62,347 bases of DNA from Nitrospira sp. (lineage in GTDB: Bacteria > Nitrospirota > Nitrospiria > Nitrospirales > Nitrospiraceae). Positions 1 to 62,347 of this stretch are shown in pieces (the stretch's first letter is position 1; each line of letters begins with the position of its first letter). A program made the position numbers and the translations under genes. A model generated the notes under the pieces. It was not told the DNA's origin. It did no database searches and saw only the letters and a list, made by a program, of their open reading frames with translations. Location of the stretch: contig JACOEH010000026.1 of NCBI GenBank assembly GCA_024998685.1, forward strand, positions 1 through 62,347, given 5' to 3'.

Positions 1-421
1 TTACGTGCCGAAATACCGCCAGCCCCTCGACGGTCATTTTGTTACGCGCTCTAAGCAAACGCTCTGGGCATTCGTTCCAGTCTTGGCAAGAGGTGGAAAC
101 TACGGGATACGGATGGTATCGGGTAGTGGCTTAGTGGGCTTTTTGTCGGACTCAATGAAGCTCTTACTTTGGCCTAAGGGCCGGGAGCGTTTGCGACTCA
201 TGAAACTGGGCGTGGAATGCTTCTTTGACGGCATAACTACAATTATATATACCAGGGAAATGCACCAATGGCGGCCCTTCCGGGATGGGTTTGAGCCTCT
301 TTTCAGACATGCACTGCGAGGGCAAAAGGGAAGGCTACGCACAGTCGCGGGCACACTGACGGAAACCTCGCCTAGTATCACCCTACAACAACGCCCGGAA
401 CTTGTTGGAATGCTGAAGGTG
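1..421. other. No supportable gene
   Basis: Open frames cross this stretch on both strands, but none has a recognisable motif, a convincing ribosome binding site or the codon character of the genes further in. I see no RNA gene or obvious repeat before the tRNA fragment that starts at 422. It is probably accessory or decayed DNA. Confidence 0.4.
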
Positions 422-470
422 GGTTGGAGCTGGCGAGAGGAATCGAACCTCCAACCTGCGGTTTACAAAA
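422..470 (-). repeat. 3' fragment of tRNA-Thr(TGT), possible att site remnant
   Basis: These 49 bases are the exact reverse complement of the anticodon loop, T arm, 3' acceptor strand, CCA and three following bases of the intact tRNA-Thr at 6876-6951. Identity stops abruptly inside the anticodon loop (TTTTGTAA side), and no 5' half follows, so it is not a functional tRNA. A 3' tRNA fragment of this kind is typical of an attachment site left by a tRNA-targeting integrase. Its orientation is opposite to the intact copy. No integrase gene is visible. Automated translation of this fragment gives a false peptide (ELARGIEPPTC...). Confidence 0.85.
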
Positions 471-809
471 TCTCTCTAGTCCCGACTCCAACTACCTAAG
501 TCCACCAAAAACCATATTGGAAGACGTATCGGAGAAGGCTGTAGATGGCCCTGGTTTGCCCTGTTCTGGTAGCACCGTGGTAGCAGAGTCGGACTCAGAT
601 GATCAGGTCTGACCAATCATCCCGGTGGGGTCGTAAAATTTCTTTGGGGGTCCCTCGCTATCCACGCCGACCTCGCTTTACATATAGGGAAAAGAAAATT
701 GCTGAGACCAACCAGCGCGAGCAGCAAGATAAGCCGATGCATCTGCTGCGGCGCAGCGGAGGCCGTAGGGCCATCCGCTGCATACCGTGGTTAAGCCGAA
801 TGCCTCAGG
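471..809. other. Non-coding accessory stretch containing repeat copy A
   Basis: Apart from the 72-bp repeat copy at 630-701 I see nothing supportable here. On the minus strand the repeat can be read as a short peptide ending (EVGVDSEG...KFYDPTG) with a stop codon just before it, so it may be the decayed end of a coding sequence. Confidence 0.4.
630..701. repeat. Imperfect 72-bp direct repeat, copy A
   Basis: This aligns without gaps to 5135-5206, at roughly 78% identity by hand count. Conserved blocks are GTCGTAAAATTTC, TCCCTC, ATCCACGCCGAC and TTACAT.TAGGGAAAAGAAAAT. The matching blocks keep exactly the same spacing, which argues for common descent. Both copies, read on the minus strand, give a similar short peptide (VGVDxEG...KFYD) preceded by an in-frame stop. 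Confidence 0.7.
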
Positions 810-1718
810 TCAACGATGAGCTCCCCCTCCTGAAAGACGGATGAGTGGACTGATCTCTGCCGTGACTGGGACGCCGAAGTTCGGGTCATACGCAGTCGCC
901 GTAGCGTCGACTTGCGCTGGACCGGCATTAAACGGTGCCCCACTTGCCGCCACACGGCCTGACCAGGTCTTCGGCTTTGAGGAACACTCCGTCGAGAGAC
1001 TGAAAAACCCAGTGGCGAGAGCGCTTCGAGAGGCTCGTTGGCTCACGGTGCCCGAGATTTGGACCGTGGTCGCCTGCGAGCACTGAATGGTCCCTTCGAT
1101 GGTGGCAGTTCCCCTGACCCGCTGGACCGTTCCCTTTCTATCTACATTCAATTTGAGGGTGAGCGGGGGCGGCGGCGGTGGATTGACTATCTGAATCTCT
1201 CCAAACAATGCGGCTTCTGCTCCTTCACAGTGCTGCTCAAAGGTCGCGTGAAAGCGCTGAACATAGCCCAAGGGCGCGTACACGGCCTCCAAAACTTGGA
1301 ATTGCCCAGTCGACGTATTGCACCCGCGACCGTCACCAGAAAAGTCCAGCCCTGGGGTAGACGGCTCCTGAAATGGCCACCGGGTAGCTCCCTGATAGGT
1401 GCCAGGAACCAACTGCTGACCAGCCGGGGCCGCCATGTTGAGGAACCAGAAACTACCGGGCGGAGAGACTGAAACCGCAATTTCCCGGTTATCCTAATTC
1501 ACCATTGAGCTGAACTGTGATTCGATAGGCGTGAAAGTGAGGGATTGCCCACCGCCGATATAGTCACCAGTTTGGCTTCTGAACGAGAGGAAGCTTCCTT
1601 CCGATTGAGCATTTGCAGTGGAACTCCACATATCGCTGCCCATCGCAAAAATCACTATCAGAGTGGAAATTATGGCAAATGATGCTCGTTGCCCTATTCT
1701 CCTTAGAATGCATCGCAT
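810..1718 (-). pseudogene. Secreted protein gene interrupted by an in-frame TAG
   Basis: One frame runs from an ATG at 1718 (GGGGGAG ribosome site) to the stop at 810, 303 codons, with a single TAG at 1494-1496 (codon 75). The first part has a signal peptide (hydrophobic residues about 13-27, ending NAQS) and the segment SFLSFRSQTGDYIGGGQS. After the TAG the frame continues directly with GSFWFLNMAAPAGQ, GLDFSGDGRGCNT, VLEAVY and FEQHCEG. The two parts together read as one conserved exported protein of unknown function that I recall from many environmental bacteria. The stop therefore looks like a point nonsense mutation in an otherwise intact gene. Low-complexity prolines (PPPPPP) separate two beta-rich halves. 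Readthrough or sequence error cannot be excluded. Confidence 0.75.
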
Positions 1719-2364
1719 TGTGTCTCCCCCTTTTTAATAACGACCTCGGTTGAACGCCATGAAGGAAGCAGATACGGAACAGGCAAAGCCCACGTGATCT
1801 TGCCCGAGACTCCATTGACCGCAAAGGAAAAATGAAAATGATTCATTCTGATTGATCCTCTGAACCTTAGTTATCGGATGGATGTCATCTATGTGCGTCT
1901 AGTAGTGAGGGCGATGGTGTCTCAAAGAAGGAGAGGGTATGAGGCACAGGCTTTTGTATATCTGAACAATACAAGTAATAAACACAATTGTGTGCCTTGA
2001 AAAAAGGGTGCTGTCTGCGTTTGCGATCCTTGACGACAGGCTGATCTGTTCAGTTCGTCAGGATGTACGGTTCCTGTTCTGCAAAATCACTTCTCGCCCT
2101 AGGGCCATTTAAAATCTCACACAAACGTCATATGCATCTATCGATATAACGATGCTACTGGCACCATGCCGCATTCTTATTAGATCCAGCAAAAGAGTGA
2201 GACCTAGCAAAACTGTCTTGGATGGTTCCGCGCGAGTTCGTGTTCTGTGGCAGTACGAAAGGTCGTTATGACAAACCAGGAGGGGTGGATGCATAGTTTT
2301 TGGGCTTTGGGCAAGGGGCAAACACTGTCGCAGCATTGGTAGCATCGCCATACTGAGCGCCATC
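1719..2364. other. Intergenic region, about 650 bp
   Basis: This lies between two divergent genes. It should contain their promoters, but I cannot single out a convincing -35/-10 pair. No tRNA, repeat or terminator was recognised. Confidence 0.4.
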
Positions 2365-3999
2365 TTGTCAGTTGTGCCTGGGTGTGGTGCCGATAACTCT
2401 GGTGGAGGTGTGCAAGCGCCGATTACACAAGCGTCTGGTACGGTCACTGGACAAGTTGTCTCATCAGCCAGCAATGCTCCAGTGAGTGGCGCAACCGTGA
2501 GGACGGATTCAAGTACAACAACCACTGCCACGGACGGAACATTCAACGTGTTGGCTCCCGCCGGAGATCGCATCATTGTTCGCGTGGAAGCGAATGGATT
2601 CGCGGACGCGCTTCCTATCGCACACGTGATGGAAGGGCAGATCAGTAATCTGGGCATCAAGCTTGTGCCGATCGGTTTCACGACGACCGTCTCGGTAACG
2701 GCGGGCGGTACTGTTTCCGTCCTGAATTCAACCGCGCGAGTGACGATACCGGGCAATAGCCTTGTCCCGCAGGCGGGTGGCACTCCCGCCGGTTCGGTGA
2801 CGGTGTCACTGACCCCTCTCAATCCGGCAGTCGATACGAACTTGATGCCGGGTGGGCTCAACGGAATCTCTATCGGTAGGGGGTCAGCGCAACGACTCGA
2901 AGGTTTTGGTGTGCTCTTGATCGATATTCACGATGATACGGGGGTGCGATATGATCTAGCGCCAGGGAAGACGGCCACGATTCGCATTCCCCTGGGAACT
3001 CAGTCCATCAATCCGCCTAGCACGATACCGTTGTGGTTCTTGGATGAAACAGCTGGGGTGTGGAGAGAAGAGAGCACGGCGACCTTGCAGGGGTCGGGCG
3101 CAAATCGGTTTTATGAAGGGGATATTACTCGTGTCGCCTACTGGAATGCCGATCAGGTCTTGGAAACGATTGTCGTGCATGGGTGCGTGAAGGATGCGAG
3201 CGGTCAAGTTGTGGTTCGTGCACTCGTAGAAGCAAAGGGAATTGATTATATAGGCACGGCCGTCAATTTGACGGTAGGTGATGGCACCTTTTCAGTGGCG
3301 ATTCGCAAAAGCGGTCAAGCGGACCTTCGTGTTTTGGAATACGACCCGAATACCTTTGCCTTGGTGTCGGTCTCGACTATTGTCAAGGTTGGACCATCAT
3401 CGACAGATCTTTCGCTCACCAATTGTCTGGTGAAACAGCCACTTCCTTTGGCTATTACGAACAGGATGCTGCCCATTGGGAAAGTGGGGGATGCCTACCA
3501 CCAGCGCTTGGCGGCGTCTGGTGGGGTTCCAGGTTATGTCTGGTGTTTGAATGCCGGTTCGGATCCGTTACCAGATTCCTTGAGGTTAGACCAGTCAGGC
3601 GTGATTGTCGGCACACCGACCAAAGCCGAAACCAAAACGATTGTGGTGAAGGTGACCGACTCGATGGGTGCCACAACGACCAAGGAGTTCATACTAACTA
3701 TCTCCGAACTAACGGCTTCGCCGTTATCAATCGAGACTACAGCCATTCCCTCATTAATTGTGGGTGCAGCCTACAACACGACTGTAATCGCGACGGGCGG
3801 AGCTGGCCCTAAATCTTGGGTTATCAGTTCTGGCAAATTGCCGGAAGGATTGAAGCTGGATCCTGCTAGCGGGATTATCAGTGGCTCATCCATGCTGGTT
3901 GGGTCATCCCCATTCATTATCACCGTGCACGATAGTGGGACACCGCAACAATCAGCTCGGCAGCCATTGAACCTTGTCGTCCATGCAAGTGGCGGTTGA
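2365..3999 (+). CDS. Surface lipoprotein-like protein with Ig-like repeats
   Basis: A 544-residue beta-rich protein. Residues about 24-95 resemble a carboxypeptidase-regulatory-like domain (TGQVVSSASNAPVSGATV). A following segment (ARVTIPGNSLV...GSVTVSLTPL) resembles ZU5-type modules. The C-terminal third has two putative Ig/cadherin-like repeats with the signature LPxxLxLDxxxGxIxGxP. The N terminus contains a lipobox-like SVVPGC. Reading upstream in frame gives a hydrophobic stretch (GSIAILSAILSVVPGC), but no standard start codon is found before the TTG at 2365. The true start is therefore uncertain, or the 5' end is frameshifted. The protein is probably exported and cell-surface; its ligand is unknown. 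No operon partner is evident. Confidence 0.65.
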   Translation: MSVVPGCGADNSGGGVQAPITQASGTVTGQVVSSASNAPVSGATVRTDSSTTTTATDGTFNVLAPAGDRIIVRVEANGFADALPIAHVMEGQISNLGIKLVPIGFTTTVSVTAGGTVSVLNSTARVTIPGNSLVPQAGGTPAGSVTVSLTPLNPAVDTNLMPGGLNGISIGRGSAQRLEGFGVLLIDIHDDTGVRYDLAPGKTATIRIPLGTQSINPPSTIPLWFLDETAGVWREESTATLQGSGANRFYEGDITRVAYWNADQVLETIVVHGCVKDASGQVVVRALVEAKGIDYIGTAVNLTVGDGTFSVAIRKSGQADLRVLEYDPNTFALVSVSTIVKVGPSSTDLSLTNCLVKQPLPLAITNRMLPIGKVGDAYHQRLAASGGVPGYVWCLNAGSDPLPDSLRLDQSGVIVGTPTKAETKTIVVKVTDSMGATTTKEFILTISELTASPLSIETTAIPSLIVGAAYNTTVIATGGAGPKSWVISSGKLPEGLKLDPASGIISGSSMLVGSSPFIITVHDSGTPQQSARQPLNLVVHASGG

Positions 4000-4272
4000 A
4001 TGGGCAGCGGCAATGGAACTTTGCAGATGTCGGAGTGTGGGCGGATCCTTTGTAGCTGATCCAGCTCAATAACGCAGGGGTCTGTTGAGGCCGATCACTC
4101 TGGTCGCAATTTGGTCGGTGTATCGCATCATTCACGGGTGGAGCACGCGTAGCGATGTACGACCGATGTATGTGTGAGCGGACCATACTCTCAGCAGTAC
4201 AGTACTTTTGAGGTTGAGTCTTGCGTGCATCTCACCTATGGAACAAGAGGGTTGCGATTCGGGTGACCCATT

Positions 4273-5028
4273 CTATTCGGAGTAGGCGAGGAGGAGCAGC
4301 CCAGAGAGGATGATCGATGCGCCCCAGGCCATGTCCCATCGGTTCCTCGTCTGAAACGATGCGCCTGGTAGCCAGGACGCCAAGCCTTTGGAGGAGGCAG
4401 CCACGACATCGACGATGCCTAACAACGTGTGTTGAAATTGGATCTTCGCCGCCTCGGGGTGATTCCCGTGAGAATGGACGAAGAGAAATAGCCCACCTGT
4501 CAGCACTAACAAGACGAGTGGCGCGGCCCACGCGGGGTGCCGAACCCTGCCGAGGCGACGGAGCATCTCAATGAGGGCGATGGTGAAGGTGAGAATTCCA
4601 TAGAGCTTGTGTTCAATCATCTCACGGTCGTCACCGAAAAACGTCGCCACAAAGCTGAGGGAGCCAATCGGCCACGCGTCACGGTCACTCCAAATCAGCG
4701 TGAATCCTCCCATCATACCGAGCGCGCCGGGAAGAATGAGGCGAGTCCAGTATGGCAGCGGATACTGTAGCGCAGCCCCCAACTCAGCGAGACCAAAGAT
4801 CACTTCCAACAAACCCGCGAAGTGATGAGCGAGCTCTGAAAATGCCTTCCCTTCCAATGATCTCTCTAAGTGTCCATCAGCATGCCCTTCGCGGGGATCG
4901 TTCGTAACACTGATTTCATTCGCGACATTCTGATGATCTGACGGTGCTTGTGCCTGTAGGTCTGGAATGCTGGCAAACAAAACAAGAAAACACGGAAAGA
5001 CTAAAAGCCGATAAGGCCAGAATTGCAT
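4273..5028 (-). CDS. Multi-pass membrane protein with signal peptide
   Basis: Starting at the ATG at 5028, the protein has an N-terminal hydrophobic signal (MQFWPYRLLVFPCFLVLF, cleavage near LQAQA). A polar stretch rich in His/Asp/Glu follows (about residues 30-60), then about six hydrophobic helices (for example LILPGALGMMGGFTLIW, LVLLVLTGGLFLFVHSHG, ASIILSGLLLLAYSE). His residues near helix ends (HHFAG, HKLYG, HSHGNH, HTLLG) could bind a metal or haem, but this is inference. An upstream ATG at 5079 would add 17 residues and weaken the signal peptide. I do not recognise the family with certainty. It stands alone. Confidence 0.6.
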   Translation of the reverse strand: MQFWPYRLLVFPCFLVLFASIPDLQAQAPSDHQNVANEISVTNDPREGHADGHLERSLEGKAFSELAHHFAGLLEVIFGLAELGAALQYPLPYWTRLILPGALGMMGGFTLIWSDRDAWPIGSLSFVATFFGDDREMIEHKLYGILTFTIALIEMLRRLGRVRHPAWAAPLVLLVLTGGLFLFVHSHGNHPEAAKIQFQHTLLGIVDVVAASSKGLASWLPGASFQTRNRWDMAWGASIILSGLLLLAYSE

Positions 5029-5134
5029 ATAGGAAGAACCACCGTTCAGTAGAGTCAGTGGAAAGTGGTGGCGCACCATAACACAGATTGCTGACCTGCG
5101 CGGTGGTAGTGTGAATCCATGGCCCCCGTTGGGT

Positions 5135-5206
5135 GTCGTAAAATTTCAGACGAGATCCCTCTGCATCCACGCCGACAGTTCATTACATGTAGGGAAAAGA
5201 AAATCG
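5135..5206. repeat. Imperfect 72-bp direct repeat, copy B
   Basis: This is the second copy of the repeat at 630-701, in the same orientation and without gaps. The two copies bracket the secreted-protein, surface-protein and membrane-protein genes. The downstream peptide on the minus strand (TVGVDAEGSRLKFYD) is preceded by two stops, so any coding sense is lost. Confidence 0.7.
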
Positions 5207-5284
5207 TTGGGTTCCCTAGAACGAGACACGAGCCACCGACCACGAATTACGAAGCAAGAAACAAGGTTCCCAAATTCTCAAAAT

Positions 5285-5608
5285 AGATGCTGGTCTGCTG
5301 AGTTGCAATCCTTGACGACATATTACCCCCTGCTACGCTTAGCATATGAACTGCCGCTTATTGACCCGATTGGGGGCCTGAGCCTTGAGGTTTTGCTTAT
5401 CCTGCCATCGTTCATTGTATTCACTGTTGGCAGTGCACGATTGACCCTGTGGTCGATGGCAAAGCAACCCCATCATTATGCCGTTGCTTACCCCTATCTA
5501 TGGGACGCAATTCCTTGGATGGTGCTAGGTTTCCCAGTCTTGTTGGCAGCCTGGCGGTCATCACGAATGAGCAATGAACCTAGGGATGGCTCTGGTGTCC
5601 AACGGTGA
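5285..5608 (+). CDS. Possible short membrane protein
   Basis: The downstream two thirds of an open frame encode two clear hydrophobic helices (LSLEVLLILPSFIVFTVG and WDAIPWMVLGFPVLLAAW) and end in a charged tail. The upstream part overlaps repeat copy B and is not protein-like. The start is unclear: no ATG with a good ribosome site precedes the first helix in frame. It could be a small membrane protein or the remaining end of a larger one. Function unknown. Confidence 0.3.
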   Translation, partial: RCWSAELQSLTTYYPLLRLAYELPLIDPIGGLSLEVLLILPSFIVFTVGSARLTLWSMAKQPHHYAVAYPYLWDAIPWMVLGFPVLLAAWRSSRMSNEPRDGSGVQR

Positions 5609-5663
5609 CGCTACTCTATTAGTTTGAGTCTTCGTAAAGTCGTGTGGGACATTTTTATGTTTT

Positions 5664-6650
5664 TCAGATCGCGGGGAGCATGCAGGTGAGGATTTTCAAC
5701 CTCAGGTACTCTTCCTCCTTCAGTCCATACGCCCTGCGCTGGATGACGCGAATCTTGTTGTTCACACCTTCACCGAAACCGAGCGACACCGTGTTCTCTA
5801 CTTGGCAGAACGCGGCAATCCCATCCCAATGCCGCTCAATCATTTCCGCAAACTTCTCATAGGGCTTGAGCCGCTGCCACTTGAGAGCGGCCTTCCAGTT
5901 CTCGAAGAACTTGCACGCCCACGCCTCGCTCGTGTAACTCCACAATTGGCCGAACGACTCCTTGAGCAGGTACGCCGTGTTCAGCCGTTTGTTGGCGGCC
6001 AGCAGTCTCTTCAAGGCCTGCCTGCCATCCAGTGTCAGGTGCTCCCGACTGGCCAGCAAGGTGTATTTCTGTCCCTTGATGTAGCGACGGTCTTGTCTAG
6101 CCAGCCGCGCATATTCGCTCTTCCTGACCGCATCCAGTGCCGCACTCAGATGGCGCATAACGTGGAACTTGTCGAACAGGATGGCCGCCTGCGGCACCTG
6201 CTTACGCGTCGAGTGGCCGAATGGGTTCCACATATCCATCACCGCCATTCGGATGCCGTGCGTCTTCTTTTTCCCCAGCCAATCATAGAACTGGTCCATG
6301 CTGGCCTCCGAGCGGTCTTGTCCTCCGAACCAGCTCGGGCGTCCGCGCACCAGATCGCTCACCACGATGCGATACGTGTGCCCCTTGCGGATCGAGATTT
6401 CGTCTATACCGACAACCTTCGGCTCTGGCATGCCTGCCCGCTCCAACTGGATGCGCATGTATTGTTTGTCCAGTTCCTTGACCGTGTGCCAATCCAGGCT
6501 CGGTTCCCGGGCCACATCCTTGACCGTGGACTGGCGGCAGCGCCTGCCGACGAACCAGGCGAAGCGCTTGGTGTACAGCGGGTTGTTGGCCAGAAAGTCC
6601 AGACGTTCCCGCTTCACCTTGCCGCAGCTTCGGCACTGAACGCGCCGCAC
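5664..6650 (-). pseudogene. ISL3-family transposase, N-terminally incomplete
   Basis: About 328 residues match the ISL3 DDE transposase pattern. A Cys pair sits in RRVQCRSCGKVKRERLDF, followed by an HTH-like region (STVKDVAREPSLDWHTVKEL), the first Asp in VVGIDEISIRKG, the second in MAVMDMWNPF, and the terminal Glu in GEGVNNKIRVIQRRAYG. The chosen start is a GTG at 6650, but homologous-looking sequence (RDLSCADTRIYLDIEV) continues upstream in the same frame to about 6720 without a start codon. ISL3 transposases are normally around 400 residues or more with an N-terminal zinc ribbon, so roughly 80-100 residues are missing or frameshifted. I could not identify terminal inverted repeats. It sits next to tRNA-Thr. 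Confidence 0.75.
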
Positions 6651-6875
6651 CTCGATGTCCAGATAGATGCGTGTGTCCGCGCAGGACAGGTCGCGCGCAA
6701 CCGCGCAGGAACTTCCGCAAGGTGTGGGACGCCCCGGTCGGTGGGTGATCGCTATAACATTGTGAGCAAGGCCGATCTTCGGGAAGCGTCACACAAGTTC
6801 CACGGACACAGTTTGGACACACTTCGCGAAACAATCTTGACATCAAACTGACTAACTCGTTAGTTTGTTTGAAAC

Positions 6876-6951
6876 GCTGGCGTAGCTCAATCGGCAGAGC
6901 AGCGGTTTTGTAAACCGCAGGTTGGAGGTTCGATTCCTCTCGCCAGCTCCA
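6876..6951 (+). tRNA. tRNA-Thr (anticodon TGT)
   Basis: A complete cloverleaf can be drawn. The acceptor stem is GCTGGCG/CGCCAGC, the D arm contains GTAGCTCAATCGGCAGAGC, and the anticodon stem GCGGT/ACCGC encloses the loop TTTGTAA (anticodon TGT). The T arm is GGAGGTTCGATTCCTC, followed by discriminator T and an encoded CCA. Length is 76 with CCA. Its 3' half is duplicated in inverse orientation at 422-470. Confidence 0.97.
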
Positions 6952-7397
6952 ACCATCCACGGAATTCCAGGCAGTTGCAATGTCGATTCGGTCTGTGGAT
7001 TCCGCGTATGCCCCTTCTGCTACCACCTGGATGACGCGGCTAGGTAGTCACTTGAATAGAATCCAGTCGGATCCTATGCGCCAGGGATTTTTTCTTCAGC
7101 CATCGGCCATAGGGTCACCGGGGCACTGGCGTAAGAGGTGACCTCTTGTACCGGCATGCCTCGGCATATCAACTGCCGTTTACCATTGTTGAACACTTGT
7201 GATACCTTCCGCCGCATGGCGAAACGAAAGGACTCTGAAGAACCTGCCGGATCGTGGGTGTTTCGGGATCTTCCCGGAAATTGTAATGATCAAGATGAAG
7301 ATTGCCGCTGCGGTTCAGAGAAAATCCGTGAAGCTATGTCTCGCTACTGAGCGCAAAATAGTTCACACTCTAAAACTCTATCACGAGTACGAACATC
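6952..7397. other. Intergenic region between tRNA-Thr and the Slp-like gene
   Basis: No convincing gene. A short hydrophilic frame starting at the ATG at 7216 (MAKRKDSEEPAGS..., about 44 residues, ending at 7350) could be a small protein, but it lacks a clear ribosome site and any recognisable family. Confidence 0.35.
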
Positions 7398-7973
7398 ATG
7401 ACTGTTCAGAGCGCTAAGTCCCGCAGCATGTACATTGGCAGATTGGCTCGGGCTATCCTTATGTCGGTTCTGTGCGTGGCCGTCGGGTGCACCGCCGTGC
7501 CGCGAAAGTATCTGCAGGAAGCAGACTCGACTCTTAAGTTTTCATGGTTGGCCGCCGCGCCCGAGTTTTATCAAGATCGGCTGGTCGTCTTGGGGGCTGT
7601 CATCGTGACGGAGGAAGTGCGGGCGGGAGACCTCTGGTTGCACGTCAAGAATCGCCCCCTCGATGAGAAGTACCGTCCACAGCTTCCGCCCAGCCCAAGC
7701 GATCACGAAGCCGGGTGGTATTGGCTCGTCGTGGAGAAACACCACACGTTGCCCAGTTCTTACCGTCATTGGGCTGATATGACCATCGTCGGTCGTGTGA
7801 TCGGCGTCGGCCCTGAAGGACAGCCCCTCGTGAAGTTGATCTACGCACGCGGGTGGGGAATGAATCCGAAACATGACGGCGTGTGGGAACACAGTGTGGA
7901 TAGGAACTACGGGCCGACGACTCCACCTGAACTCATCCGTGAATCGGACCCATTCCAGCAACGACAATATTGA
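7398..7973 (+). CDS. Slp-family outer membrane lipoprotein
   Basis: A 191-residue lipoprotein. The N terminus has a hydrophobic signal (residues about 14-30) ending in the lipobox CVAVGC, so the mature protein would be anchored through that Cys. The body follows the Slp/YeaY pattern: a QDRLVVLGAVIV strand, a paired-partner segment VKNRPLDEKYRPQ, a central W-rich region (GWYWLVVEK) and a GRVIGV...GQPLVKLIYARG strand. Slp proteins sit in the outer membrane and respond to starvation or stationary phase in enterobacteria; the role here is unknown. An alternative ATG at 7428 would also keep the signal. The gene appears monocistronic. Confidence 0.75.
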   Translation: MTVQSAKSRSMYIGRLARAILMSVLCVAVGCTAVPRKYLQEADSTLKFSWLAAAPEFYQDRLVVLGAVIVTEEVRAGDLWLHVKNRPLDEKYRPQLPPSPSDHEAGWYWLVVEKHHTLPSSYRHWADMTIVGRVIGVGPEGQPLVKLIYARGWGMNPKHDGVWEHSVDRNYGPTTPPELIRESDPFQQRQY

Positions 7974-8126
7974 AGACTCATTCTTTACAATCACAACGAA
8001 ATGACGGTGGAAAGATGAACGTGTCAAAAGACACTGGAAAGAATGGCTGATTGAACACGCTGATGCGCCATACGTCAGCGCGCGTCTGGTTTTTGCTGTC
8101 CCGGCTGTAAAGTCCTAAGGGATTCC

Positions 8127-8561
8127 TCAGTACTGTAAGTGCTTGTCGAGTTCGTCGAAGAATTCCGTATAGAGCAGTGGACGCTCGTCGATACTGACTG
8201 GAAGCAGGTGAGTGTTGGTCGGTGCTGATGAGGCGGTCTTTTTCCAATCCGGGGTCACTCGGGTCCGATTGCCCACCTGCGAGACGGCCACGGTGACCTG
8301 GTAGCCACCGGTTGCATCGATGCCTGGCGTTGTCCTGCCGATGCGGCTCTTGACGATCCCCTTAGTCTGATCGGCTTCCCTCACGCCCATCGGGTACTCA
8401 GCCATACGAGCATGCACGGCATTAAACACTCGCTCATAGGGCAGGTCATAGAGACGCGAGGAATAGTATTTGGGGTCTTGTGGGATCAGTTGTGCGCAGC
8501 TCATCGTGGAGAAGAGCGCAACAATCATCACGCACCTGATCAGCAAGCCTGTACGCCTCAT
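8127..8561 (-). CDS. Small lipoprotein of unknown function
   Basis: I chose the ATG at 8561 because GGAGGA lies seven bases upstream and it gives a standard lipoprotein signal: MRRTGLLIRCVMIVALF followed by the lipobox STMSC. The mature part is about 120 residues, with YDLPYERVFNAVHARM near its start and a FFDELDKHLQY end. The spacing (N-terminal helix, then strands such as GYQVTVAVSQVGNRTRVT) resembles small periplasmic lipoproteins that monitor or scaffold envelope complexes, but I cannot name a family. It is transcribed away from the regulator at 8903. Confidence 0.65.
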   Translation of the reverse strand: MRRTGLLIRCVMIVALFSTMSCAQLIPQDPKYYSSRLYDLPYERVFNAVHARMAEYPMGVREADQTKGIVKSRIGRTTPGIDATGGYQVTVAVSQVGNRTRVTPDWKKTASSAPTNTHLLPVSIDERPLLYTEFFDELDKHLQY

Positions 8562-8902
8562 CTGTTGTCCTCCCACACCAGCACTGCCTGTCTCGCACCC
8601 TATACTGTATCCGCGAGCCGCTATATAACACCCTCCGTCATACCCCGCAACCAACGCGACCAATAAAAATCCCAGAAGCTTTGCGACTCAGCGGCATACA
8701 GGGACAGCCTCACCACCGGCATCCGGCCTTTCGTCTCTCACAGTATCAATAGGTAGGCCGAAGAATCCGTCAAGAAAGGTCCTCTCGTTCTAGATAGGTC
8801 GATAGCTCGATTGCCGGTTTTATTGATACGGCTTGCATTGCTTGCCGGTGGTCATTATTCTAGGTTCGGTTTCTCCTTTCGTATTCCAAAGGACATGTAG
8901 GT

Positions 8903-10354
8903 ATGAGTCAACTCCATGTGCTGATTGTCGATGACGACCCTGCCGTGCGGGATGTTCTGCAAGAAGCCCTGATGCAGGAGGAGTATAACGTCTCCACTGC
9001 CGAGGACGGTGCGGCGGCAATCCAGGCGGTGAAGGAATCGGTGGTCCATATCGTGATCACGGATTTTCAGTTGCCCGATATCGATGGACTCGCGATCATC
9101 GATCGCCTGGCGAAATTCGACGCGAAAATCATTCCCATCATGATGACCGGATTCGGCACCATTGAAACAGCGGTTCGCGCCATGAAGTCCGGCGCATTCG
9201 ACTTCATTACCAAGCCGTTTGATCTTGAAGCCGTGGCCGTGGTGGTTCGGCGGGCGGCGGAGGTCCTTCGACTTCGGCAAGAAAATCACCTCTTGCGGAA
9301 GGCCGTACGCGATCAATATCGGTTGGAACAGATGATCGGTGCCAGCGAGCCGATCCGACATGTGATGGAGTTCGTCCAAAAAGTCGCCGACAGCGACAGC
9401 ACGGTCATGATTCAAGGCGAGAGCGGCACCGGCAAGGAGTTGGTGGCCCGCATGCTTCACTTCAATAGCCTCCGAAAGGATCGCCCGCTGGTCCCGGTGA
9501 ATTGCGGCGCCATCCCTGAGAATCTGCTGGAGTCGGAACTCTTCGGGCACGAAAAAGGCGCGTTCACAGGAGCCACGCACGCACGGATGGGACGCTTTGA
9601 ATTGGCAAACGGAGGGACCATCTTTCTCGATGAAATCGGCGAAATGAGTCTGCCGTTGCAAGTGAAGCTGTTACGGGTGTTGCAGGAACGGGAATTCGAA
9701 CGCGTCGGAGGAAATCGGACGATTCATGTGGATGTGCGTATCGTCACCGCGACGAATCAGGATTTGGAAACGCTGGTTGAGGAAAAGCGATTTCGCAAAG
9801 ATCTGTTCTATCGGCTCAACGTCATTCCCATCGTCATCCCTCCGCTACGAGAACGCCGAAGCGACATTCCGCTCCTGATCGATCATTTTCTGACTCGTTT
9901 CAATCAAACCAAGCACTCCGAGGTTTCAGGCCTTGCTGCCGACGCGCTCCGTCTGTTGACCGAATACGACTGGCCCGGCAACATTCGGGAGCTGGAGAAC
10001 ATGATCGAGCGGTTGGTCGTGCTCAAGAAGCACGGAGCCCTTTCCATCGAAGATCTCCCCGAAAAAATCTGTCGGAGGTCGTCCGGTACCGAACTCAAGG
10101 AACAGTTCATCCGGTTCAGTGAGGATGGTATCAATCTTTCCAGAGAGGTTGAGCAATACGAAAAACATCTCATCATGGAAGCCTTGCGCAAAGCCAACGG
10201 CGTCACCTCACGGGCGGCCCAACTGCTCCAACTGAACCGAACGACATTGGTTGAAAAACTCAAGCGTAGGGGGGTGGATCCGCGATCTCATTTGGAAACC
10301 CTTCCGCTGTGGCCGCGTCCCTCAAGTCAAAAGATTGACGACCTGTCGACCTAG
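8903..10354 (+). CDS. Sigma-54-dependent response regulator (NtrC type), flagellar
   Basis: 483 residues in the classic order. The receiver domain (about 4-115) has acidic residues D10/D11 and phospho-acceptor D54 in ITDFQLPD. The AAA+ domain (about 143-370) has Walker A GESGTGKE, the sigma-54 contact loop GAFTGA, Walker B TIFLDEIGE and the sensor motif WPGNIREL. A Fis-type helix-turn-helix follows at about 430-465 (NGVTSRAAQLLQLNRTTLVEKLKRR). It should activate sigma-54 RNA polymerase. It stands at the head of the flagellar locus with its own upstream region. It resembles FlrA/FleQ in position but keeps a complete receiver, so it may be a phosphorylated master regulator. No partner kinase is directly adjacent; the kinase two genes downstream is a candidate. 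Confidence 0.9.
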   Translation: MSQLHVLIVDDDPAVRDVLQEALMQEEYNVSTAEDGAAAIQAVKESVVHIVITDFQLPDIDGLAIIDRLAKFDAKIIPIMMTGFGTIETAVRAMKSGAFDFITKPFDLEAVAVVVRRAAEVLRLRQENHLLRKAVRDQYRLEQMIGASEPIRHVMEFVQKVADSDSTVMIQGESGTGKELVARMLHFNSLRKDRPLVPVNCGAIPENLLESELFGHEKGAFTGATHARMGRFELANGGTIFLDEIGEMSLPLQVKLLRVLQEREFERVGGNRTIHVDVRIVTATNQDLETLVEEKRFRKDLFYRLNVIPIVIPPLRERRSDIPLLIDHFLTRFNQTKHSEVSGLAADALRLLTEYDWPGNIRELENMIERLVVLKKHGALSIEDLPEKICRRSSGTELKEQFIRFSEDGINLSREVEQYEKHLIMEALRKANGVTSRAAQLLQLNRTTLVEKLKRRGVDPRSHLETLPLWPRPSSQKIDDLST

Positions 10355-10440
10355 TCGGCGCCATTCCTGACGCGATCCACAGAGCGGCGCGATTTCTTTA
10401 GATAACTCTCCTGATTTCCAGTGATTTTCCTACATGGATA

Positions 10441-10457
10441 CAGGCATGAGCTTTGCT
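10441..10457 (+). promoter_or_regulatory. Sigma-54 promoter for the TPR-kinase-regulator operon
   Basis: CAGGCATGAGCTTTGCT matches YTGGCACGRNNNTTGCW closely, with the invariant GG (10443-10444) and GC (10455-10456) separated by exactly ten bases. The predicted start point is near 10468, only a few bases before the annotated GTG. Confidence 0.7.
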
Positions 10458-10471
10458 GATGCCCTATCGCC

Positions 10472-12652
10472 GTGCATCAATGCCGCCTAGCATATTGTCC
10501 ATTTCTATTCTCGATTGCCGCCTGGATGTTGCTCCCCTCCGCGGCCATCGGGGAGGTCCCCCCGTCTCCTTCCCCTAAGATCCCGATCGCCGCAGCAACC
10601 GAACGAGCAACCTCGATGCGGAATCCGATGCCGGTTGAACGCCCCGTGCAATCTCTGCCGGATGACGGCCCTCGCCAGGAAGGCCAATCTTCGGGGATTG
10701 ACGCACTGGTTTGGCAAGAAGGCCGGTCCGCGTACAGGAAGAACGCATGGTCGGAGGCGCAACGCTTCTTTGAAAAAATCGTAAAGGAATATCCTGAAAG
10801 TCCGTTCGTCCCATCGGCGAGAGCCTTTCTGGTCGAGCTGCTGTTGCATGATGATGCCTCGGGGCAATCCCGATCCGACGCGATCGTGGAGTACAAAAAA
10901 CTCCTGCGGGACCATCCACAATCGGCAAACGCCCGAAGAGCAGAGTGGCGGATCGCGGATTTATATTTCGAACAAAGCGCGTTCCAAGAGGCACAAGCGT
11001 TTTACGAGCAAGCCATGGCCCATTCCGTCAATGTTCCGTTCGATAGCAATCGGGCTTTGCTGGGTCTTGGTTATACGTTCATGGCCATGGGGAAATGGAA
11101 CGATGCCGAGCATGCGTTTGCCGACGCGCGAAAGCAAAGCGACGACGAGTCGTCCCTTCAAGGATCGACATTGGGATTGGCCCATGCGCTGTTCAGAGAA
11201 CAACGATTTTCCGAAGCGCAGCCGATCTTCGACATCGGTTATCGACGGTGGCCGCATCTCCTGAGAGGCGATCCCTTGTCTCTTCAGCGGTATGCCGTCA
11301 CGCAAATGAAACTGCAGCATGAGGCTTCCGCTCGAGAACTCATGCTGGTCTTTTATAATCTCTATCCCCGCCATGAATATGCGCCGACGGCTTTGCTGCA
11401 TGTAGCCGAAGGGTTGCGGGCGAGGGCCAAACAGCCGCTCGCGGAGTTCGTCTATGCGCTGATTCCCTCGCTCTATCCGGACAGCGAGTGGGATGCGACG
11501 GCCACACTCCGGCTCGCTGCGCTGCGCGCGGAGAACATGTCGCCGGCCGGAAGCAATTCGCTCGGGCTCACGGTCAGCGCCATGATGCACAATGTGCCGG
11601 TTCCGGACCAGACCGACGCGTCCTACCGGTCGCTGCTCGAAAAGATTGCGACTCGAGAAGCCGGTAACCTGATGGGAAGTGAGGCTCTGTATTACATCGG
11701 CAACGGTTACGAACGTGCAAGCGACATGCATCGAGCGCTGCACACCTACAAGGAAATCACGCTTCAAGCCGCCGATAAAAACGATCCATGGGCCGTGAAA
11801 GCCTCAGAGCGTCTGTCGGCCATTCTGATACCGTGGATAGAGGCGGCGATCGCATCGCGAGACGATCTGACGGTCGTGAGTCTGTTTCACAGGCATGGGG
11901 CAATGGCCGAACAACACTATGCGCGGTCCCCTCTATTGCTTGACATCGCGGAATCTCATCGGCGCTTGGGATTCGCGCCGGAAGCCATACGGCTGCATCA
12001 ACAGGTCGTTAAATCGCACCGCGATTCAGCATTGCTCGAATCCGCTTTGATCGGCCTCGGAAAGATTTATCTTGATCAACGGGATCCTCAAGCCGCCAGA
12101 AAAGTGTTGGAGCGATGTCGGTTTCAGTTCCCTCTCGGAAAACACGATGGAGAGGTCGTGCATCTTCTGATAGATGCCATGCGGCAACAACGGGATCTCC
12201 AAGGGCTTCTCCATCTGTGCCGCACTTGGCTTTTGCGCCATCTCGTTCATCCTGAACGACCGGCCATGTATATCCAGTTGGCCAAGACGCTGGGCGAACT
12301 GGAGAAATTCGAAGAGTCTGCGCTGGCCTATGAAGAGGCGTTCAAAGTCGGCGCGCCGCAATCATCCGATACGCTCGTATCGTTTGCGGATACTTTGTCG
12401 CGATTGAATCGACATGAGCGGGCCATCGCGGCCTATCAATTAGTGTTGGAAAAGAAACCGAACGTGTCCCAGGCCGATTGGGCGCGTCTCCAAACCGCCC
12501 GACATTGGACGATGTTGAAACAATACGACCGCGCGACCGTCGCGCTGGCCGAGTTCGATGCCACGGATGATCCGATGCTGAATCGACTATCCTCGTCCCT
12601 GAAAACGAGTTTACGGACGGTGGATCGTTCGGGGAGACCGGAAGAGCTATGA
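10472..12652 (+). CDS. Exported TPR-repeat protein in the flagellar regulatory operon
   Basis: 726 residues with an N-terminal signal-like stretch (CPFLFSIAAWMLLPSAAIG) and then a Pro-rich linker. Many helical tetratricopeptide repeats run to the end, for example ARRAEWRIADLYFEQSAFQEAQAFYEQA, with the WxxxLGxxxYxxGxxxxAxxxF spacing. It is probably periplasmic and a protein-interaction scaffold; the substrate is unknown. The GTG at 10472 is very close to the predicted sigma-54 start point, so the message would be almost leaderless. The next in-frame ATG (10526) would lose the signal. Its stop overlaps the ATG of the kinase gene (ATGA), indicating translational coupling. Coupling to a flagellar kinase suggests a role in sensing assembly, which is inference. 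Confidence 0.75.
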   Translation: MHQCRLAYCPFLFSIAAWMLLPSAAIGEVPPSPSPKIPIAAATERATSMRNPMPVERPVQSLPDDGPRQEGQSSGIDALVWQEGRSAYRKNAWSEAQRFFEKIVKEYPESPFVPSARAFLVELLLHDDASGQSRSDAIVEYKKLLRDHPQSANARRAEWRIADLYFEQSAFQEAQAFYEQAMAHSVNVPFDSNRALLGLGYTFMAMGKWNDAEHAFADARKQSDDESSLQGSTLGLAHALFREQRFSEAQPIFDIGYRRWPHLLRGDPLSLQRYAVTQMKLQHEASARELMLVFYNLYPRHEYAPTALLHVAEGLRARAKQPLAEFVYALIPSLYPDSEWDATATLRLAALRAENMSPAGSNSLGLTVSAMMHNVPVPDQTDASYRSLLEKIATREAGNLMGSEALYYIGNGYERASDMHRALHTYKEITLQAADKNDPWAVKASERLSAILIPWIEAAIASRDDLTVVSLFHRHGAMAEQHYARSPLLLDIAESHRRLGFAPEAIRLHQQVVKSHRDSALLESALIGLGKIYLDQRDPQAARKVLERCRFQFPLGKHDGEVVHLLIDAMRQQRDLQGLLHLCRTWLLRHLVHPERPAMYIQLAKTLGELEKFEESALAYEEAFKVGAPQSSDTLVSFADTLSRLNRHERAIAAYQLVLEKKPNVSQADWARLQTARHWTMLKQYDRATVALAEFDATDDPMLNRLSSSLKTSLRTVDRSGRPEEL

Positions 12653-13950
12653 CGAATGCCGTGACCGGACATCCGGAGGAACGGGAGCTGTTGCACGCCG
12701 CGTTCAGAAGTTTTGATGAGGCCGCTCATACGCTGCAACAGTCATACGGCGCGCTCACGACACGCGTGGAGCAGATGGATCTGGAGTTGGCGAGGAGCAA
12801 CGAGGCCCTTCGTCGACAGCTCGGCGACAATGAGGCCATGCGTGTGCATCTGGATGGAGTTCTAGAGTCCTTATCCACCGGGGTGTTGGTGGTGGACGAT
12901 GGCGAGACGATCAGTCGCAGTAATCGAGCCGCTGAGACGTTGCTGGGCGCTACGGATGCGGAACTGCGGAACCGTCGTGCGACGGATGTCTTGGCGGATG
13001 CGGGCCTCGGCCTGTGTGATCGGCCGCAACGCATCGGACAGACCGTTCTCTCCATCAGCCGGGTTCCGCTCCGCAACGATTCCGGAGAGTGTTCCGGCCA
13101 CCTCATTCTGTTTCAGGACATCACGCGCATCTATCAGCTTGAAGAACAATTGCAACGCAAAGAACGGCTGGCGGCCATGGGAGAGTTGATCGGTCGGATC
13201 GCTCATGAAATCAGAAATCCCTTGGGCAGCGTGGAGCTGTTCGCATCCATGCTGCAGCGCGATCTCGCCGAGCATTCCTCCGCCAAGCGCTATGCTCGGC
13301 AGATCTCGCAGGCCGTCCAGTCGATGGATCGCTTGTTGGCGAATCTCTTGCTTTACACGCGGCCGGTCCGCATGGCCCGTGATTGGCATGTAGCCGAGCC
13401 GTTAATCGGGGAATCGATCAAGTTAGCCGCTCATGCGCTGACCAAGGTTCCGATTGACATCAGCGTGGATATCGGTCGGGAGGTGCATGCGATCTGGTGT
13501 CACGACGGCCAGCTGAAGCAAGTCCTCGTAAATTTGATCGTCAATGCGGTTCAGGCGATGCCGCATGGAGGTGTCTTGGCGATCAGTCTGTCTCAAGAAC
13601 CGAGGCAGGCACTCGGCATACCCGCTGTCCGGCTGACCGTACGCGACTCCGGCCTGGGCATCGACCCGGCACATCGCTCGCGCATATTCGATCCGTTTTT
13701 TACGACGAAGGACGAGGGAACCGGCCTCGGCCTGGCCATTGTGTATTCGATCGTCGAAGCGCACCAAGGACGGATCGATGTCGAAAGCACGGTCGGGCAA
13801 GGCACCGCATGCTCGATTATTCTCCCGCATCCTTCAATCGGCGAGGATCCCAATGAAGCGCAAGGCGGAATGCGGAGCGAACCTGGATCCAGCGACGCGC
13901 TCCCTATTGAGCATGAGGCGGTGATAGCGGAGGAATGGTCTCATGAATGA
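12649..13950 (+). CDS. flrB: PAS-type sensor histidine kinase, FlrB/FleS-like
   Basis: 433 residues with no transmembrane segment, so probably cytosolic. An N-terminal coiled region (about 20-70) precedes a PAS-like domain (about 70-160, GVLESLSTGVLVVDD...). Then come HisKA with phospho-acceptor H186 in GRIAHEIRNPLGS and an HATPase domain with N box (NLIVNAVQAMPHGG), G1 (RDSGLGID), F box (IFDPFFTTK) and G2 (GTGLGLAIV). It matches FlrB/FleS, which phosphorylates the FlrC/FleR-type activator encoded immediately downstream. Its start overlaps the TPR stop, and its end overlaps the next start by eight bases. Confidence 0.85.
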   Translation: MTNAVTGHPEERELLHAAFRSFDEAAHTLQQSYGALTTRVEQMDLELARSNEALRRQLGDNEAMRVHLDGVLESLSTGVLVVDDGETISRSNRAAETLLGATDAELRNRRATDVLADAGLGLCDRPQRIGQTVLSISRVPLRNDSGECSGHLILFQDITRIYQLEEQLQRKERLAAMGELIGRIAHEIRNPLGSVELFASMLQRDLAEHSSAKRYARQISQAVQSMDRLLANLLLYTRPVRMARDWHVAEPLIGESIKLAAHALTKVPIDISVDIGREVHAIWCHDGQLKQVLVNLIVNAVQAMPHGGVLAISLSQEPRQALGIPAVRLTVRDSGLGIDPAHRSRIFDPFFTTKDEGTGLGLAIVYSIVEAHQGRIDVESTVGQGTACSIILPHPSIGEDPNEAQGGMRSEPGSSDALPIEHEAVIAEEWSHE

Positions 13951-15358
13951 CCGCGAGAAGGGGAACCTTCTTTCTGAACATGATGACGAAAGCGAACGCA
14001 TCCTCATCGTCGATGACGACCCATCGATGCGAACCGCATTGATGGAGACGGTCAAGCGACTCGGCTACTCGGTGCAAGGCGCGGTCGATGGGATGGATGC
14101 CATCGACCGGCTTGCCCGCTTTCGTCCCTGGATGGTGCTGACCGATCTCCGGATGCCGCGTCTGAACGGTCTCGACTTGATCAAGGAAGTCAAGGCGCGC
14201 GCTCCCCAGGCCACGATCGTTCTCATGACGGCCTATGGAGCCATCGAAACCGCCGTCGAGGCCATGAAGTTGGGTGCCAGCGAGTATCTCTTGAAACCGT
14301 TTTCAATGGACGTGCTGGAACGGGTCATCGCGAATCTCAAATCGGGACGAGAAGAAGGGGCGGCCCCTGATCGCTCGCCCCATCCGACGGAAAACCGAGC
14401 CCTCTTAACTCAAGACCCAGGAATGATCCGTCTCATCAGTACCATCGAAGGAGTGGCGTCCAGCCAAGCCACCGTCCTGATTCAGGGGGAGAGCGGCACC
14501 GGAAAAGAACTGCTGGCCCGGTTCATCCATAACCGGAGCCCGCGGGCGCATCGGCCGTTCATCGCGGTCAATTGTGCGGCCCTGCCGGATGGGTTGCTCG
14601 AAAGCGAGCTCTTCGGCCACGAGCGCGGTGCATTCACCGGTGCGTTGATCAGAAAAATCGGCAAGTTTGAGATGGCTCATACCGGCACGCTGCTCCTGGA
14701 CGAAATCAGTGAAATGAATCTCACCCTTCAGGCAAAGTTGTTGCGCGTGCTACAGGAACGTGAGGTCGATCGGATCGGGGGGCGCGATCCCGTTTCAATT
14801 AATATTCGCGTGATCGCGACGACCAATCGGGCGCTCTATCGAGAAGTCGAACAAGGACGCTTTCGGGAGGATCTGTACTACCGTCTCAACGTCTTTCCGG
14901 TCACGGTTCCCCCCCTGCGGGAACGCACGATCGATATTCCCTTGCTTGCGCGGCATTTTGTAGGCCAGTCGGCCATGAGAAACGGTCTGACGCAACCCAC
15001 CCTGTCGGAAAGCGCGAGCGCTCACTTGCAACGGTTGACATGGAAAGGAAACGTCCGTGAGTTGGAGAACGTCATGGAACGAGCGGTGTTGCTGGCGGGA
15101 CATGGCCCGATTCTTCCCGAACACTGTCCACCTGAACAGAGCGGAGAAACGCCGGTCCTACCTGGTCCTCCGCAACAGCAGGCCAATGGATCGCTGTGGG
15201 AAATGGAGAGAGAGCTGATTTTTAAGACGTTGGCGCGAGTGAAGGACAATCGGACGCACGCGGCGAAGGAGCTCGGCATCAGCATTCGTACGTTACGAAA
15301 TAAACTGCGAGAGTATCGAGAGGGTGAAGGATCCTGTTCGATCTCCGCGCCATCCTAG
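13943..15358 (+). CDS. flrC: Sigma-54-dependent response regulator, FlrC/FleR/FlbD-like
   Basis: 471 residues. The receiver (about 18-130) has the acidic cluster D24-D26 and phospho-acceptor D68 in LTDLRMPR. The AAA+ domain has GESGTGKE, GAFTGA, TLLLDEISE and the arginine-rich region GNVRELENVMERAV. A C-terminal Fis-type helix-turn-helix ends in ELGISIRTLRNKLREY. It is the expected target of the upstream kinase and should switch on sigma-54 promoters of middle flagellar genes, such as the one before flgB 130 bases downstream. The ATG at 13943 overlaps the end of the kinase gene. Confidence 0.9.
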   Translation: MNDREKGNLLSEHDDESERILIVDDDPSMRTALMETVKRLGYSVQGAVDGMDAIDRLARFRPWMVLTDLRMPRLNGLDLIKEVKARAPQATIVLMTAYGAIETAVEAMKLGASEYLLKPFSMDVLERVIANLKSGREEGAAPDRSPHPTENRALLTQDPGMIRLISTIEGVASSQATVLIQGESGTGKELLARFIHNRSPRAHRPFIAVNCAALPDGLLESELFGHERGAFTGALIRKIGKFEMAHTGTLLLDEISEMNLTLQAKLLRVLQEREVDRIGGRDPVSINIRVIATTNRALYREVEQGRFREDLYYRLNVFPVTVPPLRERTIDIPLLARHFVGQSAMRNGLTQPTLSESASAHLQRLTWKGNVRELENVMERAVLLAGHGPILPEHCPPEQSGETPVLPGPPQQQANGSLWEMERELIFKTLARVKDNRTHAAKELGISIRTLRNKLREYREGEGSCSISAPS

Positions 15359-15490
15359 ACAAGGCAAGAATGACCGAGCGGTATTTTTTGCCCGGTCTGA
15401 TCGTCAGGCGATGAGGCCAGATTGCAGGTCGAGGCGAAAGAGAAGGATACGTGTCAAACACGATGGGTTCTGTCTGCCGCAACGTATGTA

Positions 15491-15507
15491 CAGGCATCGA
15501 GGTTGCA
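15491..15507 (+). promoter_or_regulatory. Sigma-54 promoter upstream of flgB
   Basis: CAGGCATCGAGGTTGCA has the invariant GG (15493-15494) and GC (15505-15506) ten bases apart and shares the -24 block CAGGCAT with the site at 10441. The expected start point near 15518 leaves about a 40-base leader before flgB. Confidence 0.75.
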
Positions 15508-15557
15508 TGATCAAGGAAAGTGCCCCCATGTAGCGCGATGAGAAAAGGAACAAATCC

Positions 15558-15968
15558 ATGACGATCTTTGACAGGACCATGCGGCTGTTGGAACGGACCC
15601 TCGACCTTCGCAGCGCGCGGCAACGCGTGATCGCCTCGAACTTGGCCAACGAAGAAACGCCGGGTTATCGCGCGTCGGAGTTGACCTTTATGGACCAATT
15701 GCAGTCGGCCCGCAAGGGACGTCTGCCGATCGTCATGGCTGCGACCCAGTCCGGACACTTCGGCGCTCACGGACGACAGGGCATTCAGGCAGTCACGGGA
15801 AAACTCAGTGAAGTCCCGGCCGGAGACCTCCCGCTGGACGCCAATTCCGTCAATCTTGAGTTGGAGATGGCCAAATTATCCGAGAACGCCATGCAGTACA
15901 ACGCGGCTGCCACGATACTGGCCAAGAGATTTACCAGCTTACTGAGTGCGATACGAGATGCGCGATAG
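15558..15968 (+). CDS. flgB: Flagellar proximal rod protein FlgB
   Basis: 136 residues, the usual size. The N-terminal helix and the motif RVIASNLANEETPGYRA are the conserved rod/hook start (ASNLANxxTPGY). The C terminus (ANSVNLELEMAKLSENAMQYNAAATIL) is the conserved partner helix. FlgB is exported by the flagellar type III apparatus and joins FlgC, FlgF and FlgG in the rod, directly above the MS ring. First gene of flgB-flgC-fliE-fliF-fliG-fliH-fliI-fliJ, driven by the sigma-54 site at 15491. Confidence 0.95.
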   Translation: MTIFDRTMRLLERTLDLRSARQRVIASNLANEETPGYRASELTFMDQLQSARKGRLPIVMAATQSGHFGAHGRQGIQAVTGKLSEVPAGDLPLDANSVNLELEMAKLSENAMQYNAAATILAKRFTSLLSAIRDAR

Positions 15969-15981
15969 AAAATCAGATCAA

Positions 15982-16051
15982 GGCTAAGGTCAAAGCTGAG
16001 CGACGCCCGTTCATGCCGGTCTACATCTTAACCTCAGCCTCAACCTTAACC
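15982..16051 (+). repeat. Inverted repeat/hairpin between flgB and flgC
   Basis: The arms GGCTAAGGT-caaa-GCTGAG (15982-16000) and CTCAGC-ctca-ACCTTAACC (16033-16051) can pair into a stem of about 15 bp with a small internal loop. It lies in the only sizeable gap inside the flgB-fliE cluster and ends about 20 bases before flgC. It has no U-run, so it is unlikely to be a simple terminator. It may stabilise or process the message, or be a repeat remnant. Confidence 0.5.
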
Positions 16052-16071
16052 TGCTTTCACGGAGGTGTTCC

Positions 16072-16521
16072 ATGGAAATGTCCGACAGTATGGCCGTATC
16101 GGTTTCCGGATTGGATGCCCAACGTCGACGACTCAATGTCATCGCCAGCAATCTTGCGAATGCTCAATCGACCAGAACGCCGACCGGTGGTCCGTATAAA
16201 CGGCGGGATGTCGTGTTTCGTTCGACGGCGGTGCCCAACGCATTTCAGCGGGCTTTTCGCCAAGTCGCCGTCGGGCCTTCGTCGCACGCGCTTGAAGGCG
16301 TCTCCGTCTCGCGTGTTGTGGAGGATCACAAACCCGGGCAGCTCATGTATGACCCCCATCATCCGGATGCCGATTCCAAAGGGTTCGTACGTCTCCCCAA
16401 TGTGAGCGTCATGGAAGAAATGGTGAACATGATCGGCGCGTCGCGCGCATACGAAGCCAATGTCCAGGCGATCAATGCGACACGCGCGATGTGGAACAAA
16501 GCGCTCGAGATCGGGAGGTAA
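16072..16521 (+). CDS. flgC: Flagellar proximal rod protein FlgC
   Basis: 149 residues. The N terminus has the rod motif RLNVIASNLANAQSTRT, the middle has GGPYKRRDVVF, and the C terminus NVSVMEEMVNMIGASRAYEANVQAINA is diagnostic of FlgC. It is preceded by CACGGAGG at good spacing. It is an axial rod subunit exported by the flagellar secretion apparatus. Its stop lies just before fliE. Confidence 0.95.
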   Translation: MEMSDSMAVSVSGLDAQRRRLNVIASNLANAQSTRTPTGGPYKRRDVVFRSTAVPNAFQRAFRQVAVGPSSHALEGVSVSRVVEDHKPGQLMYDPHHPDADSKGFVRLPNVSVMEEMVNMIGASRAYEANVQAINATRAMWNKALEIGR

Positions 16522-16523
16522 TG

Positions 16524-16826
16524 ATGAGTCAGATTTACGGTCCGACATCCGGTATCGCTCCCATTCCCGATGTGGTGCCGGCCGGGCCGGCAGGAACGGC
16601 CGGCACCTCCGGATTCTTGGATTCTCTCAAATCCGCGATCGGAAAGGTCAACGACACGCAGCTGGAAGCCGGCCGAGCGGTGGAGGCCCTCACGGCAGGT
16701 GAAACGCAGGACCTGCATCGTACGATGGTCGCGCTGCAGCAGGCAGACGTGTCTTTTCAATTGATGATGCAAATCAGGAACAAGCTGGTTACGGCTTATG
16801 AAGAGATTCAACGGATGCAGGTGTAA
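16524..16826 (+). CDS. fliE: MS-ring/rod junction protein FliE
   Basis: 100 residues. Two ATGs occur in tandem (16521 and 16524); the second has better spacing from GGAGG (16514-16518). The C-terminal two thirds (FLDSLKSAIGKVNDTQLEAG, LHRTMVALQQADVSFQLMMQIRNKLVTAYEEIQRM) is the typical FliE helical hairpin. FliE connects the FliF ring to the rod and is needed before rod export. The next base after its TAA stop is the first base of a hairpin repeat (16827). Confidence 0.95.
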   Translation: MSQIYGPTSGIAPIPDVVPAGPAGTAGTSGFLDSLKSAIGKVNDTQLEAGRAVEALTAGETQDLHRTMVALQQADVSFQLMMQIRNKLVTAYEEIQRMQV

Positions 16827-16947
16827 CAGGATGCTGAAAAAGCCAGCCAGCGGCGTTCTCGCGTCGCTCAGAGGCTCAACGTACCGAAGCGTACGCCTCG
16901 CTCTTCGCTCGCTGCGGCCTTGCTGGACAGCCTTTTTGAGCATCCTG
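16827..16947 (-). mobile_element. MITE-like hairpin repeat, copy 1
   Basis: A 121-bp element with near-perfect terminal inverted repeats (CAGGATGCTGAAAAAG and the complement of CAGGATGCTCAAAAAG). It begins at the base after the fliE stop codon and is inverted relative to the copies at 34956 and 41094. Internally it has a short stem CGTAC/GTACG. It has no coding capacity. It probably also forms a strong RNA hairpin between fliE and fliF. Confidence 0.75.
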
Positions 16948-17013
16948 AAGTTATTCTGGCGTCAGTACCTCAGCCTGCTAATCGGTCGTGCGCGATGAAG
17001 AGGAGCGGCTAGC

Positions 17014-18579
17014 ATGTTCTCCAAGTTCTCCATCAATCAGCGGATGATCATCCTCATCGCTCTGGCCGGGTCGGTGGCGGGCCTCATCGCTCTCGCACTC
17101 TGGACGCAGCAACCCGACATGCAGGTGTTGTTCACGAATCTCAGCGGCGAAGATGCCGCCGCCATCATCGATAAGTTGAAAGAAACGAAGGTGCCGTACG
17201 AAACGACCGGCGGTGGATCGACCGTGCTGGTCCCGAGCGCCCAAGTTCACGATTTGCGGCTGCAACTGGCGACCCAAGGGCTTCCCCACGGAGGAGGGGT
17301 CGGGTTCGAGATTTTTGATCGTACGTCGATCGGCATGTCCGAATTCGTCCAGAAGCTCAACTATCGTCGCGCTTTACAGGGCGAGTTGGCGAGAACCATT
17401 GCACAGCTGCCGGAAGTCGAACGAGCGCGGGTTCATCTGGCGATTCCGGAACGGCGACTTTTCGCCAATGAACAGGAGAAAGCCCGAGCATCCGTGATCG
17501 TGGCGCTTCGCAACGGACAACAATTGAGTCAGTCGCAGGTGCAAGGGGTCATTCACCTGGTATCAAGCAGCGTAGAAGGCCTGCAGGCCCGCGATGTGAC
17601 CGTGGTGGATGGGCACGGCCGTATGTTGTCGACCGTCACGGCGGACGAAACCTCCCGCTTGACCAATATGCAGCTCGACTATCAGCGCAGCATCGAAAAG
17701 GATGTGGAAACACGTATCCAAACGATGGTGGAGCGGATTGTCGGAGCCAACAAGGCCGTGGTGCGTGTCTCCAGCGTAGTGGATTTTCGAAAGGTCGAGA
17801 CGACGGAAGAGCGGTATGATCCGAACAGCCAGGTCGTGCGGAGCGAACAGCGGGGGCAGGAAAAGGCCAACGGCACCAACGGCGTCGGCGGCGGCGTGCC
17901 GGGCGTGCAATCGAACGTCCCGCCGGGAACGGATCAAGAGCCTGCGCAAACCAGTTCGAACAACAGTCAGACGAAAAATGAAACGGTCAATTACGAGATC
18001 AGTCGAACTGTTTCAAAAATCGTCGAGCCGGTGGGCGTCATTAAACAATTGTCCGTGGCCGTGCTGGTCGATGGAATCTATGAAGCAGCCAAGACCGGTG
18101 ATGGACAATCGGCGGATGCGCCGGCTGCCGCGCGTAAATATACTCCACGTTCGGAAGAAGATCTGAAAAGGATTGAGGAGATCGTCAAGAAGGCGATGGG
18201 TTTTTCGGCCGAGCGGCAGGATCAGGTTCAAGTCGTCAATGTTCAATTCGGTGCGGAACCGGACGAGCCGCAGAGTGCGGCGGCAGAAGCCATGGTGTCA
18301 GGTTCCAAGCCATGGTTGCCGTATCTCCGCTATGCGGTCGGAATCCTTCTGTTTACGGTGATTCTCATGTTCGTAGTCCGTCCATTGTTGGCCATGTTGG
18401 GTTCGGCGACGACACAGACGCCGACTGAAGCGTCGATGTCTGCGCTGCCCGGCTCGTTCGGAACAGCTGAGGCCTCATTGGCCGGCGCGCCGGACCGGGC
18501 GCAAGTCATCGACATGGCAAGAAAGAATCCCGACACGACGGCTGTGGTTGTGAAGCAGTGGCTCAAGAATCCTACCTAG
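17014..18579 (+). CDS. fliF: Flagellar MS-ring protein FliF
   Basis: 521 residues. A first membrane helix (about 10-30, MIILIALAGSVAGLIALAL) is followed by the ring-building motif region DAAAIIDKLKETKVPYE and ARTIAQLPEVERARVHLAIPERRLF. A low-complexity linker lies around residues 285-325 (NGTNGVGGGVPGVQ). The second helix is at about 433-455 (YAVGILLFTVILMFVVRPLL). The C-terminal tail NPDTTAVVVKQWLKN is the FliG-binding motif. FliF forms the inner-membrane platform of the motor and export gate. It follows repeat copy 1, so read-through from flgB must cross that hairpin unless another promoter exists. Confidence 0.95.
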   Translation: MFSKFSINQRMIILIALAGSVAGLIALALWTQQPDMQVLFTNLSGEDAAAIIDKLKETKVPYETTGGGSTVLVPSAQVHDLRLQLATQGLPHGGGVGFEIFDRTSIGMSEFVQKLNYRRALQGELARTIAQLPEVERARVHLAIPERRLFANEQEKARASVIVALRNGQQLSQSQVQGVIHLVSSSVEGLQARDVTVVDGHGRMLSTVTADETSRLTNMQLDYQRSIEKDVETRIQTMVERIVGANKAVVRVSSVVDFRKVETTEERYDPNSQVVRSEQRGQEKANGTNGVGGGVPGVQSNVPPGTDQEPAQTSSNNSQTKNETVNYEISRTVSKIVEPVGVIKQLSVAVLVDGIYEAAKTGDGQSADAPAAARKYTPRSEEDLKRIEEIVKKAMGFSAERQDQVQVVNVQFGAEPDEPQSAAAEAMVSGSKPWLPYLRYAVGILLFTVILMFVVRPLLAMLGSATTQTPTEASMSALPGSFGTAEASLAGAPDRAQVIDMARKNPDTTAVVVKQWLKNPT

Positions 18580-18588
18580 CGCACGGCA

Positions 18589-19581
18589 ATGGCCAAGAAT
18601 CTGACGGGTGAACAGAAGGCGGCCATTCTTCTTCGAGCCATCGGAGAAGAAGCGGCCGCCCAGGTCATGAAGCAACTCGACCCGAAAGAAATCAAGCGGC
18701 TGGGAAGTTTCATGAACGGCACCGCCCACATTTCTCGGGATGAGGAAGATGCGGTCATCTCGGATTTTCGGGCTGCCAGCGCCTCCGGGGAGGTTCAATT
18801 TCAGGGAAAAGAGTTCATCAAGACCGTGCTCATCAAGGCATTGGGTCAGGAAAAGGCGGCGCGGATCATCGAATCGATGACCCGGAAAAGCTATCCGGGG
18901 CTGGAGGCGCTGAAATGGGCCGATGTGAAAACGCTTGTCCAAATGTTGAAGGTCGAGCATGCGCAAACGGTGGCGGTCATTCTCGCGCATCTTGAAAGCG
19001 ATCAAGCCGGACAAGTGCTCGCCGGGCTGCCGGAATCGATGCGGGGAGACGTGGCGCTCCGGCTCGCCACCATGGAGGAGGTCCAGCCGGATGTCTTGGA
19101 AGAACTGAGCCAAAGCATGCAAGAGACGTTGCTGGCGAGTAAAGGACTGGGTTCACAGAGCATCGGAGGGCCTGAGGTGATCGCCGACATTCTCACACGG
19201 ATGGATAAGGCCAACGAGGGCGGCATTATGGTCAAGATTGCGGAGAAGAGCCAGCCGTTGGCGGACGCGATCAGGGCGCTCATGTTCGTCTTCGACGACC
19301 TGATAAAAGTCGACGATCGCGGTGTACAGGAATTGATGAAAGAGATCAGCAAGGACGATCTTCCATTGGCTCTCCGCGGCGCCAATCCGGAGGTGAAGGA
19401 GAAGTTCTTCAAAAACATGTCGAGTCGCGCCGCTGACATGTTGAAGGACGATATGGAGGCCAAAGGGCCCGTCAAGGTGTCCGATATCGAGAAAGCTCAG
19501 CAGAATATCTTGAAAGTCTGCCGAAAACTTGAAGAAGAAGGTCGGATCGTCATCGCCGGTTCAGGAGAGGAGATGCTGTAG
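18589..19581 (+). CDS. fliG: Flagellar motor switch protein FliG
   Basis: 330 residues, the usual length. It has the N-terminal FliF-binding domain (LTGEQKAAILLRAIGEEAAAQVMKQL), the middle EHPQTVA-like region (VEHAQTVAVILAHL) and the C-terminal torque domain with charged residues (MFVFDDLIKVDDRGVQELM). FliG couples the stator to the C ring. It begins nine bases after fliF, and its TAG shares a base with the GTG of the next gene. Confidence 0.95.
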   Translation: MAKNLTGEQKAAILLRAIGEEAAAQVMKQLDPKEIKRLGSFMNGTAHISRDEEDAVISDFRAASASGEVQFQGKEFIKTVLIKALGQEKAARIIESMTRKSYPGLEALKWADVKTLVQMLKVEHAQTVAVILAHLESDQAGQVLAGLPESMRGDVALRLATMEEVQPDVLEELSQSMQETLLASKGLGSQSIGGPEVIADILTRMDKANEGGIMVKIAEKSQPLADAIRALMFVFDDLIKVDDRGVQELMKEISKDDLPLALRGANPEVKEKFFKNMSSRAADMLKDDMEAKGPVKVSDIEKAQQNILKVCRKLEEEGRIVIAGSGEEML

Positions 19582-20606
19582 TGACGGGAACGACCATCCC
19601 GGCGTTGACCGTTCCTCATAGAAGCGTTCCACGACTTCAGGGGACGGTTTTGGTGGTGGATGACGACGAAGGGGTTCGAAGTTTGTTTCTCGAACTGTTG
19701 CGGCGGGAAGGCGTGCCCGTTCAGGTTACCGATTCCGGACAATCAGCGCTCTCGATTGTGAAGCAGGCAGCTCCCGCTCTGCTGATCGTCGATGTCTTAT
19801 TACCGGATCGAGATGGAATCGCAGTTCTGGAGGAAGCGCAGCGAATCGACAGTCGCATGATTGGAATCGTGATGACCGGAGCGGCTTCGGTCGAACTTGC
19901 CGTCCGTGCGATGCAGGCCGGCGCCGTCGATTTCCTGATGAAACCCTTTCACAATGACGCTGTGTTGGCCACTGTGCGCCGTGCGCTGGAACTCTATCGG
20001 TTGCGCAACGACCATACGGTCCTGAAACATGCCGCCGTACGGTCCGGCGGGGTACGGCTGCAGAGCCTGCCGTTTCAGACCTTCGGGGATGACGGCACAC
20101 TCCGAGGGGAGGATGGCCTGACGGATTATGAGCGTGGGCTGACAGAGGGCCGACGACATTCCGAAGCGCAGCGCCGACAAGATCTGGCGGTGCTGACCGA
20201 GGCCGCCGAAAAATTCGATGCCGCTCGGTCCGCGCTTCAGCGGACGGTCGACGACGAAATCATCGCGCTCGCGCTTCAGATCACGTCAAAAATACTGCAT
20301 GAGTCGGCCGAGTCCCGTCGCGAACAAATCGTGGTGCAAGTCAAGGCGGCGCTGGGCACGATTCAAGAGTCGGACAGTGTGGTGATACAAGTGCATCCGG
20401 CAGACGCAGCCGTACTTGAAGAGGTTCGAGAGGAGCTTGCAACAAGGCAGAGTGTCGCACCGACGCTGACCATCGAGCCGGTGGTGTCTCTCCAACGGGG
20501 TAGCTGTCTTCTGCACACCGCAACACGATTGATCGATGCTTCCCTCGATACCCAGTTAGTCCGCTTGGGCGATGCCCTTAGGAATAGGGCTCATCATGAG
20601 TCTTAG
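19581..20606 (+). CDS. fliH: FliH-type export ATPase regulator fused to a receiver domain
   Basis: 341 residues in the exact fliH position between fliG and fliI. Residues about 20-135 form a complete response-regulator receiver: acidic D27-D29, phospho-acceptor D71 in LLIVDVLLPDRDG, T99 in VMTGAAS and K121 in LMKPF. Residues about 175-335 read as FliH: a long helix rich in E/R/A, then DDEIIALALQITSKIL, VVIQVHPADAAVLEEV and an end resembling GSCLLHTATRLIDASLDTQL. FliH normally binds FliI and holds the export ATPase at the C ring. The fusion suggests phosphorylation-dependent control of export. The GTG start overlaps the fliG stop, and its end overlaps fliI. No frameshift separates the two parts. 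Confidence 0.85.
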   Translation: MTGTTIPALTVPHRSVPRLQGTVLVVDDDEGVRSLFLELLRREGVPVQVTDSGQSALSIVKQAAPALLIVDVLLPDRDGIAVLEEAQRIDSRMIGIVMTGAASVELAVRAMQAGAVDFLMKPFHNDAVLATVRRALELYRLRNDHTVLKHAAVRSGGVRLQSLPFQTFGDDGTLRGEDGLTDYERGLTEGRRHSEAQRRQDLAVLTEAAEKFDAARSALQRTVDDEIIALALQITSKILHESAESRREQIVVQVKAALGTIQESDSVVIQVHPADAAVLEEVREELATRQSVAPTLTIEPVVSLQRGSCLLHTATRLIDASLDTQLVRLGDALRNRAHHES

Positions 20607-21903
20607 TCATTTGATCGAGCGCATCGACCCCATCGAAGTTTCCGGAAGGGTGGCCCAAGCAGTTGGAATCGTCGTGGAAGGGTACGGGCCGATGACGACT
20701 GTCGGAGAACTGTGCCGAATTACGAGAGAGGTGGTTGGAGAGCCGATTGCCGCGGAGGTTGTGGGATTTCGCGGAGACCGGGTCCTTCTCATGCCGCTGG
20801 GCGACATGCAAGGGATCGGGCCTGGAAGTCGAATTACCATGTCCGGCCACGTGGCCAATCTCGCCGTCGGACCCGGCTTGTTGGGAAGGGTTCTCGACGG
20901 CTGTGGAAATCCGATGGACGACAAGGGGCGGTTGATGACCACAGAACGCTATCCACTGTATGCGGCTGCACCGAACCCTTTGCAACGAGCCCGTCTCCGC
21001 ACTCCGCTCGATCTCGGCGTCCGCGCGATCAACGGATTCTTGACATGCGGACGTGGCCAGAAGATGGGCATCTTTTCCGGTTCAGGGGTCGGGAAGAGTG
21101 TGCTGTTGGGGATGATCAGCCGGTACACGAAGGCGGATGTCAATGTCATCGCCCTGATCGGAGAGCGCGGCCGCGAGGTCAACGAGTTCCTGGAACGCGA
21201 TCTGGGCGCAGAGGCACTTGGGCGTTCGGTGGTGGTGGTGGCGACCTCCGACCAAGCCCCGCTCATACGGTTACGTGCGGCGTTGGTGGCCACCACCATC
21301 GCCGAATACTTCCGTGATGCGGGGAAACAGGTCCTGTTGTTGATGGATTCGCTGACGCGATTGGCCTATAGCCAGCGGGAAGTGGGTTTGGCGATCGGGG
21401 AGCCTCCGACGACCAAAGGCTATACCCCCTCTGTGTTTACCCTCTTGCCGAAACTACTGGAACGTGTAGGGACCGGACCGGGTCCAGGGACCATTACCGG
21501 ACTGTATACGGTGCTCGTGGACGGCGATGATCTCACCGATCCAATCGCCGATGCCGCCCGCTCGATCTTGGACGGCCATATCGTCCTGTCGCGCACATTG
21601 GCCGCACGCAATCACTTCCCCGCCATCGATCTTCTCCAGAGTACCAGCCGCGTGATGCGGGATATCGTCGGGCGGACACATTACGAGGCCGCCAGAAAAC
21701 TCCTCGAATTGGTGGCCCGGTATCGCCAATCTGAAGACTTGGTCGTGCTGGGAGCCTATAAGCCGGGAATGAATGCCGCGCTCGATCGTGCTGTTCAAGC
21801 GCAGGAGGCGATCAATGCCTATTTGCGACAAGACATCGACCAACCGGCCGGTTTGCCCGCTTCGGTGCAACAACTTGAGGCTCTGGCCCAGCAGGCGGCA
21901 TGA
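20596..21903 (+). CDS. fliI: Flagellum-specific ATPase FliI
   Basis: 435 residues from the ATG at 20596, which overlaps the end of the FliH gene. Walker A is SGSGVGKS (about 161-168). The segments IALIGERGREVNEF, LLLMDSLTRLAYSQREVGLAIGEPP and TKGYTPSVFTLLPKLLERVG are the F1-ATPase-like core of FliI. The C terminus (VLGAYKPGMNAALDRAV) is also typical. It energises unfolding and delivery of export substrates to the FlhA/FlhB gate. The TGA overlaps the start of fliJ (ATGA). Confidence 0.97.
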   Translation: MSLSHLIERIDPIEVSGRVAQAVGIVVEGYGPMTTVGELCRITREVVGEPIAAEVVGFRGDRVLLMPLGDMQGIGPGSRITMSGHVANLAVGPGLLGRVLDGCGNPMDDKGRLMTTERYPLYAAAPNPLQRARLRTPLDLGVRAINGFLTCGRGQKMGIFSGSGVGKSVLLGMISRYTKADVNVIALIGERGREVNEFLERDLGAEALGRSVVVVATSDQAPLIRLRAALVATTIAEYFRDAGKQVLLLMDSLTRLAYSQREVGLAIGEPPTTKGYTPSVFTLLPKLLERVGTGPGPGTITGLYTVLVDGDDLTDPIADAARSILDGHIVLSRTLAARNHFPAIDLLQSTSRVMRDIVGRTHYEAARKLLELVARYRQSEDLVVLGAYKPGMNAALDRAVQAQEAINAYLRQDIDQPAGLPASVQQLEALAQQAA

Positions 21904-22340
21904 GCCTTGAGTCCTTGCGGAAACTGCGCGCCCAGGATGTAGAGCGCCTGATGATGGAATTGGCGCAGGTCACACGTATCTTGACTCAGAGCGAGGAGCG
22001 GTGTCGAGACATCGAAGCCCAGATTCAGAAGGATGTCGTCATCTATGATCGGCAATCAGCGCAAGGGTTGACGATCGAAGCATGGCTGGAATGGCAGGGA
22101 CGCATCGATTCACAACAGGCAGCGCTGCGGCGAGTGCGTGGCGAGATCGACCAAGCGGTTGAGGCTTGGCAGCACACCAAAGCGCTTCTTGTCGAAGCCA
22201 ACCAGGAGCGCAGGCTTCTTGATGTTGTCGCCGATAAGCGCCGCGAAGCGCAATGTACCGAGGCGGGACGTCAGGAACAGCGGATGACAGATGAAGCGGC
22301 GAGCCGCCGGTATTCCGTCGGCAAAGCGAGCCAATCATGA
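21900..22340 (+). CDS. fliJ: Flagellar export chaperone FliJ
   Basis: 146 residues, almost entirely helical coiled coil (LRKLRAQDVERLMMELAQVTRIL and WLEWQGRIDSQQAALRRVRGEIDQAVEAWQHTKALLVEANQERR in pieces). There is little sequence conservation, as is normal for FliJ. Identity rests on length, coiled-coil character and its position directly after fliI with a four-base overlap. FliJ acts as the stalk of the FliI ring and escorts substrates. Confidence 0.8.
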   Translation: MSLESLRKLRAQDVERLMMELAQVTRILTQSEERCRDIEAQIQKDVVIYDRQSAQGLTIEAWLEWQGRIDSQQAALRRVRGEIDQAVEAWQHTKALLVEANQERRLLDVVADKRREAQCTEAGRQEQRMTDEAASRRYSVGKASQS

Positions 22341-23089
22341 AGGCACGATCTCTCAAGGGCTGGACAGATTATGTCGGTTTCAGCGGCTTTGAACGTGCGG
22401 TAAGACCGGTGTCGAGGATGAACCGGCAGTCTCAGTTTTGGACGATGGTCGGCGGGATCATCGGTTCGACGGTTCTTTTTTGGATCATGGTGCAATTGGG
22501 ACAGGCTTCCTCCGAACCAAAATACAACACACAGCCGATGACGACGAGCGAGCTGAAGCCGGGAGTGCCGCCACGAGTGCAGGATACAGAGAGCTCAAGC
22601 GCGGAATCGGACGAAGACGGTGCCAAGCTGTTGGCGCCGCCCGCGACGCAAGGGCCGGCGATCGATTTCCCTCGTGAAGTGCTCGATATGCTGGACCAGC
22701 GAAAGCGCGATCTGGACCGGCGCGAGCAAACGATTCGCCAGAACGAACAGCGGCTCATGATCGTGAGAGGCCAGGTTGAGGAGCTCTTGGACCAGAACGA
22801 AGCCTTGGAAAAGAAGATCCAGAGCGCGCAGGCCAAAGTCCCCACTCAACAAGCGAAGCTCCAAGCGGAAAAGGAGCGTGTGGCGCAGGACCAACGGACG
22901 CAGCTCGCCAAGATGTACGAGTCCATGCCGTCTGAAGATGCCGCCTTGCGTCTCGAACGGATGCCCGACCGGAAAGCGATCGAAATCCTTAGAATGGTGA
23001 AAGCCAAGACCGCCGGCGCGATCCTCGCGCAGGTCAAAGCGGATCGGGCTGCGAAACTTACCGAACAACTGCTGGCACAAACGCCATAA
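22337..23089 (+). CDS. MotE-like membrane protein (MgtE N-terminal-like)
   Basis: 250 residues. One membrane helix at about 37-56 (MVGGIIGSTVLFWIMVQLG) is followed by a flexible acidic/Pro-rich stretch (about 60-115). A long coiled coil (DLDRREQTIRQNEQRL...LEKKIQSAQ) comes next, and then a C-terminal MgtE-N/FliG-like helical repeat (YESMPSEDAALRLERMPDRKAIEILRMVKAKTAGAIL). This architecture is that of MotE-type proteins often encoded after fliJ; in other bacteria they chaperone MotC or stabilise the stator or motor. The start overlaps fliJ by four bases. It is the last flagellar gene before the accessory insertion. Confidence 0.75.
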   Translation: MKARSLKGWTDYVGFSGFERAVRPVSRMNRQSQFWTMVGGIIGSTVLFWIMVQLGQASSEPKYNTQPMTTSELKPGVPPRVQDTESSSAESDEDGAKLLAPPATQGPAIDFPREVLDMLDQRKRDLDRREQTIRQNEQRLMIVRGQVEELLDQNEALEKKIQSAQAKVPTQQAKLQAEKERVAQDQRTQLAKMYESMPSEDAALRLERMPDRKAIEILRMVKAKTAGAILAQVKADRAAKLTEQLLAQTP

Positions 23090-23366
23090 TTGCTAGCGAA
23101 CACAGTGGTTGTTGGAGTATTGAGTGGCAAGGTCGAATCTACTCTCCGACACCGTGCACGATTCAAGGTCCGCCCCCGACTTCTCGGCCCATGGCTCTTG
23201 CAGTGATTGCCACGTTGTGGCGGGCTAGTTCCCCGCCCGGTGGGCAGCGTGGCAACCGGTCATGGATGGATTGCGGGAAGAGTAATTAAGGAAGATGGGG
23301 TGCCAGAGGTATGGTCGTGGTATGTGGTATATAGTGGAACCGTCGAAAGAAGGGAGGTAAGGCGCA
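23090..23366. other. Left junction of accessory insertion
   Basis: There is no gene in this 277-bp gap. It marks the change from the tightly overlapped flagellar operon to accessory genes. A TATAGT-like -10 (23328-23333) precedes hicB. I see no terminator with a U-run. Confidence 0.35.
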
Positions 23367-23582
23367 ATGATTTTCCACGTAACATTGGAACAAGCGGAAG
23401 ATGGCTGGGTTGTCGTAGAGTGCCCGGCGCTTCCTGGCTGTGTCTCTCAAGGAAAAGATGAAAAAGAAGCCGTTGACAACATCAAGGAAGCCATCACCGC
23501 GTGGCTGTGGGCCGAAGACCAAAAGGCGATGAAGGCTCTTCCCACAAAGCCCGGTCAAGAACCAATTGTGGTGGTAGTCTAG
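23367..23582 (+). CDS. hicB: HicB-family antitoxin, short form
   Basis: 71 residues. The sequence IFHVTLEQAEDGWVVVECP-x-LPGCVSQGKDEKEAVDNIKEAI is the HicB partial RNase-H-like fold. It ends soon afterwards (EPIVVVV) and lacks the C-terminal ribbon-helix-helix or HTH domain found in longer HicB proteins, so how it would repress its own promoter is unclear. A GGGAGG site precedes the ATG. It is three bases upstream of hicA, the antitoxin-first order common for this short subclass. Confidence 0.85.
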   Translation: MIFHVTLEQAEDGWVVVECPALPGCVSQGKDEKEAVDNIKEAITAWLWAEDQKAMKALPTKPGQEPIVVVV

Positions 23583-23585
23583 CGA

Positions 23586-23807
23586 ATGGCGAGATTAGCC
23601 GATATCTCCGGAAAGGAGGCTGTCAAGGCTTTCCGCAAGGCAGGGTGGGAACAAATTGGCCAAGTGGGCAGTCATGTCCTGATGGTAAAGGCGAACGTTC
23701 GAGTCAATCTTTCGATCCCCCAACACAAAGAGCTATCTGTAGGGACACTCCGGGCTCTCATTCGGAACGCTGGACTCACCGTGGAAGAGTTCTTGTCATT
23801 GCTCTGA
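23586..23807 (+). CDS. hicA: HicA-family mRNA interferase toxin
   Basis: 73 residues with the double-stranded RNA-binding-like fold of HicA. It has SGKEAVKAFRKAGWEQIGQ, the catalytic His in GSHVLM (H30), then VNLSIPQHKELSVGTLRALIRNAGLT. The family cleaves mRNA in a ribosome-independent way when HicB is lost. The key His is present, so it looks functional. It is transcribed with hicB and lies upstream of the hsdM remnant, as such modules often accompany restriction genes. Confidence 0.88.
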   Translation: MARLADISGKEAVKAFRKAGWEQIGQVGSHVLMVKANVRVNLSIPQHKELSVGTLRALIRNAGLTVEEFLSLL

Positions 23808-23923
23808 GACGCAAAGCCAACGATGGGATGACTTCATGTGCGAATGAAGGTATTCTGCGGCGGCCGAACGTTTTCCCTAAATACATTCCAAGACGGATGT
23901 TTTCCGCTAAAAGAGGATAGTTG

Positions 23924-24904
23924 ATGGTCGCTGAAACTCATTCCCAGATCGCCAACTTTATCTGGGGCATTTGCAATCTCCTCCGTGGGCCATACAAGAG
24001 AAACGAGTACCGCAAGGTCATTCTACCGCTGACGGTTCTGCGACGCGTTGACTGCATTCTGGCTCCGACGAAGGCGAAAGTATTGAAGGAGCATGTTGCC
24101 ATCAAGACCAAGGGCGACAACATCATCCGGCACCGGCTTTCCAAAATCACCAAAGTACCCTTTTACAATCTCTCCAAATTCACAATGGCGAAGCCTGAAA
24201 AGGGCAGCGGGTTCAACGGTCTACTCGACGATCCGAACCATCTCGGGCCGAATCTCAACAACTACATCAATGGTTTCTCACCCAACGTCTGCGCCATCAT
24301 GGAGCGATTCAAATTCGGCGAGCAAATCGCCTACCTGGCCGAGAAGGATTTGCTCTATCTCGTCATCAAGGCCTTCATTGATCCGAAGATTGATCTCTCA
24401 CCCGAGCGCGTGGGCCCCATGCAAATGGGGTACGTCTTCGAGGAACTCATTCGGATCGGCGCGGAGCAATCCAACGAGGAAGCGGGAGAGCACTTCACTC
24501 CGCGCGAAGTCATCAAGCTCATGGTTAATCTCCTCCTCTCGCCGGAGAAAGACCTGGCCCGCAGTCACGTCGTCAAAACAATCTACGATTCCGCCTGCGG
24601 CACGGGAGGCATGTTATCCGTCGCGGAGAAATACATCCGCGATCTCAACGCCGATGCCTAGCCTAAGCTCTTCGGCCAGGACTGGAACGATGAAGCTTGG
24701 GCGGTCTGCAAGTCCGACATGCTCATCAAAGGCGAAGACGCCGACAACATCATCCTCGGCGATACATTTACGAAGGACGGCTTCGACCGTATGCCGGACG
24801 GCAAGAAATGGACGTTCGACTATATGCTTGCCAATCCGCCATTCGGCGTGGAGTGGAAGCAGCAGCGGAAATACATTGAGAACGAGCGCGTTAAATGTAA
24901 ATAG
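23924..24904 (+). pseudogene. hsdM: Type I restriction-modification methyltransferase HsdM, broken
   Basis: From the ATG at 23924 (AGAGGA site) the frame reads as HsdM. The N-terminal helical domain runs from NFIWGICNLLRGPYKRNEYR. The SAM-binding motif DSACGTGGML (about 222-231) follows, then an in-frame TAG at 24659-24661 (codon 246). The same frame continues with PKLFGQDWNDEAWAVCKSDM and the catalytic motif ANPPFG (N304). It ends at 24904, shortly after YIENER, where AT-rich sequence and a Y1 transposase element begin. HsdM is normally around 500 residues, so the C-terminal third is missing. Neither hsdS nor hsdR follows. The gene has both a nonsense codon and a truncation and cannot give an active methylase. 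Confidence 0.88.
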
Positions 24905-24939
24905 GGTCATAAATAGTAAATATAAATATAAATAAATAG

Positions 24940-25855
24940 GGTCAAGTCTTGTATCTTGTATATTTTACGTCCGGATGGTAAATGTATAGATCATGGCGCG
25001 CCCTCTTCGACTGCAATTTGACGGAGCAATCTACCATGTGACGTCCCGGGGCAATGCCCGGGAAGATATTTTCGATGACGATGGGGATCGCCACATTTTC
25101 TTGGAATGCCTGGCGAAGGTCGTTCACCGCTTGAACTGGCTCTGCCATGCCTACTGTCTGATGAACAACCACTATCACCTCGTCATCGAAACACCTGAAG
25201 CGAACCTTTCCAAGGGGATGCGCCAACTCAACGGCATCTATACCCAACGCTACAACCGGCGTCACCGAACAGTGGGCCATGTGTTCCAGGGGCGGTATAA
25301 AGCCATTCTGATACAGAAAGAAAGCCATCTGATGGAAGTCTGTCGCTACGTGGTCCTCAACCCGGTCCGGGCCAAGGCCGTCGAGAAAGTCGAGCAATGG
25401 AAATGGAGCAGCTACCGGGGGACGGCTGGCGTCGCTAAAGGTCCACCATGGCTGGCCGTGAATTGGGTGTTAAGTCAATTTAGTCAGAATAGACATCTCG
25501 CCGCCAGTCACTACCGACGGTTTGTCAGAGAAGGGATCGACAGGCCTTCGATCTGGGAGGGTGTGCAAGCCCAGGTATTGTTGGGGGGAGAAGACTTTAT
25601 AGAAAAGCTTCAAAGGTATGTGGAGGGGTACGAGGCGATCGCCGAGATCCCTCGGAACCAACGGTATGTAAGCAGACCTCAACTCGCGAAGTTGTTTGAG
25701 GGGGAGCTGACTAAGGCCAAGCGAGACACGGTGATTGTTCAGGCGGTCCATCGGTACGGGTACAACCAGCGAGAGGTGGCGGAGGTGCTGGGTCTGCACT
25801 ACGCGACCGTGAGCCGAATTGTAAACAGACCTGATACAAGAAACAAGACTTGACC
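24940..25855 (+). mobile_element. Y1-transposase element with 22-bp inverted ends
   Basis: GGTCAAGTCTTG at 24940-24951 opens a 22-bp arm (to 24961) whose reverse complement lies at 25834-25855 with a single mismatch. The arms frame one transposase gene, and the right arm contains its stop codon. IS200/REP-type elements usually carry subterminal hairpins rather than long inverted ends, so this may be a REP-like pair. The element lies right at the point where hsdM is truncated. Confidence 0.7.
24993..25853 (+). CDS. REP-associated tyrosine (Y1/HUH) transposase
   Basis: 286 residues. The N-terminal Y1 domain starts RPLRLQFDGAIYHVTSRGN and has the HUH motif in NNHYHLVIE (H60, H62). Candidate catalytic tyrosines are in IYTQRYNRRH (Y83 or Y87), followed by the family signature VFQGRYKAILIQ and CRYVVLNPVRAKAV. 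The C-terminal region (about 235-280, AVHRYGYNQREVAEVLGLHYATVSRIVN) is a helix-turn-helix for DNA recognition. These enzymes nick and join single-stranded ends at palindromic sites. The gene is intact and flanked by inverted arms at 24940 and 25834. A degraded relative lies at 61813. Confidence 0.92.
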   Translation: MARPLRLQFDGAIYHVTSRGNAREDIFDDDGDRHIFLECLAKVVHRLNWLCHAYCLMNNHYHLVIETPEANLSKGMRQLNGIYTQRYNRRHRTVGHVFQGRYKAILIQKESHLMEVCRYVVLNPVRAKAVEKVEQWKWSSYRGTAGVAKGPPWLAVNWVLSQFSQNRHLAASHYRRFVREGIDRPSIWEGVQAQVLLGGEDFIEKLQRYVEGYEAIAEIPRNQRYVSRPQLAKLFEGELTKAKRDTVIVQAVHRYGYNQREVAEVLGLHYATVSRIVNRPDTRNKT

Positions 25856-26721
25856 ACAAACCTGACTCTCTGGCTGAACCTCCGTTTAGAAGAAAGGGCT
25901 CCGTACCACTATGTCGAATCACCGGAAGGGGGCGGGTAACCCTGTTGAATTACTATGCCGCCGAATCGTGCTTCTTCCGCCCAGCATCGAAGTCCATCGA
26001 TGAAACACTCGGTCGAAGAATATAGTTCGCCTGTGTCCCCATAGACTCCTTTACATCCCAATCCGCCTAATGTCTCTGCCGATGGGGATGTCGTTCATGT
26101 TTGCAGCGGGCAAAGACTTCGCAGAGAGTGTGACCACGATAAATCCGAATGGAACGCCGGGCAAGCTGAATTCTGATCCGTCCGGAGACTTTTACAAGAT
26201 TCGCTTCACCAAGGTCTTCTAGCCTGGATTGTTCAGTGCGCCATGCAAAAGCGCTGCGTGTCGATGAATCTCTATATGAGGAACCTCTATCTACTGGTGT
26301 TCCGACAGGCGGGGATAGAGCGGCGCTACGGGGCGCGATTGTTCAACAAATGGGGTCGGTTTTGGAGCGTGCATGGTGTAGGAGAGCAGATTTAATCTTG
26401 CCACTCAAGACTCCAGCAAACGCTGCCAAGTTGCGCGAGTTCGCCATTGGCAGGGATGGTAGCCCTGTGTATCGGCACAAGTGTGATCACCACCAATCAC
26501 GCAGACTTTCCGCGCGATTCAGCGCAAGAGAAGGTCCTGTCCGACTCGAAGGTTTAGGTCAAGTGAGTAGTCGTCACTCGTTCCAGTGAGCAGCTTCAAA
26601 CCGCTAACAGCTGCGGCCGAGGCGATGAGTGCTGTCTTGGTCGTGAACGAATCAGCGGTCTTCTTCTACAGAGCGACGCCAACAAAGCTACTGATGGAGA
26701 CAAGAGCTGTTCAGACTCGAC
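25856..26721. other. Decayed accessory stretch, about 870 bp
   Basis: No complete gene can be supported. A short frame at 26070-26222 (MSLPMGMSFMFAAGKDFAES...) and another at 26236-26589 are open but have no recognisable motifs. A further frame encodes MNLYMRNLYLLVFRQAGIE and soon stops. The pattern suggests remnants of genes lost after insertion of the upstream element. Confidence 0.4.
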
Positions 26722-26907
26722 CTACTCTCGATTCAGACCCAGTTGTTTGCGAATGATGTTGCAGAGAGAGTTGTCAAGTTCCGTATGACGCGGAACCGGC
26801 GCGGACCGACCTGTACCAGGATTGTAATACATGTCATGTCCGCCCTTGGTTCTGGTGAGCTCACATCCCGCCTGCTCAAGCTCTCGAATGAACTCTCTGC
26901 GCTTCAA
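26722..26907 (-). CDS. hicA: HicA-family toxin, second system
   Basis: 61 residues with KRREFIRELEQAGCELTRTKGGHDMYYNPGTGRSAPVPRH in pieces. The catalytic His is H24 in GGHDMY, and the end LCNIIRKQLGL is the usual HicA C terminus. It differs clearly from the toxin at 23586, so it is an independent acquisition rather than a duplicate. It starts 12 bases after the hicB stop on the minus strand. Expected activity is ribosome-independent mRNA cleavage. Confidence 0.88.
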   Translation of the reverse strand: MKRREFIRELEQAGCELTRTKGGHDMYYNPGTGRSAPVPRHTELDNSLCNIIRKQLGLNRE

Positions 26908-26919
26908 GATAGGCCTGGA

Positions 26920-27129
26920 TCAGGCTGGAAGAGAGATGGGCATGGAGAAGGACGGCGAATGATGTTGGCGGGAACGACTATCCTCTATGACAAGTGCGTA
27001 AGCTTCTCGAATGTTCTCTTGCAGTTCGTCAAGAGAGCGGCCTTGACTCATCACACCAGGGACTTCACATAACTGTCCGACGTACCACCCATCTTCACCT
27101 TCCCAATATTCCAACGTGAGAGTCAGCAT
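26920..27129 (-). CDS. hicB: HicB-family antitoxin, second system
   Basis: 69 residues. TLTLEYWEGEDGWYVGQLCEVPGVMSQG and SLDELQENIREAYALVIE (read in pieces) give the partial RNase-H fold of HicB. A GGAGG lies seven bases before the ATG. Like the first system it lacks an obvious DNA-binding tail. It is transcribed toward its hicA partner and convergently with the upstream accessory genes. Confidence 0.85.
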   Translation of the reverse strand: MLTLTLEYWEGEDGWYVGQLCEVPGVMSQGRSLDELQENIREAYALVIEDSRSRQHHSPSFSMPISLPA

Positions 27130-27394
27130 ATGAGCCTCCGATAGTATCGACTGCGATAACGATATCAGGAGTCAGATAAGACGCTACTATTTACTACTTT
27201 TTGCAATGCGTTTTCTAGGCCAGACTGGAAATCGTGTAGCTAGGGCAGATAGCGCATCATCTCTCTGCTTTTCGTAGCACATGAATTGTCCTGTTCCGGT
27301 TTAGGGTGTGCTTGTTCGATTGAGCCGTATTACATTATAGTACGTACTACAAATGGTTTTGGTTACGAACAGATTGCGAGAAGGTGTACCTGGT

Positions 27395-28003
27395 ATGTTT
27401 GAGAACGGTCTTCGATGCATTCGATCAGCCCGTATGTTCACATGCGCAGTAGCGCTTGCTTTCGGATCTTTCATCGGCTCGCAAGGAATTATGTCGGCAC
27501 CGGCGGTGGCCGGGCCGCAAGTGCCATTCAGCGCCAGCGGTACCATTCTGACGATCGACGCCGGCGATGTCAGGCCGGCCGGCGAAAGCGGGCGTTTCAT
27601 CGTAAGAGATCGCCACATTGCCGGGATATTGACGGGCTCCATCGGCGGCACGACCGGAGTCCCTTTCACCATCGCGTATGATTCCAACGTGCCCATTGCT
27701 ACGCAGTCGGGCCGCATTCATGCGCGCCTCATCGCAGGCACGTATGAAGCGAATATCACGATGGCGTCAAGCACAGGTCCCACTCCAGTGGAGTGCGAGA
27801 CTCCTAACGGCGTTTCGTGCATTGCCACACCGGATGGAAACTTCGTCCCTGGGTTACTGTTAAGCGGGAGGATGAATTTTCTTAGCGGCGCTCAAGGTCA
27901 GGGAACCGTGACCGGCTGGCTGATCCCTATCCTCGATGAACAAGGGCATATCGTGAGTATCGCGGCGAGCCTCTTAACTCTGAGTGGCCAGTGGAGTCAA
28001 TGA
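27395..28003 (+). CDS. Exported protein of unknown function
   Basis: From the ATG at 27395 (GAAGGTG nine bases upstream) the product is 202 residues with a signal peptide (MFTCAVALAFGSFIGSQG, cleavage near AVAGPQ). The mature part is beta-rich and polar, with two Cys (VECETPNGVSCIATP) that could form a disulphide, and ends LLTLSGQWSQ. It resembles small exported proteins of unknown role in other environmental bacteria, but I do not recognise a family. An upstream ATG at 27353 is possible. Confidence 0.6.
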   Translation: MFENGLRCIRSARMFTCAVALAFGSFIGSQGIMSAPAVAGPQVPFSASGTILTIDAGDVRPAGESGRFIVRDRHIAGILTGSIGGTTGVPFTIAYDSNVPIATQSGRIHARLIAGTYEANITMASSTGPTPVECETPNGVSCIATPDGNFVPGLLLSGRMNFLSGAQGQGTVTGWLIPILDEQGHIVSIAASLLTLSGQWSQ

Positions 28004-28139
28004 TGTCCCCAACATGATGCGAATTTCGAGGTGCCATCGTGTCAGGTTGGGTATTGAAATGCTCTGATCTGAATGTGAACAGTTCCGTTGTTCAGAATGA
28101 AGGCTTGACCGGTTTGGGATCACAGGTTACAGTCATGCC

Positions 28140-28535
28140 ATGATGAAAATAGTGATCACCGTGGTTGTGTCGATGTGTCTGACTGCTCCGGTCTGGGCGA
28201 CCGAGGCGGAATCGTTCGACCCCGATGAACCCTTCACGCAGGCGATGACCACCGGTGTGCTCCGTTCGCTGCTGAATCAAGCGCTCGATAGATTTGAAGA
28301 CCACGTAGAAATTTCAGGAACCCTTCACGCCGATGAAACGAGGGGTGATCGGGGGAAACGCCTGCAGTTCAAATTCTATCCGGAGGGTAAGTCTAGGTCC
28401 GATCAGCATTTCACGGCCGAAGGATGGTTCGGTTCATCTCCAGAATCCGGCCGATATGATTGGCGTTTTCAATTCAGGCAGCCGGACGATCGCTCCAAGA
28501 AACATCCCTCACCACAGCTCGAAGGGCCGCTGTAA
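28140..28535 (+). CDS. Small periplasmic protein of unknown function
   Basis: 131 residues with a classic signal peptide (MMKIVITVVVSMCLTAPVWA, AxA-type cleavage). The mature part is charged, with SLLNQALDRFEDHVEISGTLHADETRGDRG near its start (read in pieces) and a Gln/Arg-rich end. It lacks motifs I can name. It precedes fliK by about 180 bases and may mark the right end of the accessory block. Confidence 0.6.
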   Translation: MMKIVITVVVSMCLTAPVWATEAESFDPDEPFTQAMTTGVLRSLLNQALDRFEDHVEISGTLHADETRGDRGKRLQFKFYPEGKSRSDQHFTAEGWFGSSPESGRYDWRFQFRQPDDRSKKHPSPQLEGPL

Positions 28536-28660
28536 CAGGGGCTGCTTCGACGTCAAGGTTACTTTTGCCTACCACCGAGTAAAGTTTTCCTCTTTCCCGA
28601 CAGAGTCGTAACGGTTCCCACCACAAGACCTAATTCTCTGCGGTGTTAGAAGCCGCTCAA

Positions 28661-28677
28661 TTGGCATGGGGTTTGTA
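28661..28677 (+). promoter_or_regulatory. Possible sigma-54 promoter upstream of fliK
   Basis: TTGGCATGGGGTTTGTA matches the -24 element (TTGGCA) and TTG of the -12 element at correct spacing, but the usual GC at -12 is GT. It is weaker than the sites at 10441, 15491, 33151 and 50974. Confidence 0.4.
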
Positions 28678-28715
28678 TTCTCCCGCCTTGGCTTATAAAA
28701 GGATTGACGACATCC

Positions 28716-30443
28716 ATGGATTTCATCGCGACAGACATCTTCTCTCCGTCCAGATCGTCTGTGGATAGCAGTCCTCGGTCTGTCAGGACGACTCCTCCTC
28801 CAAGTTCCAGTGGTACGCGAAAACATTTCTCGACGGTTCTCCAGCGAGCTCGTGGAGAGGAGGGGAGAGCCGACCGTCGCGAGGCGGATGACATTCGATC
28901 CTCGAACAAATCTCAGAGCAAGCCGCAGGTGAACGAGGCGAGAGGTCATGATGGTTCCTCGGTTCGAACGGATCGTACGGATCGTGCCGACACATCGTCT
29001 TCAAAGACGTTGGAGAGAGACCGTTCTGACAAGACCATGAACAAGTCGGCCCAGGCTTCAAGGAAGGATGTAGCAAGGGAGGATGGTGAACGGTCCACAG
29101 TAGCGGACGATGCCCGTTCCGATTCGCACAGCGCAGAGACTCAGCCCGTATCTGCTCCGACTCCGGTTCCGATCACCACACAGACGATCAACCAAGAACA
29201 GGTTCCCACGGAAGAGGATCCTCGATCGTCCAAAGACGAGCACCGGGTAACAACAGCGTCCTCCATGTCTATGCAGACATTGCCAACCTCCCCCATGCCT
29301 TCAATGACGGCTCCTGAGACTCACAAAGACGCATCGTCCTTAGATGGAGCGGCTACACAATCAAGGGATCAACCAAAACAGACGTCGGCCATGCCGGCAC
29401 GCCCTATGGAGAACAATGCTCAAGCAGGTCCGATCTTAAAAGATAATCTGCAAGCCGTTGTCGGCAGTGCCGATACAAAGACCGTTGTCGCTGATGCGGA
29501 AACTCATGCCGCTGCTTCAGGACAGGAGACGGGTCGATCTGAGCCACAATCCGACGGCCGGCCCAATCTAAATTCCGGACTGATGCCGAATGACGGGGGG
29601 ATCGACCATCCGATGACTGACGCTGCTCGGATTGCGGAGGCAGTCACGCTTGCACGTCCCGTTTCTTCACATTCCGAAGGCCATGCACCAGCCCGCGGTG
29701 CCAAGGATAATGTGGAATCGAAGACGGAGGCCCTGTTGCCGTTTGATAATCCTGCACAATCCTCCAGTAACGATGGAAACGGTGAATCGAAGATCCGTGA
29801 GGCCTTACTGCATGGTCATCTATCGAGCTTTGATGTGATGAAACAATTCAGCGAGTTGAAGGTCGATCAAAACGGAGCTCTGCATGATCAAGCTCAGATC
29901 GAACTACCGCAGGCAGCGGGTGTTGAGCATCACGTTTCGGACGGACAGTCTACAGCGTCGATCATGCCTGGAGCTCAAGGGGGTGTAGGTGCCGGTCCGC
30001 CGCCACCTCCTACTCCTTTCGTGAGTCATGCGCAACCGGCCATGCCCGGCCATGATCCAGCGGACAAATCCGCACAGGTGATGGTGCGATCAGTCGTGTT
30101 TGATGTGGTACAGCCTGACCTGGGCCATGTGAATATTCGCGTGGCCATGATGAACGATGTGGTCCATACCCATTTGTCGGCCGACCGGCCTGAGGTGGGA
30201 CAATTCCTCATCAACGGACAGGATCGCCTTCAGGCAGCGTTTCAGGCGAACGGATTGGACATGGGACAATTCCGTGTGGACATCGATCGTCAGAGTGGCG
30301 GTCGTTCCTTCCATCATGGCCCTTCCCAGGAACAAGGACAGACCTCGGATCAGGGTTCGCAGGGGGCGAACTGGGGACAGAGTCCTGACAGACAGGATGA
30401 ACAACGCACGTCGCTCCATGGCCTCTTGAATGTCGTGGCGTAG
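28716..30443 (+). CDS. fliK: Flagellar hook-length control protein FliK
   Basis: 575 residues from the ATG at 28716; a TTG at 28704 would add four residues but abuts the AAGGA site. The long N-terminal part (about 1-440) is low-complexity, rich in Ser/Asp/Arg/Gln, as expected for the FliK ruler. The C-terminal Flg_hook domain includes PDLGHVNIRVAMMNDVVHTHLS, DRLQAAFQANGLDMGQFRVDI (in pieces) and a Gln/Gly-rich tail. FliK measures hook length and switches FlhB specificity. It is followed after 21 bases by flgD. Confidence 0.88.
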   Translation: MDFIATDIFSPSRSSVDSSPRSVRTTPPPSSSGTRKHFSTVLQRARGEEGRADRREADDIRSSNKSQSKPQVNEARGHDGSSVRTDRTDRADTSSSKTLERDRSDKTMNKSAQASRKDVAREDGERSTVADDARSDSHSAETQPVSAPTPVPITTQTINQEQVPTEEDPRSSKDEHRVTTASSMSMQTLPTSPMPSMTAPETHKDASSLDGAATQSRDQPKQTSAMPARPMENNAQAGPILKDNLQAVVGSADTKTVVADAETHAAASGQETGRSEPQSDGRPNLNSGLMPNDGGIDHPMTDAARIAEAVTLARPVSSHSEGHAPARGAKDNVESKTEALLPFDNPAQSSSNDGNGESKIREALLHGHLSSFDVMKQFSELKVDQNGALHDQAQIELPQAAGVEHHVSDGQSTASIMPGAQGGVGAGPPPPPTPFVSHAQPAMPGHDPADKSAQVMVRSVVFDVVQPDLGHVNIRVAMMNDVVHTHLSADRPEVGQFLINGQDRLQAAFQANGLDMGQFRVDIDRQSGGRSFHHGPSQEQGQTSDQGSQGANWGQSPDRQDEQRTSLHGLLNVVA

Positions 30444-30464
30444 ATCGGAAGAGGGAGACCGGAC

Positions 30465-31118
30465 ATGATCGATGTATCACAAGTCAATTCGACGGGAACC
30501 CAATCGACACCGGAAAAAACAGGACCTCAACAGTTGGGGCAGGATGATTTTCTCAAATTGCTCATCACGCAACTCAAGAACCAGGATCCGTTGAAACCCA
30601 CCGACAATACCGAATTCGTTTCGCAGCTCGCGCAATTCAGTCAGTTGGAACAAACCACGAAGCAGGCGGACCTGCTTCAAAAGAGCCTCGATGCGCAGAC
30701 GGCCTCGCTGCAGTACACACTGTTGCCCATGGTCGGACGTCACGTCAGCATCGATCGTCCCCTGACGCAATTGGAAAATGGTCAGGCCTCGCTGACCTAC
30801 ACACTGGAAAAGAACGCGGCGAGCGTGCAGATTAGGATCCTCGATCAAAGCGGCCAAGTCGTGCGGACGTCGGACTACACCGGCCTCCAGGCCGGGCTCA
30901 ACCAAGCACAATGGGACGGGAAGGACAGTAAGGGCGCCGTCATGCCGCCCGGTGTCTATGAGTATGCCATCTCTGCCGTCGATCAGCAGGGTGCGTCGGT
31001 TGTTGCGACAGGCCACGCGCAACTTACCGTCACGGGCATCCGAATGGAGGAGGGGCAACCCAAGTTGGCGATCGGAACGATCACTGTGGATCCGTCGGAG
31101 GTCGTGGAAGTGCAATAG
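30465..31118 (+). CDS. flgD: Hook cap protein FlgD
   Basis: 217 residues. The N-terminal motif LGQDDFLKLLITQLKNQDPLKP followed by DNTEFVSQLAQFSQLEQ (read in pieces) is diagnostic of FlgD. The C-terminal part has FlgD Ig-like/tudor-like strands (VRTSDYTGLQAGLNQAQWDG, MPPGVYEYAISAVD). It caps the growing hook and is released once the hook is finished. It lies between fliK and flgE in the usual hook operon. Confidence 0.95.
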   Translation: MIDVSQVNSTGTQSTPEKTGPQQLGQDDFLKLLITQLKNQDPLKPTDNTEFVSQLAQFSQLEQTTKQADLLQKSLDAQTASLQYTLLPMVGRHVSIDRPLTQLENGQASLTYTLEKNAASVQIRILDQSGQVVRTSDYTGLQAGLNQAQWDGKDSKGAVMPPGVYEYAISAVDQQGASVVATGHAQLTVTGIRMEEGQPKLAIGTITVDPSEVVEVQ

Positions 31119-31159
31119 CAGCGGCGAATCTGAACGGGCTGAAAAGGAGGCATGCACCC

Positions 31160-32896
31160 ATGGGAATTCTGTCGTCACTGTTTGCCGGAGTCAGCGGGCT
31201 CAATGCCAATGGTACGGCGCTCTCCGTCATCGGCAATAACATCGCCAATCTCAGCACGGTCGGCTTCAAGGGGAGCAAGGCGACATTTGCGGACTTAATC
31301 AGTTCGTCGATCTCAGGCGGATCAGGCGCGATCCAGACCGGCATCGGCGTGGCGCTCACGTCTGTGCAGGGGAATTTCTCTCAAGGATCGCTGACGACCT
31401 CATCCAATGTGCTGGACCTTGCCATCGACGGCAACGGATTTTTCATCGTGAAAGACGCCCAGGGCGGCACCTTCTATTCACGTGCCGGCCAGTTCCGTCT
31501 CGACAAGGACAACAACGTGGTCGATCCGACGGGATTCAAAGTGCAGGGATTCCTCGCCGATACTGCCGGTACCATCACCGGGACGATCGGCGATATCTCA
31601 CTGCCCTCGACCACCGCATCGCCGAGGGCCACGACCACCGCTCTCGTTGCCGCCAATTTGAATTCGGCCACCGCCCCGACGGGTGTTCGCGGCAACGTCG
31701 TGGCTTCCGCCGCCTCTGTGACCACCACTGCAGCTGGTAACAATTCGTTCACGATCAACGTGAACGGTGATGGAGCCCGGACGATCACCGTGGCGAACGG
31801 CTTGACCGGCTCGGCGCTGGCCACGGCGATTCAAAACGCCGTGCGCGCGCTGGTTCCCAACGATCCCTTCAAGGGTGCCGCCTATGCAGGATTCACCGCG
31901 TCGGTCAATGCCTCCAACACCTTCACATTCGCGTCGGGCATGACCGGAACGACGAACAATTCCACGACCGGTACCGGGACGGTTGTGGTCACGGCGAACG
32001 GCGGCGATACCTTGGCGGCCAACCTCAATATGTTGGCACCGACCTCGACGACCGGCACGGACTTCTTGCTGTCGGACCCGTCTGCCACCTCGAACTTTTC
32101 CACATCGATGACGGTGTATGATTCGCTGGGCAACAGCCATCTGCTGACGACCTACTTCACGAAGGTCGGCGAGAACAGTTGGAACTACAACACTGTCGCA
32201 GCAGCGTCCGATGTGGTGACGGCCAACTATCATTCCAGCAACATCGACGCCAGCTTAGGCATCGTCCGAGTCGGGTCCGGCACCTTGACGTTCGGGACGA
32301 ATGGAACGTTGGATCGGGAGAGTACGGTAATCCGGTACGACACCGCCACGGCGGCCGGCACCTCGGGGACAGTGCCGGGAGAGTTGCAACTGGACTTTGT
32401 CGGCGCGACGCAAGATCAGCCGATCGCCATGAATTTCGGCTCCAGCGTGACGACCGACGGTGGAAGCGGGCTCGACGGCACGACACAGTTCGGGTCGACG
32501 TCGGCTCTCGTCCAACAAACACAAGACGGCTTTGCCGCCGGCTCGCTCCAGGCCTTTTCGGTGGATGCAAACGGCACCATTAACGGCCGTTTCTCGAACG
32601 GTCAAGTGCGCGCATTGGCACAGGTCGTGCTGGCACGCTTCCCCGATCCCATCGGGCTGACGAGGACCGGAAAGAATACCTTCGCGCAGTCCGGCGATTC
32701 CGGCCAGCCGGTCACCGGCACACCCGACAGTGCCGGGCTCGGGCAGGTCAAATCCAACTCGCTGGAATTGTCGAACGTGGATCTCGGCGAGAGCTTTATC
32801 GATATGATCGCGGCGCAGCGCGGGTTTCAGGCGAACTCGCGAGTGATCACTACGTCCGACGAAATCCTTCAAGAACTGGTCAATCTGAAACGGTAG
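31160..32896 (+). CDS. flgE: Flagellar hook protein FlgE
   Basis: 578 residues. The N terminus (FAGVSGLNANGTALSVIGNNIANLSTVGFKG in pieces) carries the rod/hook motif NNIANLSTVGFKG. The C terminus (ELSNVDLGESFIDMIAAQRGFQANSRVI in pieces) is the matching helix. The central region about 150-330 is a Thr/Ala/Asn-rich insertion that makes this FlgE longer than the about 400 residues of enterobacterial FlgE. FlgE polymerises into the hook. The gene is followed by a strong intrinsic terminator at 32914. Confidence 0.95.
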   Translation: MGILSSLFAGVSGLNANGTALSVIGNNIANLSTVGFKGSKATFADLISSSISGGSGAIQTGIGVALTSVQGNFSQGSLTTSSNVLDLAIDGNGFFIVKDAQGGTFYSRAGQFRLDKDNNVVDPTGFKVQGFLADTAGTITGTIGDISLPSTTASPRATTTALVAANLNSATAPTGVRGNVVASAASVTTTAAGNNSFTINVNGDGARTITVANGLTGSALATAIQNAVRALVPNDPFKGAAYAGFTASVNASNTFTFASGMTGTTNNSTTGTGTVVVTANGGDTLAANLNMLAPTSTTGTDFLLSDPSATSNFSTSMTVYDSLGNSHLLTTYFTKVGENSWNYNTVAAASDVVTANYHSSNIDASLGIVRVGSGTLTFGTNGTLDRESTVIRYDTATAAGTSGTVPGELQLDFVGATQDQPIAMNFGSSVTTDGGSGLDGTTQFGSTSALVQQTQDGFAAGSLQAFSVDANGTINGRFSNGQVRALAQVVLARFPDPIGLTRTGKNTFAQSGDSGQPVTGTPDSAGLGQVKSNSLELSNVDLGESFIDMIAAQRGFQANSRVITTSDEILQELVNLKR

Positions 32897-32913
32897 ATCC
32901 TTTCTCTCATGAC

Positions 32914-32950
32914 GGGCTGGGAGTGCCGGCGCACTCCCAGCCCGCTTTTC
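32914..32950 (+). terminator. Intrinsic terminator after flgE
   Basis: A 13-bp perfect stem (GGGCTGGGAGTGC pairing with GCACTCCCAGCCC) with a four-base loop CGGC is followed by GCTTTTCTC. It closes the fliK-flgD-flgE unit and separates it from fliL. Confidence 0.9.
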
Positions 32951-33042
32951 TCCACCTGGTCCTCCCGTCCAGCCGCTGTTGCCGCTCCGAGGCCTGTCAG
33001 CCCACGTCCTGTCAGCTTATTGACGGTATCAAGAGGGGTTGC

Positions 33043-33070
33043 TTGACAGGATGCTCATGCGCTGTATTTT
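33043..33070 (+). promoter_or_regulatory. Possible sigma-70-type promoter
   Basis: TTGACA (33043-33048) and TATTTT (33065-33070) are 16 bases apart in the flgE-fliL gap. It could give basal transcription of the fliL operon, but the sigma-54 site downstream is the stronger candidate. Confidence 0.35.
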
Positions 33071-33150
33071 TTTCGGTGCGTTTCGTATTGAATGGCGCGC
33101 CAGACCTGGCGATTCGCAACGCCTTCTGTCGGAGATCAGCAAGGGTGTAG

Positions 33151-33166
33151 TGGCATATGCATTGCA
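33151..33166 (+). promoter_or_regulatory. Sigma-54 promoter upstream of fliL
   Basis: TGGCATATGCATTGCA has GG (33152-33153) and GC (33164-33165) exactly ten bases apart, with TGGCA and TTGCA conserved. The predicted start point near 33177 falls just before the inverted-repeat element at 33182, so that element would be transcribed in the fliL leader. Confidence 0.65.
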
Positions 33167-33181
33167 GTCTCCGCACCGGGC

Positions 33182-33396
33182 TAACCCACATTATCCATGA
33201 ACGCTTCTACTGCAACCGCCGATACGCCGCTGCGACAAGCCTGGCCGTGGTTTCCTCACGGCCAGGCGAGCAGGCTCGCACTTCGCGTCCTCAACATACT
33301 GTTTCAAGTATGCTTCGGCCTCTCAGGGCTCCGCGTGCCCGTCTCGCCAGGCGTCTTGGCGGTTTCGTCACGAACCGTCATGAATAATGTGGGTTA
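33182..33396. mobile_element. 215-bp inverted-repeat (MITE-like) element in the fliL leader
   Basis: TAACCCACATTATCCATGA (33182-33200) and the reverse complement of TAACCCACATTATTCATGA (33378-33396) form 19-bp terminal repeats with one mismatch. No coding sequence lies between. Internal partly complementary segments (CAACCGCCGAT... and ...TTGGCGGTTTCGT) extend the pairing. The ends resemble those of transposons I have seen in other bacteria, but I cannot assign an IS family. Confidence 0.75.
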
Positions 33397-33418
33397 AAGA
33401 GTCAATCGAGGAGGAGTT

Positions 33419-33970
33419 ATGGCAGATGCAGCCGCAGTCGATGAAAAAACTCCGGTAGCGGCCCCCGCTCCGGCGTTCCCCATCAAACTGCTCATTATCG
33501 TATCGGTTGTGGCCTTGATATTCGGCGTCGGCGGAGCGTTTGTGGCGGTCAAGTTTCTGGGAGGCTCCGGCAAAGGTGCTGAACATTCAGAAGAACACAA
33601 GGCGTTCGCCGAAGTAAAGGCTGAATCCAAGAGCGAGGGCGGCGGAAAGCATGGTCAGGCCGCTTCGCCGGGCGCCATGTTCGACTTGGATCCCTTCATC
33701 GTCAACCTCGCGGATACCTCCGAGGTTCGATATTTGAAGCTGACCCTCAAGCTCGAGGTAGACAACGAAGCAGTCGCTGCCGAACTGTCCTCCCGCACCC
33801 CTCAGGTACGGGATGCCATTCTTGTCCTGCTCAGCAGCAAGGACGTCAATGCGGTGAGAACGACTCAGGGAAAATTCCAGCTGCGCGATGAAATTACGCA
33901 ACGCATCAACGGTCTCCTTAAGAAATCGGGAGTTCGCTCGGCCTATTTCACGGAATTCGTCGTTCAGTAA
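33419..33970 (+). CDS. fliL: Flagellar basal-body-associated protein FliL
   Basis: 183 residues with GGAGGAG before the ATG. A single membrane helix at about 21-44 (FPIKLLIIVSVVALIFGVGGAF) follows a short Ala/Pro-rich cytosolic tail. The periplasmic stomatin-like domain includes MFDLDPFIVNLADTSEVRYLKLTLKLEV (in pieces) and RDAILVLLSSKDVNAVRTTQGKFQLRDEI (in pieces). FliL rings surround stators. It is the first gene of fliL-M-N-O-P-Q-R-flhB-flhA. Confidence 0.92.
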   Translation: MADAAAVDEKTPVAAPAPAFPIKLLIIVSVVALIFGVGGAFVAVKFLGGSGKGAEHSEEHKAFAEVKAESKSEGGGKHGQAASPGAMFDLDPFIVNLADTSEVRYLKLTLKLEVDNEAVAAELSSRTPQVRDAILVLLSSKDVNAVRTTQGKFQLRDEITQRINGLLKKSGVRSAYFTEFVVQ

Positions 33971-33980
33971 CAGCGGCACT

Positions 33981-34955
33981 ATGGAAAAGATTCTCTCGCA
34001 GGACGAAATCGATGCGCTCCTAAAGGGCGTCGTCTCAGGTGAGGTGGACACGGCTCCGAAGGAAGCCGTCCAGGACGCAAAGGGTGTCATGCGATATGAC
34101 CTGTTCAACCAGGAACGGATCATCCGTGGTCGGATGCCGACGATGGAGATGATCAACGACCGATTCATCCGCCGCCAATCCGTCGTCTGGACCGGCATGT
34201 TTCGAGAGGCCGTTGATTTCGCCGTCGTCGGGACACAGGTCATCAAGTTCGGCGAGTTTCTGAAGAAGGTTCCGATGCCCTCATCGTTGAACGTGTTTCA
34301 TATGTTTCCGCTGCGGGGCAGTGCGCTCTTCGTGATGGACGCGTTCCTTGTGTACCTGGTCGTGGACTATTTTTTCGGGGGAAAAGGTCAGACCCACGTG
34401 AAGCCCGAGGGGCGCGATTTCACGCCCGTCCAACTGAGGATCATCAAGAAACTGTTGCTGCTCTCGCTTGTCGACCTGGAACAAGCCTGGCATGCCGTCG
34501 TGCCGGTCAAGGTGGAGTATATGCGTTCCGAGAGCAATCCTCAGTTCGCGATGGTGGTGACCTCATCCGAAATCGTGGTCGTCGTCACGTTGCAGGTCAT
34601 CTTGGGAGAAACGGCCAAAGAGCTCTACATCGTGTATCCCTACAGCATGCTCGAGCCGATCAAAGAGAAACTTTATTCCGGTCTCGTCTCCGATCAGGTT
34701 GAACAAAACGGCGAGTGGAATCAACGATTCCGAGAACGATTACAAGACTGTCCGCTTCCGATTGCGGTTCGTCTGGGAACCGCCACCGTTACCGTGAAGG
34801 ATGTCATGAATTTTTCTCCGGGTGACGTCATTCTGTTGGACCAGCACCCGGGAGATCCTCTCGATTGCTATATCGAGGGCTATCACAAATTCCAGGGTAG
34901 TCCCGGAATTTACAAGGGCAATCACGCGTGCCGCGTGACCAAACTCTTGAACTAG
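33981..34955 (+). CDS. fliM: Flagellar motor switch protein FliM
   Basis: 324 residues from the ATG at 33981. An upstream in-frame start at 33888 would read into fliL and lacks a ribosome site. The N-terminal CheY-binding peptide (ILSQDEIDALLKG) is intact, followed by the middle CheC-like domain (RLPTMEMINDRF-type segment GRMPTMEMINDRFIRR) and the C-terminal SpoA domain (VRLGTATVTVKDVMNFSPGDVILLD in pieces). It forms the C-ring wall. The base after its TAG stop is the first base of repeat copy 2. Confidence 0.97.
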   Translation: MEKILSQDEIDALLKGVVSGEVDTAPKEAVQDAKGVMRYDLFNQERIIRGRMPTMEMINDRFIRRQSVVWTGMFREAVDFAVVGTQVIKFGEFLKKVPMPSSLNVFHMFPLRGSALFVMDAFLVYLVVDYFFGGKGQTHVKPEGRDFTPVQLRIIKKLLLLSLVDLEQAWHAVVPVKVEYMRSESNPQFAMVVTSSEIVVVVTLQVILGETAKELYIVYPYSMLEPIKEKLYSGLVSDQVEQNGEWNQRFRERLQDCPLPIAVRLGTATVTVKDVMNFSPGDVILLDQHPGDPLDCYIEGYHKFQGSPGIYKGNHACRVTKLLN

Positions 34956-35110
34956 CAGGATGTTGGCAAACCAGGAGGAAGTCCCGCAGGCTGTTCAAAA
35001 AGGGCCGTTCGGCAAGGCCGCAGCGAGCGAAGGGGCGAGGCGTACATTGATAGGTACGTGAGCCCCTGAGTGATGCGAGAACGTAGCTGACGGACTTTTC
35101 CAACATCCTG
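34956..35110 (+). mobile_element. MITE-like hairpin repeat, copy 2
   Basis: This begins at the base after the fliM stop (CAGGATGTTGGCAAA) and ends with the complement of CAGGATGTTGGAAAA. A second internal left end (CAGGCTGTTCAAAAAGGGCC, 34987-35006) starts a 124-bp core like copies 1 and 3. Internal stem: AGGGGC/GCCCCT enclosing CGTAC/GTACG. It lies between fliM and fliN inside the operon. Confidence 0.75.
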
Positions 35111-35139
35111 TTAGTCGCGACATCACCGAGAGAGAAACC

Positions 35140-35508
35140 ATGGCTGAGTCAGATTCCGCAACCCGTACCGAATCGCAGACGACCGGTAGCCAATCCCCGC
35201 AACCGGCCTCGTTTCCGCCTGTCCAAAACGTGGAGACGGGAGGAGCTCCGAAGAATATCGATTTTATCCTGGATATTCCAATGAGCGTCACCGTGTATGT
35301 CGGATCCACGAAAATGGCCATCCGGGATTTGTTGCAATTGGCTCAAGGGTCCGTCATTGAGCTGGATAAACTGGCCGGCGAGCCGATGGAAGTGATGGTG
35401 AACAACAAGCTGGTTGCGCGCGGTGAAGTGGTGGTCGTCAATGAAAAATTCGGTATTCGCTTGACGGATGTGGTCAGTGCGGCAGAACGCGTACAGCAAC
35501 TTCGCTGA
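35140..35508 (+). CDS. fliN: Flagellar motor switch protein FliN
   Basis: 122 residues. A Gln/Ser/Pro-rich N-terminal tail (1-40) precedes the SpoA domain: NIDFILDIPMSVTVYVGSTKMAIRDLLQLAQGSVIELDKLAGEP (in pieces), ending VVNEKFGIRLTDVVSAAERV. It forms the base of the C ring with FliM and binds FliH. A receiver-fused FliH here would therefore sit near this ring. Confidence 0.96.
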   Translation: MAESDSATRTESQTTGSQSPQPASFPPVQNVETGGAPKNIDFILDIPMSVTVYVGSTKMAIRDLLQLAQGSVIELDKLAGEPMEVMVNNKLVARGEVVVVNEKFGIRLTDVVSAAERVQQLR

Positions 35509-35527
35509 ATGATCCGAGGGAGAGGCC

Positions 35528-35935
35528 GTGATTGATCTGTGGGAAAGCCTGTTCCGCACCGTTTCGGCGCTGGTCATCGTGCTGGTCTTGATGGGGATCG
35601 TCGCGGTGACGGTCCGGCGAGTGATGGGACAGCGCTTGGGGATCGCCGGGGGACGCCCTCTCGTTCGTGTCTTGGCCAGCAGCTACATCGCCCCGCGCAA
35701 GACGATCGCCCTTGTGTCGGTGGCAGGGGAATATCTGATCGTGGGAACGACTGCGACCGATCTTGTCCCGTTGGGACGCATCAGCGATTCCGCCGAATTG
35801 CGGGAATTACTCGCTCTCGCCGACGAAAGGCCCTCCGCCGATACGGCAACGGTCACGCGTGACACCGTTGTCTCCAAACTTCGACGCCTACCGTTCGGCG
35901 TCTTTTATCACGACAAGGGGCTTCATGACCGATAA
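35528..35935 (+). CDS. fliO: Flagellar export protein FliO
   Basis: 135 residues from a GTG at 35528. There is one membrane helix at about 8-29 (LFRTVSALVIVLVLMGIVAVTV). A small beta domain typical of FliO follows: LVRVLASSYIAPRKTIALVSVAGEYLIVGTT (in pieces) and LVPLGRI. FliO helps assemble the FliP ring. Its stop lies inside the fliP gene (11-base overlap). Confidence 0.85.
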   Translation: MIDLWESLFRTVSALVIVLVLMGIVAVTVRRVMGQRLGIAGGRPLVRVLASSYIAPRKTIALVSVAGEYLIVGTTATDLVPLGRISDSAELRELLALADERPSADTATVTRDTVVSKLRRLPFGVFYHDKGLHDR

Positions 35936-36692
35936 GCACGAATCTCGCTCCCGCATGTGGTCGGTGATCATCGTCGGAGCGATGACGCTGCTCGTCATGC
36001 CGCTTTCGGAAGCGGCGGCGGCCGGTCCGTCGGTGAGCATCGATTTCGGCGCGGACGGCCCGAAGCAAACCGCCGTGGTAATCCAGATCCTGATTCTTCT
36101 CACGGTGCTCTCCTTGGCACCGGCCTTGTTCATCATGGTGACCTCCTTTACCAGGATCGTGATCGTGTTGGCCTTCCTCCGGCAAGCGCTGGGAACACAG
36201 ACGGTTCCCCCGAACCAAGTGTTGCTGTCTTTGGCGTTGTTCCTGACGATGTTCATCATGGCTCCGGTGGGACAGGCCGTCTACAACAATGCGCTGCAAC
36301 CGTTAATGGCCGAGCAGATCTCGTATGAAGATGCATGGAAGAAGGGCATCGAGCCGGTGCGTAACTTTATGCTGCGCCAGGTGAGGGAAAAGGATCTCGA
36401 ACTCTTTATCACGTTGAGTCACGTGCCGAAACCGGACCGAGTTGAGGAGGTGCCGACACAGGCGATCATCCCGGCCTTCATCCTGAGCGAACTACGGATT
36501 GCCTTCCAAATCGGGTTCCTCATCTACATTCCTTTTTTAATCGTCGATATGGTCGTCGCCAGCATTCTCATGTCGATGGGCATGATGCTCCTTCCGCCGG
36601 TCGTGATCTCTCTGCCGTTCAAGTTGATCTTGTTCGTATTGGCCGACGGCTGGTACCTGGTCGTGGGGTCGATGGTGCGGAGTTTTCAGTGA
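35925..36692 (+). CDS. fliP: Flagellar export gate protein FliP
   Basis: 255 residues from the ATG at 35925, overlapping fliO. A cleavable signal peptide (WSVIIVGAMTLLVMPLSEAAAA) is followed by helices with the conserved motifs VVIQILILLTVLSLAPALFIMVTSFTRIVIVL (in pieces), FLTMFIMAPV and the C-terminal GFLIYIPFLIVDMVVASILMSMGMMLLPPVVISLPFKL (in pieces). It forms the pore of the type III export gate with FliQ and FliR. Confidence 0.97.
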   Translation: MTDKHESRSRMWSVIIVGAMTLLVMPLSEAAAAGPSVSIDFGADGPKQTAVVIQILILLTVLSLAPALFIMVTSFTRIVIVLAFLRQALGTQTVPPNQVLLSLALFLTMFIMAPVGQAVYNNALQPLMAEQISYEDAWKKGIEPVRNFMLRQVREKDLELFITLSHVPKPDRVEEVPTQAIIPAFILSELRIAFQIGFLIYIPFLIVDMVVASILMSMGMMLLPPVVISLPFKLILFVLADGWYLVVGSMVRSFQ

Positions 36693-36775
36693 AACAAGGG
36701 CCGTGAAGCGTATCTCGCAATAGTCTGACGAGCGACGCTTCACGAGATGCGATATACGAGGAGCGACGGGCGGTT

Positions 36776-37045
36776 ATGACACCGGAAATCGTGACGGAAC
36801 TGGGCAGGCAAGCGCTGGAAACGACGCTGTTGGTGTCATCGCCGATTCTGGGATTGAGTTTGTTCATCGGTCTGGCGGTCAGTGCGCTCCAAGCGATGAC
36901 TCAACTGAACGAAGCCACACTCACATTTGTCCCGAAAGTGGTGGCACTTTTTGCGGCGTTGTTGCTCTTTCTTCCTTGGATGTTGAACGTCATGACCACA
37001 TACATGGCAAATCTGCTGATGAATATTCCCAACTACGTGCACTAA
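36776..37045 (+). CDS. fliQ: Flagellar export gate protein FliQ
   Basis: 89 residues with two helices (LLVSSPILGLSLFIGLAVSALQAMTQLNEATLTFVPK in pieces; VVALFAALLLFLPWMLNVM). Length and pattern are diagnostic. It packs around FliP/FliR in the gate. There is an 83-base gap after fliP and seven bases before fliR. Confidence 0.96.
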   Translation: MTPEIVTELGRQALETTLLVSSPILGLSLFIGLAVSALQAMTQLNEATLTFVPKVVALFAALLLFLPWMLNVMTTYMANLLMNIPNYVH

Positions 37046-37052
37046 CGAGACG

Positions 37053-37835
37053 ATGACGCATACTCTGCAGATCACTCTCCCGGAATTCCAAGGGTTCTTG
37101 GTCCTTATTTCCCGTATCGGCGGGCTGCTGGCAGCATTGCCGGTCTTGAGCGGCCGAGCTGTTCCATCGAAAGTCAAAGTGGCTCTCGTCCTGGCGTTGG
37201 GAGTTCTGTTGGCTCCTTTGGTTCCGCTGCCTGTCGTCCCTTATGATCCTGTCGTCCTGGCAGCCGGGCTGGTCAATGAAATGGCCATCGGTTTGACGAT
37301 CGGGCTCGCCGTCCGGCTATTTTTCGGCGCGCTGGAACTGGCCGGAGAGATGATCGGTGTGCAGATGGGGTTCGGCGTGGTCCAACTGTTCGATCCGACG
37401 ACGGCCGATCACACACCCATCATCGGCCAATATTTCACGCTCCTCGCAACGCTCATCTTTCTCTCGCTGAACGGCCATCTACTTTTGGTGGCCACGCTTC
37501 TCTCCAGCTATGAGTCCATTCCGGCGTTCGGGGCATCTCTTCCCGGAGGCATGGGGGACGATCTCCTTCGCCTTTTTCAACACATGTTCATGGTCGGGTT
37601 GAAATTGGCGACGCCGGTGCTCGTCGTCATTCTCCTGATCAATATTCTTCTCGCGCTTCTTGGACGTGCGGTCAGCCAGATCAACGTGTTTGTTCTGAGT
37701 TTTCCCGTCACCATCGCCGGAGGCTTGGCGGTGATGGGATTGTCCATGCCGTTTGTGGTGGAGCTCCTTGTTCGGGAAATCGAGCGACTGCAATTCACGA
37801 TCCACGGGATCATGAAAGCGCTGGGACATGGCTGA
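37053..37835 (+). CDS. fliR: Flagellar export gate protein FliR
   Basis: 260 residues, hydrophobic, with FLVLISRIGGLLAALPVLSG at the start. GEMIGVQMGFGVVQLFDPTT and VLVVILLINILLALLGRAVSQINVFVLSFPVTI (in pieces) are the conserved core of FliR. It completes the FliPQR gate. The 3' end overlaps flhB by eight bases. Confidence 0.96.
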   Translation: MTHTLQITLPEFQGFLVLISRIGGLLAALPVLSGRAVPSKVKVALVLALGVLLAPLVPLPVVPYDPVVLAAGLVNEMAIGLTIGLAVRLFFGALELAGEMIGVQMGFGVVQLFDPTTADHTPIIGQYFTLLATLIFLSLNGHLLLVATLLSSYESIPAFGASLPGGMGDDLLRLFQHMFMVGLKLATPVLVVILLINILLALLGRAVSQINVFVLSFPVTIAGGLAVMGLSMPFVVELLVREIERLQFTIHGIMKALGHG

Positions 37836-38907
37836 GGACCGGAGTAATAAGACAGAGCCGGCGACGCCGAAACGCAAAGAGGAGGCGCGCAAGAAAGGAC
37901 AGATCGCCGTCAGTCGCGATCTGTCGACCGCGGTCATCCTCTTGAGCGGCATCGGGTTGCTGGCGGCCATGCTGCCGGTCGGTGTTCAGAAAATGACCGA
38001 CATGACCCGCCGAGGGCTCACACTCTCGTTTCCTCTGAATTTCCACGAAGGGATGTCGATCGAGCAGGTGTACTCGGTCGTCATGCATGCCGGCCTCACA
38101 GTCGTGACGCTGAGTCTTCCGGTCGTCGTGGGCATTCTCGTGATGGGGAGCGCTGCGTCGCTGCTGCAAACCGGGTTGTTGTGGCGTGCCAATGCCGTTC
38201 AACCGGACGTCGAGCGCATCAGTCCGATCAAGGGCCTTTCCCGATTGTTCTCGCTGCGTTCTGTAATGGAGCTCGTGAAGGGACTTCTCAAGATCGCGAT
38301 CGTGACCGGGATCGGCCTTTGGGTGGCACGGTATGACCTGCTCCAGATTCCGGGATTGATCGGGTTCGACCTCGGTACCGTGCTGCACGTAACCGGACGG
38401 CTCTCGCTGAAAGTGGGATTGACCGTCGCGGGGGCGATCGCGATTCTAGCCGGGCTCGACTACTTCTACCAACGCTATGAGTGGGAACGAAGTCTGCGGA
38501 TGTCGAAGGACGAGGTCAAAGAGGAACACAAGGCCACGGAAGGCGATCCGCTGATTAAAAGTCGAGTACGGACCATTCAGCGGGAGATGACGAAGAAGCG
38601 CATGATGGCCGCCGTCAAGACGGCGGACGTGGTGATTACCAATCCGACACACTTGGCTGTTGCGCTGAAATATGACACCGCCACGATGGGCGCGCCTGTC
38701 GTGGTCGCCAAAGGAGCCGGCTTGGTCGCTGAACGCATTCGTGAGCTGGCTCGACATCACGGAGTGCCGGTCGTCGAACATAAATTCGTGGCCAGAACGC
38801 TGTTCAAACTGGTCGATATCGGCAAAGAGATTCCAAACGAGCTGTACCGCGCGGTTGCGGAGATCCTGGCGTTTGTGTATCGCGCCAGAGGCGTGACTCC
38901 CCGCTGA
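37828..38907 (+). CDS. flhB: Export switch protein FlhB
   Basis: 359 residues. The N-terminal cytosolic tail begins EDRSNKTEPATPKRKEEARKKG (in pieces). Four membrane helices follow, then the cytosolic domain with the self-cleaving motif NPTH (272-275) in VVITNPTHLAVALKYD. The downstream VVAKGAGLVAERIRELARHHGVPVVE region is normal. FlhB changes export specificity from rod/hook to filament substrates together with FliK. Confidence 0.97.
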   Translation: MAEDRSNKTEPATPKRKEEARKKGQIAVSRDLSTAVILLSGIGLLAAMLPVGVQKMTDMTRRGLTLSFPLNFHEGMSIEQVYSVVMHAGLTVVTLSLPVVVGILVMGSAASLLQTGLLWRANAVQPDVERISPIKGLSRLFSLRSVMELVKGLLKIAIVTGIGLWVARYDLLQIPGLIGFDLGTVLHVTGRLSLKVGLTVAGAIAILAGLDYFYQRYEWERSLRMSKDEVKEEHKATEGDPLIKSRVRTIQREMTKKRMMAAVKTADVVITNPTHLAVALKYDTATMGAPVVVAKGAGLVAERIRELARHHGVPVVEHKFVARTLFKLVDIGKEIPNELYRAVAEILAFVYRARGVTPR

Positions 38908-38918
38908 TCTAGGAGATT

Positions 38919-41015
38919 ATGGCAACGGCAATCGAACCGGTGGAACGGACCCAATTGATCAAGCATCCGGACGTCGTCATATCCGTCGGGGTGGTGGCCA
39001 TTCTCATGGTGATGCTGTTGCCGTTGCCTCGATTTCTGCTCGATTTGTTGTTGAGCTTCGATATCACCCTGTCGGTCATCATCTTGCTCGTCGGGCTTCA
39101 AGTGCGGCGTCCGATCGAGTTCTCGGTGTTTCCGTCGGTTCTGTTGATGATCACGTTGTTCAGGCTGTCCCTCAACATTGCGTCCACGCGTCTCATTTTG
39201 CTGCATGGCAACGAAGGGGCAGGGGCGGCCGGTGAAGTCATTCGGGCCTTCGGGAACTTTATCGTCGGGGGCAATTACACGGTCGGCTTAGTGGTGTTTT
39301 CCATTCTCGTCATCATCAACTTCGTCGTGGTGACGAAGGGAGCCGGACGTGTGGCGGAGGTCGCCGCTCGCTTCACATTGGATGCCATGCCCGGCAAGCA
39401 GATGAGCATTGATGCGGATCTGAATGCCGGTCTGATCAATGAGGCGGACGCGCGACGCAGGAGACGGGAAATTGCGGAAGAGGCTGACTTTTACGGGGCG
39501 ATGGACGGCGCCAGCAAGTTCGTTCGAGGAGATGCCATCGCGGCCGTCATTATCATACTCGTCAATATCGTCGGTGGATTGGCGATCGGTATTCTGCAGC
39601 AGGGCATGAGTCCGGCACTCGCGGCTCAAACCTACACGATTCTGACGGTCGGTGAGGGGTTGGTGGCGCAGATTCCTGCCCTGATCGTTTCGACTGCCGC
39701 CGGTATCGTGGTGACTCGCGCCGCTTCAGAAACGGATTTGGGAAGCGAGATGACTCGACAGCTGTTGATGTCCTCCAAACCGGTGGGCATCGCTGCGGGT
39801 ATTCTTCTCGCGCTTGGATTGGTGCCGGGGCTTCCCCATGTGGCGTTCTTAGCGTTAGGGAGCGCTATTGCCTGGATCGCCTACCAACTCCATCAGCAGG
39901 AACAGGTCCAAGCAGTTCCGATTCCCACTCCTGTCGCTCCGAAGGCTGAAGAAGGCCTGACCCGAGTCATTCCGCTCGACCTCATGGAAGTCCAGGTGGG
40001 GTACGGCTTGATAGGACTCGTCGAGGGAACGCAAGGTACCGCGCTGCTCGATCGGATTAAAGCGCTCCGGCGACAGTTTGCGGAATCGATGGGCTTTGTC
40101 GTGCCTCCCATTCATATACGGGACAATCTTCAGCTGCGTCCGAACGAATACGCCATCATTTTGAAGGGCGTAGAAGTGGCGAAGGCGGATGTCTTGCCGG
40201 GGCATTTGTTGGCGATCGATCCGGGGACCGGCCAGCGAGGCTTGATTCAGGGGATTGCGACCAAGGAGCCTGCCTTCGGGTTGCCGGCACTCTGGGTTCC
40301 TGAAGGCGCCAGAGAACAGGCTCAAATAGCCGGGTATACCGTGGTTGACGCGAGTTCGGCGATCGCCACACATCTTTCGGAATTGATCAAGCGCCATGGC
40401 CATGAATTGTTGGGACGGCAGGAAGTTCAAACGCTTTTGGACGAAGTCGGAAAATCGCATCCGAAGCTGGTGGAGGAGCTCATTCCCACGCTGTTGCCGC
40501 TCGGCACGGTCGTCAGGGTTCTCGGAAACTTGCTCAAAGAGGGCATTCCCATTCGCGACTTACGGTCGATCCTCGAGGCGGTTTCTGATCAAGCCACGCT
40601 CACCAAGGACGCTGACGTCCTGACGGAGTATGCGAGGCAGGCGTTGGCCCGGACCATCACCAAACAGTATCAAGCTCCCGACGGCAGTTTACAAGTAATT
40701 ACCTTGGACCCCCGACTGGATCGATCGTTGGCGGAACAAGCGGCGGCATTGCCGCCGGGGGCCACATTGAACCTAGATCCCACGCTTTCGCACAAGCTGT
40801 TGACCGGGCTCAAACAAGCGGCCGAACGGGTTGCAGCCCGAGGGCAGCAGCCGATCGTACTCTGCTCACAGGTTGTTCGCCGCCATCTCCGTCGACACAG
40901 CGATCGTCTGTTACACGCCGTTCCGGTCATGGGACTCAATGAAGTGGATTCCTTCGTCCGTCTGCAGTCGTTGGATACGGTGCGGATCGACTTGGAGTTG
41001 GCGCAACCGTCTTAA
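38919..41015 (+). CDS. flhA: Export gate protein FlhA
   Basis: 698 residues. Eight predicted helices lie in the first about 330 residues, with the conserved FHIPEP-region motifs (SVFPSVLLMITLFRLSLNIASTRLIL in pieces; GKQMSIDADLNAGLI; ARRRRREIAEEADFYGAMDGASKFV in pieces). The large cytosolic domain follows, with an intact VPPIHIRDNLQLRPNEYAI segment. It forms the nonameric ring that receives substrates and couples proton flow. Directly after its TAA comes CAGGCTGCGGAAAAG, a degenerate end of the hairpin repeat. Confidence 0.97.
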   Translation: MATAIEPVERTQLIKHPDVVISVGVVAILMVMLLPLPRFLLDLLLSFDITLSVIILLVGLQVRRPIEFSVFPSVLLMITLFRLSLNIASTRLILLHGNEGAGAAGEVIRAFGNFIVGGNYTVGLVVFSILVIINFVVVTKGAGRVAEVAARFTLDAMPGKQMSIDADLNAGLINEADARRRRREIAEEADFYGAMDGASKFVRGDAIAAVIIILVNIVGGLAIGILQQGMSPALAAQTYTILTVGEGLVAQIPALIVSTAAGIVVTRAASETDLGSEMTRQLLMSSKPVGIAAGILLALGLVPGLPHVAFLALGSAIAWIAYQLHQQEQVQAVPIPTPVAPKAEEGLTRVIPLDLMEVQVGYGLIGLVEGTQGTALLDRIKALRRQFAESMGFVVPPIHIRDNLQLRPNEYAIILKGVEVAKADVLPGHLLAIDPGTGQRGLIQGIATKEPAFGLPALWVPEGAREQAQIAGYTVVDASSAIATHLSELIKRHGHELLGRQEVQTLLDEVGKSHPKLVEELIPTLLPLGTVVRVLGNLLKEGIPIRDLRSILEAVSDQATLTKDADVLTEYARQALARTITKQYQAPDGSLQVITLDPRLDRSLAEQAAALPPGATLNLDPTLSHKLLTGLKQAAERVAARGQQPIVLCSQVVRRHLRRHSDRLLHAVPVMGLNEVDSFVRLQSLDTVRIDLELAQPS

Positions 41016-41093
41016 CAGGCTGCGGAAAAGCTCGGTTGATGGGGAACAGTATAGCTGGAATTTTCCGTACGGCGTGAACGCAGGGATAAACTT

Positions 41094-41216
41094 CAGGATG
41101 CTCAAAAAGGCTGTCCAGCAAGGCCGCAGCGAGTGAAGAGGCGAGGCGTACGCTTCGGTACGTTGAGCCCTCTGAGCGATACGAGAACGCCGCTGGCGGA
41201 CTTTTTCAGCATCCTG
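41094..41216 (+). mobile_element. MITE-like hairpin repeat, copy 3
   Basis: A 123-bp core (CAGGATGCTCAAAAAGGC ... CTTTTTCAGCATCCTG) in the same orientation as copy 2 and inverted relative to copy 1. A further degenerate left end abuts the flhA stop at 41016. The internal stem AGAGG/CCTCT encloses CGTAC/GTACG. It lies 13 bases before flhF. Confidence 0.75.
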
Positions 41217-41228
41217 TTGAGGTAAGCC

Positions 41229-42572
41229 ATGAAGGTCAAGACATTCCACGCGCTCACCATGCAGGATGCCATGCGTGACATCAAGGAAGAACTGGGGCCG
41301 GACGCCATCATCTTGTCGGCGAAAGAAGTGCGTGAGGGAGGGCGAGTCTTACAGGCATTCAATCGGCCGGTGTTGGAAGTGATGGCCGCATCCGATCAAG
41401 AGGTGCAACGGTTTCCATTGGGTGGAGAAAAGGTGCAACCCGCTTCTCTTGTGAAATCGTCCGAGGCCGGGTCGGCTTCAGCATTGTCCGCGCAGACCTT
41501 TCAACAGACACTCCAAGGAATGTTGAAACCGAATTGCGAAACGACGACACCGACCGTCGGTAAGCGGGCCGCCTCGGTGAAGCGATCTATTGCCCGTGTG
41601 AAGCCGAATCGCCTTCCGCATCTGCATAATGTGATGAATGAATTGGGACGCTTATTGGAAGACCTGTCACGGACGGAGAGCCGGGCGATCGAAGGTCGGC
41701 CGTCCTCCATGCCGGTGTTGCTGTGCCGCTCGCTCATTGCGCAGGGGATGAATCCTTCCACCGTAGACCTCCTCTTGAAAGAGGCATGCAAGACCGAACA
41801 AGCCGCCGGCCCACGAGACGATGAGTCGCTGCGGCGCGCGCTACGACGTGAAATCGTGAAGCGCGTGCGAATGAGCGGGTCGCCTCCTAAAGCGGCGGGC
41901 TCCCCCTCTATCGGTCTCCTGATCGGACCTAGTGGAGCCGGGAAGACCGCCGCCGTCGCCAAGCTGGCGTCACATTATCGTTTCGAACAGCGGAGATCCG
42001 TCGCCCTTATTACCTTTGATACCTGTCGGGAAACGGCGGTCGAACAGCTGCGTCGGTACGCCAAGATCGTAGGGGTGCCGTTCGCGTGCGCCCTGTCGGC
42101 TCGACAGGTCCATGAAGGGCTCCGTCGCCACACGCAGGTAGATCTCGTGCTGATCGACATGCCTGGGATCGGACCGCGTGACTTGGCATTGGCGGAAGAA
42201 CTGGGACGGCTTCTACCCAAAAGGGCCGTCACAACACACCTGGTCCTTTCGGCATCCACGAGAGAGCAGGAACTCTGCCGGATCACGAGACGCCTCGGCG
42301 ATCTGCCGCAGCTGCGTCTTCTGTTCACCAAGCTCGATGAGACGGAATCGTTCGGCACCATCTTTGAAGTGGCGCATCAAACCGGTGTGCCGCTTTCCTA
42401 TTGGAGTATCGGACGGCGAGTTCCCGGAGATATCGAGGTTGCCTCTTCGGAGCGTTTGGCGGCGTTTCTGACGACAGAACGTTCCGTCCATTCTCAAGTA
42501 TTTGTGGATCGGTCGATTCAATCATCGGAAGCACGTTCTGCATTAATGGAAGCAGGAACTCACCATGGATAA
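41229..42572 (+). CDS. flhF: Flagellar placement GTPase FlhF
   Basis: 447 residues. The N-terminal B domain (MKVKTFHALTMQDAMRDIKEELGPDAIILSAKEVREGG in pieces) is characteristic. The NG domain has Walker A GPSGAGKT (233-240), ALITFDTCRETAVEQLRRYAKIVGVPF (in pieces) and TKLDETESFGTIF. The G3 element reads DMPG (D310) instead of the usual DTAG, which is unusual. FlhF with FlhG sets pole placement and number of flagella, suggesting polar flagellation. It overlaps flhG by eight bases. Confidence 0.92.
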   Translation: MKVKTFHALTMQDAMRDIKEELGPDAIILSAKEVREGGRVLQAFNRPVLEVMAASDQEVQRFPLGGEKVQPASLVKSSEAGSASALSAQTFQQTLQGMLKPNCETTTPTVGKRAASVKRSIARVKPNRLPHLHNVMNELGRLLEDLSRTESRAIEGRPSSMPVLLCRSLIAQGMNPSTVDLLLKEACKTEQAAGPRDDESLRRALRREIVKRVRMSGSPPKAAGSPSIGLLIGPSGAGKTAAVAKLASHYRFEQRRSVALITFDTCRETAVEQLRRYAKIVGVPFACALSARQVHEGLRRHTQVDLVLIDMPGIGPRDLALAEELGRLLPKRAVTTHLVLSASTREQELCRITRRLGDLPQLRLLFTKLDETESFGTIFEVAHQTGVPLSYWSIGRRVPGDIEVASSERLAAFLTTERSVHSQVFVDRSIQSSEARSALMEAGTHHG

Positions 42573-43461
42573 TCTGGCTGGAGGTCGTGATATGCCGTTT
42601 ACAACAAAAAGGTCTGTCCTTATGTCGGAAGATCTGAGTCGGAATGATGGCTCGTCCACTCATGTCATCGCGGTGTCCAGCGGCAAGGGAGGAGTCGGGA
42701 AGACCAATGTGGTCGCGAATCTTGCCGTTGCCCTGACGAAGGTTGGAAAGCGGGTGCTGATTTTGGACGCCGACCTCGGCTTAGGGAATCTCGATGTCCT
42801 ATTGGGACTGGTTCCACGGCATACGATCGAAGATGTATTGGTGGGCACACATACGCTCGACGAGATCGTGCTCAAAGGTCCGGCGGGCATTCATGTCCTG
42901 CCGGCGAGTTCCGGCGTCCCACGTCTGACGGCATTGACGGAAACCCAACAATTGATGATCCAGGAGCAGCTGGCGCAGCTCACTTCGGAGATGGACGTGT
43001 TGTTGATCGATACGGGCGCAGGCATCTCGCCGAACGTGACCTTCTTTGCCGCTGCGGCAGATGAGACGATGATCGTCGTCTCACCGGAGCCGACATCGCT
43101 CACGGACGCCTATGCGCTGATCAAAGTCTTGGTTCGCCAATATCGGGAACGCCGCTTCAAAGTACTGGTGAACCAGGCCAAGAGTCCCCGGGAAGCGGCC
43201 GAAGTGTTCGGTAAGTTGGACGTGGCGGTGGATCATTTTCTTCATGTGGCCGTCGAATTGGTCGGGGCGATTCCCTATGACGACTATGTGCATTTGGCGG
43301 TCATGCAGCAAAAGGCGCTTTCTGAATTGTTCCCTGAGGCACCGGCAGCCCAAGCATTCAGGCGGTTAGCGCAACAGATACTCCAGTGGCCGAGGCCCGG
43401 TCTCCCCAAAAGTTCCGTACAGCTTGTCTGGCAACGAGCGGCAACACCCGCCGGCAACTGA
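42565..43461 (+). CDS. flhG: MinD-like flagellar number regulator FlhG/FleN
   Basis: 298 residues. The deviant Walker A motif SSGKGGVGKT (38-47), the conserved ILDADLGLGNLDVLLGLVP, LLIDTGAGISPNVTFFAAAADE and VVSPEPTSLTDAYALIKVL are typical of FlhG. FlhG restrains FlhF and, in several bacteria, the master activator FlrA/FleQ. In this window a full receiver-type activator is at 8903. An alternative start is the ATG at 42592. Confidence 0.92.
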   Translation: MDNLAGGRDMPFTTKRSVLMSEDLSRNDGSSTHVIAVSSGKGGVGKTNVVANLAVALTKVGKRVLILDADLGLGNLDVLLGLVPRHTIEDVLVGTHTLDEIVLKGPAGIHVLPASSGVPRLTALTETQQLMIQEQLAQLTSEMDVLLIDTGAGISPNVTFFAAAADETMIVVSPEPTSLTDAYALIKVLVRQYRERRFKVLVNQAKSPREAAEVFGKLDVAVDHFLHVAVELVGAIPYDDYVHLAVMQQKALSELFPEAPAAQAFRRLAQQILQWPRPGLPKSSVQLVWQRAATPAGN

Positions 43462-43485
43462 AACACGATCGGGCATAGGGGGATC

Positions 43486-44235
43486 ATGAGCAAGACAGTC
43501 TCATCGCACGAGCGGAAATCATTTTCGGCCCAGGGAGTCAGACGCGAACAACTCATCAAGGAGTTTGCCCATGTCATTCGCGCGATGGCTCATCGGCTGG
43601 CCTTCCGCCTCCCGGCGTACCTGGACGCAGAGGATCTGATTTCGGTCGGCACCATCGGACTCATGGATGCCATGGACAAGTATGACCCGACCAGAGAAGC
43701 GAAGTTCAAGACGTATGCGGAGTTCAGAATCCGTGGAGCCATGCTCGATGAGATTCGCTCGATGGATTGGATCCCACGATCGGTTCATGAACGAATCGGC
43801 CTGCTCCAAAAGACTCACACGGCGCTTATGAGTCGACTGGGGCGACCGCCGCAGGATGAAGAAGTGGCGGCAGAACTGAAGATGTCCTTGGAGGAGCTGG
43901 ATGATTTCATTACGCGGGCCAGAGGGGCTGTGATGATCAGCGTGGACGATTTAAATCTTCATGAGCCGGACGGGCACAATGTGGCCAAGATGCTGGCCGA
44001 CACGCACACGCCTGATCCCCTTTCCTCTTTGGTCAACGAGCGTGAGCGTGCATCGCTCGCCGGGGCCATTCAATCGTTGCCGGAAAAAGAACGGCTCGTC
44101 CTGACGTTGTATTACTATGAGGAGCTCACGATGAAGGAAATCGGAGAGCTGCTGAAAGTCACTGAGTCACGGGTTTGCCAAATTCATACCAAGGCCATCA
44201 TCAGGCTCAAGGCGCACTTGCAAAAACCGAATTGA
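43486..44235 (+). CDS. fliA: Flagellar sigma factor FliA (sigma-28)
   Basis: 249 residues. The segments LIKEFAHVIRAMAHRLAFRLP, LDAEDLISVGTIGLMDAMDKYDP (in pieces) and FKTYAEFRIRGAMLDEIRSMDWIPRSV (in pieces) form region 2. The C-terminal TLYYYEELTMKEIGELLKVTESRVCQIHTKAI (in pieces) is region 4. It directs late flagellar transcription and is held by FlgM (56196) until hook completion. FliA-like sites with an unusual 12-base gap are seen at 44312, 56093 and 61012. Confidence 0.96.
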   Translation: MSKTVSSHERKSFSAQGVRREQLIKEFAHVIRAMAHRLAFRLPAYLDAEDLISVGTIGLMDAMDKYDPTREAKFKTYAEFRIRGAMLDEIRSMDWIPRSVHERIGLLQKTHTALMSRLGRPPQDEEVAAELKMSLEELDDFITRARGAVMISVDDLNLHEPDGHNVAKMLADTHTPDPLSSLVNERERASLAGAIQSLPEKERLVLTLYYYEELTMKEIGELLKVTESRVCQIHTKAIIRLKAHLQKPN

Positions 44236-44311
44236 TCGAATCGGCCGACTGAGTCGTCTGCTCATCTGTATTCGTCCTGATGTCATTCGCGATGTCCCGC
44301 GATTGCCTGCC

Positions 44312-44339
44312 TTCAGTTCTGAGTCCGAGAAACCGATAC
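44312..44339 (+). promoter_or_regulatory. FliA-type promoter before the GGDEF-like gene
   Basis: TTCAGTTC (44312-44319), a 12-base gap and ACCGATAC (44332-44339) resemble the consensus TAAAGTTT/GCCGATAA and closely match the site before flgM (TCAAGTTC, 12 bases, ACCGATAA). Confidence 0.5.
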
Positions 44340-44457
44340 CTCACTGGACGAGATCCCGATAAGCGCCCGGTGGATCGAAAGAGAATTCATCGCATCAGGC
44401 GGAAGGTCTCCGGTTTATTCCAAATTCAGGTCAAGTCCTCAATCAGCAATCACGGAG

Positions 44458-45300
44458 ATGCACTTGAAGGTAACTCACCTTGGGTTCTCACGATCGCGAG
44501 ACCGCTCTTTTGCATGGTGGTGTGTCTCGGCAATGGTCTGCGGCGGAAGCGTGACATGGATGCAGCAGACACCGGTCGGTTCCACGAGCGTGGCCGAAGT
44601 CACCTCCGTACAGCTGGTCGTCGGATGGATTGGTCTTTTCTTTGCTGCCGGATTCGGTGTGGCGGGCCTTTTGTGTTGGCCGTCTAGTCAGGACTTCGAG
44701 CGGTGCAAGCAGAGGAGTTCGGTCTCGGCGTATGACAGCATCACCGGCCTGCCTACACGGCGACTGTATCTTGTGTTGCTCGGGCACGCATTGAGTAGAG
44801 CCGAGGCTACCACGCGGAACGTTGCAGTCTTGGTGTGCGCTTTGGAACCGTTCCGCCTGTTGCCCACCTCTTCATCCGCTCCAAATATGACGCTGGTCAT
44901 GCGAGTGCAAGCCGCCCGCATCAAGAGCGCATTGCGGTCTCATGATGTGGTTGCGCGCTTGGATGAATACATCTTCGCCGTGATCGCCGACAATCTCGAA
45001 TCATCGGACGAGGCTCGATTAGTCGCGGAAAAAATCCAACATGCCATAGCACTTCCACTCTTGATCGAAGGCCAGGAATTGCTGATTTCCTGCCGGATTG
45101 GGGAGATCGTGGGGCCGCAAAAGGGGATCGATGCCGAGTCACTACTTGATGCCGCATCACGAGCCCTCTCGGATAGTCAAACAGCTGACGTGTCCATTGC
45201 ATTTGTGTCGGGTGCCGCAACATCATCCATCTCTCCGTCGAACCAAACCCCTACAGGCCGAATGCGCCACTATGCGGACGCGAGTCCTCATTACGAATAA
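44458..45300 (+). CDS. Membrane protein with degenerate GGDEF domain
   Basis: 280 residues. Two hydrophobic helices lie near residues 20-40 and 50-72 (VVGWIGLFFAAGFGVAGLLCW). From about residue 90 a GGDEF-type fold is recognisable: YDSITGLPTRRLYLVLLGHAL, RSHDVVARLDEYIFAVIADNL and EKIQHAI. The signature GG[DE]EF is replaced by LDEYIF (D169, E170), so both glycines needed for GTP binding are lost. It is unlikely to make cyclic di-GMP and may instead bind nucleotide or a partner. It follows fliA with a FliA-like promoter, suggesting late flagellar expression. Confidence 0.75.
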   Translation: MHLKVTHLGFSRSRDRSFAWWCVSAMVCGGSVTWMQQTPVGSTSVAEVTSVQLVVGWIGLFFAAGFGVAGLLCWPSSQDFERCKQRSSVSAYDSITGLPTRRLYLVLLGHALSRAEATTRNVAVLVCALEPFRLLPTSSSAPNMTLVMRVQAARIKSALRSHDVVARLDEYIFAVIADNLESSDEARLVAEKIQHAIALPLLIEGQELLISCRIGEIVGPQKGIDAESLLDAASRALSDSQTADVSIAFVSGAATSSISPSNQTPTGRMRHYADASPHYE

Positions 45301-45426
45301 TCATGGATCAACCCGTACCGGTTTCCTCGCCTCCCCTTGCAACCCCTAATCCGAACGAGCCCTGGGCTTTTATGAATGCGTATACAAGGTTTCATTCGCT
45401 AATGAGAAGGAGATGCAGGGTGGCAT

Positions 45427-48400
45427 ATGAACAACGGGACAACCGACGGAGCTGAATCCACGGAGGCGTCGGTCGCCGTCCAGATTCTTGCCGATCCGAC
45501 TGTCAGCTATGCTTCTTACCAGAATAACGTCCCTCTCCTCCGCAGCCTCATCATCACCAACACCACTGACGAGCCGTTACGCGACCTCGAAATCTCTATG
45601 CATTGCGAGCCTGAGTTCGCAGACGCAGTGCGCTTTCAGTTTGAGCGGCTGGATCGCAAGGAAACTAGGCGTATCGATTCGCTGGACTTGAGATTTCGGC
45701 ATCAGTATCTCGCAGAGCTGAACGAGGCGGAGCGTGGTCGCATGATCATCAGGGTCAGTTCTGCGGGAACGGAACTCGCCTGCACCGATCATGCGGTGGA
45801 CGTGTTGGCCTACGATCAATGGGGCGGTGTGCGTTCCTTGCCAGAATTGCTGGCAGCGTTTTCCCTCCCAAACAACCCTGCTGTCGATCGTTTGATCTTC
45901 CAGGCCAGTGAGTTGTTGACTAAGGTGGGAGGTGGTCGTTTGATGAACGGCTACCAGTCGAAAAACCGCGAGGATGTGTGGGCACAGATTTCAGCGTTCT
46001 ATAGTGTGATCGGGGCTTCCAGTCTGCATTACAGCGAACCACCAGCCTCATTCACCAACGACGGCCAAAAGATCCGCACGCCGGATCGGGTACTCTCTGG
46101 CGGCATCGCGACCTGCATGGACTTAGCCATGCTGTTCGCTTCTGGCCTCGAACAAGCTGGTCTCAACCCTGTTGTGTTGATCAAGAAGGGGCATGCATGG
46201 ATTGGCTGCTGGCTCATCAATACGACATTTCCGATACCGACATGCGACGACGGTCAGGCGGTGCGCAAGCGGATTGCCAGTGGCGAGCTGATTGCGTTCG
46301 AAACTACAGTACTAACCCATCGGTCAAGGCCCTCGCTGCGTGTTGCCTGTGAGCTTGGGCTAGAGCACTTACAGCAGGAAGGCGAATTTCTGTTTGCTGT
46401 CGACGTCAAACGCGCACGCATCGAACAAGTGAGGCCGTTGCCAAGCAAGACCGAATCCGTGACTGACGAAGAAGACCGGTTGCAAGGGCGCGTCGTTGAT
46501 ACGGGTGTCGAGCCGTCTCCAGCGCTGCCGCCCCTGGACGGCGAGGTGTTTCTGCTCGATGAGAATGTGCGTTCAGAAACACCGGAAGGGCGGCTCGCCC
46601 GCTGGAAGTCAAAGCTTCTAGATCTCACGTTGCGCAACCGCCTGATCAATTTCAAACCGACGAAGATCATGCTGCCGTTGCGAGTGCCGGACCCGGCCCA
46701 TTTGGAAGATGCATTGGCTGATGGGCAGGAATGGAAGTTTAGACCGTTACCGCAGATCATGCAAGGTTCGGATCCGCGAGTTGCCTCTGTTGCTGCAAAA
46801 CGTACTGGCGAGGACCCGGTTGAGACGGTCGTGAAGCAGGCAATGGGACAGAAGGAGTTGCTCGCCGCCGTGGAGTCAAAGAAGCTTGATGCTCAGCTCT
46901 ACGAAATCTACAGCACTGCACGCCTCGGACTAGAGGAAGGCGGCGCCAATACGCTCTATCTGGCGCTCGGCTTCCTGCGATGGGCTGAAGATGAGCGTGC
47001 GGAGAAGACTCATCTCGCCCCGATTCTGCTGGTGCCGGTCATGCTCACGCGTCAGTCAGTGAGGACCGGCTATGCCGTCAAACGGCACGATGACGAAACC
47101 ATTGTCAATCCGACGCTGATTCAATTGCTGCGCGAGAATTTCCAGATGACGTTGAGAGGGCTCGATCCTGTGCCGACCGATGGAAACGGTGTGGACGTGA
47201 AGAAAATCTGGCAGATCTTCCGCCTCGCGGTGAAGGAAATTCCGCGCTGGGAAGTGACTGAAGAAGTCTATCTCGGTATCTTCTCGTTCACGAAGTACCT
47301 GATGTGGAAGGATCTGCACGACCGCGAGGCACAGCTCAAGCAGAATAGGGTGGTAGAGCACCTGATAGAACGGCCGAGGGACCCAATCGGGAGCAGTGAA
47401 GACTTGTCTCCGCGAGAAGATCTCGACGAGCGTCATGCGCCGGAGAGCCTGCTTGCGCCGCTGCTTGCGGACTCTTCGCAATTGAATGCTCTCAGTCGCG
47501 CCGGTGCGGGGCACGACTTCGCGCTGGAAGGGCCACCAGGCACAGGAAAGTTGCAGACGATTACCAATCTGATCGCGCATTTTCTTGGACACGGCAAGAC
47601 GGTGCTGTTTGTCTCGGAAAAGATGGCGGCACTCGACGTGGTCGAGCGCCGCTTAAAAGCGATCGGGCTGGGGCCGTTTTGCCTGGAGCTACATTCGGCC
47701 AAGGCACGCAAGACCGAGGTTCTTGCCCAGTTGCGCTCGGCCATGGATACTGCGTGCGGCATGGAGCAGGAAAACTGGAAGCGCGAGGCGGAACGACTCG
47801 GCAGGCTGCGCGGGGCTCTGAACGACTTCGTGAGAGCGCTTCACAAACGGCATCGCAACGGGCTGACGGTGCGGGGGGCCACCGATACCGCGATTCGGCA
47901 TCGCGGCTGGAACCCCGCTCCCATGTCATGGCCGGACCCCTACACTCATGATGAAGGGATGCTGGACTGGCTGCGGGAGACGATGCGCACCATCCAGTCG
48001 GTCGCGGGCGAGCTTGGCAAGTTCAAGAATCACCCGTTGTCCCTTGTACAGCACGCCGAGTGGACGAACGCCTGAGAAGAGCGGCTGTTCAAAGGGGCGG
48101 CCGCCCTGGAGGCAGCCGCCTCTCGGCTTCAAGAGGTCGCCATCGCTATTACTCCGATGTTGGGCATTCGATTAGACGCGCCTTCGGCTGTCTTACTGGA
48201 CGCCGTCGATGGGTTGATTGACGTCTTGCTGCAGGCGCCGCATGTGCCTAAAGAATTTGCCGCTCACGGTGGAAACCCGACTGTTCGAGCCAGCATGCAG
48301 ACTGTTCGACAGCATGGAGAACGTCGGCAGGCTCATTGGCGGCGGTTATCTGGAATATTCAAGTCCGAGGTTGCAGAAGTAAACGGTGCACAGCTAGCTC

Positions 48401-50718
48401 AGGATTGGAACCTCGCATCCAAAGCTTGGTGGCCCAAGCGCTGGTTTTTGCAGCGAGCGGTGATAGGTCGTCTGGTGCCTTACACCTCCAATCAGAGACG
48501 ACCCACTGTCGAAGAAATGCCACCTCTGCTTGACACCTTGCGTCACCTGAATGATGAAGATCATGAGCTGAAAGCTGTAGAGGCGCATTGTGTTGAATTG
48601 CTGGGATGCGAATACAAGGGTCCGAACACAGATTGGGCGACGGTGCAGCGCTATGAGCAATGGGGAAGGCTTTTTGAAGAAGCGGTCGAGCGAGTTGCGA
48701 GCGTTTCCGACGAGTCTATCGCTGCTGCCATGACCGAGTCGTTGCGCAAGCTCGTAGGCGAGCAACGCAGCCTGCTTCTTCCTACGGGCACGGCTAGCGG
48801 TAGGCTGACCGCGTTCCGTGATGCCTGGCATGCATTTCGGAGTCAGATCGCGGGGGTTGCCGAGCATTCAGGTGCTGGAAAGGCCTTGTCTGGAGAGCCA
48901 ACCGTCGCCGGGTTGCCCAGTCGGGTGAGAACGATTGTCGGGGGGTGGGTCTCATCCCGGCGCTACCTGAAGTTGTGGTGTCGGTGGCGTCAGCTGCGTG
49001 GACTGGCGCTGACTGGGGGACAGGAGACCGTTGTTAGCGCATTGGAAGATGAACGGATATCCGCTGATCAGTTCTCTGACTATGCCGAATATTCCTACCA
49101 GAACTGGTGGTTGAAGGCCGTGGTTGATTGCGAACCAACCCTGCGCAATTTCGCGAACGCCGACCATGACCGGAAAATCTTGGAATTCCGGCAGACCGAT
49201 GAACGCTTCCAAAAGCTCACCGAGCAATATATTGTGGCTGTCCTAGCAGGAAAGGTCCCGCGGCGGCAGTCGAGAGAAAAACCAGACAAGGAAATGGCGC
49301 TGGTCTTGAAAGAGCTTGCGAAGCAGCGAGCACACTTGCCGGTTCGGCAACTGGTTCAACGCATTCCTAACCTGCTTCCCAAGCTTAAACCCTGCCTGCT
49401 CATGTCGCCGCTTTCGGTGGCACAATACCTGGATGCTGCGCATTCGAACTTCGACGTGGTGGTGTTCGACGAAGCGTCCCAAATTCCTGTCTGGGATGCA
49501 GTCGGCGCCATCGCGCGTGGCAAGCAACTCATCGTGGTGGGTGACCCCAAACAGCTTCCGCCCACCAACTTTTTCAATCGGGCAGACGATGCCGAAGATG
49601 ATGTCTCGGGTAACGAGGAAGATGCGCTGGTCCCGGATCTGGAAAGCATACTGGATGAATGTCTGGGTGCCGGATTGCCTACCCTGCGCCTGGAATGGCA
49701 CTACCGCAGCCGGCATGAAAGCCTGATCACGTTTTCGAACCATCGGTACTATGATTCCAGATTGATTACCTTTCCGTCTCCTATGACGAACGACCTGGCT
49801 GTGAAGTTGATCCTGGTGGACGGTCTGTACGACCGTGGCGCGACCCGTACGAATCGTGCCGAAGCCGATGCCATTGTCAAAGAAATCGTGGCGCACTTTT
49901 CAGATGAATCGCGGTGCAAACTGACAATGGGCGTGGTGACGTTTAATCAGCCTCAGCAGCGACTCATCGAGATGCTGCGGGACGAAGAATTACGCAAGCA
50001 TCCAGAGCTTGAACAGCGCATAGCGAAACATGGGTCGGAAAGGCTGTTTGTCAAAAACCTTGAGAACGTGCAGGGTGACGAGCGCGATCTCATCCTGTTC
50101 TCCGTTACGTACGGCAAAGATGCTGCGGGGAAAATGGCCATGAATTTCGGGCCGATCAACCAGGATGGCGGACAACGACGGCTGAACGTGGCAATCACCA
50201 GAGCACGGACCGGGGTGATGATCTTCAGTTCCATCCGCCCCGACGACATCGATCTATCGAAAACGCGCTCAACTGGTGTCTCCGATCTGAAAAATTACCT
50301 CGAGTTTGCGATCACAGGTCCACGGGCTCTCGTAGAGCAGGCCATCCCGACCGGTCTGGAGCCTGATAGCCCACTGGAAATCGAGATTCTCCGTGCCTTG
50401 CGCGGCAAAGGTTGGACCGTACATCCCCAAGTCGGCTGTTCCGGCTACCGGATCGACATGGCCATCGTTCATCCACACCAACAGGGAAGGTATCTTCTTG
50501 GGATCGAGTGTGATGGGGCGACATACCACTCGTTGCCCACTGCACGTGATCGAGATCGCCTGCGCCAATTCGTGCTAGAAGGTCTGGGCTGGACGCTGCA
50601 TCGCGTATGGTCTACGGACTGGTGGAACGATCCGGAGCGGGAAATCGAGAAGCTGGAACAGTCAATCAACAAACGACTGGCCACTGACTCGTCTCAACGA
50701 TCAGGCTACATAGAGTAA
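45427..50718 (+). pseudogene. Giant SF1 helicase-nuclease (DUF4011 type), split by an in-frame TGA
   Basis: One frame of 1764 codons from the ATG at 45427 to 50718 has a single internal TGA at 48073-48075 (codon 883); an ATG at 48157 would start the second half. N-terminal region: a transglutaminase-like core with C230 (GGIATCMDLAML) and H256 (KKGHAWIGCW), then a DUF4011-like segment (RWKSKLLDLTLRNRLINFKPT, in pieces) and Walker A GPPGTGKL (701-708 plus L709, where S or T is expected). Second half: Walker B DEASQIPVWDAVGA (D1348), GDPKQLPPT, WHYRSRHESLI, VQGDERDLILFSV and NVAITRARTGV, then a Vsr/PD-(D/E)XK-type nuclease with IECDG (E1694, D1696) and RVWSTDWW. Large proteins of this architecture are linked to antiphage or genome defence. 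The sequence around the stop (EWTNA-stop-EERLF) suggests Trp TGG mutated to TGA. With two lesions it is probably inactive. Confidence 0.88.
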
Positions 50719-51023
50719 CTCTCCTTGGCGCAAGACGGCGGCCGGGAACGAGGCCACGACGTGGGGCGATTGTTGGCCTGCAGACGATCGATCATCCGAC
50801 TAGGCATATTTTTCACTGAGCCTGGTAAGAATAGCCTAATAATATCCTGTCAGTGATGACGACTTCCCTCATTCCTTCTTCCATCGGTATTCAGTCTTCT
50901 TATATCTCCTAAGGAATTGACTCATTTCTGATCGTCCGTTGGTACTTATCCCACCAATAGCTCGTCGGTGCGCCTGGCACGAGGGTTGCTGTCCCTCTCT
51001 CGAAAGCAAAAGGAGTCGGCGGT
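50719..51023. other. Upstream region of flgF
   Basis: A 305-bp gap after the helicase remnant. It holds the strong sigma-54 site at 50974. I found no terminator with a U-run, no small gene and no repeat. Confidence 0.45.
50974..50990 (+). promoter_or_regulatory. Sigma-54 promoter upstream of flgF
   Basis: CTGGCACGAGGGTTGCT matches the consensus YTGGCACGRNNNTTGCW at every defined base. The GG is at 50976-50977 and the GC at 50988-50989. The start point near 51001 leaves a leader of about 23 bases with AAGGAG before flgF. Confidence 0.92.
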
Positions 51024-51794
51024 ATGAATCGAGGTATCTATCCGATCCTGTCCGGAGCGCTGGCCCATGAACACCGGATGCAGGTCTTCGCAAACAACAT
51101 GGCCAATGTGAATACGTCCGGTTTCAAGCAGGACGAGCAGGCTTTCAAAGCCATATTTCCGCGATACCATGCGGTCGTTCCCACCGGCAGCCAAACCATG
51201 GGATTGGCGCAACAGATCATGGCCAGGCCGTTTGGACCGACTGAGCGCGTGTTTGTCGCGCCGCACCAGATCAAAACCACCTTTGAACCGGGTCGCATTC
51301 GACTGACCGGCAATCCGCTGGACATTGCCATTCAAGGACGGGGATTTTTTGAAGTCCAGACGCCTCAAGGGCTTCGATACACCCGCAACAGCATGCTCTC
51401 GTTGGATAATCAACGTCGGTTGGTGACCGGACTCGGCTATCCCGTGATGGGGACGAAGGGTGAGATCAAGATTCCTCCCGGCAAATTGGAGATTACACCG
51501 CAGGGAGCCATCAAGGTGGATGATAAACCTGCGGCGACAATCAAGGTCATGGAATTTGCGGATGACGACATGCCGATGAAGTCGTCTGAAGGGCTTTTCT
51601 CTTCAGAGAAGGGCACAGTGGCCAAGGATCCTCAGATTCAGGTCGGACACATCGAAGAGTCCAACGTCAATGCTATCGGCGAGATGGTGAAAATGATTCA
51701 GGGCATGCGCAACTATGAATCGACGCAAAAACTGATTCAGACGCTTGATCATATGGCTGATGTCGCCATTCAGGACGTAGGACGGGTGCTATGA
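51024..51794 (+). CDS. flgF: Flagellar proximal rod protein FlgF
   Basis: 256 residues. The N-terminal motif VFANNMANVNTSGFKQDEQAF, the middle AIQGRGFFEVQTPQGLRYTRNS (in pieces) and the C-terminal IEESNVNAIGEMVKMIQGMRNYE (in pieces) define FlgF. It is a rod subunit exported before the hook. It heads flgF-G-A-H-I-J and lies directly behind the consensus sigma-54 promoter. Confidence 0.95.
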   Translation: MNRGIYPILSGALAHEHRMQVFANNMANVNTSGFKQDEQAFKAIFPRYHAVVPTGSQTMGLAQQIMARPFGPTERVFVAPHQIKTTFEPGRIRLTGNPLDIAIQGRGFFEVQTPQGLRYTRNSMLSLDNQRRLVTGLGYPVMGTKGEIKIPPGKLEITPQGAIKVDDKPAATIKVMEFADDDMPMKSSEGLFSSEKGTVAKDPQIQVGHIEESNVNAIGEMVKMIQGMRNYESTQKLIQTLDHMADVAIQDVGRVL

Positions 51795-51909
51795 GACGGA
51801 ATGTGTATCGCCGCCGGCCTCTAGCTGATGGCAAGGCGTGGATATCAGGTGATGTGAAATTTCTTGCTCTCAGCTATCTGCGATCAGTTCTTCAGCTCTG
51901 GAGGATTCT

Positions 51910-52701
51910 ATGATTCGTGCCATGTGGACAGCGGCGACCGGAATGACGGCTCAGCAACTCAATGTCGACACCATCGCCAATAATCTTGCCAACGTCAATA
52001 CCAACTCTTTCAAACGCAGCCGCGCTGAGTTTGCTGACTTGCTCTATCAAGTTCAACGACTTCCCGGCACGAGCGCATCCACCATCGGAGTGTTTCCAGT
52101 CGGCGTTCAGGTAGGCGCCGGGGTGCGTCCAACGACAGTGGCGAAAGAATGGCTGCAGGGCAATATGCGGCAAACGAACAACGACTTGGACCTGGCCGTC
52201 GATGGAGTCGGATTCTTTCAAGTAACTCGTCCAGATGGGACGATCATGTATACAAGAAACGGGGCATTTAAGCGCGACAATTTGGGCAATGTCGTGACCG
52301 GCGACGGCGATCTCCTGAATCCCGTGATTACGATACCCTCCGGTGCACTGAAGGTGGATATCGGTATGGATGGTACCGTCTCCGTATTGCTGCCTGGTGT
52401 CACACAGGCTTCGCAAGTGGGACAAATCCAACTGACACGGTTTGACAATCCGTCCGGCTTGGTTGCCATGGGGAACAACCTCTTTATCGACAGTTTTGCA
52501 TCAGGACCTCCGACACAAGGGACAGGGGGGTTCACTACGGGATTCGGCATGATCCAGCAGGGATTTTTGGAGAGCTCTAATGTCAACCTCGCCGAAGAGA
52601 TGGTCAGCATGATCATCGCCCAGCGAAGTTACGAAGTTAATTCCAAGACAATTCAGGCCTCCGACGAAATGATGTCCATTGCCAATAATCTCAGACGATA
52701 G
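51910..52701 (+). CDS. flgG: Flagellar distal rod protein FlgG
   Basis: 263 residues. AATGMTAQQLNVDTIANNLANVNTNSFKRS (in pieces) and the FlgG-specific segment FADLLYQVQR are present. The C-terminal QGFLESSNVNLAEEMVSMIIAQRSYEVNSK (in pieces) is intact. It forms the distal rod, upon which the hook is built. It sits 115 bases after flgF with GGAGG before the ATG. Confidence 0.97.
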   Translation: MIRAMWTAATGMTAQQLNVDTIANNLANVNTNSFKRSRAEFADLLYQVQRLPGTSASTIGVFPVGVQVGAGVRPTTVAKEWLQGNMRQTNNDLDLAVDGVGFFQVTRPDGTIMYTRNGAFKRDNLGNVVTGDGDLLNPVITIPSGALKVDIGMDGTVSVLLPGVTQASQVGQIQLTRFDNPSGLVAMGNNLFIDSFASGPPTQGTGGFTTGFGMIQQGFLESSNVNLAEEMVSMIIAQRSYEVNSKTIQASDEMMSIANNLRR

Positions 52702-52710
52702 GAGCATCTC

Positions 52711-53511
52711 ATGTCCGGATTCTTACTGATCGTGATCATGCTCCTTTTACCAGGAATCTTTGGCGTGACGACGGCAATTGCGGGGTCTAGTGTCGAGTCT
52801 CGCTCGACCTCGCCGACGTCTCGAAGTCCGATTCATCGGGCAACCGATACCGTTGTGACCCGAGCGGCTGTCAGTGAGGTCACTCCCGATTTGATTAGGA
52901 AGGCCATTCAGAAACATCTGGAGAGCGAGTGGGGAGGTAAGGTCAAGACCGTGCAGGTGACGGTCCTAGAACCTGCTGATTCGGTGATGATCTCCGGTGG
53001 GATGGTGGAGCTACAAGTTATTGACAACCCTGCTGGAGAGAGCCTAGGGCGGCGTATGTTTCACCTGGAGGCGGCGGTGCATGGGAAACCTCGGCAGACG
53101 ATCCAGGTAGTCGCCGACATTGCGGCGATGATCGACGCAGTCGTCGCCACTCGGTTTCTTAAGACTGACGAGCTGATTGATGCAGGAGACCTCAAGACCG
53201 TGGAAATGCGGGTTTATCAGATGAAGCATCCCTTTATTACAGATCGAAGCGAGGTCATAGGAAAGAGCGCCGCGCGGCCTCTTCCGCCTGATGTTCCACT
53301 GCGTCCCGCATTCGTAAAGCTTCCGGTGGTGATCAAAAAGGGTGATCGAGTCCTCATCGAAGCGAGGCGTGGGGGACTGTCGATTCGGGCCTATGGGGTG
53401 ACGAAATCGAATGGACAACTCGGGCAGACTGTCATGGTCGCCAATCTGGATTCCGGCAGAGAGCTGAGAGCTAAAGTGGTCGCTTCGAATCTCGTTGAAG
53501 TGGAATTTTAG
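52711..53511 (+). CDS. flgA: P-ring assembly chaperone FlgA
   Basis: 266 residues with an N-terminal signal peptide (FLLIVIMLLLPGIFGVTTAIA). The C-terminal SAF-like domain (LIDAGDLKTVEMRV, GKSAARPLPPDVPLRPAFV, VIKKGDRVLIEARRGGLSIRAYGVTKSNGQLGQTVMVANL in pieces) matches FlgA. It works in the periplasm to help FlgI assemble into the P ring. It starts ten bases after flgG and overlaps the upstream part of the flgH frame. Confidence 0.9.
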   Translation: MSGFLLIVIMLLLPGIFGVTTAIAGSSVESRSTSPTSRSPIHRATDTVVTRAAVSEVTPDLIRKAIQKHLESEWGGKVKTVQVTVLEPADSVMISGGMVELQVIDNPAGESLGRRMFHLEAAVHGKPRQTIQVVADIAAMIDAVVATRFLKTDELIDAGDLKTVEMRVYQMKHPFITDRSEVIGKSAARPLPPDVPLRPAFVKLPVVIKKGDRVLIEARRGGLSIRAYGVTKSNGQLGQTVMVANLDSGRELRAKVVASNLVEVEF

Positions 53512-53557
53512 CGCCGTGCTGAAAGGTTGTGGATCCCCGAAGGGTGAGGTTAATGCC

Positions 53558-54259
53558 GTGCGTAATAGTAGCCTGCATTTAATGACCGCGCATTGTCTAT
53601 GGATGGTGGCCGTGGTTTTTCTTGAGGGATGTTCGAGTCCGCCGAATGTCTCGAGCAAGGTAGTGGTGGCTCCCTTGCCGCCGCCGAAGACGATCGGTTC
53701 ACTGTGGCAGGAAGAGAACGGGCGGGCTTATCTCTATGAAGATCTCCGCGCGATGCGCATCGGTGACATCCTTACCGTAAAGATTGCCGAAGATCATAAA
53801 GGGTCTAAATCAGCCGAAACGGCTGTCCAGCGAGACTCGACGATTAATAATAGTCTTGCCGGGAGCGGCACAGGGTATATCGGGATGCCGGGACTTCGTT
53901 TCAGCGATGAAACGAAACGTCAATTGGGAATTAATGCGAGTGCCAGTAATAAATTCGACGGGAAAGGGGCCACCAACCGAACGGGGACATTAACCGGCAC
54001 AATTTCTGTGATCGTGACTGAAGTGCTTCCCAACGGCGATCTTCGGATCGAAGGCCGCCGTGAAGTGACGGTCAACAGTGAAAAGCAGTTGATGAACATC
54101 GGCGGCATCGTGCGTCGAGTCGATGTGGATACCAAGAATACAGTTCTGTCGTCCGCCATCGCCGACGCCAGAATCGAATATTCAGGTCTCGGTGTCCTCG
54201 ACGACGTGCAGCGACCAGGCTGGTTCATCCGCATTCTCGATTGGGTCTATCCATTCTAA
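53558..54259 (+). CDS. flgH: L-ring lipoprotein FlgH
   Basis: A GTG at 53558 preceded by GGGTGAGG gives a 233-residue lipoprotein precursor with lipobox FLEGC. An ATG at 53582 is an alternative, and the longer frame from 53495 would overlap flgA without a ribosome site. Typical FlgH motifs are present: GSLWQEENGRAYLYEDLRAMRIGDILTVKI (in pieces), ASNKFDGKGATNRTGTLTGTISVIVTEVLPNGDLRIEG (in pieces) and NTVLSSAIADARIEYSGLG. It forms the outer-membrane ring around the rod. Confidence 0.92.
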   Translation: MRNSSLHLMTAHCLWMVAVVFLEGCSSPPNVSSKVVVAPLPPPKTIGSLWQEENGRAYLYEDLRAMRIGDILTVKIAEDHKGSKSAETAVQRDSTINNSLAGSGTGYIGMPGLRFSDETKRQLGINASASNKFDGKGATNRTGTLTGTISVIVTEVLPNGDLRIEGRREVTVNSEKQLMNIGGIVRRVDVDTKNTVLSSAIADARIEYSGLGVLDDVQRPGWFIRILDWVYPF

Positions 54260-54274
54260 AAAGAGGATTGTGCG

Positions 54275-54538
54275 ATGGCGGCTTCGCAGAGGCGTACGAC
54301 AATGAGGAGGGGCATTCCCAAGCGGCTCCTTTTGAATCTCCGAACTCTGCAGATGATGGTGCAGAGCGGAGTGGTACGACGGGCTGATTTTACCCCTCCC
54401 TCCTTCGGAAGCAGGACGGGATTCCATGTGTCGGATAATATTGATCATGACTCGACGAAAGAAATAGTCTCTGAGGTGGGATGGTTAGCGCGCCTCCTAC
54501 TTGGTAGGGTACAGTTGTCCATTTCCAAACGTCCGTAG
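54275..54538 (+). CDS. Doubtful small ORF between flgH and flgI
   Basis: An 87-residue open frame with a possible AGAGGA site before the ATG. The product is basic and has no recognisable motif, and its end precedes the flgI start by only 19 bases. It may be a leader region rather than a gene. The 298-bp gap between flgH and flgI otherwise holds no promoter that I can recognise. Confidence 0.25.
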   Translation: MAASQRRTTMRRGIPKRLLLNLRTLQMMVQSGVVRRADFTPPSFGSRTGFHVSDNIDHDSTKEIVSEVGWLARLLLGRVQLSISKRP

Positions 54539-54557
54539 CAAGAATAGGTACCGACGC

Positions 54558-55703
54558 ATGATCCCAATCACACGGCTTGCCACGATCTTCGGCGCGCTGA
54601 TACTGACCGGTTGTCTATTGGCCCCCCCAAGTGCCGACGCGGTGAGGATCAAGGATATCGGCGTCATTGAAGGGGTGCGCGAAAACCAGCTGATTGGGTA
54701 TGGATTGGTGGTCGGTCTGGATAGTACCGGCGACCGAGTGATCGGGGGACAGTTCACGATTCAGGCGATGACGTCCATGTTGAATAAAATGGGCGTGAAT
54801 TTGCTGGTCAATCCCATCCAGTTACTGACCAGGAATATCGCCTCGGTGATGGTGACCGCCAAGCTTCCTCCATTCTCGAGACCGGGAATGACGCTCGATG
54901 CAGTGGTGTCGTCGATGGCGAACGCCAAAAGCCTGCAAGGCGGTACGCTCTTGTTTACACCGCTGAAGGCAGCGAATCAGCAAGTGTTTGCAGTCGCACA
55001 GGGACCGGTTTCAATCGGCGGTTTTCTCGGCGGGACCGGCGGCCCTGGAGGGGCCACGGTGGTCAAGAATCATCAAGCGGCCGGTCTGGTTCCCGGCGGA
55101 GCCATCATCGAGAAAGAGGTGTCGGTCGACATCGATTCGTGGGAAACGGTTTCTGTACTCCTACGGCAACCGGATTTTACGACTGCCGTCAGGACTGTCG
55201 AAGCCATTGAGAGCGTCTTCGGGAAAGGCAGTGCATCAGCCGTGAATGCCGGATCCGTCAAAACCACGATTCCCCAAGCGTTCCAGGGACGCGTCGTCGA
55301 ATATATCGCATTCATCGAGGGGCTCGATGTGACCGTCGATTCTATAGCCAAAGTCGTCGTCAATGAACGGACTGGGACAGTGGTGTTGGGAGAACATGTA
55401 CGGATTTCAACCTGTGCGATCTCTCACGGCAATCTCACAATCTCGGTAAAAAATACGTTGAACGTGTCGCAACCGCCGGCCCCGCTCATCGGTTCTTCCG
55501 CGGGACAGACCACCGTCACACCGGATGTGCAGACGGAGATCAAGGAGCAGGAATCCCGGCTCATGGTGGTGGATGAAACAGTGACATTGGGGGAGGTGGT
55601 GCGGGCTCTCAATGCAGTAGGAGTGACGCCGCGTGACCTTGTCGCGATACTCTCAGCCCTCAAGTCCGCAGGAGCACTTCAGGCCAATTTTGAAGTAATT
55701 TAA
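54558..55703 (+). CDS. flgI: P-ring protein FlgI
   Basis: 381 residues from the ATG at 54558, which gives a normal signal peptide (MIPITRLATIFGALILTGC, cleavage near ADAVRIKD). The longer start at 54501 only adds untypical sequence. Conserved FlgI segments: RENQLIGYGLVVGLDSTGD, FTIQAMTSMLNKMGV, RNIASVMVTAKLPPF, QGPVSIGGF and VVVNERTGTVVLGEHVRI. It assembles around the rod in the peptidoglycan layer. Confidence 0.96.
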   Translation: MIPITRLATIFGALILTGCLLAPPSADAVRIKDIGVIEGVRENQLIGYGLVVGLDSTGDRVIGGQFTIQAMTSMLNKMGVNLLVNPIQLLTRNIASVMVTAKLPPFSRPGMTLDAVVSSMANAKSLQGGTLLFTPLKAANQQVFAVAQGPVSIGGFLGGTGGPGGATVVKNHQAAGLVPGGAIIEKEVSVDIDSWETVSVLLRQPDFTTAVRTVEAIESVFGKGSASAVNAGSVKTTIPQAFQGRVVEYIAFIEGLDVTVDSIAKVVVNERTGTVVLGEHVRISTCAISHGNLTISVKNTLNVSQPPAPLIGSSAGQTTVTPDVQTEIKEQESRLMVVDETVTLGEVVRALNAVGVTPRDLVAILSALKSAGALQANFEVI

Positions 55704-55720
55704 ATATACTATTGATTTAT

Positions 55721-56110
55721 ATGACAAATATAGAACAAGGAAAGAGCCAATCTGTATTATCTATCCCATTATATGGGGATCCTGGGTTGGTCACACGCTC
55801 TGGTGATCCTGTCCTCCACGTGAATCTCTCAAAATCACAGAACGCTGCTGAGGCGCGTCAGCAAATGGTCCAGGCCGGGAGACAGTTCGAGGCCTACTTT
55901 ATCTCGTATCTGCTGAAGGTGATGAGGGACACGGTTCCTGAAGGCGCCCTCGCCAATAAACATGGGGCGTATTTTTACTCATTTTATGATGAAGAGATCG
56001 GGAAGCGGGCGGCTGAATCCGGAGGAATAGGCATTGCGAGGATGGTCCAGGAGTATGCGCAACAATATTTTGCGTCATCTCCCCCGGCACACTCAAGTTC
56101 TTCTGAGTAG
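55721..56110 (+). CDS. flgJ: Rod-binding protein FlgJ, single-domain form
   Basis: 129 residues from the ATG at 55721; a TTG nine bases upstream is an alternative. The conserved rod-binding region is ARQQMVQAGRQFEAYFISYLLKVMRDTVPEG (in pieces), with FYSFYDEEIGKRAAESGGIGIARM (in pieces). The C-terminal muramidase domain of enterobacterial FlgJ is absent, so a separate enzyme must open the peptidoglycan. The start region is AT-rich compared with its neighbours. Confidence 0.88.
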   Translation: MTNIEQGKSQSVLSIPLYGDPGLVTRSGDPVLHVNLSKSQNAAEARQQMVQAGRQFEAYFISYLLKVMRDTVPEGALANKHGAYFYSFYDEEIGKRAAESGGIGIARMVQEYAQQYFASSPPAHSSSSE

Positions 56111-56120
56111 AAACCGATAA
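56093..56120 (+). promoter_or_regulatory. FliA-type promoter upstream of flgM
   Basis: TCAAGTTC (56093-56100), a 12-base gap and ACCGATAA (56113-56120) fit the FliA consensus apart from one extra spacer base. It overlaps the end of flgJ. Expression of flgM from its own sigma-28 promoter is a known feedback arrangement. Confidence 0.6.
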
Positions 56121-56195
56121 GAACCTCGATCGGGGTAAAGTCCATACTTCTCTCAGAATAGTCGCTGGGGGAAAAGCCGGAGAAGGAGCGGCACT

Positions 56196-56501
56196 ATGCA
56201 GATCTCAGGTCATGGGAAGGTAGATCATCTTGCAAAGCTGTTGCTTGGGGTTCAGGAAACCGAGAGTTCAGGCGGGCGACAAACTGCTGCCCGCACTCAG
56301 GTCGGTAAGGATGAGGTCCAGATTTCCGCCCAAGCGAAGGAACTTCAACGGATTCGGGAGCTGGCCGATCAGCCCGATTCCGAGCGGACTGAACATGTGG
56401 AGCGTATCAAGCGCGCTCTTGACAGCGGGACATACGATGTCAGTGGTCGTGCGGTCGGAGATGCCCTCATGAAGCAGGTTCTGACCGACGCCATACTGTA
56501 G
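56196..56501 (+). CDS. flgM: Anti-sigma-28 factor FlgM
   Basis: 101 residues. The C-terminal half (DEVQISAQAKELQRIRELADQPD...RIKRALDSGTYDVSGRAVGDALMKQVL in pieces) is the FlgM sigma-28-binding segment. AKEL and SGTYDVS are typical. GAAGGAGCGGCACT gives the ribosome site. It holds FliA until it is exported through the completed hook-basal body. Confidence 0.92.
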   Translation: MQISGHGKVDHLAKLLLGVQETESSGGRQTAARTQVGKDEVQISAQAKELQRIRELADQPDSERTEHVERIKRALDSGTYDVSGRAVGDALMKQVLTDAIL

Positions 56502-56617
56502 CGTTCGCCTATCCAGGCTCCTGAACACTCACTCGCCGTAGTCCCTCCGTCCTCCGTGGGGAAGAAGGGAGAGGATGGCGGAATGCAGCGCGCAGCCCAT
56601 GATCACAAGGAGTCTGT

Positions 56618-57133
56618 ATGCCCATGTCCACATTCTTGCCGACGATCACCCAGCTCTGTTACTTGCTGCACCAAGAGGAGGCCATCTGCCATCAGCTGCT
56701 TGAGACCGTCCACACAGAACGGGCCGCCATCCGGACGCTCGCTATCACCGAATTCCATTCCATCAACTGCCGTCGGCTGTCGATCTTAGAATCGCTGCAG
56801 TCTCTTGCCGATGAACGACAGCAACTTATTCAGGAATTGGCAGTGCACTATGGCTTGCCGCCGGTAACGACATCGATCCAGGAACTCATCGACAAGGTCC
56901 AAGACTCGGCGTCAGAGGACTTACGAACCACCTACCGAAACTATATGACGGTGGCCAAGACCGTCCGCGACGAGATCAAGCAGAACGTGGTGCTCATCGA
57001 AGGTATTCGTGGCGTGGTCGATCAAGCGCTGTCGACCGGCGCACCTGCCGTCCCAGGCGGAGATCTGTATACGGCCGATGGACAATCGTTCGTCGCAGGC
57101 CGGGTCAACATGCTCATTCATCAGCAGGGATAA
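56618..57133 (+). CDS. flgN: FlgN-family export chaperone
   Basis: 171 residues, helical. The first half (LCYLLHQEEAICHQLLETVHTERAAIRTLAITEFHSINCRRLSILESLQSLADERQQL in pieces) has the FlgN coiled-coil pattern, and the end is NMLIHQQG. FlgN binds the C termini of FlgK and FlgL, which follow immediately: its stop is two bases before flgK. Confidence 0.85.
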   Translation: MPMSTFLPTITQLCYLLHQEEAICHQLLETVHTERAAIRTLAITEFHSINCRRLSILESLQSLADERQQLIQELAVHYGLPPVTTSIQELIDKVQDSASEDLRTTYRNYMTVAKTVRDEIKQNVVLIEGIRGVVDQALSTGAPAVPGGDLYTADGQSFVAGRVNMLIHQQG

Positions 57134-57135
57134 TT

Positions 57136-59163
57136 ATGATCGGCCTCACATCTCTCTTTGACATTGCGAGAAGCGCACTCACGACCTCGCAACAAGCCCT
57201 CGCCGTCACCGGACATAACGTTGCCAACGTGAATACTCCGGGATATTCCAGGCAGGAAGCCGTACTTACAGAACGTCCGCCGCTGAACGGACAGCCCGGC
57301 ATGGTAGGGGCCGGTGTGCAGGCCACGTCTATCAGGCGGTATACGGACCAATTCGTCAACCGACAGCTTACGACCGTGCAGCAGAGTCTCGGACGGCTGT
57401 CGGTGTCGCAAGAAGAGTTGTCTCGCCTGCAAAATCTATTCGGAGACAGCGATGATCAAGGCATCGCCGCACGCATGAACGATTTTTTCAATGCTCTGCA
57501 AGATGTGTCCAGCAATCCGGGCGAGCCGGCGGCTCGTTCCGTCCTATTGGCAAATGCCGGACAGTTGGCGTCGACTATGAATCAGGCTTCCTCGGATCTC
57601 ACGACGGAGCGACAATCGCTGAACTTTCAGGTGCAGCAGACAGTAACGGAAATCAACAGCCTGTCGAAACAAATCGCCGAGCTGAATAGCCAGATTGTTT
57701 CGGCCGAGGCGACGGGCCAGAACGCCAATGATCTGCGGGATCAGCGTGATCTTGCACTGAATGACTTGGCGACGCGCATCGACATCACAACCGTGGAGTC
57801 CGGCACCGGTGCTTTGACGGTCTTTGCGGCACGTGGACAGGTTTTGGTGGACGGATCCACTGTCCGGGAGTTGAGCGCCATTGAGAATCCGGACAACGAC
57901 GGCCTTTTTTCCGTCGGCTATTCTACGGGGGGCACGCGTCCCTTAAGCATCGACGCACTGATCTCGGATGGCCGCTTACGCAGCCTCTTGGATGTCCGTG
58001 ACACCACAGTCCCAGATTTGGAAGCCTCATTCGACCGACTGTCGGCGACGCTGGCTAACGCTGTGAATGGTATTCATCGACAAGGCTATGGACTCGACGG
58101 ATCGACCGGGCTCGATTTTTTTGGTTCTCCGGTGGTATCCACGCGCACCGCGACAGCCAATCAAGGAGCCGCTGTGATCAACAGCAGTGCGATTACTGCG
58201 AATAGTCTACTCACGTTTCATGACTATGAGATCCGCTTTTCATCCGGGTCCGCTTATTCCATTGTGGATACGACGACCGGCGCTACTGTCAGAGGGAACT
58301 ATACCGGCACGGCGATCACGTCACCGTCATCGGACAATCCCTTGTCGATCGTGACAGGTTCCAACGATACATTGACGGTCACCGTCGATGGCGTGGCGTC
58401 CGGCACGATCACTCTGGGAGGCGCCGCAAGTCCGGGTTTGTCATACACCTCCGGAACGGCCCTCGCGCAAGAAGTGCAGGACAAGATCAATGCAGACGCC
58501 ACGCTACAGGCGGCCGGAAAAACTGTGGCGGTGACCTATGACACCACGACTAACCGTCTGGTCATCACGTCGAATGATGCGACAGCCTCATCGGCCCTCA
58601 ACGTGACCGGCGGCACGGCCCGAACGTCGCTCGGATTGATTGCCGGCACCAGTACCCCGGCGACCGGTACGTATACAAGCCCGGCGACTCTGACCTTCGA
58701 TGGCCTCAGTGTGACATTGACCGGCACAGCGGCTGTCGGAGACGTATTCAAGGTCGACTCGTACAGTCACGCTGCTCGTGATCTGAAGGTTGCACTTACG
58801 AATCCGTCGTCGGTTGCGGCTTCTTCCACACGAACCGGTATTCCCGGGAACAATACCAATCTCCTCGCGATGGTCGCACTTCAGCAACAACGATTCGCGA
58901 GCCTGGATAACGGCACCTTGAACGATGCTTATCGGGCCGTTGCGGGGAAGCTTGGCATTGCCGCACAGACAGCCAACCGAGAAAATGACGCGAAAGAGAC
59001 GTTGAAGGACCAGATCGAGACGTTGCGCGCTCAGGTGTCCGGCGTGTCTATGGACGAGGAGCTGGTGAATCTCATGAAGTTCCAACGGGGGTTCGAAGCC
59101 GCGTCTCGTCTGATACGTCTCACCGACGAAATGTTCCAAACCTTGTTGTCGATCAAACCGTAG
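57136..59163 (+). CDS. flgK: Hook-filament junction protein FlgK (HAP1)
   Basis: 675 residues. The N-terminal VTGHNVANVNTPGYSRQEAVL motif (in pieces) and the C-terminal VSMDEELVNLMKFQRGFEAASRLIRLTDEMFQTLL (in pieces) are conserved. The centre (about 330-570) holds flagellin-IN-like Ig modules: GSNDTLTVTVDGVASGTITL, TALAQEVQDKINADATL and a NVTGGTARTSLG strand. Very similar modules occur in the neighbouring FlgL. It is the first junction protein between hook and filament. Confidence 0.94.
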   Translation: MIGLTSLFDIARSALTTSQQALAVTGHNVANVNTPGYSRQEAVLTERPPLNGQPGMVGAGVQATSIRRYTDQFVNRQLTTVQQSLGRLSVSQEELSRLQNLFGDSDDQGIAARMNDFFNALQDVSSNPGEPAARSVLLANAGQLASTMNQASSDLTTERQSLNFQVQQTVTEINSLSKQIAELNSQIVSAEATGQNANDLRDQRDLALNDLATRIDITTVESGTGALTVFAARGQVLVDGSTVRELSAIENPDNDGLFSVGYSTGGTRPLSIDALISDGRLRSLLDVRDTTVPDLEASFDRLSATLANAVNGIHRQGYGLDGSTGLDFFGSPVVSTRTATANQGAAVINSSAITANSLLTFHDYEIRFSSGSAYSIVDTTTGATVRGNYTGTAITSPSSDNPLSIVTGSNDTLTVTVDGVASGTITLGGAASPGLSYTSGTALAQEVQDKINADATLQAAGKTVAVTYDTTTNRLVITSNDATASSALNVTGGTARTSLGLIAGTSTPATGTYTSPATLTFDGLSVTLTGTAAVGDVFKVDSYSHAARDLKVALTNPSSVAASSTRTGIPGNNTNLLAMVALQQQRFASLDNGTLNDAYRAVAGKLGIAAQTANRENDAKETLKDQIETLRAQVSGVSMDEELVNLMKFQRGFEAASRLIRLTDEMFQTLLSIKP

Positions 59164-59176
59164 CGTCGAGGCTTCT

Positions 59177-60940
59177 ATGCGGGTGACAGAGCTACAAACC
59201 TTCGGTGTGCTCGCAAATGACCTTGCTCGGGCGCGCGCCCGGGCCTTGGAACTCCAGGAGCAAGTATCGACGGGTAAATTGGTGCGCCGGCCGTCCGACG
59301 ACCCTACTGCGTTCAATCACATCGCGTTGGACAAGGCCTCGCTCGCTGCGATCAATCAGTGGCAACGTAATATTGGCTTTGGGCAGACCAGGCTTAATCT
59401 CTCCGACAGCATGCTGAGTCAGGCTTCGGAAACCTTGTCCCGCGTGCAAGAGCTTGCCGTGCAATTTCGTAACGATACGAACGGCGCGGCAGATCGGACG
59501 GCTGGTGCTAAAGAAGTGCGGCAATTGTTTGCACAACTCCAACAGTCTGCCAATACAGAACTGAATGGTCAGCCGATTTTTACCGGCACGAGCACACACG
59601 GACGTGCCACGGGACTTGCAATCACGACGCCCATGACTCTGACGAACGGCAGCAATGATACCCTCATCGTGACTGTCGATGGGACCACATCAGGTACGAT
59701 AGATCTGACGTCCGGGACAGAATCCTTGACCGGCACCCAACTGGCGGCCCGTGTGCAAAGCCGCATCAACGCCGATACGGCGCTGGTCAATGCTGGAAAG
59801 AGTGTGACCGTTACATTTGAAGGAGATCGTTTAGTCATCGCATCCGACTCGAACGGCACGCAGTCCTCGGTGCGTGTAACCGGAGGTCTGGCCCGTGCGA
59901 CGCTAGGATTTGCGGGGGGCAGTGAGACGACAGGCAGTGCACCGTTTGCGCTTACCGCAACAGTGGCTCCGGCTGTCGGTAATACCGGAGGAGCTCTGGC
60001 CAGCCAGGGCCGGGTCGTCGACGACAATGCCGCCACCTTGGACGACTATGTCATCCGTTTTACTTCGTCCACTACTTACGATGTGCTGAACGTGACGGCT
60101 CCGGTGGCGACGTCACGCGGGACGTCCAACGCCGGTGGCGCTGCCGTACTCGACGCCGGAGTGGTAAACGCGGCACAGCTCACGCTGCATAACTATCAAA
60201 TCCAGTTCACGTCCCCGACACAATACTCGGTGGTGGACCAGACAACCGGTACGACTCTGTCATCCGGCAACACCTACGTGTCGGGCGAGGCGATTTCATT
60301 CTCCGGCCTGCGTGTTGTGTTGGCAAACGGTCAGCAAGGAGGGCCTCAAACCGGAGATACCTTTTCCATCAGTCTGTCGCCTCGGAGCGTTCTTTCCAAC
60401 CAGCCATATGCATCCGGCAGCGCGATCAGTTTTGACGGTATCCGGGTAACGCTGAGCAACGGGACGGGGGCGCCGGCGAACGGCGATCTGTTCTCCATCG
60501 TCTCAGGCTTACAGTACCAGGGGGACGCGGGAAGACAGGCCATAGAAATCGGAACCGGCCAGACTGTGCCGACCAACGTCGCCGGCGATCGGGCCTTTAC
60601 TGCGGGTGGAGTGGATATATTCGCAAGCGTCAAGCAGTTGATCAGCGCATTGCGCGGCAATGATGGACAGGCCATCAGCGAAGCCCTAGGCAACCTGAAC
60701 CCAGCGATATCGCAGGTTGCAGCAATTCAGGCGGATGTAGGTGCGACATCGAATCGCCTGAACACGAGCGCGGCACAGCTTGATGAAACCAAAGGCTTTT
60801 TTGAACAAACACTCTCGGAAAATGAGGACGTCGATCTGGCGAAAGCCATTTCAGACCTGATGCTCCAACAATATGCGATCGAAGCGGCAAGTAGGACATT
60901 GACCAAGGTATTTGATAACTCGCTGTTGAATTATTTATGA
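59177..60940 (+). CDS. flgL: Hook-filament junction protein FlgL (HAP3), enlarged
   Basis: 587 residues, nearly twice the about 300 of enterobacterial FlgL. The N terminus (RVTELQTFGVLANDLARARARALELQEQVSTGKLVRRPSDDPTAFNHI in pieces) and C terminus (VDLAKAISDLMLQQYAIEAASRTLTKVFDNSLLNYL in pieces) are normal. The middle contains an IN-type module (SNDTLIVTVDGTTSGTIDL, RVQSRINADTALVNAGKSVTV, SVRVTGGLARATLG) matching FlgK. It also has at least two YxIxFTSxxxYxVxxxTTGTT-type modules also seen in FlgK. Shared modules point to duplication or recombination between the two genes. Confidence 0.92.
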   Translation: MRVTELQTFGVLANDLARARARALELQEQVSTGKLVRRPSDDPTAFNHIALDKASLAAINQWQRNIGFGQTRLNLSDSMLSQASETLSRVQELAVQFRNDTNGAADRTAGAKEVRQLFAQLQQSANTELNGQPIFTGTSTHGRATGLAITTPMTLTNGSNDTLIVTVDGTTSGTIDLTSGTESLTGTQLAARVQSRINADTALVNAGKSVTVTFEGDRLVIASDSNGTQSSVRVTGGLARATLGFAGGSETTGSAPFALTATVAPAVGNTGGALASQGRVVDDNAATLDDYVIRFTSSTTYDVLNVTAPVATSRGTSNAGGAAVLDAGVVNAAQLTLHNYQIQFTSPTQYSVVDQTTGTTLSSGNTYVSGEAISFSGLRVVLANGQQGGPQTGDTFSISLSPRSVLSNQPYASGSAISFDGIRVTLSNGTGAPANGDLFSIVSGLQYQGDAGRQAIEIGTGQTVPTNVAGDRAFTAGGVDIFASVKQLISALRGNDGQAISEALGNLNPAISQVAAIQADVGATSNRLNTSAAQLDETKGFFEQTLSENEDVDLAKAISDLMLQQYAIEAASRTLTKVFDNSLLNYL

Positions 60941-61011
60941 GAACGAGGGCATTAGTTGCCCGTAATGCTCTCCGGATTGTTCCGACCGATTGTCCCGGCC
61001 CTTTAACTGTT

Positions 61012-61039
61012 TAAAGTTTCTGTCCGAGGAGGCCGAAAA
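61012..61039 (+). promoter_or_regulatory. FliA-type promoter upstream of csrA
   Basis: TAAAGTTT (61012-61019) is a perfect -35 block. After 12 bases comes GCCGAAAA (61032-61039), one mismatch from GCCGATAA. The same 12-base gap is seen before flgM and before the GGDEF-like gene. Confidence 0.6.
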
Positions 61040-61076
61040 GGGTTGAAACTTATACCTCTTGCCAAGAAAGGCCGGT

Positions 61077-61322
61077 ATGTTGGTACTCAGCCGTCGATGT
61101 GGAGAAGGTGTCACGATCGGTCCGGACATCCGTGTAGTTGTGCTTGGGGTGAAAAGCGGGCATGTCCGTCTCGGTATCGAAGCACCCCGGGCTGTGCCGG
61201 TCCATCGGGAAGAAATCTATGCACGAATTCAAGACGAAAATCGAATGGCTGCGAAGACCCAAGCCGTGCCTCTTGACGCTTTTCGTCGATTGATTCCTGC
61301 AAAACGCCGAATGGTCTTGTGA
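61077..61322 (+). CDS. csrA: RNA-binding translational regulator CsrA
   Basis: 81 residues from the ATG at 61077 (AAGAAAGG eight bases upstream). A TTG at 61059 would add six residues not seen in Csr[25 protein letters not shown] and [26 protein letters not shown] (in pieces) are the conserved core, with the RNA-binding R44 region ([15 protein letters not shown]) intact. The C-terminal tail (about 62-81) is longer than in enterobacteria, as in species where FliW controls CsrA. CsrA binds GGA-containing leaders and represses translation. Confidence 0.97.
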
Positions 61323-61332
61323 GGATCTACCT

Positions 61333-61812
61333 GTGAAGTGCGTATCGACCCGCTTCGGATCGTTCGAAATTCCCAACGAAAGCATCGTGACGTTTCCTTC
61401 AGGGCTCCTTGGTTTCCCTGAGCAACAACGGTATGTGATTTTGGATCATGATACTGAGGCCCCCTTCAAGTGGCTTCAATCGGTTGAAGAACCGGCACTG
61501 GCCTTTGTCATCCTCGATCCCACAACGTTTCACTCCGATTATCACGTTGATATTCCCGCCGATGCCTTTGCCGAAATTCAATGTGAAAAAGAAGACCTCG
61601 CCCTGGTCGTGATCTTGACGATTCCGTCGGACGATCCAGGTCGGATCACCGCCAATCTACGAGGCCCGCTGCTCATCAGCCACAAGACCAAACTCGGGAA
61701 GCAGTTGGTGCTCTCAGAAGATTTTCCCACGAGGCACCCGTTGTTTCCCGTCTCCGGATCTCCATCGTCCGAGATAGCGCAGGCCTCTCGTCCTGTAGAA
61801 TGCCGGGTCTAG
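61333..61812 (+). CDS. fliW: CsrA antagonist and flagellin-binding protein FliW
   Basis: 159 residues from a GTG at 61333. TRFGSFEIPNESIVTFPSGLLGFPEQQRYVILDH (in pieces), WLQSVEEPALAFVILDP and LVVILTIPSDDPGRITANLRGPLLI (in pieces) are diagnostic. In Bacillus and Campylobacter FliW is released when flagellin is exported and then blocks CsrA. It is cotranscribed with csrA, ten bases apart. Confidence 0.96.
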   Translation: MKCVSTRFGSFEIPNESIVTFPSGLLGFPEQQRYVILDHDTEAPFKWLQSVEEPALAFVILDPTTFHSDYHVDIPADAFAEIQCEKEDLALVVILTIPSDDPGRITANLRGPLLISHKTKLGKQLVLSEDFPTRHPLFPVSGSPSSEIAQASRPVECRV

Positions 61813-62130
61813 CCAATACGTCGATCAGGATGAATGGGCAGTGATGCCGAACCATCTGCATGGGATCATGACTCTTACAGGGTATGGTAGGGCAGTTCGC
61901 GAACCACCCCTACACAGGACCGCAAACCCATTGGGCGATTGATCGAGGCATTCAAAACCGTTTCCACCAAACATCTCAATAGGGTGCGCAGCACCCCTGG
62001 TGTTCCGATTTGGCATTGCAATTACTACGAGCATATCGTCCGGTGAGAAGTTTCTGACCCGCATTCGCCCATACATCGTCGACAATCCATCTCATTGGGA
62101 GGAAGATCGCGAGAACCCACAGGTAACCAG
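61813..62130 (+). pseudogene. Y1 (REP-associated) transposase remnant
   Basis: Read in two frames, the stretch gives QYVDQDEWAVMPNHLHGIM (HUH-type motif NHLHG). It then shifts one base near 61935 to LIEAFKTVSTKHLNRV and NYYEHIVR, followed by a TGA and then EKFLTRIRPYIVDNPSHWEED. These are the conserved blocks of a TnpREP-type transposase distinct from the one at 24993. At least one frameshift and one stop make it non-functional. It begins directly after the fliW stop and lacks its N-terminal part. Confidence 0.8.
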
Positions 62131-62151
62131 ACTCGAACTCGAGGACCTATG

Positions 62152-62260
62152 GTTCACTGGACCGGATCGGTCGTCGAATTTTCCGCTCTCGCCTGGATCG
62201 AAGTGCTGGGCTACCAGGTGCTATAGGGGCCGGACATCGCTTCGGGCGAACGAGGCTCGC
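62152..62260 (+). pseudogene. HsdR (type I restriction subunit) N-terminal remnant
   Basis: One frame reads SVVEFSALAWIEVLGYQVL, then a TAG at 62224-62226 and GPDIASGERGS. This matches the start of HsdR proteins (xxxAxxWLxxLGxxxxxGPDIAxGE). Only this short end is present, and it is broken by the stop. The missing methylase partner may correspond to the truncated hsdM at 23924. Confidence 0.6.
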
Positions 62261-62281
62261 AGCATTCTCAGGGGAGGTCAA

Positions 62282-62347
62282 ATGAAAATCTCCCGCAGAT
62301 TCAACTTTCCAGTGCATAGCCTCAGCGCCGCTTCGCCAGCGCGTGAA
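62282..62347 (+). CDS. Start of an unidentified gene, cut by the window end
   Basis: An ATG at 62282 is preceded by a strong AGGGGAGG site. The 22 residues in the window (MKISRRFNFPVHSLSAASPA...) are too few for identification; the opening strand could be that of a 6-carboxytetrahydropterin synthase-like protein, but this is a guess. Confidence 0.4.
   Translation, partial: MKISRRFNFPVHSLSAASPARE

Follow-up and report, generated by a model that had tools for sequence, protein, structure and literature searches.

Two questions are raised by a contig of Nitrospira sp.: how a very large helicase-nuclease gene comes to lie within a flagellar locus, and what should be made of the TGA codon in the middle of its reading frame. 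Translation of the relevant part of the window (the whole stretch analysed, 62,347 nucleotides) gives 1764 codons on the forward strand, from the ATG at 45427 to the TAA at 50716-50718, open save for one internal stop in the context EWTNA-stop-EERLF. An earlier note on this DNA had described exactly such a single frame with one interruption, as well as helicase and nuclease motifs conserved on either side of it, and both statements were borne out. The open frame around the TGA is not there by chance, as both halves match a single family continuously: positions 1-850 of the NCBIfam profile NF058533 ("anti-phage protein ProA") match the N half and 855-1713 the C half, while the PADLOC profile PDC-S37 covers the two halves with its positions 8-495 and then 502-1347. 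Overall, the frame very probably represents a ProA gene, a one-gene anti-phage system coding for a helicase-nuclease, that was inactivated recently. We see in it the ordinary decay of a member of a known defence family rather than a new case of recoding or a two-gene system.

The assignment to ProA is based on the score of the window protein when read through the stop (2079.1 bits against NF058533, an equivalog model with a curated cut-off of 1500 bits). The intact relatives at loci L017 (Nitrospira RBC093), L018 and L019 score 2114.7, 2098.5 and 2127.1 bits, and the Methylobacterium ProA 1909.8 bits. The view of the earlier note that this is a defence-type protein is hereby upheld at the family level. 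Among the PADLOC profiles PDC-S37 matched best, followed by Hhe. Protection from phages by ProA is suggested by the family name; a survey of the open-access literature returned no paper on either PDC-S37 or ProA.

The domain order and the other features of the locus are collected in Table 1. The first 395 residues have no Pfam match, and a PDB sequence search with the N-terminal alignment returned none either. Structure comparison, on the other hand, was informative for both N-terminal domains. The Ig-like sandwich matches the C-terminal barrel domains of transglutaminases and protein 4.2 (VIA-align, 97-104 aligned residues, rmsd 2.5-3.0). For the following domain (best match 132 aligned residues, rmsd 3.3) nearly all of the top 50 fold matches are transglutaminase/PNGase/Rad4-fold proteins. 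Within it Cys230 and His256 are invariant and Asp274/275 is conserved, so that the predicted model points to a papain-like core with a Cys-His-Asp arrangement at the level of the fold. The SF1 helicase segments fall on both sides of the TGA, the distal one including FDEASQIP, VVGDPKQLPP, EWHYRS, VQGDERDL and NVAITRAR, and the GYRID...ECDG motifs of the nuclease are conserved in the homologue alignment. With the transglutaminase-like fold recovered by structure comparison and the remaining domains by Pfam, the architecture proposed in the earlier note (transglutaminase-like domain, DUF4011, SF1 helicase, Vsr-type nuclease) proved to be right.

Table 1. Features of the fliA-flgF region (window coordinates, all on the forward strand).
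Feature	Position	Strand	Basis or remark
fliA (flagellar sigma factor)	43486..44235	+	left flank of variable spot; ends in TGA
GGDEF-domain gene	44458..45300	+	left neighbour of ProA
Region unalignable to sister species RBC093	45276..45418	+	alignment; ProA leader unrecognisable
ProA-family anti-phage gene, interrupted (probable pseudogene)	45427..50718	+	NF058533, 2079 bits when read through
Ig-like beta sandwich, residues 12-130	45460..45816	+	structure comparison, Z about 10-11
Transglutaminase-like domain, residues 134-335	45826..46431	+	predicted fold, pLDDT 79, folded alone; best Z 9.0
DUF4011 (PF13195), residues 396-568	46612..47130	+	Pfam, E 1.9e-45
SF1 helicase N-terminal ATPase segment with motif I (AAA_11 start)	47470..47661	+	Pfam
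Second lesion, Walker A Ser/Thr to Leu (GPPGTGK-L)	47551..47553	+	all other homologues found have Ser or Thr
In-frame TGA, codon 883	48073..48075	+	Trp in the other 10/10 full-length ProA sequences aligned
SF1 helicase motifs II-VI (AAA_11 end and AAA_12)	49420..50229	+	Pfam, homologue alignment
MTES_1575 Vsr-type REase (PF18741)	50377..50667	+	Pfam, E 2.9e-38
flgF leader, right edge of insert	50799..51023	+	conserved in gene-less relatives
Sigma-54-like promoter of flgF (TGGCACGAGGGTTGC)	50975..50989	+	downstream of insert; related sequence upstream of flgF in relatives
flgF, right flank	51024..51794	+	

The earlier note had suggested examining whether Trp is conserved at the TGA position and whether a sister genome carries an intact gene. 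The first nine homologues aligned (L017-L025), taken from the genome collection, are all uninterrupted (9/9) and have Trp opposite the TGA, as does the more distant, likewise uninterrupted full-length L095. The copy of RBC093 is syntenic and uninterrupted. The four Nitrospira-like homologues, one of them truncated by a contig end, are 79-88% identical. Since the TGA interrupts a frame that runs through in nine homologues, the window gene, which does not form a single continuous reading frame, is a broken descendant of a ProA member and not a working one. No naturally split ProA, which the earlier note had named as a sign of a two-gene system, was found among the homologues aligned or the family members from the phylum search, and the internal stops listed by that search for other members proved, in those checked, to be natural terminal stops. 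The window copy is therefore the only mid-gene interruption found. No second copy of ProA was found in the window genome (4.83 Mb, 105 contigs).

These observations bear directly on programmed readthrough or recoding, by which an amino acid would be inserted at the TGA and the complete ProA protein produced in a controlled way. The frame is indeed open and conserved past the TGA, yet all homologues have a plain Trp codon there, never TGA or Cys, and the stops inside other family members are the natural terminal ones just mentioned. Moreover, TGA also terminates fliA in this window, showing that it is a normal stop here, the RNA 3' of the interruption has no unusual degree of structure (fold z -0.67), and the P-loop change described below would disable the product anyway, all of which makes such a mechanism scarcely credible. 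An alternative code or recoding was rejected on the fliA stop and the Trp of the homologues, and a structured recoding element 3' of the TGA on the fold z value.

A second defect, which the earlier note had missed, lies in the same frame and is independent of the TGA. The P-loop of the window protein reads GPPGTGKL, with Leu at codon 709 in place of the Walker A Ser/Thr, and hence departs from the intact SF1 Walker A (GxGK[ST]). The Ser/Thr is kept in ~20/20 distinct homologue P-loops, including those of distant Hhe-like proteins, and Leu occurs in the window only. In P-loop ATPases it is this residue that coordinates the Mg of Mg-ATP, for which reason the helicase of the window copy is expected to be inactive irrespective of the TGA. 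Three further substitutions (Cys240Gly, Leu1147His and Leu1518Arg) affect residues that do not vary among the other aligned homologues; judging from the alignment, they are possibly additional damage.

The damaged motif also counts against a two-gene system, made of an N-terminal protein of 882 aa and a separately translated helicase-nuclease C half of 853 aa starting at 48157. There is an ATG at this position and the C half is open. However, it is the first possible start, 82 nt after the stop, and has no well-placed ribosome binding site; helicase motif I, itself damaged, would sit on a different protein from motifs II-VI, and no homologue is split. We regard this arrangement as hardly tenable. 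Very unlikely, too, is the idea that the N half (transglutaminase-like domain plus DUF4011) acts alone as a sensor or effector, with the stop reversibly turning off an expensive defence gene in some members of the population.

The 5' side of the gene has changed as well. A leader common to L017, L018 and L019 (pairwise alignment z 18.1, 8.6 and 5.8) was not recognisable when looked for by alignment in the upstream region of the window gene (Table 1). Its loss may have removed a promoter and silenced the gene.

To place the inactivation in time, substitutions on the window branch and on its sister L017 were polarised with L018-L020. Besides the stop, the window branch carries 83 amino-acid changes and 121 silent ones, compared with 71 and 125, respectively, on the sister branch (Fisher p 0.36 for the non:syn difference). 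The absence of a significant amino-acid excess argues for recent inactivation, with the neutral share of the window branch estimated at 9% (upper bound about 25%). A long-term pseudogene was rejected, since the substitutions on this branch are not significantly relaxed. The pattern is that of a ProA that selection, as far as substitution counts can tell, maintained through most of the period after the split from RBC093 and that was lost lately in the window.

An overall dN/dS that is not raised is also what an intact gene with one sequence error would show, and the difference within this otherwise clean 1764-codon frame is of a single base. In fact, a miscalled base could underlie the TGA, and another the P-loop codon. 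That the TGA is nothing but a wrong base call or an assembly fault, in an intact and functional gene, is nevertheless unlikely. It would leave unexplained the independent defect at a P-loop position that is always Ser/Thr in other homologues, and the unrecognisable leader. Furthermore, a gene-by-gene comparison with RBC093 (~36 common genes, ~45 kb) found an in-frame stop only in the ProA gene, which argues against generally poor sequence; two further stop matches were antisense ORFs over flhF and flgF and not real genes. Of the options for the TGA considered in the earlier note, recent inactivation is thus best supported (by the P-loop lesion, the loss of the leader, the Trp in other copies and the lack of stops in neighbouring genes), while programmed readthrough fell with the Trp of the homologues and the TGA at the end of fliA.

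The flagellar location can be understood from the nature of the site. Its placement between fliA and flgF in the earlier note was correct for the flgF side, but the immediate left neighbour is a GGDEF gene, itself after fliA. RBC093, the closest named relative at this locus, has its intact ProA in the same flagellar spot, and in gene-less relatives the alignment to the window resumes from about 50799. The fliA/GGDEF-flgF junction (window 44236-51023) is a spot of variable cargo in Nitrospira, and most genomes have nothing inserted there. Of the 19 further members of the genus that were compared, 14 have about 0.25-1.4 kb between fliA and flgF, and in the remaining 5 the gap measures 4-9.4 kb and holds unrelated cargo. 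This cargo (named by eye) includes a HicA/HicB-like pair, a RelE-like ORF, repeat-rich ORFs and an aminotransferase-like ORF with an acetyltransferase-like ORF. Being mixed, it speaks against a defence island and points to a permissive rather than a defence-specific spot. Insertion into a permissive operon junction, with flgF keeping its own promoter, accounts for the presence of a defence gene among flagellar genes. A dispersed intergenic repeat of ~122 nt was also noted in the window (16825-16946, 34988-35112 and 41095-41218); the window genome has about 13 near-full copies and further partial ones, and another copy directly follows the ProA gene in L018 (11273-11392).

Elsewhere ProA is rare. 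Only 5 of the 396 Nitrospirota genomes searched have a member above the cut-off, a patchy spread as expected of defence genes. A type I-G CRISPR-Cas operon of Nitrospira S2bin.17 (L019 4349-13575) contains an intact ProA, lodged between its csb2 and cas4-cas1 genes, and the CRISPR array that follows at 14073-16023 has at least 27 repeats with 36-nt repeat units. The gene of L018 is in an unrelated context, and no defence neighbours of ProA were evident by eye in Methylobacterium. The ProA encoded on a contig labelled as uncultured Acidobacteria (L020) shares 79% identity with those of Nitrospira, which may reflect mis-binning of the contig or a recent transfer of the gene.

The following scenario would account for the recent inactivation. 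ProA probably entered the GGDEF-flgF spot before the window species split from RBC093, then evolved under purifying selection during most of the period that followed, and was lost afterwards in the window species. The premature stop would remove helicase motifs II-VI and the nuclease, and the P-loop substitution would independently abolish ATP hydrolysis, from which we infer a null phenotype. As judged from its domains, intact ProA most likely recognises invading DNA, on which the SF1 motor would translocate in an ATP-driven manner and which the Vsr-type nuclease would cut; the transglutaminase-like domain may be a sensor or a second effector. That ProA occurs at a flagellar junction in some Nitrospira and within a type I-G CRISPR-Cas operon in another lends support to the view that this family, which has received little study, acts in defence. 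The sister pair, with ProA intact in one species and just lost from the same locus in the other, documents the loss side of defence-gene turnover.

Among known systems, ProA (NF058533; PADLOC candidate PDC-S37) has the same length class and domain order as the window frame, aligned over profile positions 1-1713. The last ~190 positions of the profile (1714-1903) are missing from all Nitrospira members, including the intact ones, which still pass the cut-off; unlike this clade, Methylobacterium members have a DUF3320/wHTH at the C-terminal end of the profile. Hhe (NCBIfam NF042953, PADLOC Hhe) has DUF4011, the SF1 helicase and the Vsr-type nuclease in common with the window protein, which scores 891.4 bits against NF042953 (cut-off 2000) and is hence a relative rather than a member. 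Longer giant proteins of the MTES_1575 type join HEPN, transglutaminase, SF1 helicase, Vsr REase and wHTH, and a defence role directed at DNA, and working without modification genes, was proposed for them (Anantharaman et al. 2013, PMC3710099). Neither a HEPN domain nor a C-terminal wHTH was detected by Pfam in the Nitrospira ProA proteins; what the MTES_1575-type proteins share with ProA is that a single protein unites a transglutaminase, an SF1 helicase and a Vsr REase.
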